Assembly (NCBI GenBank): GCA_026390695.1
Contig: JAPLFL010000021.1
Coordinates: 1-35,100, forward strand
From: Candidatus Kapaibacterium sp.
GTDB lineage: Bacteria > Bacteroidota > Ignavibacteria > Kapaibacteriales > UBA2268
Length of the DNA stretch: 35,100 nt
Direction of reading: 5' to 3'
The notes beneath the pieces are model-generated. The model was not told the DNA's origin and did no database searches. It was given only the letters and a program-made list of their open reading frames with translations. Below, piece by piece: positions 1-35,100 of the stretch; the first letter of the stretch is position 1; each line of letters begins with the position of its first letter. The translations under genes were made by a program, and so were the position numbers.

Positions 1-35
1 AGTGATTAATGTATAATGTTCTGAAAATCTCTCTT

Positions 36-145
36 AAACCAAAGAAAAATCCCCCCTTAAACCAAAGAAAATCCCCCCTGCCCCCCTTTTTCAAAGGGGG
101 GTTAGGAAGCAATTTTCTTATTCCCCCTTTGAAAAAGGGGGGATG
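36..145. repeat. G/C-box palindromic repeat cluster (family A)
   Basis: Two imperfect direct copies of an 'AACCAAAGAAAA-TCCCCCC' segment are followed by two palindromes in which a C6 run and a G5-6 run flank a short TTTCAAA/TTTGAAA core (81-101 and 122-142). The same element recurs at 16881-17090 inside adenine deaminase, at 23205-23324 inside the radical SAM gene and at 32046-32115. It has no coding capacity of its own and would form strong hairpins on either strand. Confidence 0.85.
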
Positions 146-178
146 AAGATTGATGGATATAAATTGATTTTGGATTTT

Positions 179-213
179 CATTATTCATTCTAAATTTTAC
201 ATTTTGCATTAAA
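179..213. repeat. Heptad (period-7) array downstream of nuoN
   Basis: Five successive 7-mers can be read on the plus strand: CATTATT, CATTCTA, AATTTTA, CATTTTG, CATTAAA. The array lies about 80 bp beyond the nuoN stop and abuts the terminator. It matches the arrays at the 3' ends of nuoM, nuoJ, nuoD and nuoB in period and base composition. Confidence 0.6.
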
Positions 214-250
214 AAAAAAGCCTCTTTATTTCCGAAGAGGCTTTCTTTTT
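211..250 (-). terminator. Rho-independent terminator of the nuo operon (bidirectional)
   Basis: There is a perfect 10-bp inverted repeat, AAAGCCTCTT at 217-226 and AAGAGGCTTT at 235-244, with an 8-nt loop. On the minus strand the stem is followed by a run of T (the A9 at 211-219). On the plus strand it is followed by a T-rich tract, so it can also stop transcription entering from the left. It sits 48 bp beyond the nuoN stop codon and is the only convincing intrinsic terminator near this operon. Confidence 0.88.
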
Positions 251-291
251 TTATTATATTGATGTATTTTACAAACTTAAGGAACTCAGAA

Positions 292-1836
292 TTAATTTCC
301 TACTAATATTTTGAGAGAAGTTTCTGCCCAGCGAATCACTGCTCCCGGAAATAATCCGAAATATAAGGTTGGAATCACTATGATTAATGCTACAACAAGG
401 CTTTCCGGACTTAATTTGAATTTTTCTTTATCAAATTCGGCTCCGCGAACGAACATGTTGCGGACAATTTTAATGTAGAAATAAGCGGATATTGCTGAGT
501 TGATAACTCCCATGATTGCAAGCCAGTAGAAATTCTGTCCGTTTTTGCCGGCAAAGCTTAATACTGCGGAGAATATGTATAATTTTCCGATAAATCCGAC
601 TGTGGAAGGAAATCCGAGCAGTGAAACGAGGAAAATTACCATGCAAATTCCTAATACTGGTGCTCGGTAGCCTATTCCGGTGTAATCTTCGAGTTCTTCG
701 CTGCCTATGAGGTTGGCATATTGCATTACGACGTAGAATGCGCCGAGGTTCATGAACATGTATGCAACTAAATACACAAGCACGGACTGTACGCCAATTT
801 CGGACATCACCGTAACGCCCATTAGCATGTATCCGGCGTGGGCAATGCTTGAGTAAGCAAGTAGTCTTTTGACATTTGTTTGCTTTAGAGCGACTAAGTT
901 GCCAAGGGTCATGGTTAGAACGGATAAAATTGCGATTACGATACGCCAGTCTATTGATCCTAACATATTCCAAGTTGCATCGGGAATGCTTCCTTGTGCA
1001 GGAACGGCGGCAAATACAACTTTGAAGAAGCGAATTAGGGCAGCAAAGCCGGCAGCTTTGGATGCAACTGATAAAAATGCGGTTATTGTAACGGGTGCAC
1101 CTTCGTAAACGTCAGGAGTCCAGAAATGGAAGGGAACGGCTGATATTTTGTAAGCGAAACCTGCAATTATCATCATGCCTGAGACTAATAATGTGATGTG
1201 ATCTAAGTTTGCAACATTTAAACTGTGATTTATTTCGGCGAGTCCGAGATGTCCGGTTAAGCCATAGATTAGTGAAATTCCGTAAATCATTATACCGGAT
1301 GAAACCGCACCGTAAATAACGTACTTTAATGATGCTTCGCTGGAGCGCCGTATTTCTTTTGTATAGCCGGAGAGCACGTAGGAACATAAGCTCATTGCTT
1401 CAATGCCGATGTAAATCATTATAAGATTCGTTGAGCTGCATAGAATGAACATCCCGAAGGTCATACCGATAATCAGTGTGTAATATTCCCCTAATTTTCG
1501 GTTTCCGTGATATAATTCAGCGGAGAAAAAGGAAATTACAACGATTAGATAAGAAGTAATTAATATCAAAAGCTTGAAGAAATTTGCGAATGGATCAATT
1601 GCGTAGGTTGAATTGAATGCAAATGCACTTGTGCTGCTGTTAGACATCAGCAGAGCGCCGGTTGCAATGAATCCGAGCAGAGCAATGAATCCGGTAACGT
1701 TCCTCGAACGCCGGAAAATCAAATCAGCTACAATGGCAAGCAGAAAAGTTACTGTCAGTGCAGTTTCAGGAGCAAACAGTCCAACACTTTTCTGAAGCTC
1801 CTCTAAAAAATTGATCGAATGACTTATCGGTCCCAT
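292..1836 (-). CDS. nuoN: NADH-quinone oxidoreductase subunit N
   Basis: This is an antiporter-like, proton-pumping membrane subunit of complex I, 514 aa and highly hydrophobic with about 14 predicted membrane segments. Conserved charged residues of the family are visible: Glu146 in the 'IGIEAMSLCSY' helix, Lys230 in 'FAYKISAVPFHFWTPDVYEG', and Lys260 in 'SVASKAAGF'. It is the last gene of the eleven-gene nuo operon, 114 bp after nuoM and just before the intrinsic terminator. The ATG at 1836 has no clear Shine-Dalgarno, as is common in this phylum. NuoN, NuoM and NuoL are paralogues; the 'PDVYEG' loop and the last place in the operon identify this one as N. Confidence 0.96.
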   Translation of the reverse strand: MGPISHSINFLEELQKSVGLFAPETALTVTFLLAIVADLIFRRSRNVTGFIALLGFIATGALLMSNSSTSAFAFNSTYAIDPFANFFKLLILITSYLIVVISFFSAELYHGNRKLGEYYTLIIGMTFGMFILCSSTNLIMIYIGIEAMSLCSYVLSGYTKEIRRSSEASLKYVIYGAVSSGIMIYGISLIYGLTGHLGLAEINHSLNVANLDHITLLVSGMMIIAGFAYKISAVPFHFWTPDVYEGAPVTITAFLSVASKAAGFAALIRFFKVVFAAVPAQGSIPDATWNMLGSIDWRIVIAILSVLTMTLGNLVALKQTNVKRLLAYSSIAHAGYMLMGVTVMSEIGVQSVLVYLVAYMFMNLGAFYVVMQYANLIGSEELEDYTGIGYRAPVLGICMVIFLVSLLGFPSTVGFIGKLYIFSAVLSFAGKNGQNFYWLAIMGVINSAISAYFYIKIVRNMFVRGAEFDKEKFKLSPESLVVALIIVIPTLYFGLFPGAVIRWAETSLKILVGN

Positions 1837-1923
1837 AATTTTTCTATTTTATATTTCAATTTTTCAATTAAGATTTATACAATTTTCAACTAATTACATG
1901 TTTGAAAATTAATAATCATTTTA

Positions 1924-1953
1924 CATTATTCATTCTACATTATACATTAACTA
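1924..1953. repeat. Heptad array abutting the nuoM stop
   Basis: Four heptads, CATTATT, CATTCTA, CATTATA and CATTAAC, run to the nuoM stop codon (complement of 1951-1953) and overlap its first base. On the coding strand this reads as TAG followed by repeated xxAATGx units. Confidence 0.6.
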
Positions 1954-3573
1954 AAATCCTCCGCCGATGCGAACGAATTCGACCAAATGATTCACGGTTG
2001 CATTCATCATATTGAACATCGGAGCAGGATAAATACCAAGACCGATAATTAGAATAGCAAGAGGAATCAATGCTGCGAGTTCCACGGCATTAATATCGTC
2101 GGTTTTATAGATTTTATGAGTAGGATCCCAGGGGCCTGACCAGCGATCTGGCAATTTTCCGAAAAATACCTTTTGCAGTGCCCATAGCATATATGCAGCA
2201 CCTAAGATAATTCCCAGTCCTGATATTACGGTTAAAATCGGATAAGCCATGAATGCTCCTAAAAAGATCATCATTTCACTTACGAATCCACTCATTCCTG
2301 GAAGACCGATTGCTGCAAAGAATGCAATTGCCATAATTCCGGTATAAATCGGCATTTTGTTAGCAAGACCGCCAAAGTCATCTAATCCGCGTGTATGAGC
2401 ACGATCATAAATCACTCCGACAATGATGAAGAGCATGCTTGTGATTGTTCCGTGATTGAACATCTGGAAAATTGCACCTGACATACCGGATGAATTCATT
2501 GATGACATTCCGAGTACAACATATCCCATGTGGGATACGGATGAATAAGCAATAAGCTTTTTAAAATCTCTCTTCCCTACCTTAAATTGCCCTAATGCAC
2601 ATAATGCACCATAAAGAATACTCACAGTTCCTACCCAAGCGATAAAGCACTGGAAATATTTTACGGAATCAGGGAACATCGGCCAATTAATACGAAGCAT
2701 TCCGTAGGTACCCATCTTCAACAGAACACCGGCAAGTATAACCGATATTGGAGTTGGAGCTTCGACGTGGGCATCGGGAAGCCATGTATGAAAAGGAACC
2801 GAAGGTACTTTGATTGCAAATCCGACAAACAGTGCAAAAAAAGCTACATTTCGCCACCATCCGTGACCGGGTGCAAATATCGATGTTGGATCATATTTTA
2901 AAGGGTCCATCATATCAAGCATATTGAATGAATGAACTCCGAAATATAAACCGATAATAACAAGCAACATGAACACACTACCGACTAAAGTATAAATAAA
3001 GAATTTTATAGCAGCATATTCTTTGCGTGGGCCACCCCAGATACCGATCAAGAAGTACATCGGTAAAAGCATAAGCTCCCAGAATACGTAAAATAAGAAG
3101 AAATCCAATGAAATAAAAACACCCATCATTCCCAAATCAAGAAGCAAATACATAGCAAAATAGCCTTTGATCTGCTTTTTTATTGAAAATGAAGCAAAAG
3201 ATGCAACAAAGCATACAATTGCGGTTAAAAGTATCATTGGAGCACTTATTCCGTCGATACCGACAAAATAATCAACCTTTACATTCCCGAACATTGGCAA
3301 ACCGGTTACTGTGAACCAATTATAATGCTCACGGAACTGGAAACCGCCTTCAACGTTGATTCCTGTCATACCGGCAGTATAATTTAAATAAATGCCAATA
3401 GCAATAATTAATTGTAAAAAAGTAAATCCGATAGTAACCCATCTGAAAAGTTGCTTCGAGGTTTCTTTACCTTTTTCGTCTTTGCCGGACGGGATAAGAA
3501 AAATAATTATCATGCCTAACAAAGGCAGAAAAGTTATCCAAGTGAGCGGTCCCAATCCTAAAAAGTTCTGCAT
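1951..3573 (-). CDS. nuoM: NADH-quinone oxidoreductase subunit M
   Basis: This is the second antiporter-like proton-translocating subunit, 540 aa with about 14 membrane helices. Family charged residues are present: Glu166 in 'FYVFWELMLLPMYFLIGIWG', Lys255 in 'GFAIKVPSVPFHTWLPDAH' and Lys286 in 'GVLLKMGTYGMLR'. The 'HVEAPTPISV' loop separates it from NuoN and NuoL. The ATG at 3573 is preceded by an excellent Shine-Dalgarno (GGAGGA, complement of 3577-3582). It starts 45 bp after nuoL ends. Length and motifs are normal for the family, and nothing suggests loss of function. Confidence 0.97.
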   Translation of the reverse strand: MQNFLGLGPLTWITFLPLLGMIIIFLIPSGKDEKGKETSKQLFRWVTIGFTFLQLIIAIGIYLNYTAGMTGINVEGGFQFREHYNWFTVTGLPMFGNVKVDYFVGIDGISAPMILLTAIVCFVASFASFSIKKQIKGYFAMYLLLDLGMMGVFISLDFFLFYVFWELMLLPMYFLIGIWGGPRKEYAAIKFFIYTLVGSVFMLLVIIGLYFGVHSFNMLDMMDPLKYDPTSIFAPGHGWWRNVAFFALFVGFAIKVPSVPFHTWLPDAHVEAPTPISVILAGVLLKMGTYGMLRINWPMFPDSVKYFQCFIAWVGTVSILYGALCALGQFKVGKRDFKKLIAYSSVSHMGYVVLGMSSMNSSGMSGAIFQMFNHGTITSMLFIIVGVIYDRAHTRGLDDFGGLANKMPIYTGIMAIAFFAAIGLPGMSGFVSEMMIFLGAFMAYPILTVISGLGIILGAAYMLWALQKVFFGKLPDRWSGPWDPTHKIYKTDDINAVELAALIPLAILIIGLGIYPAPMFNMMNATVNHLVEFVRIGGGF

Positions 3574-3618
3574 TAATCCTCCGGATTAAATAATTTATTC
3601 AAAAAAAATCTTACCTAA

Positions 3619-5967
3619 TTAAGCTAAAAAATATACCAATAAAATTACAACTACAATAGTTAAACCAATATATGTCTGAACTCGTCCTGTCTGGAATTTG
3701 CGCATAATAGATCCTAATGTACCAGTCACATTTGCAATAAGATTAACAAGTCCGTCAACAACCACATTATCGAATATTCCGGTCGCCTGACCGGCAAGTC
3801 TTGCCACCCAAGCAGTTAAATTCACAATGCCGTCAATAACTTTAAGATCAAACAATCCCAAAACTTTGCTGAAATTTAGAGTGAACCAGATAACGGAAGC
3901 ATCATAAATTTCATCAATATACCATTTATTATAAGATAATCTGTATAGCAATCCGAATTGATTAGCAAGATTATCAGAATTCATTGCTTTGAACTGATAA
4001 ACAGTGAATGATAATAAAATGCCGAGACCTGCAATTAAAACAGAAATAAACATAGCTGGCAAATGAGCTTCTTCGATCTTTTCTTCGAATACCGTCAGAA
4101 ATTCTTCTTTTTCTCCGCTTCCATCTTTCATGGATTTTTTCGCCATTAAAGGATGTCGGGCTCTTGCCTTTGCTTCTTCTTTGTTTTTCAAAAATTCTTG
4201 CTTATATTTCTCAACCGAGTCACGATTTTCCTGACCAGTTGCATAAGCTATTTCGAGTTCCTCATGAATTCTCTTTTTTAACTTTTCCGTATTTTCATCG
4301 ACATTTGCTTTTTCAAGTTTTTCCTGAGCTTCTTCCTCTTGTTTTAATCTTTCTTCAGGAACAAGAAATCTAAATTGGTATGCTGTCGGGACTGAAGTTG
4401 CAGGTGCTTTCATTCTTGAAGCAAACCAACCTTTGCTTGCATCGATTGGATTGGCTGAATAGAAGAACCAGAAAGACATGACAGCTAAAAGAACTAATGG
4501 AAAGACAATAACAAATTTATTTTCTTTTGTCTGAGTCGCGATTTTAGTTTTCGGGACTCCGTGAAAGGCTTCGATAGTTAATCGGAACATGTAAAATGCC
4601 GTCATTCCGGCAGCACCAAATCCAGCTATTGGAATTAACCAGTTACCTGTTAATTGTGCAAAAGCAAGAGTACCAGCTAAAATTCCATCTTTGCTTAAAA
4701 ATCCTGATGTAAAAGGAACACCGGAGATTGCAATTGTTGCAAAAAGGAAGGTTAAATAAGTTAGTGGCATTGTTTTACGCAATCCACCCATATTTCTTAT
4801 GTCCTGAGGATCAGTGTGATGGTCGTTCAAATGGTGCATTGCATGGTGCATTGCATGAATAACAGAACCTGAGGCAAGGAATAAACATGCTTTAAACCAA
4901 GCATGAGTTACAAGGTGGAAGAATCCGTTAGTAAAAGCACCAACGCCAATTCCCATAACCATATATCCAAGTTGAGATACTGTTGAATATGCAAGAACTT
5001 TTTTGAAATCATTTTGTGTAATCGCTATTGTAGCTGCAAGAAATGCAGTGATAGCACCTGTGTAAGCCACAAACAAAAGGGCATGTGCCGTAAACATCGG
5101 GAATACGCGGGCTGTGAGATAAACTCCTGCCGCAACCATTGTAGCAGCATGTATCAAAGCACTGACGGGCGTCGGACCTTCCATAGCATCGGGTAACCAT
5201 ATATGCAATGGGAACTGAGCTGATTTCCCGATAGCACCACAGAATATTAATATACCTGCCACGGTAAGCCAGAACCCTGAATTAAAAGGCAGAATAGGAG
5301 CTATTCCATGTAAAGAATCACCAAGAATTTTGGCAAATATGTCATCGAAGAAAAATGTTCTATATGTAAAGAACAAAATCATTATTCCGGCAAAAAATCC
5401 AAGATCACCCACCCGATTTGTGATAAATGCTTTTTTACTTGCATTAGCTGCAGAATCTTTTTCGTACCAAAATCCGATTAATAAATAAGAGCTTAACCCG
5501 ACTAATTCCCAAAATATATACATAAACAAGAAGTTATTAGCTATTACGATTCCAAGCATCGAAAAAGTAAAAATTCCTAAGTATGCAAAAAATCGGGAAT
5601 AGCGCTTATCATCCCTCATATATTCGGTTGAAAAGAGATGAACCAGAAAACTAATCAAAGTGACAACAACCAACATCATTGCGGTCATATTGTCCACACC
5701 AATTCCAACGGATACTGCATTTCCGGGTCCAAGTGTAAACCAGTCAAATTTCAACTGGATCATACCATTGTCCGGATAATAAACAAATTTTGTAAACGCT
5801 ATATAAGATGCAAGAGCAAGACAAATCCCCATTATTCCGGTTGCAATCGTAGAACTAAGTCGTCCGATTCGCTTTCCGAAAAAGATATTGAACAAAAACC
5901 CTAATAAGGGAAGAAGTAAAATTACTACCGAGATTTCTGGTATCATTAGCAAATTTTCTTGTGTCAT
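3619..5967 (-). CDS. nuoL: NADH-quinone oxidoreductase subunit L with charged coiled-coil insert
   Basis: This is the distal antiporter-like subunit of complex I, with the long lateral helix at its C-terminus. At 782 aa it is well above the usual 610-670 aa. Conserved residues include Glu154 ('FWELVGLSSYLLIGFW'), Lys248 ('GAIGKSAQFPLHIWLPDAM') and the 'EGPTPVSALIHAATMVAAG' helix. Residues 371-384 form a His-rich loop (HAMHHAMHHLNDHH). The extra length is mostly at about 536-632, a Glu/Lys-rich segment predicted as coiled coil, between the hydrophobic helix ending near 505 and the one starting at about 637. The remainder (669-782) matches the family's C-terminal lateral helix and last transmembrane helix. 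The reading frame is open throughout and the insert does not resemble the repeat families seen elsewhere here. Confidence 0.96.
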   Translation of the reverse strand: MTQENLLMIPEISVVILLLPLLGFLFNIFFGKRIGRLSSTIATGIMGICLALASYIAFTKFVYYPDNGMIQLKFDWFTLGPGNAVSVGIGVDNMTAMMLVVVTLISFLVHLFSTEYMRDDKRYSRFFAYLGIFTFSMLGIVIANNFLFMYIFWELVGLSSYLLIGFWYEKDSAANASKKAFITNRVGDLGFFAGIMILFFTYRTFFFDDIFAKILGDSLHGIAPILPFNSGFWLTVAGILIFCGAIGKSAQFPLHIWLPDAMEGPTPVSALIHAATMVAAGVYLTARVFPMFTAHALLFVAYTGAITAFLAATIAITQNDFKKVLAYSTVSQLGYMVMGIGVGAFTNGFFHLVTHAWFKACLFLASGSVIHAMHHAMHHLNDHHTDPQDIRNMGGLRKTMPLTYLTFLFATIAISGVPFTSGFLSKDGILAGTLAFAQLTGNWLIPIAGFGAAGMTAFYMFRLTIEAFHGVPKTKIATQTKENKFVIVFPLVLLAVMSFWFFYSANPIDASKGWFASRMKAPATSVPTAYQFRFLVPEERLKQEEEAQEKLEKANVDENTEKLKKRIHEELEIAYATGQENRDSVEKYKQEFLKNKEEAKARARHPLMAKKSMKDGSGEKEEFLTVFEEKIEEAHLPAMFISVLIAGLGILLSFTVYQFKAMNSDNLANQFGLLYRLSYNKWYIDEIYDASVIWFTLNFSKVLGLFDLKVIDGIVNLTAWVARLAGQATGIFDNVVVDGLVNLIANVTGTLGSIMRKFQTGRVQTYIGLTIVVVILLVYFLA

Positions 5968-6026
5968 AGTTCTATATTCTTTTTTTTATATTCTTATCAT
6001 TAATAGTAAACAATTAAAATTAATAA

Positions 6027-6335
6027 TTACTCTTTTAATTTATTAATTTCATCAATACGAATGTGTTTGTAATTCTGATAAATATTCAGAATTATAGCAA
6101 GAGCAATGGCAGCTTCGGTGACAGCAAGAACGATAACAAATATAGCTGCTACCTGACCGTCAAGATTAATTCCACCGAATCTTGAGAAAGCAATAAAATT
6201 GATATTTGCTGAATTCAAGATCAACTCAAGTCCCATAAGAACCATAATTGCATTCCTACGAGTAATTACTGCAAATAAACCAATTGCGAAGAGTATTCCG
6301 CTTAAAATCAAATAATGTGTTAGCCCGATTCCCAT
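6027..6335 (-). CDS. nuoK: NADH-quinone oxidoreductase subunit K
   Basis: This is a small membrane subunit of complex I (102 aa, three transmembrane helices) in the charged axis linking the Q-site to the antiporter-like subunits. The two functionally important membrane glutamates of the family are seen at Glu37 ('MVLMGLELILNSAN') and Glu74 ('LAVTEAAIALAI'), matching E36 and E72 of the E. coli protein. It lies between nuoJ and nuoL, 59 bp before nuoL. Length is typical. Confidence 0.96.
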   Translation of the reverse strand: MGIGLTHYLILSGILFAIGLFAVITRRNAIMVLMGLELILNSANINFIAFSRFGGINLDGQVAAIFVIVLAVTEAAIALAIILNIYQNYKHIRIDEINKLKE

Positions 6336-6457
6336 ATTTTCTTACTTTCAAATTTTCTATTTAATCTATCTTACTTCACTCAAGCCTGTTTAATCTAACT
6401 TGAAGAAATTCAATTTCTAATTTACTATTTTCTTCTCTTCTAAAATTCCAATTCCAT

Positions 6458-6492
6458 CATTAATAATTGACAATTAACCATTAACAATTATC
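6458..6492. repeat. Heptad array downstream of nuoJ
   Basis: Five 7-mers, CATTAAT, AATTGAC, AATTAAC, CATTAAC and AATTATC, end two bases before the nuoJ stop codon. The last two heptads (14 nt) are identical to those at the nuoD and nuoB 3' ends. Confidence 0.75.
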
Positions 6493-6494
6493 AT

Positions 6495-7007
6495 TTAATC
6501 ATCGTGGCGACGTGCAATCATTGCAGCACCGATAATTGCAATCAAAAGAACGACTGAAGCCACTTCAAACGCTAACAAATAATTCGTCATCAACAATTTC
6601 CCCAAAGGTTTGATTGTACTGTCATTCGGAAGTTTCACATCCTTTGGAGCATGGTTAATAAAGGGCATTTTAAAGGCTAAGTAAATGAAAAATATACATG
6701 TGATTGCAGAAAAAATTCCTGCAATGATGAATGATGTTTTCCCTGTAAACCCTTCTTTAATATCAACGATGCTGACATTTGTGGTAAGCATAACTCCAAA
6801 TATGATAAGAACTAATATTCCGCCAATATAAATCATTATTTGTGAAATGGCAAGAAAATCAGCGGACAGCAGCACATAAATTGCAGCTACACCAAAAAAC
6901 GTGAACAAAAGCGCAAAGGCAGCATATAAAATATTCTTTGTGAATGCTGTAACCGCAGCAGAACCTATGATCATTGCGGCAAAAATATAAAATAAAGCTT
7001 CTAACAT
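6495..7007 (-). CDS. nuoJ: NADH-quinone oxidoreductase subunit J
   Basis: This is a membrane subunit of complex I, 170 aa with five predicted transmembrane helices. The family signatures 'ALLFTFFGVAAIYVLLSADFLA' (split here for length: ALLFTFFGVAA, then IYVLLSADFLA) and 'QIMIYIGGILVLIIFGVMLT' are clear; the latter corresponds to the TM3 region whose pi-bulge changes conformation during turnover. The C-terminus ends in 'ARRHDD'. It sits between nuoI and nuoK as expected. The ATG at 7007 lacks a strong Shine-Dalgarno. Confidence 0.95.
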   Translation of the reverse strand: MLEALFYIFAAMIIGSAAVTAFTKNILYAAFALLFTFFGVAAIYVLLSADFLAISQIMIYIGGILVLIIFGVMLTTNVSIVDIKEGFTGKTSFIIAGIFSAITCIFFIYLAFKMPFINHAPKDVKLPNDSTIKPLGKLLMTNYLLAFEVASVVLLIAIIGAAMIARRHDD

Positions 7008-7071
7008 TTTTTTAGTTCGTATAGTTTATAAAGTAAATAAAGTTATTATGTTGAAAACCATTTCCATCATT

Positions 7072-7085
7072 CGTAATTTGTAATT
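7072..7085. repeat. Two heptads abutting the nuoI stop
   Basis: CGTAATT and TGTAATT lie immediately downstream of the nuoI stop (complement of 7087-7089). They match the CGTAATT/TGTAATT variant found downstream of nuoA. With only two units, this would not be called without the neighbouring arrays. Confidence 0.4.
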
Positions 7086-7086
7086 T

Positions 7087-7668
7087 CTATTTCGTTATTT
7101 GCGCAGCAGCTGCTTTAGCTGCTTCATCAGCGGCTTTCTTTGCAGCATCTTCCTGTTTCTTCACAATCTGGTAAGCTACAAAATTATCGAGTTTCTTCTG
7201 CTTTTCTTCATCAGAATAACTTACAAAATCATGCTTTAATTCATTGCGATCATACCCAGAATAATCAAATTCTTTTGTATGAAAAATAGCACTGGTTGCG
7301 CATGATTCAACACACAAGGAACAGAAGCAACATTTGGAATAATCAATTTCATGTTTTAAAACCCATAATGTTCTTTTTGCTCCGGATTTAATAGTAATTG
7401 GGCCATCACTTGGAACTGTTTTAACTGTTTCGACGGTAATACAGTTTACGGGACAATCGCGTTCACAGCCTCCGCAACCATTGCAGTCGTCTATATCAAC
7501 GAAAAGTTTGTTCCTTGAATTATCCGGCATAAATCCTGTATCTATCGGATCAAATCTTTCCGGGTATTGCATAGTTACTTTTTTCTGAAACAAGTGGTCC
7601 ATTGTAATTTTCATACCCACCATGATAGTCCAGAATCCGAGCAATATATCTTTAAAGTATTTTACCAT
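7087..7668 (-). CDS. nuoI: NADH-quinone oxidoreductase subunit I (2x[4Fe-4S])
   Basis: This is the ferredoxin-like subunit that carries clusters N6a and N6b in the peripheral arm. Of 193 aa, two tetracysteine motifs bind the clusters: Cys62/65/68/72 with Cys76 ('CNGCGGCERDCPVNC') and Cys113/116/119/123 ('CCFCSLCVESCATS'). The second has Ala-Thr-Ser where Pro usually follows the last Cys. The C-terminus (about 170-193) is a low-complexity Ala/Lys tail ('AAKKAADEAAKAAAAQ') not needed for cluster binding. The start at 7668 is supported by AAAGGTGA about 8 nt upstream. Because NuoG, NuoE and NuoF are not encoded nearby, electrons probably enter at NuoI from another donor. Confidence 0.96.
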   Translation of the reverse strand: MVKYFKDILLGFWTIMVGMKITMDHLFQKKVTMQYPERFDPIDTGFMPDNSRNKLFVDIDDCNGCGGCERDCPVNCITVETVKTVPSDGPITIKSGAKRTLWVLKHEIDYSKCCFCSLCVESCATSAIFHTKEFDYSGYDRNELKHDFVSYSDEEKQKKLDNFVAYQIVKKQEDAAKKAADEAAKAAAAQITK

Positions 7669-7688
7669 TTTTAAGTCACCTTTTTATA

Positions 7689-7723
7689 ATTACGAATTAC
7701 GAGTTACGAATTACGAATTATTC
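7689..7723. repeat. Heptad array between nuoH and nuoI
   Basis: Five tandem 7-mers, ATTACGA, ATTACGA, GTTACGA, ATTACGA and ATTATTC, form the most regular array in the nuo operon. It lies in the 107-bp nuoH-nuoI spacer, 20 bp upstream of the nuoI start and about 53 bp downstream of the nuoH stop. Confidence 0.85.
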
Positions 7724-7775
7724 ATTAAATTTCAAATTACACATATTACTTTATAAATTATATGAACTTTATAAA

Positions 7776-8828
7776 CTAATTAATCATTGCCAAAAAAGCA
7801 ATTGCCATGAAACAAGCTATAGATAGCGGAAGAAGAACCTTCCAGCCTAAATACATCAACTGATCTACTCTTAGTCTTGGCAATGTCCAACGAAGCCAAA
7901 TCTGTACAAAAACAAAGAAAAATGCTTTGCCAACCATCCAAAATATTCCCCAAATCGGGCCGTCCATAAATGAAGTTCCAAATGGAGAACTCCAGCCGCC
8001 AAGGAACAATATCACGATAATTGCCGATACTACATACATATTTGCATATTCTGCCATAAAGAACATTGCAAATTTCATTCCGCTATATTCAGTATGATAA
8101 CCAGCAACAATTTCAGATTCCCCTTCTGGTATATCAAAAGGTGTACGGTTAGTTTCAGCAAGAGAAGATATTAAATAAACAATAAACAAAATAACAAAAA
8201 AAGGAATGAATAAAAATTTTATTGCTCCTCCCTGAGGACCACCGAATATATACCAGTTCCAGATCGGGCCGGATTGATTCAAAATTATTGTTTGCATATC
8301 AAGAGTTCCGGCTATTGTTGCAATTGAAAGAAAGACCATCCCTGCTGGTAATTCGTAGCTTATAATTTGAGCAACAGAACGCATGGCTCCAAGCAATGAA
8401 TATTTGTTATTCGATGCCCAGCCGCCCATAACAATTCCGATAACTGCAAATGAACCAACTGCAAACACAAAAAATAATCCGAGATTTATACCGGATGGAA
8501 TAAATTTCTCGCTGAATGGTAGAACTGCAAAGGCTGCAAATGCACCGATGAACACTATAAAAGGTGCAAGATTAAACAAAGGTTTATTAGCGATTGTTGG
8601 AGTTATATCTTCTTTTTGTAATAACTTGACCACTTCCGCAACCGGCTGTAGCACACCCTTCCAACCTGTACGCATTGGACCAACTCTATCTTGCATCCAT
8701 GCACCGATTTTAAGTTCACCCAGAATTGCAATAAGCGCATAAGGCAAAATAAAAACGAGTGGGATGATGCAAATAACCAATGCAGCAACTATATTTTTAC
8801 CTATTAAATCAAAAACAAAATTTCCCAT
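7776..8828 (-). CDS. nuoH: NADH-quinone oxidoreductase subunit H
   Basis: This membrane subunit forms much of the quinone-binding chamber where the membrane arm meets the hydrophilic arm. It has 350 aa and about eight transmembrane helices. Diagnostic stretches are 'LGELKIGAWMQDRVGPMR' near the N-terminus, 'LAETNRTPFDIPEGESEIVA' (about residues 223-242) and 'GYHTEYSGMKFAMFFMAEYA', which carry the conserved acidic and arginine residues of the E-channel. It lies between nuoD and nuoI. Length and motifs are normal. Confidence 0.97.
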   Translation of the reverse strand: MGNFVFDLIGKNIVAALVICIIPLVFILPYALIAILGELKIGAWMQDRVGPMRTGWKGVLQPVAEVVKLLQKEDITPTIANKPLFNLAPFIVFIGAFAAFAVLPFSEKFIPSGINLGLFFVFAVGSFAVIGIVMGGWASNNKYSLLGAMRSVAQIISYELPAGMVFLSIATIAGTLDMQTIILNQSGPIWNWYIFGGPQGGAIKFLFIPFFVILFIVYLISSLAETNRTPFDIPEGESEIVAGYHTEYSGMKFAMFFMAEYANMYVVSAIIVILFLGGWSSPFGTSFMDGPIWGIFWMVGKAFFFVFVQIWLRWTLPRLRVDQLMYLGWKVLLPLSIACFMAIAFLAMIN

Positions 8829-8952
8829 GTTTCTTTTATTATAAATTATTAATTATAAATTATTAATGAAAGCCAATATCGACTGCATTGCTGAATCTTC
8901 ATAATAATTTTGTTTTTTTAATTTCATTTATCCAATTTATGTTAAAACTTAT

Positions 8953-8973
8953 CATTAACCATTAACAATTATC
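8953..8973. repeat. Heptad array overlapping the nuoD stop
   Basis: Three 7-mers, CATTAAC, CATTAAC and AATTATC, overlap the nuoD stop codon (complement of 8969-8971), so the last heptad supplies the stop itself. The last 14 nt are identical to the arrays at nuoB and nuoJ. Confidence 0.7.
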
Positions 8974-10117
8974 TGTCCACTTCCCCTAAAACTATATCTA
9001 TACTTCCAAGAATGAGTATAAGGTCTGCCACCATGTAGCCTTTGCAAATTTCAGGAAGGACTGCAAGGTTTACGAAACTTGTTGGCCGTGATTTTAATCT
9101 GAAAGGTTTATTTCCGCCATCGGCTACAAGATAAAATCCTAATTCTCCTTTCGGATTTTCCGCTGAACAATATATCTCACCTTTCGGAGGACGTACTTTT
9201 TTAGGGAATTTCTCTCTAACATCGCCTTCATTAGGCATTTGAGCAATAGCTTGTTCAATTATTCGGCAAGACTGTTCCATCTCATTCATACGAACAATAT
9301 TTCTGTTCCAGCTATCACCGATAACACCAATTTCATTGCTTCCGACACAAACATTAAAATCAAAACGATCATAAATTGAATAGGGCTGCGCTTTGCGTAA
9401 ATCCCATTCAACACCCGAACCACGCAATACCGGCCCGGAACAAGCAAAATTTATAGCCACATCTGCAGGTAATATTCCAACTTTTACGGTTCTTTCGACA
9501 AATATTTTATTGCCCATCAGAAGTCTCATAACTTCTTCATTCGTTGCTCTAACGGTTTTAATAATATTTAATGCCGTATCTTTGAAGTTAGGAGGAACAT
9601 CGTGAGCCAGCCCGCCAACCCAGAAATAATTATATAATAAACGCGCACCTGATGTATGCTCGAATAAATTCAGGATCATTTCGCGGTCACGGAATAAATA
9701 GAGGAATGGTGTAAAAGCACCCGCATCCATTCCAAATGTAGCCACGGCAATCTGATGATTGGCAATCCGGTTCAATTCTGCAAAGATCACTCGGATATAT
9801 TCTACCCGTTCAGGAACCTGAATATTCATCATTTTTTCGACACCCATAACGAATGGCCATTCGTTGTTCATGGATGCAATATAGTCCAAACGGTCGATGT
9901 ATGGGATCACCTGAGGATATTGCATTTGCTCACAATACTTTTCAAAGCAACGATGCAGATATCCAATGTGAGGGATTACATCGGTAACAATTTCACCCTC
10001 AAGTTCAATCTCAAGTCTAAGCACACCGTGAGTAGAAGGGTGCTGAGGTCCAACGTTCAAACGCATTCTCTCGGAATCAACCCGTCCAAAATCATATTCG
10101 ATAAACTTACGTTCCAT
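8969..10117 (-). CDS. nuoD: NADH-quinone oxidoreductase subunit D
   Basis: This is the 49-kDa-type subunit that, with NuoB, forms the quinone-reduction site. It has 382 aa and is separate from NuoC, not a CD fusion. 'NVGPQHPSTHGVLRLE' (residues 21-36) contains His30, and 'DRLDYIASM' contains Tyr79. These correspond in spacing to the His and Tyr that hydrogen-bond the quinone head-group in Thermus Nqo4 (His38, Tyr87). The C-terminus 'LGSIDIVLGEVDR' is intact. The NiFe-hydrogenase cysteines are absent, as expected for complex I. It follows nuoC by 34 bp. Confidence 0.97.
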   Translation of the reverse strand: MERKFIEYDFGRVDSERMRLNVGPQHPSTHGVLRLEIELEGEIVTDVIPHIGYLHRCFEKYCEQMQYPQVIPYIDRLDYIASMNNEWPFVMGVEKMMNIQVPERVEYIRVIFAELNRIANHQIAVATFGMDAGAFTPFLYLFRDREMILNLFEHTSGARLLYNYFWVGGLAHDVPPNFKDTALNIIKTVRATNEEVMRLLMGNKIFVERTVKVGILPADVAINFACSGPVLRGSGVEWDLRKAQPYSIYDRFDFNVCVGSNEIGVIGDSWNRNIVRMNEMEQSCRIIEQAIAQMPNEGDVREKFPKKVRPPKGEIYCSAENPKGELGFYLVADGGNKPFRLKSRPTSFVNLAVLPEICKGYMVADLILILGSIDIVLGEVDR

Positions 10118-10151
10118 AATTTTTTCTAATCAAATTGAAATTAATTAATTA

Positions 10152-10628
10152 TTAAACAGGAATTCTGACTCCATGGTAAGTCTCCTGACCGACATAATCC
10201 TTACGCAATGGGTATCCTTCCCAATCATAAGGGCATAAAATTCTAATCATATTCGGATGATTTTCAAATTTAATACCAAACATATCATAAGCTTCACGTT
10301 CGTGCCAGTTGGCTGTTTTCCAGATTCTTTCCACTGAAGGAAGCGATGGGTCTTCTTTAGGAAGATAAGTTTTAATGACAAATCTGTGTTTATATTTTAA
10401 AGAATAGAGATGATAAACAGTTCCGAATTTATCTTTATAATCCATACCTGAGAGCAAAGCAAGGTAATCAAATTCGAGACCATCCTGGTCACGCAAATAT
10501 TTGCATATATTATAAATTTGTCCGGCATCAACCACTGTGGAAGGGTCTCCTGTCGCAGTGCCGATAAATTCCAGAACAGCTTCAGGAAACTTTTCTTTTA
10601 GATTATCATATATTTCTTGAACTAACAT
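10152..10628 (-). CDS. nuoC: NADH-quinone oxidoreductase subunit C
   Basis: This is the 30-kDa-type hydrophilic subunit that packs against NuoD (158 aa). The family signature is clear: 'ERIWKTANWHEREAYDMFGI' (about 105-124), followed by a 'HPNMIRIL..DWEGYPLRKDY' segment. The ATG at 10628 is preceded by CGGAG, a plausible Shine-Dalgarno. It lies between nuoB and nuoD with short spacers. Length is typical for an unfused NuoC. Confidence 0.95.
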   Translation of the reverse strand: MLVQEIYDNLKEKFPEAVLEFIGTATGDPSTVVDAGQIYNICKYLRDQDGLEFDYLALLSGMDYKDKFGTVYHLYSLKYKHRFVIKTYLPKEDPSLPSVERIWKTANWHEREAYDMFGIKFENHPNMIRILCPYDWEGYPLRKDYVGQETYHGVRIPV

Positions 10629-10764
10629 TTAAACTCCGCTATTTCAATTATTAATTATCATTGATAAATTATAAATGTAAGAACATCTTAACTATTTTAA
10701 TTTTATCTTAATTTCGTCCATAATTTCATTCTAAAAAACTTACACTTTGAATCTTCAAACTCAT

Positions 10765-10799
10765 CACTAACAATTAACCATTAATCATTAACAATTATC
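10765..10799. repeat. Heptad array overlapping the 3' end of nuoB
   Basis: Five 7-mers, CACTAAC, AATTAAC, CATTAAT, CATTAAC and AATTATC, begin downstream of nuoB and extend into its coding sequence. They encode the last residues (Ile-Ile-Val-Asn-Asp) and the stop codon (complement of 10781-10783). Confidence 0.8.
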
Positions 10800-11317
10800 T
10801 TCTCTTCTTCAGCTAACTTGGCTCTTTTTTTGAAGATAGCCTGTTGATTTATTTTCTTTTGTAATTTTACAATACCGTCAAGAAATGCTTCTGGTTTAGG
10901 TGGACAGCCTGGCACATAAACATCGACAGGAATAACGCGATCAATTCCCTTCAGAACATGGTAGCCATGTTCCCAATATGGTCCTCCGCTATTGGCGCAA
11001 GATCCCATCGAAAGCACATACTTGGGTTCTGCCATTTGCTCATAAAGAGTGATTATACGTTCCGCCATTTTCATTGTAACAGTACCCGAAATGATAATGA
11101 AATCAGCTTGACGGGGACTTGGACGAGGGATACAGCCAAACCGCATCAAATCAAAATGCGAAGCATTGACAGCCATAAATTCAATTGCACAGCAAGCAAG
11201 TCCGAAACTTAGGTACCAGTCTGATCGAGCACGTCCCCAGTTAAGTAAATCTTCGACTTTACCCAAAATAATGCCTTCAGCATTAAAAGGATCATCCAAT
11301 CTATTTAAAAATCCCAT
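10781..11317 (-). CDS. nuoB: NADH-quinone oxidoreductase subunit B (cluster N2)
   Basis: This subunit carries the terminal [4Fe-4S] cluster N2, which passes electrons to quinone (178 aa). Ligand cysteines are visible as the tandem pair Cys42-Cys43 ('[12 protein letters not shown]'), Cys107 ('[13 protein letters not shown]') and Cys138 ('[12 protein letters not shown]'). '[14 protein letters not shown]' is also canonical. The last residues 'KIIVND' are encoded by the heptad array, so the C-terminal tail appears to have been formed or altered by the repeat; this tail is not part of the conserved core. It follows nuoA by 70 bp. Confidence 0.97.
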
Positions 11318-11356
11318 TTTCTAACCAATTTAATTCTTAATCAGTAATTTGCAACA

Positions 11357-11384
11357 ATAAATTTGTAATTCATAATTCGTAATT
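11357..11384. repeat. Heptad array downstream of nuoA
   Basis: Four 7-mers, ATAAATT, TGTAATT, CATAATT and CGTAATT, lie directly after the nuoA stop codon in the nuoA-nuoB spacer. Confidence 0.6.
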
Positions 11385-11387
11385 ATT

Positions 11388-11795
11388 TTAATCTTTCATA
11401 TCCACAAAATCTTCAAGTTTAGGTATATAAGGCTTGGGTTTATCCCACTCCAGATCACCTTTTCCCCAAACGTATGCCAAACCGAACACTAAAATCACCA
11501 TAAAAACAGCCATAGAACTAAAGGCATACCAGCCAAGCTGCTTGAATACAACTGTCCATGGGAATAAAAATACAATTTCAACCTCGAACAATAAAAACAT
11601 TAAAGCAACGACATAATAACGAATGTTGAATTTAATCCAAGGAGAGCCAATAGGCTCTTCACCGCATTCGTAGGTTGAATTCTTGATTTTATTAGGATGG
11701 CTGGGTCTGATAAGAGAGGAGACAAATAATCCGGCTGCAACAAAAAGCACTCCAACTATGAAGAATATAAGAATGATTCCAAAATCTGTCAGCAT
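11388..11795 (-). CDS. nuoA: NADH-quinone oxidoreductase subunit A
   Basis: This is a small membrane subunit of complex I with three transmembrane helices, first gene of the operon. The conserved loop 'NSTYECGEEPIGSPWIKF' carries the family's Cys and Glu, which sit near the quinone site, and 'FEVEIVFLFPWT' marks helix 2. I start it at the ATG at 11795 (135 aa), not at the in-frame GTG at 11816, because AAGGA lies 5 nt upstream of the ATG and nothing comparable precedes the GTG. The upstream region is shared with a divergent dehydrogenase gene, so the operon promoter should lie in 11796-12039. Confidence 0.95.
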   Translation of the reverse strand: MLTDFGIILIFFIVGVLFVAAGLFVSSLIRPSHPNKIKNSTYECGEEPIGSPWIKFNIRYYVVALMFLLFEVEIVFLFPWTVVFKQLGWYAFSSMAVFMVILVFGLAYVWGKGDLEWDKPKPYIPKLEDFVDMKD

Positions 11796-11800
11796 ATTGT

Positions 11801-11805
11801 TCCTT
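11801..11805 (-). promoter_or_regulatory. Shine-Dalgarno that fixes the nuoA start
   Basis: The minus-strand sequence AAGGA lies 5 nt upstream of the ATG at 11795. It argues for that codon over the GTG at 11816, which lies upstream of this site. Confidence 0.65.
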
Positions 11806-11837
11806 AAAAATTTCACAATTTTGCCAAAAACAAGTTA

Positions 11838-11845
11838 CAAAATTA
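11838..11845 (-). promoter_or_regulatory. Possible Bacteroidota-type -7 element for the nuo operon
   Basis: On the minus strand this reads TAATTTTG, matching the TAnnTTTG -7 consensus of Bacteroidota primary sigma promoters. It lies about 43 nt upstream of the nuoA ATG. I see no matching TTTG -33 element at the usual spacing, so in such AT-rich DNA it could be a chance match. The rest of the 244-bp divergent spacer shows no clear operator. Confidence 0.25.
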
Positions 11846-12039
11846 CACTAAATTTTTTGATTATCTAATTAAGTTTTTTTAATTTTGTTAAGAGATAAAA
11901 AAAAATAACTTATTCGATTGTGATAAATATTTTAGTTGTAATACATTTAAAAATATTAGCTTAGGCTAAAAATCAATTATTTTTTTTTCAAAAATGTTTC
12001 AAATTAATATGATTTCAATTCGTTTATTATATTTTCAAA

Positions 12040-12879
12040 ATGAATAAAATTGCACTAATTACTGGATCAAGTTCCGGAATCGGAAAAGAAACCGCTATAG
12101 GTCTTGCTAAACAGAATTTTGATTTGATTTTGCATGGTAGAGATATTGAAAAACTTGATAATTTGTCCGATTTTATCAAAAAGAATTACCCTTCAACCAA
12201 AATATTTGCTTCAGCTGCTGACTTCGGGACATTTGAAGGAATCAGAAATTTTGCAGATTTTATTAAACAGAAATTTTCAAAAATAGATGTACTTATTAAT
12301 AATGCAGGTACAGTTTCTCCTGTATTTCAACTTACGGAAGACGGCTTTGAGCGTACATTTGCAGTTAATCATTTAAGTTATTTTTATTTAACAGGGCTTT
12401 TGATTGATCAACTACTGAATAGCTCTGAGGGCAGGATCATCAATATAAGCAGTCAACTTCATTTTCAAGGAAAAATTCATTTTGATGATTTGAATCTAAC
12501 AAATAATTTTGACTCGATTAGGGCTTATAATCAGTCCAAATTGGCTAATGTTCTATTCACTTATCATCTCAGCAGAAAATTATCGAAAACAAAAATCACT
12601 GTCAATGCAGTTCATCCGGGAGCAGTTAATACTGGCTTAGACCGCGATCTCAAAGGGACATATAAATTTTTATGGTCATTGTCCAAACCATTTCAATTAA
12701 AACCCGCTCAGGGAGCCGAAACATCAATTTTTATGGCATGTTCTCACAAAGTGAAAGGTGTAACCGGAAAATACTATGTTAAAAAAGAAGAAAAACCATC
12801 TTCAGATTTTTCATATAATCAGGAAGCCGCTGCCAGACTGTGGGAACTGAGCGAACAAATGTGCGGCGTAAATTACTAA
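12040..12879 (+). CDS. Short-chain dehydrogenase/reductase (retinol dehydrogenase-like)
   Basis: This is a classical SDR oxidoreductase of 279 aa with a Rossmann fold binding NAD(P)H. The glycine motif 'ITGSSSGIGKETA' is at residues 7-19, 'NNAG' at 87-90, the structural Asn110 in 'FAVNHLSYF', the catalytic Ser in 'IINISSQ' (137 or 138), and Tyr163-x3-Lys167 in 'AYNQSKLAN'. The 'HPGAVNTGL' segment resembles the retinol dehydrogenase/WW-domain oxidoreductase-like branch, but the substrate cannot be read from the sequence. 'HGRDIEKL' after beta-2 suggests a preference for NADP. It is divergent from nuoA and 87 bp upstream of kdsB, so it may share a transcript with that gene. Confidence 0.9.
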   Translation: MNKIALITGSSSGIGKETAIGLAKQNFDLILHGRDIEKLDNLSDFIKKNYPSTKIFASAADFGTFEGIRNFADFIKQKFSKIDVLINNAGTVSPVFQLTEDGFERTFAVNHLSYFYLTGLLIDQLLNSSEGRIINISSQLHFQGKIHFDDLNLTNNFDSIRAYNQSKLANVLFTYHLSRKLSKTKITVNAVHPGAVNTGLDRDLKGTYKFLWSLSKPFQLKPAQGAETSIFMACSHKVKGVTGKYYVKKEEKPSSDFSYNQEAAARLWELSEQMCGVNY

Positions 12880-12966
12880 TTCAAAAAAATAAACTATAAA
12901 TAAATCATAAATGACGATTGAACTGAAGTCAGAGTTCAAAATTTTTCATATTTTCAATAAAAACAC

Positions 12967-13719
12967 ATGATAATAGCAGCTCTAATACCAGCAAGATATA
13001 ATTCAACCCGTTTCCCGGGAAAAATGATGGCAAAATTGGGCAATCAGACCGTAATTCTATCAACATATAAAAACACAGTGGCTACCAATCTGTTTGACAT
13101 GGTATATGTTGTCACAGATTCAGATATTATATTTAAAGAAATCCAAGATAATGACGGTAATGTGATCAGAAGTAATAATGAACATTCCACCGGAAGCGAT
13201 AGAATCGCAGAGGCTTGTCAGGATTTGGATATTGATATTGTGGTTAATGTTCAAGGAGATGCACCATTTATTAATTTCGGAGGAATAAGTGGACTCATTG
13301 CTGCATTCAACGATCCAGAAGTACAAGTAGCAACTTTAATACAGAGATTCAAAGAGAAAGATGATTTTGCTAACCCAAATAATGTTAAAGTTGTAATGGA
13401 TAAATTTTACAACATTATGTATTTTTCAAGAGCAAACATACCTTATAACCGCAATAGTGATGGAGTTCAGAATTTTTATGAGCACATTGGTGTTTATGCT
13501 TTCAGAAAAAAAGCATTGATGGAATTCACGAGTTTACCACAAACTATAAATGAAAAGATTGAATGCCTTGAGCAGCTCAGGCTTCTGGAAAATGGATATA
13601 ACATCAGAGCTGTAGAAGTTGATTATATGGGAATTGAAATTGATACTCCTGAAGATTTAGTAGCTGCTAATCAGTATTTAGCTGAACACAGCTTTGAAAA
13701 AAAAATGTCAATGGAATAA
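12967..13719 (+). CDS. kdsB: 3-deoxy-manno-octulosonate cytidylyltransferase
   Basis: This enzyme activates Kdo with CTP to give CMP-Kdo for LPS inner-core synthesis in the cytoplasm. It has 250 aa, the usual length. The nucleotide-binding N-terminus 'IPARYNSTRFPGKMMAKLGN' (7-26) is typical. 'NVQGDAPFI' (94-102) holds the metal-binding Asp98, but the Glu that normally follows it (QGDEP) is Ala here. 'YFSRANIPYNR', 'HIGVYAFRKKAL', 'LEQLRLLENG' and the second metal-ligand segment 'IEIDTPEDL' are present. Its presence supports a Gram-negative host. An 8-amino-Kdo-specific KdsB cannot be excluded. Confidence 0.93.
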   Translation: MIIAALIPARYNSTRFPGKMMAKLGNQTVILSTYKNTVATNLFDMVYVVTDSDIIFKEIQDNDGNVIRSNNEHSTGSDRIAEACQDLDIDIVVNVQGDAPFINFGGISGLIAAFNDPEVQVATLIQRFKEKDDFANPNNVKVVMDKFYNIMYFSRANIPYNRNSDGVQNFYEHIGVYAFRKKALMEFTSLPQTINEKIECLEQLRLLENGYNIRAVEVDYMGIEIDTPEDLVAANQYLAEHSFEKKMSME

Positions 13720-13748
13720 TGTAAAATAAATTGATATTGAATTTCGAT

Positions 13749-14300
13749 TCAAAAATTAACAATTGAATATACATCTTTGAGCTGTCTCCCCTTTTCGTCA
13801 TAATCCAAGCCGTATCCGACTATAAATACCGGTGGGATTTCCATTCCGATATATTTTACACGTACATCGCTTTTTCTCATTTCTGGCTTGGATATTAATG
13901 TGACAATTTCAACTGATGCAGGCGAATGTTTTTCCAATTCCTCATACAGGGCTTTCAGAGTCTGTCCAGTATCAACAATATCTTCAATGATCAAGACATT
14001 TCGCCCCTTTATATCAAATTCAAATAAAAATAAATTCACATCTCCAGAACTATGCATTTTTGCTCCATAGCTTTTTGCTTGCATAGCTTCTACCTGACAT
14101 TCAATGCCAATTTCGCGGATTAAATCTGCTGCAAAAAAAATACTGCCTTTTAATATAACAAGGAATACAGGATTTTTATCTATATATTCGCTCCTGATCT
14201 GCAAAGCAAGTGACCTGACTAATTTTTTAATATCAGCTTCTAAAATAAAAGGGGAGAATTTTTTATCATTAATAATAACAATATTTTCTGATTGAGTCAT
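13749..14300 (-). CDS. hpt: Hypoxanthine (guanine) phosphoribosyltransferase
   Basis: This is a type I phosphoribosyltransferase for purine salvage, converting hypoxanthine (and probably guanine) plus PRPP to the nucleotide. The PRPP loop 'LIIEDIVDTGQTL' lies at 103-115, with the acidic pair Glu106-Asp107. 'VILKGSIFFAADLIR' near residue 48 and 'YGLDYDEKGRQL' near the C-terminus are typical of bacterial HPRT. I start at the ATG at 14300 (183 aa); a TTG 12 nt further upstream would add four residues with no conserved content. It is convergent with kdsB, 29 bp apart. It fits functionally with the nearby adenine deaminase, which makes hypoxanthine. Confidence 0.94.
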   Translation of the reverse strand: MTQSENIVIINDKKFSPFILEADIKKLVRSLALQIRSEYIDKNPVFLVILKGSIFFAADLIREIGIECQVEAMQAKSYGAKMHSSGDVNLFLFEFDIKGRNVLIIEDIVDTGQTLKALYEELEKHSPASVEIVTLISKPEMRKSDVRVKYIGMEIPPVFIVGYGLDYDEKGRQLKDVYSIVNF

Positions 14301-14417
14301 ATAGGATTTCAATTGTGGGATAAAAACAAACTATAACGTTTAATTCAGCAATTCATTATTTTATTGACATTATTCCAGTAAAAAACCTTAAATTTGCAAT
14401 CTTTTATCTTTGGAATT

Positions 14418-15032
14418 ATGGAAAAACAAGACTACTACTATACAATAGCAAATAAATCCCGAGTTGAAATTAAAATAAAAGGATCACGCTTTATTGCATC
14501 TGCTTGTAGCACTGCCTCAAAAGAGGAAGCAATGGCATTTTTAGAGCAAATGCGAACTGAATTTTACAATGCTACTCATAATTGCTATGCTTATCGTATT
14601 GGCAACCTTGGCAGTGAATACCGTTTTTCCGACGATGGAGAACCAAACGGCACAGCAGGAAAGCCAATCTTATTTATTTTAAGTAAATTTGATGTAAGCG
14701 ATACCACAGTTGTGGTTACTCGTTATTTTGGTGGAACAAAACTTGGTGTCGGGCCACTTGCCCGCGCCTATTCACAAGCAGCCGAAGAAGCGCTTGCTAT
14801 CTGCCTGAAGAAACAAATCTGGATAACGAAACAATATATTATTTTCTGCACTTACGAAGATGTATCGAATGTAAAGAAAGTAATAGAACAATTCAGCATT
14901 AGTTATGAGGAAGAGTATAGCGACACAGTCAGATACACAGCCGAGATTCCGGTTTCGCAAATTGAAGAATTTTCGCAAAAAATCACAAATATAACAAATG
15001 CAAGAGCTGGAGTACTGCCCGGGGCGTTTTGA
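14418..15032 (+). CDS. IMPACT/YigZ family protein
   Basis: This protein of the IMPACT (YigZ/YIH1) family has 204 aa from the ATG at 14418. An ATG at 14394 would add eight residues (QSFIFGI-type) not expected for the family. The hallmark segment 'RFSDDGEPNGTAGKPIL' (about 68-84) and 'VVTRYFGGTKLGVGPLARAY' are clear, followed by a C-terminal ferredoxin-like (DUF1949-type) domain. In eukaryotes IMPACT inhibits Gcn2; the bacterial role is poorly defined and I assign none. The stop is 20 bp from a MITE-like repeat, so the insertion spared the gene. Confidence 0.92.
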   Translation: MEKQDYYYTIANKSRVEIKIKGSRFIASACSTASKEEAMAFLEQMRTEFYNATHNCYAYRIGNLGSEYRFSDDGEPNGTAGKPILFILSKFDVSDTTVVVTRYFGGTKLGVGPLARAYSQAAEEALAICLKKQIWITKQYIIFCTYEDVSNVKKVIEQFSISYEEEYSDTVRYTAEIPVSQIEEFSQKITNITNARAGVLPGAF

Positions 15033-15051
15033 GGAAGGACATCACCCCAAT

Positions 15052-15174
15052 AAGGCTGTCTCAAAAGCCTCATTTCTGTCATTCCTGCGAATGCAGGAAT
15101 CCCCTAAAGTGGGACTGGAAGGAGATTCCTGCATGCTCAGGAATGACAAGAAATTGAAGTTTTCACACAGTCTC
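15052..15174 (+). mobile_element. MITE-like palindromic element (family B) with terminal inverted repeats
   Basis: The left end AAGGCTGTCTCAAAAG and the right end TTTTCACACAGTCTC are imperfect inverted repeats of one another (compare GAGACTGTGTGAAAA). Between them lies a long palindrome made of GTCATTCCTGCG-ATGCAGGAATCC and its complement. It contains no transposase. A second internal unit without the left end continues to about 15236. Related copies are at 19975-20101 (inverted) and 32121-32334, and the palindrome core is also in the adenine deaminase gene. Confidence 0.75.
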
Positions 15175-15245
15175 GAATGCAGGAATCCACATTTTTCTGC
15201 CACTATAGGGGATTCCTGCATTCGAAGGAATGACAGAATAAAATG
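15175..15245. repeat. Second family B palindrome core
   Basis: A further GAATGCAGGAATCC...GGATTCCTGCATTC palindrome ending in GGAATGAC follows directly on the complete element. It encodes nothing credible; reading through it gives the translated repeat motif 'SFLRMQESP' and related peptides. Confidence 0.7.
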
Positions 15246-15408
15246 AGGATTATCAATTTCAGAACAAAACCTTTGAAATCAACAAATACACGATTTCCAA
15301 TTATTATTCGTTTTACAAAAAGTATTTTTAATAATTAAATTTAACAAGATGTACCCTATATTCTAACTAAAGATGAACTCAATTATAAGTTTGTCGATAA
15401 TTTAAAAA

Positions 15409-15575
15409 ATGCTAAGTGGCAATGAGATTCAATTAACAGTTGAATGCGTCGATGAAACTGTGTATTTGCTTGGATCGCCAAAAACAGAGAAATTCTATTA
15501 GAAAGAATCAAAGAAGTAGAAGAAGGGAAAAATTGAATTAGAATTTCCAATGAAGAATTTGAAGAAATAAATTAA
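15409..15575 (+). pseudogene. Decayed antitoxin gene (Phd/YefM-like C-terminus)
   Basis: In one frame this reads 'DETVYLLGSPK', then after a shift near 15480-15495 a second frame continues 'NREILLERIKEVEEGKN', stops at a TGA, and resumes 'IRISNEEFEEIN' before a TAA at 15573-15575. Joined, this resembles the C-terminal helix of Phd/YefM-type antitoxins ('ETLYLLSSPxNRExLLxxIxxxExGK'). One frameshift and one nonsense codon make it a relic. Just upstream, 15345-15425 reads 'DVPYILTKDELNYKFVDNLK', possibly another decayed fragment that I do not recognise. No intact toxin gene is adjacent. The rest of the 636-bp spacer outside the repeats is AT-rich and featureless. Confidence 0.6.
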
Positions 15576-15668
15576 TTATTTTTGCTTTTTAAGATGAATT
15601 GACTTCATATTAATTTATATTGGCTCTTATGTTGTAATTTATTAGAACATTTACTTAAAATTTACCAA

Positions 15669-17666
15669 ATGCCCCAACAAAAAATATCCGGAAAAATCGT
15701 CGATGTAGTTAAAAAAGAAATATTCGACGGAATAATTACAATTGAAAATGGACGAATAAGCTCTGTGGATAGAATTGACTTGTCATTCCTGCGCATGCAG
15801 GAATCCACTATTGGGCCATGGAAGGAGATTCCTGCATGCGCTGGAATGACAGAACAGAAGGAGATTCCTGCATGCGCTGGAATGACAGAAAAAGATGGGA
15901 TTCCTGCATGCGCAGGAATGACAGATACTATTGAGTTTAATCATTTCATCCTCCCTGGCTTAATCGATGCACACATCCATATCGAAAGCTCTATGCTGGT
16001 TCCATCTGAGTTTGCAAGGCTCGCAGTTAGACATGGCACTGTGGCAACCGTTTCCGATCCTCATGAAATTGCAAATGTGTTAGGCCGAGAAGGAATTGAT
16101 TTTATGCTGCAAAATGCAGAATCGGTACCAATGAAATTCTATTTTGGTGCTCCGTCCTGTGTTCCCGCTACAAATTTTGAATCATCGGGTGCAGAAATCA
16201 CAGTTAACGATATTTCCGAGCTTTTGGATGATGTCAGAATAAAATATCTGAGTGAAATGATGAATTTTCCTGGTGTGATACATAATTTCCCCGATGTTGT
16301 TGAGAAATTAAATGCTGCTAAACTAAAGAATAAACCAATTGATGGCCATGCTCCGGGATTAACAGGTGATGATCTCAAAAAATACATCGAAGCCGGCATT
16401 TCAACTGATCATGAATGCTTCACAATAGAAGAAGCTGAAGCAAAAATTGCATTAGGAATGAAAATTTTAATTCGCGAAGGCTCTGCGGCAAAGAATTTCG
16501 ATGCTTTGAAATCATTAATTAAATCAAATAACGAAATGGTCATGCTATGCTCTGATGATTGTCATCCGGATGATTTGGCAACAGGACATATCAATCTACT
16601 CGTCAAACGTGCTTTAGATGATGGTTTTGATATATTCGATATTTTACGAACCTGCACACTTAATCCTAAAAATCATTACGGACTGGAAACCGGATTGCTG
16701 CAAATCGGCGATAGTGCTGATTTCATTGTAGTTGATAATTTTCAAGAGTTTAATATTCTGCAAACTTATATTGATGGGAATTTAGTTGCCGAAAATGGGA
16801 AGGAGACCTTTAGAAGAGTACCAATCTCCCCTGTTAATAGATTTCATGCGAAGAAGATTGAAGTGGAGGATTTGTTTGTTGCCCCCCCGCTTAATCCCCC
16901 TTTGAAAAATGGGGAGAATGAAGAAAACCCCCTTAATCCCACTTTGGAAAAGGGGGAAAATGAAGAAAACCACTTATCCCCCTTTGAGAAAGGGGGAAAT
17001 TTGGAAGAATTTGAAAATCCCCTAACCTCCTTTAAGATAGAGGGACATCTTGAAGCCCCCTTTTTCAAAGGGGGTTTGGGGGTTTCCGGTTCAATTCCAC
17101 AAATCCGAGTCATCGAAGCACTTGAAGGCGAACTTATAACAAATGAATTAATCTGCGATGCAAAAATTGAGAATAATTGCATTGTTTCGGATTTAGGGCG
17201 TGATATTTTGAAATTGGTGGTATTGAATCGTTACCAAGCTGTCAAAAATAACAGCGCAAAACCCGCAATTGCTTTCATAAAAAATTTCGGTTTTACACAC
17301 GGAGCAATTGCCAGCAGTGTGGCGCATGATTCACATAATATAATTGCTGTCGGTGCCGATGATGATTCTATCGTCAGAGCAATTAATTTAATAATAGAAA
17401 ATCAAGGCGGAATGTGCGCCGTGGGAGATGATATTGAGACAGTTCTTCCTCTTCCTGTTGCGGGCATTATGTCTTGTGATGATGCTGAACATGTTTCCGC
17501 ACTTTACTCCGCATTAAATCAAAAAGCAAAAGCCTTGGGATCGGCATTGAATGCACCATTTATGACTCTATCGTTTATGGCATTGCTTGTAATTCCCAAG
17601 CTAAAATTGAGTGATAAGGGATTGTTCGATGGTGGGAGTTTTAGGTTTGTGGATTTATTCAATTAA
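15669..17666 (+). CDS. ade: Adenine deaminase with two in-frame repeat insertions
   Basis: This amidohydrolase-fold enzyme converts adenine to hypoxanthine and ammonia in purine salvage. Metal-site and family motifs are 'LPGLIDAHIHIESSMLVP' (95-112), 'SDPHEIANVLG' (129-139), 'SCVPATNFE' (163-171), 'DGHAPGLTG' (225-233) and 'CSDDCHPDDLATGH' (294-307). The C-terminal adenine deaminase domain includes 'SSVAHDSHNIIAVGADD' and 'GGMCAVGDD'. At 665 aa it is longer than the usual 550-590. The surplus is two segments made of DNA repeats: residues about 38-85 (family B) and 405-474 (family A). Removing both leaves about 547 aa with conserved sequence flowing across the junctions. The frame is intact, and both inserts fall outside the motifs listed, so activity may be kept. 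The ATG at 15669 fits the family N-terminus. Confidence 0.93.
   Translation: MPQQKISGKIVDVVKKEIFDGIITIENGRISSVDRIDLSFLRMQESTIGPWKEIPACAGMTEQKEIPACAGMTEKDGIPACAGMTDTIEFNHFILPGLIDAHIHIESSMLVPSEFARLAVRHGTVATVSDPHEIANVLGREGIDFMLQNAESVPMKFYFGAPSCVPATNFESSGAEITVNDISELLDDVRIKYLSEMMNFPGVIHNFPDVVEKLNAAKLKNKPIDGHAPGLTGDDLKKYIEAGISTDHECFTIEEAEAKIALGMKILIREGSAAKNFDALKSLIKSNNEMVMLCSDDCHPDDLATGHINLLVKRALDDGFDIFDILRTCTLNPKNHYGLETGLLQIGDSADFIVVDNFQEFNILQTYIDGNLVAENGKETFRRVPISPVNRFHAKKIEVEDLFVAPPLNPPLKNGENEENPLNPTLEKGENEENHLSPFEKGGNLEEFENPLTSFKIEGHLEAPFFKGGLGVSGSIPQIRVIEALEGELITNELICDAKIENNCIVSDLGRDILKLVVLNRYQAVKNNSAKPAIAFIKNFGFTHGAIASSVAHDSHNIIAVGADDDSIVRAINLIIENQGGMCAVGDDIETVLPLPVAGIMSCDDAEHVSALYSALNQKAKALGSALNAPFMTLSFMALLVIPKLKLSDKGLFDGGSFRFVDLFN
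15781..15923 (+). repeat. Family B palindromic repeat inside adenine deaminase
   Basis: Four half-units of the GTCATTCCTGCGCATGCAGG type and its complement read in frame as 'SFLRMQES', 'KEIPACAGMTEQ', 'KEIPACAGMTEK' and 'GIPACAGMTD'. Length is about 143 bp, inserting roughly 48 residues before the first metal-ligand motif. It lacks the GGCTGTCTCAAAAG-type ends seen at 15052 and 32121, so it is a core-only copy, apparently amplified in tandem. Confidence 0.9.
16881..17090 (+). repeat. Family A palindromic repeat inside adenine deaminase
   Basis: Five or more CCCCCTTTGAAAAAGGGGG-like units, some diverged, are in frame and encode Pro/Lys/Gly/Asn-rich peptides ('PPLNPPLKNGENEE', 'APFFKGGLGV'). 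The run is 210 bp, so it preserves frame. It lies between the amidohydrolase domain ('FHAKKIEVEDLFV') and the C-terminal domain ('IPQIRVIEALEGELI'). Confidence 0.9.
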
Positions 17667-17746
17667 TATTGTTTAAATTTGACGTTGTTGATTTTTCATT
17701 TTTGGAAAATCCTTTGAAAGTCTGTAAGAACGAAATAGGAAATTGA

Positions 17747-19729
17747 ATGAACTTTAGTGAACTAATTTCAAACACAAGAAAAATATTTATCGGCGGCAAA
17801 CGCGACCCACACGATCCGGCCGTGTTTCATAAAATTTCTTTAGTAGCCTTTTTAGCTTGGATTGGACTTGGATCTGACGGTTTATCTTCTTCATGCTATG
17901 GGCCTCCAGAGGTAATGATTGCTCTTCAACACTATCCGGCACTGGCTTTAATAATCGGAATTGCTTCGTTTTTAACAATTGTCATTATCAGTACAAGCTA
18001 TTCTCAGATTATTGAACTATTCCCATCCGGTGGTGGCGGTTATCTTGTGGCTACAAAACTGCTCGGCTCCAATGCCGGTATGGTTTCCGGCTCTGCACTG
18101 CTTATCGACTATGTTTTAACTATTTCGGTATCTATTGCAAGTGGCACTGATGCACTGTTTAGCTTTTTACCATTTAGTCCGAATTTGAAAATTCCTTTTG
18201 CATTATTTTTTGTAATCGTACTTACTATTCTCAATATGCGTGGAGTCAAGGAATCTGTCACGAGTCTTGTTCCAATATTTTTAGTATTTGTTTTCACTCA
18301 TGCATTTGCTATAATTTATGCACTTGTTATGAAAGGTGGAGATTTACCATTAAAATTTCAAGATACAGGTATGCAGTTTCATGGTGCTGTGAACTCAATG
18401 GGATTTTTTGGAGCAATATTCCTTTTGATGAAAGCATATAGTATGGGTGCGGGAACCTACACCGGTATCGAAGCAGTTTCTAATGGATTGCCAATTCTTC
18501 GGGAACCGCGGGTTAAAACTGCAAAAACTACTATGAGATACATGGCAGCATCGCTTTCAATAACAGTTCTTGGGCTGATTGTAGCTTATTTACTTTTTAA
18601 CGTAACCCAGCATGACGGTAAAACACTTAATGCAGTTTTATTTGAGAATATGACTAAAAGCTGGGGAGGAACAGGAGTAATCTTTGTAATTGTTACTCTT
18701 ATCTCAGAAGCTGCTCTTTTACTTGTTGCTGCTCAGACCGGTTTTATTGATGGACCACGAGTTTTATCAAATATGGCTCTCGATCGTTGGGTTCCAAATA
18801 GATTTTCTGCCTTGAGCGATCGTCTTGTTACTCAAAATGGAATTCTCCTAATGGGAATTGCATCTGCTATTCTGATTATAGCCTCCGGCGGACGGGTTGA
18901 TTTCCTTGTTATTCTATATTCTATCAATGTGTTTATAACTTTTTCCTTATCTCAATTAGGAATGGTGAAGCATTGGTGGCAAGTTAGAAAAGAAGAAAAA
19001 CATTGGGAGAAAAAATTATTTATTAACGGTTTGGGTCTTTCTCTTACTTTGATAATTTTAATTTCAGTAATCTTTGTGAAATTTTTTGAAGGTGGCTGGA
19101 TTACAATTATTATTACCGGTAGTTTGATTACTATTTTTGTTTTAATCAAACAACATTACAATAAAGTATGGAGGCTGATCAAGAAAGTAGATGCTTTGGT
19201 CGATGTTGTTGAATCATCTTCTGAAGGCCTTCTTCCGATTGATCCTGAACGTAGGCCTGTATATGATAAATATGGCAAAACAGCGGTTTTGTTAGTTAAT
19301 GGATTTAGTGGATTAGGTTTGCATTCTTTATTTGCATTATTCAGAATGTTTGATAAAACTTTTTCAAATTTTGTTTTTGTTCAAGTCGGGGTTATTGATG
19401 CCGGTATTTATAAGGGGCAGGAAGAAGTTGAAAAATTTGAAACTAATATTAAAGAGGATATTAACAAATATGTCAATTTTATGAATAAAAACGGCTTTTA
19501 TGCCGAAATATTTACTGGTTTTGGATTGGATGTAGTTGCAGAAGTTGAAAAATTACTCCCAACAATACAAGCAAGGTTCCCTAAATCCGTGTTTGTTGGC
19601 GGACAGGTTGTTCTTGAAAACGAAACACCGTTCACTCGATGGTTGCATAACTATACCGTTTTTGCGGTTCAGCGCCGCCTTTATCAGCTTGGAGTGCAGT
19701 CGATAATTTTACCGATAAAGATTTACTGA
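17747..19729 (+). CDS. APC-family transporter, KimA-like (probable K+ importer)
   Basis: This is an APC-superfamily permease of 660 aa: about 12 transmembrane helices (residues about 28-475) plus a cytoplasmic C-terminal domain of about 180 residues. It resembles Bacillus KimA (YdaO), a proton-coupled K+ importer, in 'GSDGLSSSCYGPPE' (42-55), 'PSGGGGYLV', 'LLIDYVLTISVSIASGTDA' (118-136) and 'YTGIEAVSNGLP'. From memory of the KimA literature, Asp36, Tyr43, Asp117 and Tyr118 bind K+; by motif position they correspond to Asp44, Tyr51, Asp121 and Tyr122. A related amino-acid permease remains possible. The C-terminal domain differs from Bacillus KimA, so c-di-AMP control should not be assumed. The ATG at 17747 has an AGGA Shine-Dalgarno. 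Confidence 0.85.
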   Translation: MNFSELISNTRKIFIGGKRDPHDPAVFHKISLVAFLAWIGLGSDGLSSSCYGPPEVMIALQHYPALALIIGIASFLTIVIISTSYSQIIELFPSGGGGYLVATKLLGSNAGMVSGSALLIDYVLTISVSIASGTDALFSFLPFSPNLKIPFALFFVIVLTILNMRGVKESVTSLVPIFLVFVFTHAFAIIYALVMKGGDLPLKFQDTGMQFHGAVNSMGFFGAIFLLMKAYSMGAGTYTGIEAVSNGLPILREPRVKTAKTTMRYMAASLSITVLGLIVAYLLFNVTQHDGKTLNAVLFENMTKSWGGTGVIFVIVTLISEAALLLVAAQTGFIDGPRVLSNMALDRWVPNRFSALSDRLVTQNGILLMGIASAILIIASGGRVDFLVILYSINVFITFSLSQLGMVKHWWQVRKEEKHWEKKLFINGLGLSLTLIILISVIFVKFFEGGWITIIITGSLITIFVLIKQHYNKVWRLIKKVDALVDVVESSSEGLLPIDPERRPVYDKYGKTAVLLVNGFSGLGLHSLFALFRMFDKTFSNFVFVQVGVIDAGIYKGQEEVEKFETNIKEDINKYVNFMNKNGFYAEIFTGFGLDVVAEVEKLLPTIQARFPKSVFVGGQVVLENETPFTRWLHNYTVFAVQRRLYQLGVQSIILPIKIY

Positions 19730-19777
19730 GTTATCAGTTATCAGTTATCAGTTATCAGTTATCAGTTATCAGTTATG
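19729..19777. repeat. Perfect heptad tandem repeat after the KimA-like gene
   Basis: Six exact copies of AGTTATC and a seventh AGTTATG follow in tandem; the first A is the last base of the transporter's TGA stop codon. This is the most perfect period-7 array in the window. Confidence 0.95.
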
Positions 19778-19888
19778 AGTTGTTCCCTACAATTAGAAAT
19801 AACCAATGACACTTATTGAAAATCTCACATGGAGACTGACTCAAAAGTAGAATATTTGCCCAAATTGTCATTCTTCCGAAAATAATCA

Positions 19889-19922
19889 ATTCATCCGATG
19901 ACTTGGGATTCATTGGATGAAT
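19889..19922. repeat. Inverted repeat / hairpin
   Basis: ATTCATCCGATGA and TCATTGGATGAAT form a near-perfect 13-bp stem (one mismatch) around an 8-nt loop. It is 160 bp downstream of the transporter stop and lacks a T-tract, so it is a weak terminator candidate at best. Just upstream, 19832-19847 (GAGACTGACTCAAAAG) resembles a family B terminus, so this may be the inside of a diverged element. Confidence 0.5.
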
Positions 19923-19974
19923 AATATTTTCATCCTAATTTGTGATTTTTTTAAATCATGACAGTTCATGCGAA

Positions 19975-20101
19975 TGAGACTGTGTGAAAACTACCTTTTC
20001 TTGTCATTTTTGCGTATGCAGGAATCTCCTGATTGGTATTGGAAGGGGATTCCCGCATTCGCGGGATGACAATAATTCCTAATTCATTAAGGAAATGATA
20101 T
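19975..20101 (-). mobile_element. Family B MITE-like element, inverted copy
   Basis: It begins with GAGACTGTGTGAAAAC, the complement of the right end at 15174, followed by the palindrome core (GCGTATGCAGGAATC ... GGGATTCCCGCATTC). It ends in a 36-nt tail, ATGACAATAATTCC to AAATGATAT (20066-20101), that recurs with one mismatch at 32345-32380. The tail therefore belongs to a longer repeat unit. The remainder of the 745-bp gap 19730-20474 contains no credible gene. Confidence 0.7.
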
Positions 20102-20153
20102 AATTGTATAAAATATACTTTTTATGACTTTATTACGCTTTTGTATTTTCCCG

Positions 20154-20210
20154 AAAGCTCCATAAACCTATTCAAAAGCTCCATAAACACATTTAAAAAG
20201 CGTATAAACC
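20154..20210. repeat. Three short direct repeats, 21-22 bp apart
   Basis: AAAGCTCCATAAAC at 20154 and 20175, and the diverged AAAGCGTATAAAC at 20197, are spaced 21 and 22 bp. The spacing is about two helical turns, as in tandem protein-binding sites, but there is no adjacent gene start. The function is unknown. Confidence 0.5.
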
Positions 20211-20474
20211 CTCAAAACAAACAAAATCAATGATAATTCTTATTTAACAAAGACTGTAGAATTCAAAATGCAAAATAATTTATGCTGCGCTTTTTTGACA
20301 GACACTTCTATTGTTGAAAATTTTATGCAATAAAAATCAACCACTAACTTTACAACTTTATACTTTATAATACAACTTATTTTACCATTCTTTTGGTTTG
20401 AAAGATGGTTCATTTGTTAGCTTTTCATAATTCATTTATTTGACAGATTTTTATATAGATAAATTGTTTTCTAA

Positions 20475-21329
20475 TTATTTTTTAAACATTCCAATCATAA
20501 GATGATAACCAATACTGAAATAATTTGATGTCCATTTATCCTGATCTTTCATCTTAGTAAGCGGTTGGCAATAATTAAAATAAAGAATCAATTTTGTTAT
20601 TCTGTTTTTGGGATTTACAATTTCCAATACGTTAGATTCCAGTCCAAATTTTAAATAATATTGGAAATTATTAATTCCTGGGAATGAACCCTCGTTAAGA
20701 ATTGCTTTTGTATAATGATCCTCAAAACGTAAAGGTTTTAGCTCCTTATTAAATTTTACATCACTTAAATTTGTCCTAAGTATTGTTAAATTTTCATTCC
20801 AAACATTCGAAATAAAATTCAAACCGGGCCCAAAGGTGAAGCCCAAATTAAAATTATCAGAAATATCAAATTTATATGAATAAATTGCTTCTAATAAAAA
20901 TGCCGATGAATGAGCTTCAAGCGAGTTTTTTAAGGAATATAATCCGAGTAAGTTGCCATTCATATACTTATTTATTAAATAGTCATCATAAATCAGGAAG
21001 TCTTTTTCTATATTTAAAATTTGTGCTACACCAAGATTAAAAGTTAAACTATGATTTTGATTAGATTTATGGCTAATACCAATCGAACAATCTATTAAAG
21101 GCCCAAAATTAAAATTGTCAAATCTATCAATCGTTGATGTAAGTGTATTTATCATTCTTGGTAGTTTATTGTTATTATCACCAGTCAATGCAAGTCCTAA
21201 TCCAAAACAATAAATAAAACTCTCTTTATCATAAGTTTCAACCGGAGCTGCCAATGACGTTTTAGTAAAAAGATTAAAGTAAGTAATGATTACTAAAAGA
21301 AATAAGATTTTGAAATTATATTTGTCCAT
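20475..21329 (-). CDS. Predicted outer-membrane beta-barrel protein (paralogue of 21345-22208)
   Basis: This is an unrecognised exported protein of 284 aa. It has an N-terminal signal peptide ending near residue 27-28 ('TKTSLAAP'), then alternating hydrophobic strands with aromatic ends ('NLGFTFGPGLNF', 'YLKFGLESNVLE', 'YFSIGYHLMIGMF'), the pattern of an outer-membrane beta-barrel. The segment 'LKPLRFEDHYTKAILNEGSF' aligns with 'IRPIRFDDKRQTAVLFDGSF' of the neighbouring gene, so the two are paralogues. It is 15 bp after that gene and last in a minus-strand run that includes the radical SAM gene. The function is unknown; the barrel call rests on pattern only. Confidence 0.65.
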   Translation of the reverse strand: MDKYNFKILFLLVIITYFNLFTKTSLAAPVETYDKESFIYCFGLGLALTGDNNNKLPRMINTLTSTIDRFDNFNFGPLIDCSIGISHKSNQNHSLTFNLGVAQILNIEKDFLIYDDYLINKYMNGNLLGLYSLKNSLEAHSSAFLLEAIYSYKFDISDNFNLGFTFGPGLNFISNVWNENLTILRTNLSDVKFNKELKPLRFEDHYTKAILNEGSFPGINNFQYYLKFGLESNVLEIVNPKNRITKLILYFNYCQPLTKMKDQDKWTSNYFSIGYHLMIGMFKK

Positions 21330-21344
21330 AATGATTAATTTGCT

Positions 21345-22208
21345 TTAAAATGAATAAAAAAAATGGAGACCAACGGTCATTTCATTTATTTTCCAGTTGT
21401 ATTTGGATTCAAGCGATCGAAAAAACAGGCTATATGATAATAAAATATTCCATGTTGTAGTTCTGTAAATCCATTTTTCAGACAAAGTGAATTTGAGATA
21501 TGGCTGGAATTTAATAAATTCATTAAAAGATCCATCGAATAAAACTGCAGTCTGTCTTTTGTCATCGAAACGAATCGGACGGATACTATCATTGAACTGA
21601 TTATTTGCATTCTTTTTTAAAGATAATTGTAATTCCTCTTTTTCATTATTTGTAATGAAATATTTTATACCCGTGCCTATACTGAAACCAATGAGTGGAT
21701 CAATTTTATCAACATTTACTTGCTCAGTCAGGTCATAATTATAAATAAATTCTAATGAAACAGCATGAGCACGAAACCTAAAATAACTTTTTATTTCATT
21801 TACTTGTAAAAGATCACCTGCCACGTAATGACTGATGAAATCATCATCTTTAATTGATTGTTCGGAATTAATTATATAGTAATTATATGCAGAATTTACA
21901 AAGAAAGTACTCTTTTTATATAAATTATATACTAAAGGATATGAAAAACCTAAAGAAACAGCAGTTCCTCCTTGAACCAGATCAGTATTATAAGAAGGCT
22001 TGATTAATCCGATTGCTCTTGGGTTATTCTTATTAATGACAGCTTGGAGATCAAGAAAAATTCCGTAAGTATTTTTGAAATCATTGTGATTTTTTTCATA
22101 CAGAGAATGAAGATTATTGTCTGAAGCTATACCTGAATAAATAATAAAAAATAATGAATTAAAAAAAACAAGATAACTTTTTGCTTTATTTATTATTAAA
22201 GTTTTCAT
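21345..22208 (-). CDS. Predicted outer-membrane beta-barrel protein (paralogue of 20475-21329)
   Basis: This is an unrecognised exported protein, 287 aa from the ATG at 22208. An upstream ATG at 22235 would place nine residues before the signal peptide, so I prefer the inner start. The signal peptide runs to about residue 29 ('FFIIYSGIA'). Amphipathic strands follow, and the chain ends in Phe ('VGLHFFYSF'), as outer-membrane barrels commonly do. It shares the 'RPIRFDDKRQTAVLFDGSF' segment and overall length with its neighbour, which suggests a local duplication. It lies 78 bp downstream of the radical SAM gene and may be co-transcribed with it. It could be a transporter, a structural protein or a modification substrate; the sequence does not say which. 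Confidence 0.65.
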   Translation of the reverse strand: MKTLIINKAKSYLVFFNSLFFIIYSGIASDNNLHSLYEKNHNDFKNTYGIFLDLQAVINKNNPRAIGLIKPSYNTDLVQGGTAVSLGFSYPLVYNLYKKSTFFVNSAYNYYIINSEQSIKDDDFISHYVAGDLLQVNEIKSYFRFRAHAVSLEFIYNYDLTEQVNVDKIDPLIGFSIGTGIKYFITNNEKEELQLSLKKNANNQFNDSIRPIRFDDKRQTAVLFDGSFNEFIKFQPYLKFTLSEKWIYRTTTWNILLSYSLFFRSLESKYNWKINEMTVGLHFFYSF

Positions 22209-22286
22209 TTGTTCAATATAAATTAGTAGTTCCATGGGAAATTTAAAAGGAAATTATCATTTTTTTATTAATTCCCTTATGATTTA

Positions 22287-23429
22287 TTAGTAATTTAAAT
22301 TCTTTAAATAGTGTTCAATGATCGGATCAGGAGCCGAAAGCCCTTTCCCGGTTTGCTCCGAAGCTGCACGGCAACCTCCATTACAATCATAATATATTTC
22401 ACAATTCATGCAATACTCCGGTTTTATCTCTTTCCAACTTCGAACATAATCATTATTTAACAATTTGCCAAGTTTTTCCTCAAAAATATTTCCAATCACA
22501 CGTGGAGAATGATTGCAAATTCTCATATTCCCTTTAATATCAAATGTTACCGGCATTCGTTTAATATCCGCAGCACATGCAAAAGTTGGGATTGTGTCAT
22601 AATCATTAGGATTCAATATACATAAAGGAGTGCAAACATTCGATGTAATATTCATTTTCAAGTCCTTTGCTGCTTGATTTGCAGCACTGAACCCTGCTTT
22701 CAGTTCCTCCAAACTCGGAATTAGTTCATTGCTGTGCTTCAATCCTTCCCCACCGATATTATAACGTGTGAGCATAATTCCATTTATTCCAAGCGATTGG
22801 AGATATTCAATTGTTTGACGAAGATGCCCGATATTAATTTTGGTCAGCACTATATCTATGATTATTGAAGCATTTAGTGTTTGCAAAGTTTTGATAGAAT
22901 TAAGAACTCTTTCAAGTGCTCCTTTTTTACGAACCATGTAATCATGTACATCTGATAAATAAGAATGCAAAGGAAGAGTGAAAATACTAACACCAAGACT
23001 TACTAATTCTTTATATTGATTAGGTTTATCACTAATTCCATTAGTAATAATGCTCACCGATGCCTTCTTCATTCTGCAAAAAAGGATGAGTTCGCTAAAT
23101 CTTTCAGCTAAAAGCGGTTCACCACCAGTGAAAGTAATAGATTCGACATTAGCAGAGCTGAATATTTTCTTCAGGGTGCGGAGAGCGGAGGAATAGGAAT
23201 TAAGAGAAACCCCATTAGTCTCCCTTTGAGAAAGGGGAAAAATTCCAAAAGCCCCCTTTCTCAAAGGGGGTTTGTGGGTTTTTCCTGATATTATTCCCCC
23301 TTTGAAAAAGTGGGTTAGGTGGATTTCTTGATCATCACGCGGCATTTTCCATATATTATAACAATAAAGGCAATCTAAATTACAAAGCCAAGTTGTTTCG
23401 AAGATAATATAGTTGAGGGTGGGTTTCAA
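22287..23429 (-). CDS. Radical SAM/SPASM domain enzyme with in-frame repeat insertion
   Basis: This radical S-adenosylmethionine enzyme has 380 aa. The [4Fe-4S] motif Cys16-x3-Cys20-x2-Cys23 is in 'TTWLCNLDCLYCYN' and the SAM-binding 'TGGEP' is at 101-105. The C-terminal SPASM domain has Cys285, Cys305, Cys340, Cys343, Cys349 and Cys353 ('CMNCEIYYDCNGGCRAA') for auxiliary clusters. SPASM enzymes usually modify peptides or proteins (PqqE, anSME) or tetrapyrroles (NirJ). The next gene upstream encodes a Cys-containing putative lipoprotein, recalling a radical SAM/lipoprotein pairing annotated in Bacteroidota. Residues about 36-75 are a family A DNA repeat ('THFFKGG', 'KPPLRKGAFG') between the cluster loop and GGEP. 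Without it the protein would be about 340 aa. Confidence 0.9.
   Translation of the reverse strand: MKPTLNYIIFETTWLCNLDCLYCYNIWKMPRDDQEIHLTHFFKGGIISGKTHKPPLRKGAFGIFPLSQRETNGVSLNSYSSALRTLKKIFSSANVESITFTGGEPLLAERFSELILFCRMKKASVSIITNGISDKPNQYKELVSLGVSIFTLPLHSYLSDVHDYMVRKKGALERVLNSIKTLQTLNASIIIDIVLTKINIGHLRQTIEYLQSLGINGIMLTRYNIGGEGLKHSNELIPSLEELKAGFSAANQAAKDLKMNITSNVCTPLCILNPNDYDTIPTFACAADIKRMPVTFDIKGNMRICNHSPRVIGNIFEEKLGKLLNNDYVRSWKEIKPEYCMNCEIYYDCNGGCRAASEQTGKGLSAPDPIIEHYLKNLNY
23205..23324. repeat. Family A palindromic repeat inside the radical SAM gene
   Basis: Three units with CCCCTTTC/GAAAGGGG arms sit within the gene, about 120 bp in total, a multiple of three. On the minus strand they encode residues about 36-75. 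They are the same family as 36-145, 16881-17090 and 32046-32115. Confidence 0.85.
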
Positions 23430-23503
23430 AATAATTAGTTAGGAATGATTATTAAAGCTAAACCATTGTTTTTAAAATAAGTGGCGAAAGTAATCTTTTT
23501 GTT

Positions 23504-24031
23504 TCATTTTATATAGATCCTTTGAATCCAATTCAACTCAATTTTTTTGGATTTTAACGAATCTTCTCCAAAATAATTAATCTCAAAAGTGCCTTGAGTA
23601 AGATTCGAGCCCAAAATAAAATGAAACATCTTCTCATGATATAGAGTTGAATCAATAATTAATTCACCTGCTTGTTTTATTTGTTTGGAAGCAGAATCAA
23701 CTAATTGAAATGAATAGAAATAAAATGTCGGCTCATGGATGTATCCGGATAATGTATCACCGGATAAATAATTGTATAATTCATTGCTTGAATTACCTTT
23801 TTTGGGTAAAATTCGGATACTATTCTCAGGTTCAGCAGGTGCATAACAGGTTGGCGTTGAGCAACTTGTCACCAACCAGCCAAAGCTGAGTAAAAATGCT
23901 CCGATTCTCAATTTTGAGGCAATTAATTTCCTGCTTCTGCCATTCGTCAGAAATACAAGTATTAAGATGAAGATAAAAGCTGCTCCAGCTGCTATTAGAA
24001 CTATTGGTGTGTAAATATCTTTTATTTTCAT
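23504..24031 (-). CDS. Putative Cys-containing lipoprotein next to the radical SAM enzyme
   Basis: This 175-aa protein of unknown function has a hydrophobic segment at residues 9-28, a basic stretch (30-42, 'NGRSRKLIASKLR'), then a second hydrophobic segment ending in 'GWLVTSC' (Cys57), a plausible lipobox. 'STPTCYAPAEP' follows with Cys62. The rest is polar and strand-rich. It could be a two-helix anchored protein. Alternatively, a TTG at 23911 (residue 41) would give a classical short lipoprotein signal peptide. It is 74 bp upstream of the SPASM enzyme on the same strand, so it is a candidate substrate or partner. The resemblance to radical SAM-associated lipoproteins of Bacteroidota is from memory and untested. 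Confidence 0.7.
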   Translation of the reverse strand: MKIKDIYTPIVLIAAGAAFIFILILVFLTNGRSRKLIASKLRIGAFLLSFGWLVTSCSTPTCYAPAEPENSIRILPKKGNSSNELYNYLSGDTLSGYIHEPTFYFYSFQLVDSASKQIKQAGELIIDSTLYHEKMFHFILGSNLTQGTFEINYFGEDSLKSKKIELNWIQRIYIK

Positions 24032-24130
24032 TTCAATCCGTTTGAGTTAATTATTCTTTATCAACACATAAGATTAATAAAAGTTTCAATTACTGTCCAT
24101 TTAAATATAACTATAGATTAAACTTGAAAT

Positions 24131-25168
24131 TTAAAATGAAAAAGCAAGTCCGGTTTTTACTCCAAAAAAGCTCGTATTGCTTGATGGTTCCCATAGCGAG
24201 CCATTAGTAAAATTAAAAATATTGCTTTTCCCAAATCCGTATTGTTCATAATAAGGTGCAAAATTAAATGTAATCATTTTATTAATATAAAAACTCATTG
24301 GGAGGTTCAGCTCAAAAGCTGTAATATTTCCTAATGTCAATACAATATCAGGATTTGTACTCTTTAGCTGAGAAAGCAAAATTTTAATCTTGCCATTAAC
24401 CATTAAATTGACCTGAGCAATAATTCCTATATTAAATTTTTTATTTATCTGATAATCCGATTTAAAACCAATCGGTACACTTGCCCATGAATAAATTTCT
24501 TCATACCCGCCTGATCCTCCTAATTTTCTGTCCCATGACCTAATATCATAGCCGATGAAAGGTGCAAAATTCATTCTCCCGTTCAACAAAACAATATTAT
24601 AAAATAAATTCGCATTTAATCTGAAAAAAGAAGAATTTGTTTTTGATTGTAATGGCTCACCTTGTTGAGTTGAACCATCATAATTTTCCTCTGCCCATGA
24701 ATAATGAAGAGAAGCATTAACCCTAAAACTAAATTTTTTATTTGTAGAGAAACAAATATTTAATCCTTTTATCAAACCGGATTCTGTACTTTTTAATGGT
24801 GGAGTTACATCTTCAGTATAATTAAGATTGAATAAAATTAGATTAACATCAAATCCTCTGTATAGTAACTCATTAAAAGAAATAGAACTTGTATCGGAAG
24901 AATTAAAATTATTTGAACTATTAACTTGCAAAGTATTAGCATTATTAACTGTTTGGGATTCACGCTTTTCAATATCAGAATAATTTATTTTTTTAGTCAA
25001 ACCATTTTTCATTTCAAGTTGTAAAAAATCACCCGAAACGTCCTTGATGATTTGACCACGTAAAATATCCCCATTCGTAAGATAAATAATATCGACCTTT
25101 TCCTGAGCATAAAGCACAATTGAAAGTAAAATAAAAAGCAATGCAATAATTCCATTTAATTTTTTCAT
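24131..25168 (-). CDS. Outer-membrane protein with N-terminal LSm-like domain
   Basis: This 345-aa exported protein has a signal peptide cut after 'VLYA' (about residue 21). A small beta domain at about 24-68 ('IIYLTNGDILRGQIIKD', 'LQLEMKNG', 'INYSDIEK') matches a module common in Bacteroidota envelope proteins. A linker rich in Asn/Ser follows (about 72-95), then a predicted beta-barrel ending '...GLAFSF' with terminal Phe. The first module is closely similar to that of the next gene upstream (25219-26031), but the barrel halves differ. The two genes are 50 bp apart and probably co-transcribed. The function is unknown. Confidence 0.75.
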   Translation of the reverse strand: MKKLNGIIALLFILLSIVLYAQEKVDIIYLTNGDILRGQIIKDVSGDFLQLEMKNGLTKKINYSDIEKRESQTVNNANTLQVNSSNNFNSSDTSSISFNELLYRGFDVNLILFNLNYTEDVTPPLKSTESGLIKGLNICFSTNKKFSFRVNASLHYSWAEENYDGSTQQGEPLQSKTNSSFFRLNANLFYNIVLLNGRMNFAPFIGYDIRSWDRKLGGSGGYEEIYSWASVPIGFKSDYQINKKFNIGIIAQVNLMVNGKIKILLSQLKSTNPDIVLTLGNITAFELNLPMSFYINKMITFNFAPYYEQYGFGKSNIFNFTNGSLWEPSSNTSFFGVKTGLAFSF

Positions 25169-25218
25169 TTACGGACTCCTTTAATAAACATTTCTAAATA
25201 ATTGATAATTATAATAAT

Positions 25219-26031
25219 TTAGAAGCTTATTCCTGCCATTAAATAAAGAGATAGATCACTTACTTCATATCCTTTAAGCATTGTGGTTATGCCTGAATTT
25301 GCTCTTAAATCAAGGATAAATGACATTTTATTATCAATTTTCGTCTCAAACCAAATACCTAAGGATGAGAACAAATACCATGAGCTGCAATCTCCAGCGC
25401 CATCAATTGAATGTTCCTGTCCATTTTGAATCACTGTTTCCGTTGCTGATAAAAGAATACCAACTCCAAGTGCTGGATAAACACAGAACTTAGAAGTTTT
25501 ACTTAAGGGTAAATCCATTGCAACCAATACAGGTATTGATAAATAATTTGTTTCAAAATTCAAATCAAAACTTCCCAACTGAGAGCTATAACCTGTTGCT
25601 TTTGCTCCATGTTGGGCATATAAAACTTCAGGTTGTAAAGAAGCAATTTTATCAATTGGAAAATTTGCAAATCCACCAAACAAATAACCGGATTTAAAAC
25701 TCCAGTCCGATCCCTTTTCGACAAATACCGAATAATCCATTCCGGCTTTAAGTCCAAAACTTACTTTTTTCTTTGTAGAAGAAATTTTTGTGTTTGCTAT
25801 TGGTTTAGTGCTGACATTAACCGTTTCCTTTTTTTCGATCTCCGTATAAGATAATTTTTTAATGGAGCCGTCTTTCATTTCGATCTGAAGATATTCTCCC
25901 TTAACATCTTTTACGATGTGTCCCTTATAAATGTCTCCGTTTTTCAAATAGATCACATCTTCGGTAATCTGACTTAAAGCCATGAAATTAAAAATAAATG
26001 CTAATAAACACGAGATAAATATGATTTTCAT
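25219..26031 (-). CDS. Outer-membrane beta-barrel protein (PorT-like) with LSm-like domain
   Basis: This 270-aa exported protein has a signal peptide ending near 'FMALSQ' (residue 21). A module at about 25-68 reads 'VIYLKNGDIYKGHIVKDVKG' and 'IEMKDGSIKKLSYTEIEKKE'. The C-terminal barrel (about 90-270) begins 'KVSFGLKAGMDYSVF' and ends 'LYLMAGISF', the layout of the PorT/outer-membrane beta-barrel family in Bacteroidota. It has its own 218-bp upstream spacer and could be first in the minus-strand transcript that runs through the lipoprotein and radical SAM genes. No specific substrate can be inferred. Confidence 0.78.
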   Translation of the reverse strand: MKIIFISCLLAFIFNFMALSQITEDVIYLKNGDIYKGHIVKDVKGEYLQIEMKDGSIKKLSYTEIEKKETVNVSTKPIANTKISSTKKKVSFGLKAGMDYSVFVEKGSDWSFKSGYLFGGFANFPIDKIASLQPEVLYAQHGAKATGYSSQLGSFDLNFETNYLSIPVLVAMDLPLSKTSKFCVYPALGVGILLSATETVIQNGQEHSIDGAGDCSSWYLFSSLGIWFETKIDNKMSFILDLRANSGITTMLKGYEVSDLSLYLMAGISF

Positions 26032-26200
26032 AATAAGCCCTTAAATATATTAATAAAATTATTTGATCATCAAAATATTTACGACATTCAGAAAGCATGG
26101 TCACTTTATTGAGAGCTGAACAATATTGATAAAATGTCAAATAAACTTATACAAAACTAATAAAAACTATTTAAATATCCAAATTCTCCATCCAATTAAT

Positions 26201-26235
26201 CGTTTACCTTTGAACATTAGCCGTTTACCTTTGAA
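26201..26235. repeat. Pair of 14-bp direct repeats
   Basis: CGTTTACCTTTGAA occurs exactly at 26201-26214 and 26222-26235, a 21-bp offset. The pair lies between the stop of the CsgG-like gene and the start of the barrel gene, so it might be a regulatory site for the latter, though it is about 170 bp upstream. Confidence 0.6.
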
Positions 26236-26249
26236 TACTAAACATTACC

Positions 26250-27278
26250 TCAGTTTCCCTGTTGCTTCAGTTTAGCTTCAATATCTTTTTTCTTTTGAAG
26301 AATTTTATATACTTCCATATATGTTGTGCATTCATCATCCAAACGACGTGCTATATTAAAATTCTCCTCGGCTTTATCAAATACGCGGCTGTACATCTGC
26401 ATAAGTCCAAGATTATAATGTGCCTTTGCCTGTGCTTTATTATCAAGCCCTTTTTTTAACGTCATTTTTTTAAGCGCCTGTATTCCCTCGTCCCATAATT
26501 TATTTGTAAATAAATTCCGTGCTTTTTCTACTTCCGGTAATGAATCATCCTTAATAAAACAAACTTCTTCACCCACATTATATGGAAGTATATATCGCGA
26601 ATACTGATTAATAATATTCATCAGACAATTACGGAATAATGCACTCTCATCAACAGGCGCGGGCATATCTCTATCTTTATTTTTTGACCTGTATTTAAAT
26701 GTCGCTTTATTTGTTCCTTCTGAATTCGCATTTAAAGTCTGCATCGAAATCAATTGAGAAGTCTCCGCATCAATTATTTTAAAACTTACCGAAAGTGAAT
26801 ATCTCAACCTTCTTAATTTATCATAAAGCCATACAGTATCCTTCTTTTTCGCTCTCTCCTGATCTATAAACGCATCTGATTCCGAAAAAGTCTCTTCACC
26901 ACGGTCAACAGAAAGTCTCCCAAAAATAAACGCCGTAGTGCCTACAATCTTACTTAATGATTTCGGATTTCCCTTACCCTCACGAAATCCACTCAAATCT
27001 GCCTCTCGTATATAATTATTCAGACTAATCCTATCTATTACTTTGAAACGATTTGATGAAAGCAATAATCGTGCAATTTCATCCGAGGCATCAAAAGAAT
27101 GATTCATATTTCCCTGATGAAAACGCGGATCGAAATCAACTATTATATTATCGTATTTTACCATATTCACATAAGCTGGCATGGTTACATCAACCCAAAA
27201 ACAAGGCGATTTACATGATTGAAGAAATGCAATAGTTAGCAAGCCGCAAATTACAAATCCAATTTTAAAATTTCTCAT
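26250..27278 (-). CDS. CsgG-like lipoprotein with C-terminal TPR
   Basis: This putative lipoprotein has 342 aa and a lipobox at Leu19-Gln-Ser-Cys22 ('IAFLQSC'). Residues about 38-230 resemble the CsgG/curli-assembly fold found in periplasmic lipoproteins: 'DEIARLLLSSNRFKVIDR' followed by 'VGTTAFIFGRLSVDRGEE' and a strand 'LRYSLSVSFKIIDAETSQLI'. The C-terminal 90 residues contain TPR-like helices ('AKAHYNLGLMQMYSRVFDKA'). CsgG-fold lipoproteins form secretion pores or act as envelope scaffolds, but the C-terminal TPR and absence of curlin genes nearby argue against curli export here. It is 35 bp downstream of the T9SS cargo gene and could be co-transcribed. Confidence 0.75.
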   Translation of the reverse strand: MRNFKIGFVICGLLTIAFLQSCKSPCFWVDVTMPAYVNMVKYDNIIVDFDPRFHQGNMNHSFDASDEIARLLLSSNRFKVIDRISLNNYIREADLSGFREGKGNPKSLSKIVGTTAFIFGRLSVDRGEETFSESDAFIDQERAKKKDTVWLYDKLRRLRYSLSVSFKIIDAETSQLISMQTLNANSEGTNKATFKYRSKNKDRDMPAPVDESALFRNCLMNIINQYSRYILPYNVGEEVCFIKDDSLPEVEKARNLFTNKLWDEGIQALKKMTLKKGLDNKAQAKAHYNLGLMQMYSRVFDKAEENFNIARRLDDECTTYMEVYKILQKKKDIEAKLKQQGN

Positions 27279-27313
27279 ACTAATTTCCCTTTTATTATTA
27301 AAATTATATAAAG

Positions 27314-28984
27314 CTACCTTATAATAGAAATTCGTCTCACAAATATTCTCTTCCCACTTGAATTTTCAATCTCTATTTTCAAAAGATATTCACCATTAAT
27401 CAGATTATTCAGGTTCAGACTAATCTGATTATTCCAAAGTATTTCACCTATTCCAATCTGAACTATTTCGCCTAAGTAATTTATTATACTGATATTATAT
27501 CTCTTCACTTCAAAGTCCTTTATTCCAATAATAATATTGTCTTTCGAAGGATTGGGATAAATTACACAATCTTCAAAACCAGATCCTTCCACTTCGTCAA
27601 CGAAACTTTTCGTGTGGCATGAATCAACAGGCGATCTTTTGCTCTCTGCTAATTGCCAGCAGGGATTTTTCCCCATTCCGCAATAAGCTCCTGTAAATGT
27701 GAAATTATCCTTCTGACCATTAAAATCCTTATTCCAATCAGGATGCTGCTCAAATTCACTTGCGTGCACGTCTGGCATCCTTAAACCATTATCCTGAGGA
27801 TATACGTCAGTCTGAAGAAGATTAAACGGAGTATATTTATTGACAAAAATCCATGTTTGGGTATAATTATTTGGGAAATTATTTAGATGAATCTTAAATC
27901 CCTGAACTGACTGAACAGATGAGAATATAGCGTTTTGAGTCGCTATCTGTTTAAAACTCGTATCGGGATTACTGAGAGAAATTCCAGCGCTATTTTTCAC
28001 AAAAATCGAATTATTGAATACAAAAATATTCTTCGGGCGTCGCCCGTTATGAGTTTGAATAACCGCACCATAACCCGTAGTATCATTTATCAGTATATTA
28101 TGATGAAAACACAGGTTACCGGTAGCCTGAATCAGGGCTTCGCAAGGATTCTGATAAAATAAATTACCATAAATCTCGAACCAGTCATCCTTTCCATCAG
28201 TCGTAAGAGGCGATTCACCCAAAAGAACATTCGGGCGCTTCAGTGCCGGGTCGCAGATAGAATTATTAGCCTTACTAAATACATTATATCGAATGATATG
28301 ACTCCCATTTTTAGGCATCCCCGCAGCTACGCGCAGTCCGTCATTCTCCTGTTTAATCTGCAGATTATATCCGATACTGTGATGCACATAATTATACTCA
28401 ATCAGGAAGCTGACCATGCCGTTACTACCGTCCGAATTACCAAGATACATGCCCGTACCGGCGCTATTAATCACATTTCTGCGAATAATCCAATTCCAAA
28501 GATACTTACATTTCGTACTGATAGCCACGATCTGCTGATCGCTGCCGTCACCCACATTATCGAACACACAATCCTCAATCGTAATATCGTGCGTTACATT
28601 ATCGGCAGGCGATCCCTCCGCTTTCAGACCATCTATCATCAGTTTTTTACAGTCAATATTCAATTTTCTAATTGTAATATAAGAACACATCTTTAAACTC
28701 ACAAGATTGCTGCCAGAGCTGGTTCCAAGGATAATTGCCGGAGCACCCGTTTCGGGTCCCGTCAGAACAATAGGAGCAGCAGCCGTTCCTGCGATATTAT
28801 AAACATTCAAATGATTCATATAAGTCCCGGCTACAAAAAGTAAAGTATCCCCAGGTTTAAGGTTTGGAACAAGTGAAGAATAATTTGCCGGAGTAGCGTT
28901 AATTAAATTCGCTTTTATAACAAGCGGTTGAAAAGCAAGAATGAGAGCCGGAAGAAAAAGAAAATATAAGGTATTCCATGACAT
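27314..28984 (-). CDS. Secreted parallel beta-helix protein with T9SS sorting domain
   Basis: This is a 556-aa protein from the ATG at 28984, where the signal peptide starts ('MSWNTLYFLFLPALILAF'). A start at 29080 would add 32 residues before it. The body (about 60-400) is a right-handed parallel beta-helix of the polysaccharide-lyase/pectate-lyase-like type, with repeated short strands such as 'HDITIEDCVFDNVG', 'WIIRRNVINSAGTGMYLG' and 'HIIRYNVFSKANNS'. Catalytic residues cannot be assigned, so enzyme activity is uncertain. The last 85 residues ('VIYPNPSKDNIIIG', then 'LINGEYLLKIEIE') are a type A C-terminal domain for type IX secretion. It is surface-attached or released. Confidence 0.85.
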   Translation of the reverse strand: MSWNTLYFLFLPALILAFQPLVIKANLINATPANYSSLVPNLKPGDTLLFVAGTYMNHLNVYNIAGTAAAPIVLTGPETGAPAIILGTSSGSNLVSLKMCSYITIRKLNIDCKKLMIDGLKAEGSPADNVTHDITIEDCVFDNVGDGSDQQIVAISTKCKYLWNWIIRRNVINSAGTGMYLGNSDGSNGMVSFLIEYNYVHHSIGYNLQIKQENDGLRVAAGMPKNGSHIIRYNVFSKANNSICDPALKRPNVLLGESPLTTDGKDDWFEIYGNLFYQNPCEALIQATGNLCFHHNILINDTTGYGAVIQTHNGRRPKNIFVFNNSIFVKNSAGISLSNPDTSFKQIATQNAIFSSVQSVQGFKIHLNNFPNNYTQTWIFVNKYTPFNLLQTDVYPQDNGLRMPDVHASEFEQHPDWNKDFNGQKDNFTFTGAYCGMGKNPCWQLAESKRSPVDSCHTKSFVDEVEGSGFEDCVIYPNPSKDNIIIGIKDFEVKRYNISIINYLGEIVQIGIGEILWNNQISLNLNNLINGEYLLKIEIENSSGKRIFVRRISIIR

Positions 28985-29263
28985 GCTGAACAAAACAACA
29001 AATCCAGTCCTAAAGCGGTTAAATGGCAGAAAAAATTGTTCAAAATTAAACACATCACTTATTTGAAATTCACTATTCATTTTTTCTAATTTTCCTATTC
29101 AACATAATCCAATTTATCAAAAAATATTGAGAATTATGCTATTTAAAATATATTTTCATGTAATTGTAAATTAAATATAAAATCACTAATTTGAAGAATG
29201 TAAAGAAGTTCAGATGAAAATAAATAAGTCAACAATATTGTAAAAAAATTATAAAGATGGAAA

Positions 29264-29575
29264 ATGATTAGCAGAATCTGGCATGGATATACAAGTTTGG
29301 AGAATGCAGATACATACGAAGAACTTCTGCAAAAAGAGATATTCACAGGAATTAATAATCTAAAAATACAAGGATTTAAAGGTATTCAATTATTAAGACG
29401 TCTCCTTGATAATCAAGTTGAGTTTATAACTGAAATGTGGTTTGATAATTTGGATTCGGTTAAATTATTTGCAGGAGAAGATTATGAAAAGGCAGTTGTT
29501 CCCAATTCTGCGAAGCAACTTCTTTCTCATTTTGACGAAATTTCTCAACATTATGAGGTTAGGAGTAGTGGGTAA
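29264..29575 (+). CDS. Antibiotic biosynthesis monooxygenase-like (ABM) domain protein
   Basis: This is a 103-aa cytoplasmic protein of the dimeric alpha/beta-barrel (ferredoxin-like) type. 'ISRIWHGYTSLENADTYEEL' at the N-terminus, 'GFKGIQLLRR' and 'EFITEMWFDNLDSVKLFAGE' are characteristic of ABM-domain proteins. Relatives include small monooxygenases and heme-degrading enzymes, but many members have no known activity, and nothing in this sequence settles the substrate. It is a single-gene transcript by its neighbours: the next plus-strand gene is gap, and the flanking genes are on the minus strand. Spacers on both sides (about 180 and 170 bp) hold nothing I can identify. Confidence 0.8.
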   Translation: MISRIWHGYTSLENADTYEELLQKEIFTGINNLKIQGFKGIQLLRRLLDNQVEFITEMWFDNLDSVKLFAGEDYEKAVVPNSAKQLLSHFDEISQHYEVRSSG

Positions 29576-29746
29576 GGAATTTCAGATATGATAATGTGAA
29601 AATATTTTGTGATATTGGAAAAAACTTCTACAATAAAATCAAGAATACTGAACAATCGGTCTTGGGAGTTATAATATTCGAGAACTGCAGTGAATTTAAT
29701 AAAATATATGATATCCCAATCAGAAATCATATCAAATCATTAACCA

Positions 29747-30799
29747 TTATCTCCCCACTTCTTCCTTCATTCTTTCAATGTTGGTTCTGATCAGTGTTTT
29801 AGGTATCACATATCCGTTTGCAGGATTGATAGCAGAACTATCAGATTGAAAAGAATTTGCTTCATTAGGATTACTTTTATTTTTGATATTAAATTTCAGG
29901 TTAGATTTCTTGAATTTTTCGATCTTCTTTGGATTTTCAGTCTCAGATTTCTCATTGGTTTGTAAATCAGAATCGACCTCATTGGTATTCGTGTTTGCCA
30001 AATTATTCGAATCTGTTTCCTCAAGTTTTACATTTTGATTCGCAATTTTTTCGGACTTTTCTTCCATCATCAAATGTTCATCTTTTTTTATATATTTTTT
30101 CCCATTTGTTTTAGATTCATTAGTAGCAGACCCTTTTTTATTTGATAGTTCCTTGTAAAGTTCATTTTTCAGATCAGCAACCATCTTCTTCAGTTCATTT
30201 AAACTTTTTGAATCAAGTTCTAATTGTGATTTTTTTTCATTTCTGGCTTTTCTTGATCTTCTATTCTCAATCTTTAAATTCTTTTCTGAATTGTTTTTCT
30301 CAAAAATATTTTCCTTATTCTTATGATCAGGATCAGATACAGAAGATAATTCCTCATCTAAAAAGCCGTAGGGTTCCTGAGCAATAGCACTCTTTCTTTC
30401 ATAATCAATTTCCTTAGAACTTGCACCATTAGTTTTAAGGTATTCAATCATAGTCAAGAAAGAATTTTTTGGGATAATCAAAGAGTTGTTGTGTAGCAAT
30501 AGCGGCTGATTTAACTGATAAACAGAAAGGTTTTTCCCCCAACTGACTTTAACAAAGAAGCACCCTGCAGCTAATTCCAAAGAATTTTTCCTGACCTTAA
30601 ATTCAGTTTTAAATTTATATGGAATAACTTTTGCTGAAATTAGTTTAGCGGCTTCAGTTGCGCTGATATAGCCGTCGGGTAAACTAATAAAACTTATTTT
30701 ACTTTTTTCAATTTTCGGTGAATAGCTATGTCTTCTCGCTGCTGCAGCGAAATTTGAACTAATCATTATTAGAATTATATATATTAAAATCTTTTGCAT
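29747..30799 (-). CDS. Exported protein with copper-amine-oxidase-N-like domain and charged linker
   Basis: This protein has 350 aa from the ATG at 30799, which has TAAGGA just upstream; a start at 30835 would precede the signal peptide by 12 residues. The signal peptide ends near 'SSNFAAAA' (residue 20). Residues about 33-125 ('FISLPDGYISATEAAKLI', 'FKVRKNSLELAAGC', 'LIIPKNSFLTMIEYL') resemble the copper amine oxidase N-terminal/stalk domain often found in front of cell-wall amidases. No amidase follows. Instead about 150-345 is a Lys/Glu/Asn-rich low-complexity, coiled-coil-prone tail. The function is unknown; a cell-wall or envelope anchoring role is a guess. Confidence 0.7.
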   Translation of the reverse strand: MQKILIYIILIMISSNFAAAARRHSYSPKIEKSKISFISLPDGYISATEAAKLISAKVIPYKFKTEFKVRKNSLELAAGCFFVKVSWGKNLSVYQLNQPLLLHNNSLIIPKNSFLTMIEYLKTNGASSKEIDYERKSAIAQEPYGFLDEELSSVSDPDHKNKENIFEKNNSEKNLKIENRRSRKARNEKKSQLELDSKSLNELKKMVADLKNELYKELSNKKGSATNESKTNGKKYIKKDEHLMMEEKSEKIANQNVKLEETDSNNLANTNTNEVDSDLQTNEKSETENPKKIEKFKKSNLKFNIKNKSNPNEANSFQSDSSAINPANGYVIPKTLIRTNIERMKEEVGR

Positions 30800-31005
30800 A
30801 TCATTCCTTATTTCAATTATTTCCCCATACAACATCTATCATTGAAATAATTGTACCGTATCCCAATGCAAATTATAAAATCGACAGAATATAACCATAA
30901 CTTTAATTATTAATTATATCAAATTTTTTTAATCATACATCGTCAATAAATACTTGTAGATGTTTATTTGAATTTTAATTTTTTTTTAATATAATGAGGT
31001 TTAAC

Positions 31006-32004
31006 ATGGCTTTAAAATTAGCAATCAACGGTTTTGGCAGAATTGGTCGTCTTGTTTTACGCGAAATTCTCACACGTGGCTCAGATGTTGAAATTGTTGG
31101 AATCAATGATTTGACAGATGCAGTGACTCTTGCACATTTATTCAAGTATGATTCCGTACATGGGAAATTCAAAGGAGATATTTCAGTTGATGGCAATACA
31201 ATTATTGTTAATGGCAAAAGAATTGCTATCAGCGCCGAGCGTCAGTTAGAAACACTCCCTTGGAAAGATGCTGAAATCGTTCTTGAATCGACAGGTGTTT
31301 ATACCAAACGCGCTGCTCTTGCCAAACATCTTGCTAACGGTGCGAAGAAAGTCGTTCTTTCGGCTCCTGCAAAGGATGAAATGGATGCAACCATCGTACT
31401 TGGGGTAAATGATGACACGCTAACCGGCAAAGAAGAAATTTTATCAAATGCAAGCTGCACAACTAACTGTCTTGCTCCTATGGTTAAAGTACTGAACGAT
31501 AATTTCGGAATCGAACAAGGCTATATGACCACAGTCCATGCCTATACCAATGACCAGCAAATTCTTGATCTTCCGCATTCGGATCTTCGCCGTGCCCGAG
31601 CCGCCGCAGTAAGTTCAATTCCAACTTCGACTGGTGCAGCCAAAGCAGTCGGATTAGTTATTCCATCAATCAAAGGTAAATTAAACGGATATGCAATCCG
31701 TGTTCCCGTACCTGATGGCTCGCTAACTGATTTCACAGTAATTTTAGGCAAAGAGACTACAAAAGAAGAGATTAATGCAGCCATGAAAGCCGCAGCAGAA
31801 GGCCCGATGAAAGGTATCATGGAATATTCCGATGAACCTCTCGTTTCTGTTGACATCATTGGAAATCCGCATTCCTGCATATTTGATTCAAAATTGACCG
31901 ATTGCCATGGCAATTTTGCAAAAATAGTGGGCTGGTATGATAATGAGTTTGGATATTCAAACAGAATAGTAGATCTGATTCTCAAATTGAAACAGTGGTG
32001 CTGA
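31006..32004 (+). CDS. gap: Glyceraldehyde-3-phosphate dehydrogenase
   Basis: This type I GAPDH of glycolysis has 332 aa from the ATG at 31006; AGG lies just upstream, and an ATG four codons earlier overlaps that ribosome site. NAD-binding '[13 protein letters not shown]' (8-20), active-site '[12 protein letters not shown]' with Cys151, and the base-pair partner His178 in 'VHAYT' are present. '[20 protein letters not shown]' and '[15 protein letters not shown]' complete the family signature. Asn33-Asp34 ('VGINDL') suggests NAD rather than NADP use. It is monocistronic as far as can be seen, followed by 467 bp of repeats. Confidence 0.97.
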
Positions 32005-32045
32005 TAGAGTTTGAGGTTTATAAAGTTTGTAAAGTAGAAAAATGA

Positions 32046-32115
32046 AAAGTTTTTTCAAAGGGGGATTTAATCAAATTCCCCTCTTTGCAAAAGAGGGGTT
32101 GGGGAGATTTAATCA
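32046..32115. repeat. Family A palindromic repeat downstream of gap
   Basis: TTTTTTCAAAGGGGGATTTAA is followed by TTCCCCTCTTTGCAAAAGAGGGG and a second GGGGAGATTTAATC. It is the same family as at 36-145. An ATG at 32042 gives an open frame through this and the next repeat, but it encodes only repeat-derived peptides, so no gene is called. Confidence 0.85.
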
Positions 32116-32120
32116 AATTT

Positions 32121-32380
32121 GGGCTGTATCAAAAGCCACATTTCTGTCATTCCTGCGTATGCAGGAATCCCCTAAAGTGGTACTGGAAGTAGATTCCTGC
32201 ATGGGAGCTTGTGAGAAAACTTCAATTTCAGTCATTCCTGCGTATGCAGGAATCCCCAATTGCGCCATGGAAGGGGATTCCCGCATTCGCGGGAATGACA
32301 GATACGTGAATATTTCGTGTTTTCACACAGTCTCATGGGCGGGTATGACAATAATTCCAAATTCATTAAGGAAATGATAT
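32121..32380 (+). mobile_element. Family B MITE-like element with 36-nt tail
   Basis: The left end GGGCTGTATCAAAAGCC and the right end TTTTCACACAGTCTC (to 32334) match the element at 15052-15174. Two palindrome core units lie between them, so this copy is about 214 bp. Next to it, 32345-32380 repeats the 36-nt tail of 20066-20101 with one difference, probably a second, truncated element. The remaining bases to 32471 are AT-rich and featureless. Confidence 0.75.
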
Positions 32381-32471
32381 TATAGTCTCATTTTAATCAA
32401 AACTCAATTTCCAAATAGAAGTCTAATATAAAAGGATGTTTTAAATATTTCTCTTTCCTAACGTTTAAATT

Positions 32472-34493
32472 TTATAGTTTTATGAACTTATACAATTTTT
32501 CACCACCTTTTATAAAATACAAACCTGCACTTAACCCAGAAACATTGATTATCTTTGAGTATTCTCCCTTTAATTGATATCTGATTATAAGTTCACCATA
32601 AATATTAATTACTGATAAATCGGTATATTGCAATTCTTGATTTGTAATTGAAATAAAGTCGGTTGCTGGATTTGGAGAAATCTGAAATTGATTATTAATA
32701 ACATTTAAGTTATTTTCTACCGGAGATATTCCATAATCCGCAAATTTGGATGAATAAACACCGAAATTTGTAGCTACATCAATATTCTCATCATCAAGGA
32801 AGATATAATTAATATTTTTATTGATATTCCCGTAACTTATTCCATTCCAATCAGATCCGTTATTTGTGCTAAGAAAAACACCTTTTTCTAATGAACCGGC
32901 AAAAATATAATTGCGAAATCCGGCAATTGAATTAAAATTTTGGGTTGAAACTGCTGCGGCTGAATTATTCCAAGTAGTTCCAAAATCGGTAGAGCGAAGT
33001 ATCCCATTGAGATTAAGCGGAATAAAAATATTATTCTGATTAACGTAAAGCTGATTAATCGGAAGATAATCATACGGGGCATTTAAATGATTCCAGTTTT
33101 TTCCTTCATCTGATGAATAATAAACACCCTTGAAATCGGTACCTAAATAGATATTATTTCCACTTTTGGTTAAAAAAGTTACATTTGTATATGTTAAACT
33201 ATTATTACTAAGAGTCCAGTTTGTGCCGTAATCATTTGAGAAATATATTCCATCGAAATTGCCTACAACTACTTTATCGGCATAAGATAAAACAGATTTA
33301 ATTGATTTATTGGAAATTTTATTATTTGATGCAATCCATGTATTTCCATTATCTGATGAAATATAAACTCCTGATTCGGTACCTGCAATAATATGATGAT
33401 CGCTGGAGACTGTTAAACAATTTACTTTGATGGAATCGTTTATTCCTTGGTTAAGATTTTCCCAAATATCATTATCCTTCATTCGGAACAATCCCGCATT
33501 AGTACCTGCAAAAAGATATGGGTTTGATTTTGCTAATGTATTGATAATTCTATTACCCAGACCTGCCCTATATTTGATCCAATCAGAGCCATTATTGGTG
33601 GAATAATAAGCACCCTTTTCAGTCCCTATAAAAATCCAGTTCCCTGGCATAAACACTGAATTAACATTCTGAATACCATCCAAATTTGAAACTTTATCCC
33701 AGTTCAATCCCCGATTAAAAGATATAAAAGCTCCTCCGCCACGGGTTCCGACTATTAGCGAAAATCCATAAGTTGAAATAGAAGTGACCGATAAATTTGT
33801 TAATCCCGAATTAATCTGTGTCCAGTTTGCACCATGATCACTGGATGAAAATACACCTTCTGCATCCGTTGTAGCATAAATATTATTGGCCGATATTGAT
33901 AGCGATGTTATCAATGAACTTTTCAATCCATTATTCACCGGCCACCAGTAAGACCCCTGATCAGTGGAAATGAAAACGCCACCTCCAAAAGTACCTGCAT
34001 AGATTGTATTACTGGAAATAGCAAGCGAATTAATATATTTTACAGCTAACCCGTCATTAACTTCTGTCCAATTAGTGCCGTTATTGGTTGAAATAAATAC
34101 CCCTGCACTCGGAGTTCCTGCAAAAATCGTATTGCTTGATATAGCTAATGTTTTAATATATGTATCACTCAAACCGCTATTGACCTGCTTCCACGAAAAG
34201 CCACTATCGGCTGAGAAATATACTCCATCGCCGCTTGTACCTGCAAAAGCTGAATTACCTGAAAAGACCATAGCCTTTACAGATGATCCAGTTGCTGTAA
34301 ATGATGCTGCTTTCCAAGTATCCCCATAATTTGTGGAGAAAAAGAGCCCACGGTTGCTAATCTCGGCAAAAACCTTTTCACCATAATTAACAATAAAGTT
34401 GGAATTTTCGTTATATAATTCATTATGAACAGGCACCCATTCAGCCTTCACAGCTGCAATAGAAGCTAAAAATAGTAAAAGATAGCGAATCAA
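32472..34493 (-). CDS. Secreted Asp-box/BNR beta-propeller protein with T9SS sorting domain
   Basis: This 673-aa protein probably starts at the TTG at 34493, because GAGGT lies just upstream and the signal peptide 'MIRYLLLFLASIAAVKA' follows at once. A TTG at 34523 would add ten residues. Twelve clear Asp-box repeats of S-[TS]-[DN]-x-G-x-x-W form and one decayed repeat ('KDNDIW') are spaced about 40-45 residues, indicating one or two beta-propellers of the sortilin/YCF48 type. The last 75 residues ('FQISPNPATDFISI', then 'LSAGLYFIKGGEKLYKFIKL') are a type A T9SS C-terminal domain. It is a surface or secreted protein. The ligand is unknown, and many such propellers are structural. Confidence 0.88.
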   Translation of the reverse strand: MIRYLLLFLASIAAVKAEWVPVHNELYNENSNFIVNYGEKVFAEISNRGLFFSTNYGDTWKAASFTATGSSVKAMVFSGNSAFAGTSGDGVYFSADSGFSWKQVNSGLSDTYIKTLAISSNTIFAGTPSAGVFISTNNGTNWTEVNDGLAVKYINSLAISSNTIYAGTFGGGVFISTDQGSYWWPVNNGLKSSLITSLSISANNIYATTDAEGVFSSSDHGANWTQINSGLTNLSVTSISTYGFSLIVGTRGGGAFISFNRGLNWDKVSNLDGIQNVNSVFMPGNWIFIGTEKGAYYSTNNGSDWIKYRAGLGNRIINTLAKSNPYLFAGTNAGLFRMKDNDIWENLNQGINDSIKVNCLTVSSDHHIIAGTESGVYISSDNGNTWIASNNKISNKSIKSVLSYADKVVVGNFDGIYFSNDYGTNWTLSNNSLTYTNVTFLTKSGNNIYLGTDFKGVYYSSDEGKNWNHLNAPYDYLPINQLYVNQNNIFIPLNLNGILRSTDFGTTWNNSAAAVSTQNFNSIAGFRNYIFAGSLEKGVFLSTNNGSDWNGISYGNINKNINYIFLDDENIDVATNFGVYSSKFADYGISPVENNLNVINNQFQISPNPATDFISITNQELQYTDLSVINIYGELIIRYQLKGEYSKIINVSGLSAGLYFIKGGEKLYKFIKL

Positions 34494-34497
34494 TACG

Positions 34498-34502
34498 ACC
34501 TC
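34498..34502 (-). promoter_or_regulatory. Shine-Dalgarno that supports the TTG start at 34493
   Basis: The minus-strand sequence GAGGT ends 4 nt before the TTG at 34493. The alternative TTG at 34523 has no comparable site, and the signal peptide begins directly after 34493. Confidence 0.55.
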
Positions 34503-34586
34503 AAAATTATTATAAATTGTCAATATAAAAGAATAAGACGAATAAAAGTTACATTAGTGTAAAATTTTTGCTATATTCCGGCACTT

Positions 34587-34618
34587 AAATTGCATATATG
34601 AATAAGAAATTGCAATTT
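34587..34618. promoter_or_regulatory. Inverted repeat in the divergent promoter region
   Basis: AAATTGCA at 34587-34594 and TGCAATTT at 34611-34618 are perfect 8-bp arms separated by 16 nt. The pair lies 25 bp upstream of the small exported protein gene and 94 bp upstream of the divergent propeller gene, so an operator for a dimeric regulator is possible. TTTTTGCTATATTCCGG at 34564-34580 could be a promoter -10/-7 region for the rightward gene. Neither is strong evidence. Confidence 0.35.
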
Positions 34619-34642
34619 GTAAAATAATTGGGGCTGTCGGAA

Positions 34643-34933
34643 ATGAAAAAAATAATAATCTTAGTAATCTGCTGTTTATCGCTCTCAATGCCGGTTTTGG
34701 CTGAATCATCATTTAACGGTAAAACGAAGCCAAAAATTATCAGCAGTTACGTCAAAGCAAGGAATACAAAATATCCTGCACCAAGAGCCACCAGAACTTA
34801 TTCAAAACCCAAGCCTAAAAGTATGCTCTCAAAAATGAAGGATGCTGCAGCTCGCGGCTTCGGTTGGGAAATGGGCAAACAAGCTGCCCGCGAAACCTTC
34901 CGTGCTGTTAAAAGAGCAGTCAATGGGCAGTGA
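34643..34933 (+). CDS. Small exported basic protein
   Basis: This is an unrecognised 96-aa protein from the ATG at 34643; a TTG at 34628 would add five residues. The signal peptide ('IIILVICCLSLSMPVLA') is predicted to be cleaved after Ala20 or so, leaving a 76-residue Lys/Arg-rich product. Its middle (about 36-58) is Pro/Lys/Arg/Tyr-rich and its C-terminal part ('ARGFGWEMGKQAARETFRAV') is a likely amphipathic helix with Gly spacing. It is divergent from the propeller gene. The mature peptide could bind membranes or nucleic acids, but I have no family match and assign no role. Confidence 0.65.
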   Translation: MKKIIILVICCLSLSMPVLAESSFNGKTKPKIISSYVKARNTKYPAPRATRTYSKPKPKSMLSKMKDAAARGFGWEMGKQAARETFRAVKRAVNGQ

Positions 34934-34970
34934 TTAATTGTTAAGGCTAAATGGTTAATTATTAAGGCTA
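34931..34970. repeat. Two 21-bp units of heptad-type repeat after the small exported protein gene
   Basis: TTAATTGTTAAGGCTA at 34934 and TTAATTATTAAGGCTA at 34955 are offset by 21 bp (three heptads) and begin right after the gene's TGA stop. The TTAATTGTTAA part matches the coding-strand form of the nuo heptad arrays. The remaining 130 bp to the window end show nothing identifiable. Confidence 0.65.
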
Positions 34971-35100
34971 TGATATAACATATTGTGTAGATAAATTGTT
35001 TGCTGAAACAAATGATGAATTTGATGTCAGCGCTAACTTTAAGTAATTATTTATATTTCCATTCATTGTCTTTTGTATTCTAAACCAATTCATATAGTTC

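Follow-up and report, generated by a model that had tools for sequence, protein, structure and literature searches.

The CGTC class of REPs has been defined by an end tag CGTC, which is TGTC or CCTC in many units, a stem of 8-9 bp starting with AT, a loop of 4-5 nt and a tail near CCA (Di Nocera et al. 2013, PMC3733652). In the parts of that survey consulted here, these repeats are mostly inverted dimers and mostly intergenic, occur in Bacteroidetes and Chlorobi, and are without a known transposase. The same parts describe REPs inserted in frame within genes of several species, tRNA synthetase genes included, and REP clusters encoding 43-82 aa in R. conorii and in Thauera, which hosts GTAG repeats; clusters are rare for CGTC repeats according to Table 1. 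Two of the palindromic elements (RPEs) of R. conorii fall into the class, RPE-4 being CGTC-4 and RPE-6 being CGTC-1. In Rickettsia, 19 RPE-invaded frames are on record, and a guanylate kinase carrying an RPE was found to be active (PMC2229807, seen in part).

The DNA analysed here, referred to as the window, is a stretch of 35,100 nucleotides that forms contig C78 of a genome of 4,633,311 bases in 129 contigs. A preliminary description had reported in it a palindromic repeat, called family B there and TGTC palindrome here, that is read in frame inside the adenine deaminase gene ade. We consider it very probable that a REP dimer and an unrelated palindrome independently entered ade, grew in place, and are read in frame as tolerated loops.

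Two repeat-derived inserts in ade

The features of the gene are as follows.

15669-17663, plus strand: ade, adenine deaminase frame with two repeat-derived inserts, 665 aa
15781-15923, plus strand: insert 1, residues ~38-88, inverted dimer of the TGTC palindrome (assigned to the CGTC-class REPs) plus two more reversed units
15783-15805 (plus), 15827-15849, 15863-15885 and 15899-15921 (all minus): units of insert 1, each with at most 1 mismatch to the pattern
15821-15925, plus strand: tandem array of the reversed half-unit in insert 1, TRF period 36 nt, 2.9 copies
16885-17085, plus strand: insert 2, residues ~408-474, C-run palindrome (CCCCCTTT..AAAGGGGG)
16896-16915, 16938-16956, 16977-16996 and 17055-17074: units of insert 2, 1-2 mismatches
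16885-16999, plus strand: tandem array within insert 2, TRF period 42 nt, 2.8 copies

By its score against the equivalog model TIGR01178 in a profile search (610.5 bits, above the cut-off of 472.5), the product is a putative adenine deaminase, and ade is the single gene in the genome over the family cut-off. Pfam placed Amidohydro_1 at residues 93-373 and Adenine_deam_C at 489-658. It is highly improbable that ade is in decay and that a loss of need for the enzyme explains why the inserts are tolerated. The presence of two large inserts in a single gene would suit such decay, but the 665-codon frame is intact, and all columns invariant among 41 aligned proteins are present, including H102, H104, E106, D296 and D297 (a presence that follows by construction). 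Moreover, leuS and nadE also carry inserts, and for each of them a single copy exceeds the family cut-off.

The four units of insert 1 lie within this open frame, as had been claimed, and read SFLRMQES followed by three IPACAGMT; GPWKEIPACAGMT and NGENEENPLNPTLEK are stretches of the predicted Ade product. Insert 1 is probably translated. Its location at residues 38-85 held, with the end moved to ~88; it does stop before the HIHIESS motif (residues 102-108), and the suspected amplification of half-units is borne out by the 36-nt array, in which copies 1 and 2 carry T while copy 3 and the consensus carry A. Insert 2 was absent from the preliminary description. Its palindrome is unrelated in sequence to the TGTC palindrome and lies between the catalytic and C-terminal domains. 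A search of the window against Rfam gave no matches.

Alignment with relatives, which the preliminary description had proposed, found the extra residues to be absent from them, an outcome that favours the reading given there over its stated refutation. We aligned 109 relatives, comprising 29 loci from one search and the best 80 of 583, some possibly from the same genome; the closest were mostly named Bacteroidota bins. Residues 36 and 93 of the query enclose 56 residues, compared with 5-18 (median 6) in all 108 relatives whose sequence spans this site, and residues 42-77 were matched by none of the 109. Likewise, the query has 73 residues between 404 and 478, compared with 5-21 (median 5) in 108 relatives. 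From this we infer insertion in this lineage, as against loss in the relatives. That a native ade loop came to resemble the repeat by chance is scarcely conceivable for insert 1: nothing was found in favour of such an origin, and it is contradicted by the reversed control of the pattern, which gave 0 matches, by the absence in 108/108 relatives, and by the next best genome copy, with 86% identity across 103 bases.

In an AlphaFold2 model built from 41 sequences (the ade query and 40 of 80 relatives), mean pLDDT was 84.4 and fell below 50 solely at residues 50-86, 414-472 and 525-527. Both inserts thus have very low confidence, almost nowhere else seen in the protein, and are predicted to be floppy loops, although low pLDDT at these sites may only reflect that no relatives align there. 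Strands 29-35 and 93-96 flank the point where insert 1 leaves the protein; insert 2 lies in the linker before strand 478-483.

The TGTC palindrome in this and related genomes

As the preliminary description had it, the palindrome is also found between genes, where most of its copies lie. Allowing up to 3 mismatches, the 23-base pattern matched the genome 305 times in forward and 277 times in reverse orientation, with 0 matches of the reversed control; the number of units is lower than 582, because some match both strands. Fixed-position samples contained 24 units in 400 kb (≤4 mismatches) and 59 in 800 kb (≤3 mismatches), which extrapolates to ~280-340 per genome. Only 2/26 clusters in the 800 kb fell in ORFs of ≥150 aa, one of them convincing (L236) and the other a single unit with 3 mismatches. 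Since the coding fraction, measured on half of this sample, was 0.86, the repeat strongly avoids genes. Further copies in the window are listed below, none with an assigned strand.

15054-15250: intergenic TGTC copies directly upstream of ade, units 15079, 15124 and 15211, with extra terminal sequence (direct repeat D2, inverted repeat I2)
19965-20107: diverged intergenic TGTC copy, units 20004 and 20048 (repeats I1, D17)
32122-32386: TGTC copies, units 32147, 32232 and 32276, overlapping a mechanical 111-aa ORF (32042-32377)

The 111-aa ORF does not by itself point to a gene.

The units start TGTCATTCC, which supplies the TGTC tag, and fold as ATTCCTGC / GAAT / GCAGGAAT followed by CCA or CCC, i.e. 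an 8-bp stem starting with AT, a 4-nt loop and a CC-rich tail. The palindrome thus fits the CGTC REP class as a TGTC variant. Among units up to 130 nt apart, at least 7 neighbours in genes and at least 63 outside were in opposite orientation at 44 or 45 nt (counting the commonest types listed), compared with 12 and 40 same-orientation neighbours. Inverted dimers predominate, as they do for CGTC REPs. For the intergenic element, which had been labelled 'MITE-like', 'REP inverted dimer' is the better term. As a weak side observation, inverted dimers in genes were all 44 nt apart (7/7), and 44 of the intergenic pairs listed had this spacing.

Four Y1_Tnp loci are present in the genome. None had the TGTC repeat on both sides among the five longest inverted repeats listed per locus, and at one of them these included a TGTC dimer on one side only. 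Separately, the Y1_Tnp gene at C15:210307-210645 is flanked on either side by an array of a third palindrome, ACATCCAATGTC..GACATTGGATGT (L129:10112-10279 and 10792-11233, periods 43-44), resembling a REP plus transposase unit; a further palindrome (CCCATCCCTCTCC..GGAGAGGG; L009:817-905) lies near a Y1 transposase gene that contains a stop codon.

TGTC matches were found in 50/100 relatives, mostly few. The highest counts, 72 and 75 in G014 and 55 and 62 in G018, were well below the 305 and 277 of this genome. There was no same-genus genome among the 100, and hence no nucleotide-level empty site and no dating of the inserts. In G018, two TGTC units 36 nt apart are read in frame towards the end of a frame of 753 aa (L245:6873-6931), indicating that in-frame behaviour is not confined to this genome. 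That it is general is spoken against by a translated search of nine repeat-bearing relatives, covering one of several reading frames, which returned 109 matches in five genomes, the sole frame longer than 150 aa holding a stop.

Other invaded genes and probable growth of the arrays

To list invaded genes, 150/276 and 150/357 candidates were scored. The TGTC family occurred in 12 ORFs of ≥150 aa, of which seven were accepted: ade, nadE (L125), sbcD (L127), a type ISP-like methylase gene (L151), valS (L154), an acetoacetyl-CoA synthetase gene (L156) and lnt (L158). One, hypF (L157), was uncertain with one 2-mismatch unit, yet is counted as a gene in the spacing statistics below. Three were rejected (L126, L130 and L164; 3-4 mismatches, no visible insert), and the N-terminal stretch in L168 was doubtful. 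For the C-run family, four of seven ORFs were accepted (ade, a radical SAM gene in the window, L151 and leuS in L165), while L166, L167 and L168 were not. Later additions are a glycosyltransferase (L191) and a 440-aa frame with two TGTC units at 1-2 mismatches (L236), and, for the C-run palindrome, a DUF4406 protein (L175). Two candidates were dropped: C53:17618, a 153-aa hydrophobic frame, and C37:57379, where stops lie inside and the repeat is upstream of a separate gene. The window contains two further C-run loci.

23210-23332, minus strand: C-run palindromes translated within a radical SAM protein, units 23220, 23251 and 23296
65-152, no strand assigned: C-run copies near the contig start, units 81 and 123 (D3)

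In the radical SAM ORF (22290-23429, minus strand), Pfam Radical_SAM spans 195 residues (16-210) for 160 profile positions (7-166); the C-run units sit presumably between the cysteine motif and the GGEP motif.

Comparison with known structures located several inserts, with homology on both flanks. ValS has 61 residues (607-667) against 10 in T. thermophilus ValRS (1gax), at a site where the anticodon-binding domain begins; acetoacetyl-CoA synthetase has 105 against 18 in 4wd1; and LeuS has 59 residues of C-run repeat against none in 1h3n, directly before the TTRPDT motif, which we take to be that of the editing domain. LeuS has a further excess of 36 residues at 143-178 that is not repeat-like. 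In SbcD, Pfam Metallophos covers 265 residues for 190 profile positions; in Lnt, the array lies between LNT_N (13-172) and CN_hydrolase (346-552); and the glycosyltransferase carries a single inverted dimer between two Pfam domains (239 and 278). The NadE array lies just beyond the matched part of the profile (5-223), and homology vouches for the frame only ahead of the array. Several inserts lie at domain boundaries, a pattern that may be due to chance. The methylase was invaded by both palindromes, and in ValS and the methylase a C-run-type PL..KEG or PFPKG stretch adjoins the TGTC stretch, the one in ValS being unmatched by the C-run pattern; this would fit a loop that, once it tolerates one insert, collects others.

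The notion that collapsed or misjoined repeats in the draft produced the inserts draws on the fragmentation of the assembly into 129 contigs, on the gap in the nadE array, and on repeats at or near contig starts (C78:65, C73:65). We regard it as quite unlikely, because the frame is kept across two independent ade inserts, and kept frames with homology on both flanks recur in ValS, LeuS and acetoacetyl-CoA synthetase. The ade array of 2.9 copies of 36 nt would also lie within ordinary read length, even if the array length may still be wrong. Insert 1 is thus probably free of assembly error. The length of the nadE array is not fixed, since 70 N lie within it (L125:8140-8209). As side observations, this gap was left unbridged by the assembler, and the array is probably longer or variable; C-run copies at equal offset in C78:65-141 and C73:65-141 suggest an assembly break at such repeats.

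We also weighed whether the inserts are functional, as a protein-binding or regulatory loop or as an mRNA hairpin acting on ade, and kept by selection. The 143 bases of insert 1 have strong hairpin potential as RNA (-77.2 kcal/mol, z = -10.4; 0/200 shuffles as good), the arrays retain codon-multiple periods, and the LeuS insert adjoins the TTRPDT motif. Such a role is nevertheless very unlikely, given that the same peptides appear at unrelated sites of unrelated enzymes, that the insert sites are common to no homologue, and that translation of the TGTC repeat uses three frames or more, giving IPACAGMT (ade), DSCIRRND (nadE, sbcD) and VIPAHAEI (lnt).

Besides 36 and 42 nt in the two ade inserts, TRF periods were 42 in nadE, sbcD and lnt, and 45 in leuS. 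Periods were divisible by 3 in 7/7 genic arrays, compared with 10/15 intergenic rows (one locus counted twice). Same-orientation spacings were multiples of 3 in 12/12 cases in genes but in 12/40 outside (Fisher p = 1.3e-5), a contrast that holds partly by definition, because genes were recognised through their intact frame; moreover, spacings from the same array depend on each other, and part of the stretches had been chosen for ~42-nt spacing. The 17-base spacer of nadE was identical at 0.88-1.0 in 6/6 unit pairs (the 0.88 pairs run into two N), whereas spacers of different genes were identical at 0.12-0.53. Units of nadE thus share a gene-specific spacer, unlike units of other genes, which argues for duplication in place. 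In sbcD, one of three pairs reached 1.0 and two 0.47, and in ade identity was 0.47-0.71. The last units of sbcD and ade are without the shared spacer (0.47), as expected at an array edge, yet this weakens the evidence for duplication in these two genes. Overall, the in-gene arrays look locally duplicated.

Tandem periods in this genome also favour multiples of 21 nt, so that tandem growth need not break the frame. In fixed-position samples (array periods 12-130; 800 kb from 12 genomes for the relatives), such periods made up 28/49 arrays here and 5/33 in relatives (p = 2e-4), four of the five belonging to G014; each other modulus from 17 to 26 accounted for at most five arrays in this genome. 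With repeat-targeted stretches included, the figure was 57/85. The 21-nt units are mostly unrelated to one another (12/528 pairs alike, 0.45 expected). A strict 21-nt quantum is disfavoured by the ade 36-nt and leuS 45-nt steps, which are multiples of 3 and not of 21. It is conceivable, if doubtful, that a lineage-wide tandem duplication with a quantum of ~21 bp (two helical turns, seven codons) acts on any sequence, invading palindromes included. If so, the quantum would let palindromes lengthen in essential genes without frameshift, giving rise to length-variable disordered loops in NadE, SbcD, Lnt and Ade; as a duplication mechanism, the preference would explain frame-neutral array growth and could be tested by population sequencing. 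A narrow literature query on tandem periods of 21 bp and 42 bp in bacteria found no description of them, a result that argues only weakly for absence. Arrays with a period of 21 nt or a multiple reach ~14 copies (e.g. L125:9958-10246, L154:1272-1522 and L126:9988-10206). Elsewhere, a 683-aa minus-strand frame in the window (32472-34523) contains direct repeats, a number of them at spacings of 120-123 or 486-489 nt.

Proposed origin and comparison with known systems

In our proposal, an inverted dimer of a CGTC-class REP, of the TGTC variant, would have entered ade where a loop joins two strands of the N-terminal beta domain, and its reversed half would then have duplicated in tandem in 36-nt steps. 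Independently, a second, unrelated palindrome would have inserted into the linker that joins the catalytic and C-terminal domains, and grown in a 42-nt step. Both would be read in frame as unstructured loops remote from the metal site, and their persistence would reflect tolerance by the enzyme, none of the steps having shown a benefit. The account is passive throughout: REP dimers would occasionally land in genes, in-frame insertions into loops would survive, and local duplication would lengthen them. Since ade and other core enzymes carry two unrelated palindromes, genome data can reveal directly where permissive loops lie.

The C-run palindrome has neither the CGTC-class nor the GTAG tag, and a literature search by peptide strings, which gave no match, found no description of it. 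GTAG REPs, REPINs and RAYT systems are likewise short palindromes in inverted pairs with many copies per genome, but their tag is GTAG, whereas that of the palindrome in ade is TGTC. Coding minisatellites, too, are in-frame arrays whose period is a multiple of 3; here, a mobile palindrome makes up the unit, and the step in part follows the genome-wide preference for multiples of 21.

The agreement is close with CGTC REPs, which, in the parts of PMC3733652 consulted, are like the TGTC palindrome in tag, stem, loop, tail, inverted dimers, intergenic bias and in-frame copies. What we describe is, on that reading, familiar behaviour of a familiar REP class in a further host, and the list of intragenic REPs in Additional file 3 of that paper may already include Bacteroidota genes. 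The difference is that clusters are described there as rare, whereas this genome has in-gene arrays that look locally duplicated in codon-multiple steps, together with an unrelated palindrome in ade; we found no literature description of one gene with two families, of local amplification that keeps the frame, or of a 21-nt preference. Rickettsial elements had been named as the nearest parallel, and this stands: RPE-1, RPE-4 and RPE-6 are palindromes translated in frame in conserved genes, the same kind of insertion as here, and since RPE-4 and RPE-6 belong to the CGTC class (PMC3733652, as far as consulted), the parallel amounts to kinship of element type. The host lineage differs, as do the presence of two unrelated families sharing genes and the tandem growth. 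Translated REP insertion, best known from Rickettsia, is thereby extended to a bacterium whose relatives are mostly labelled Bacteroidota.
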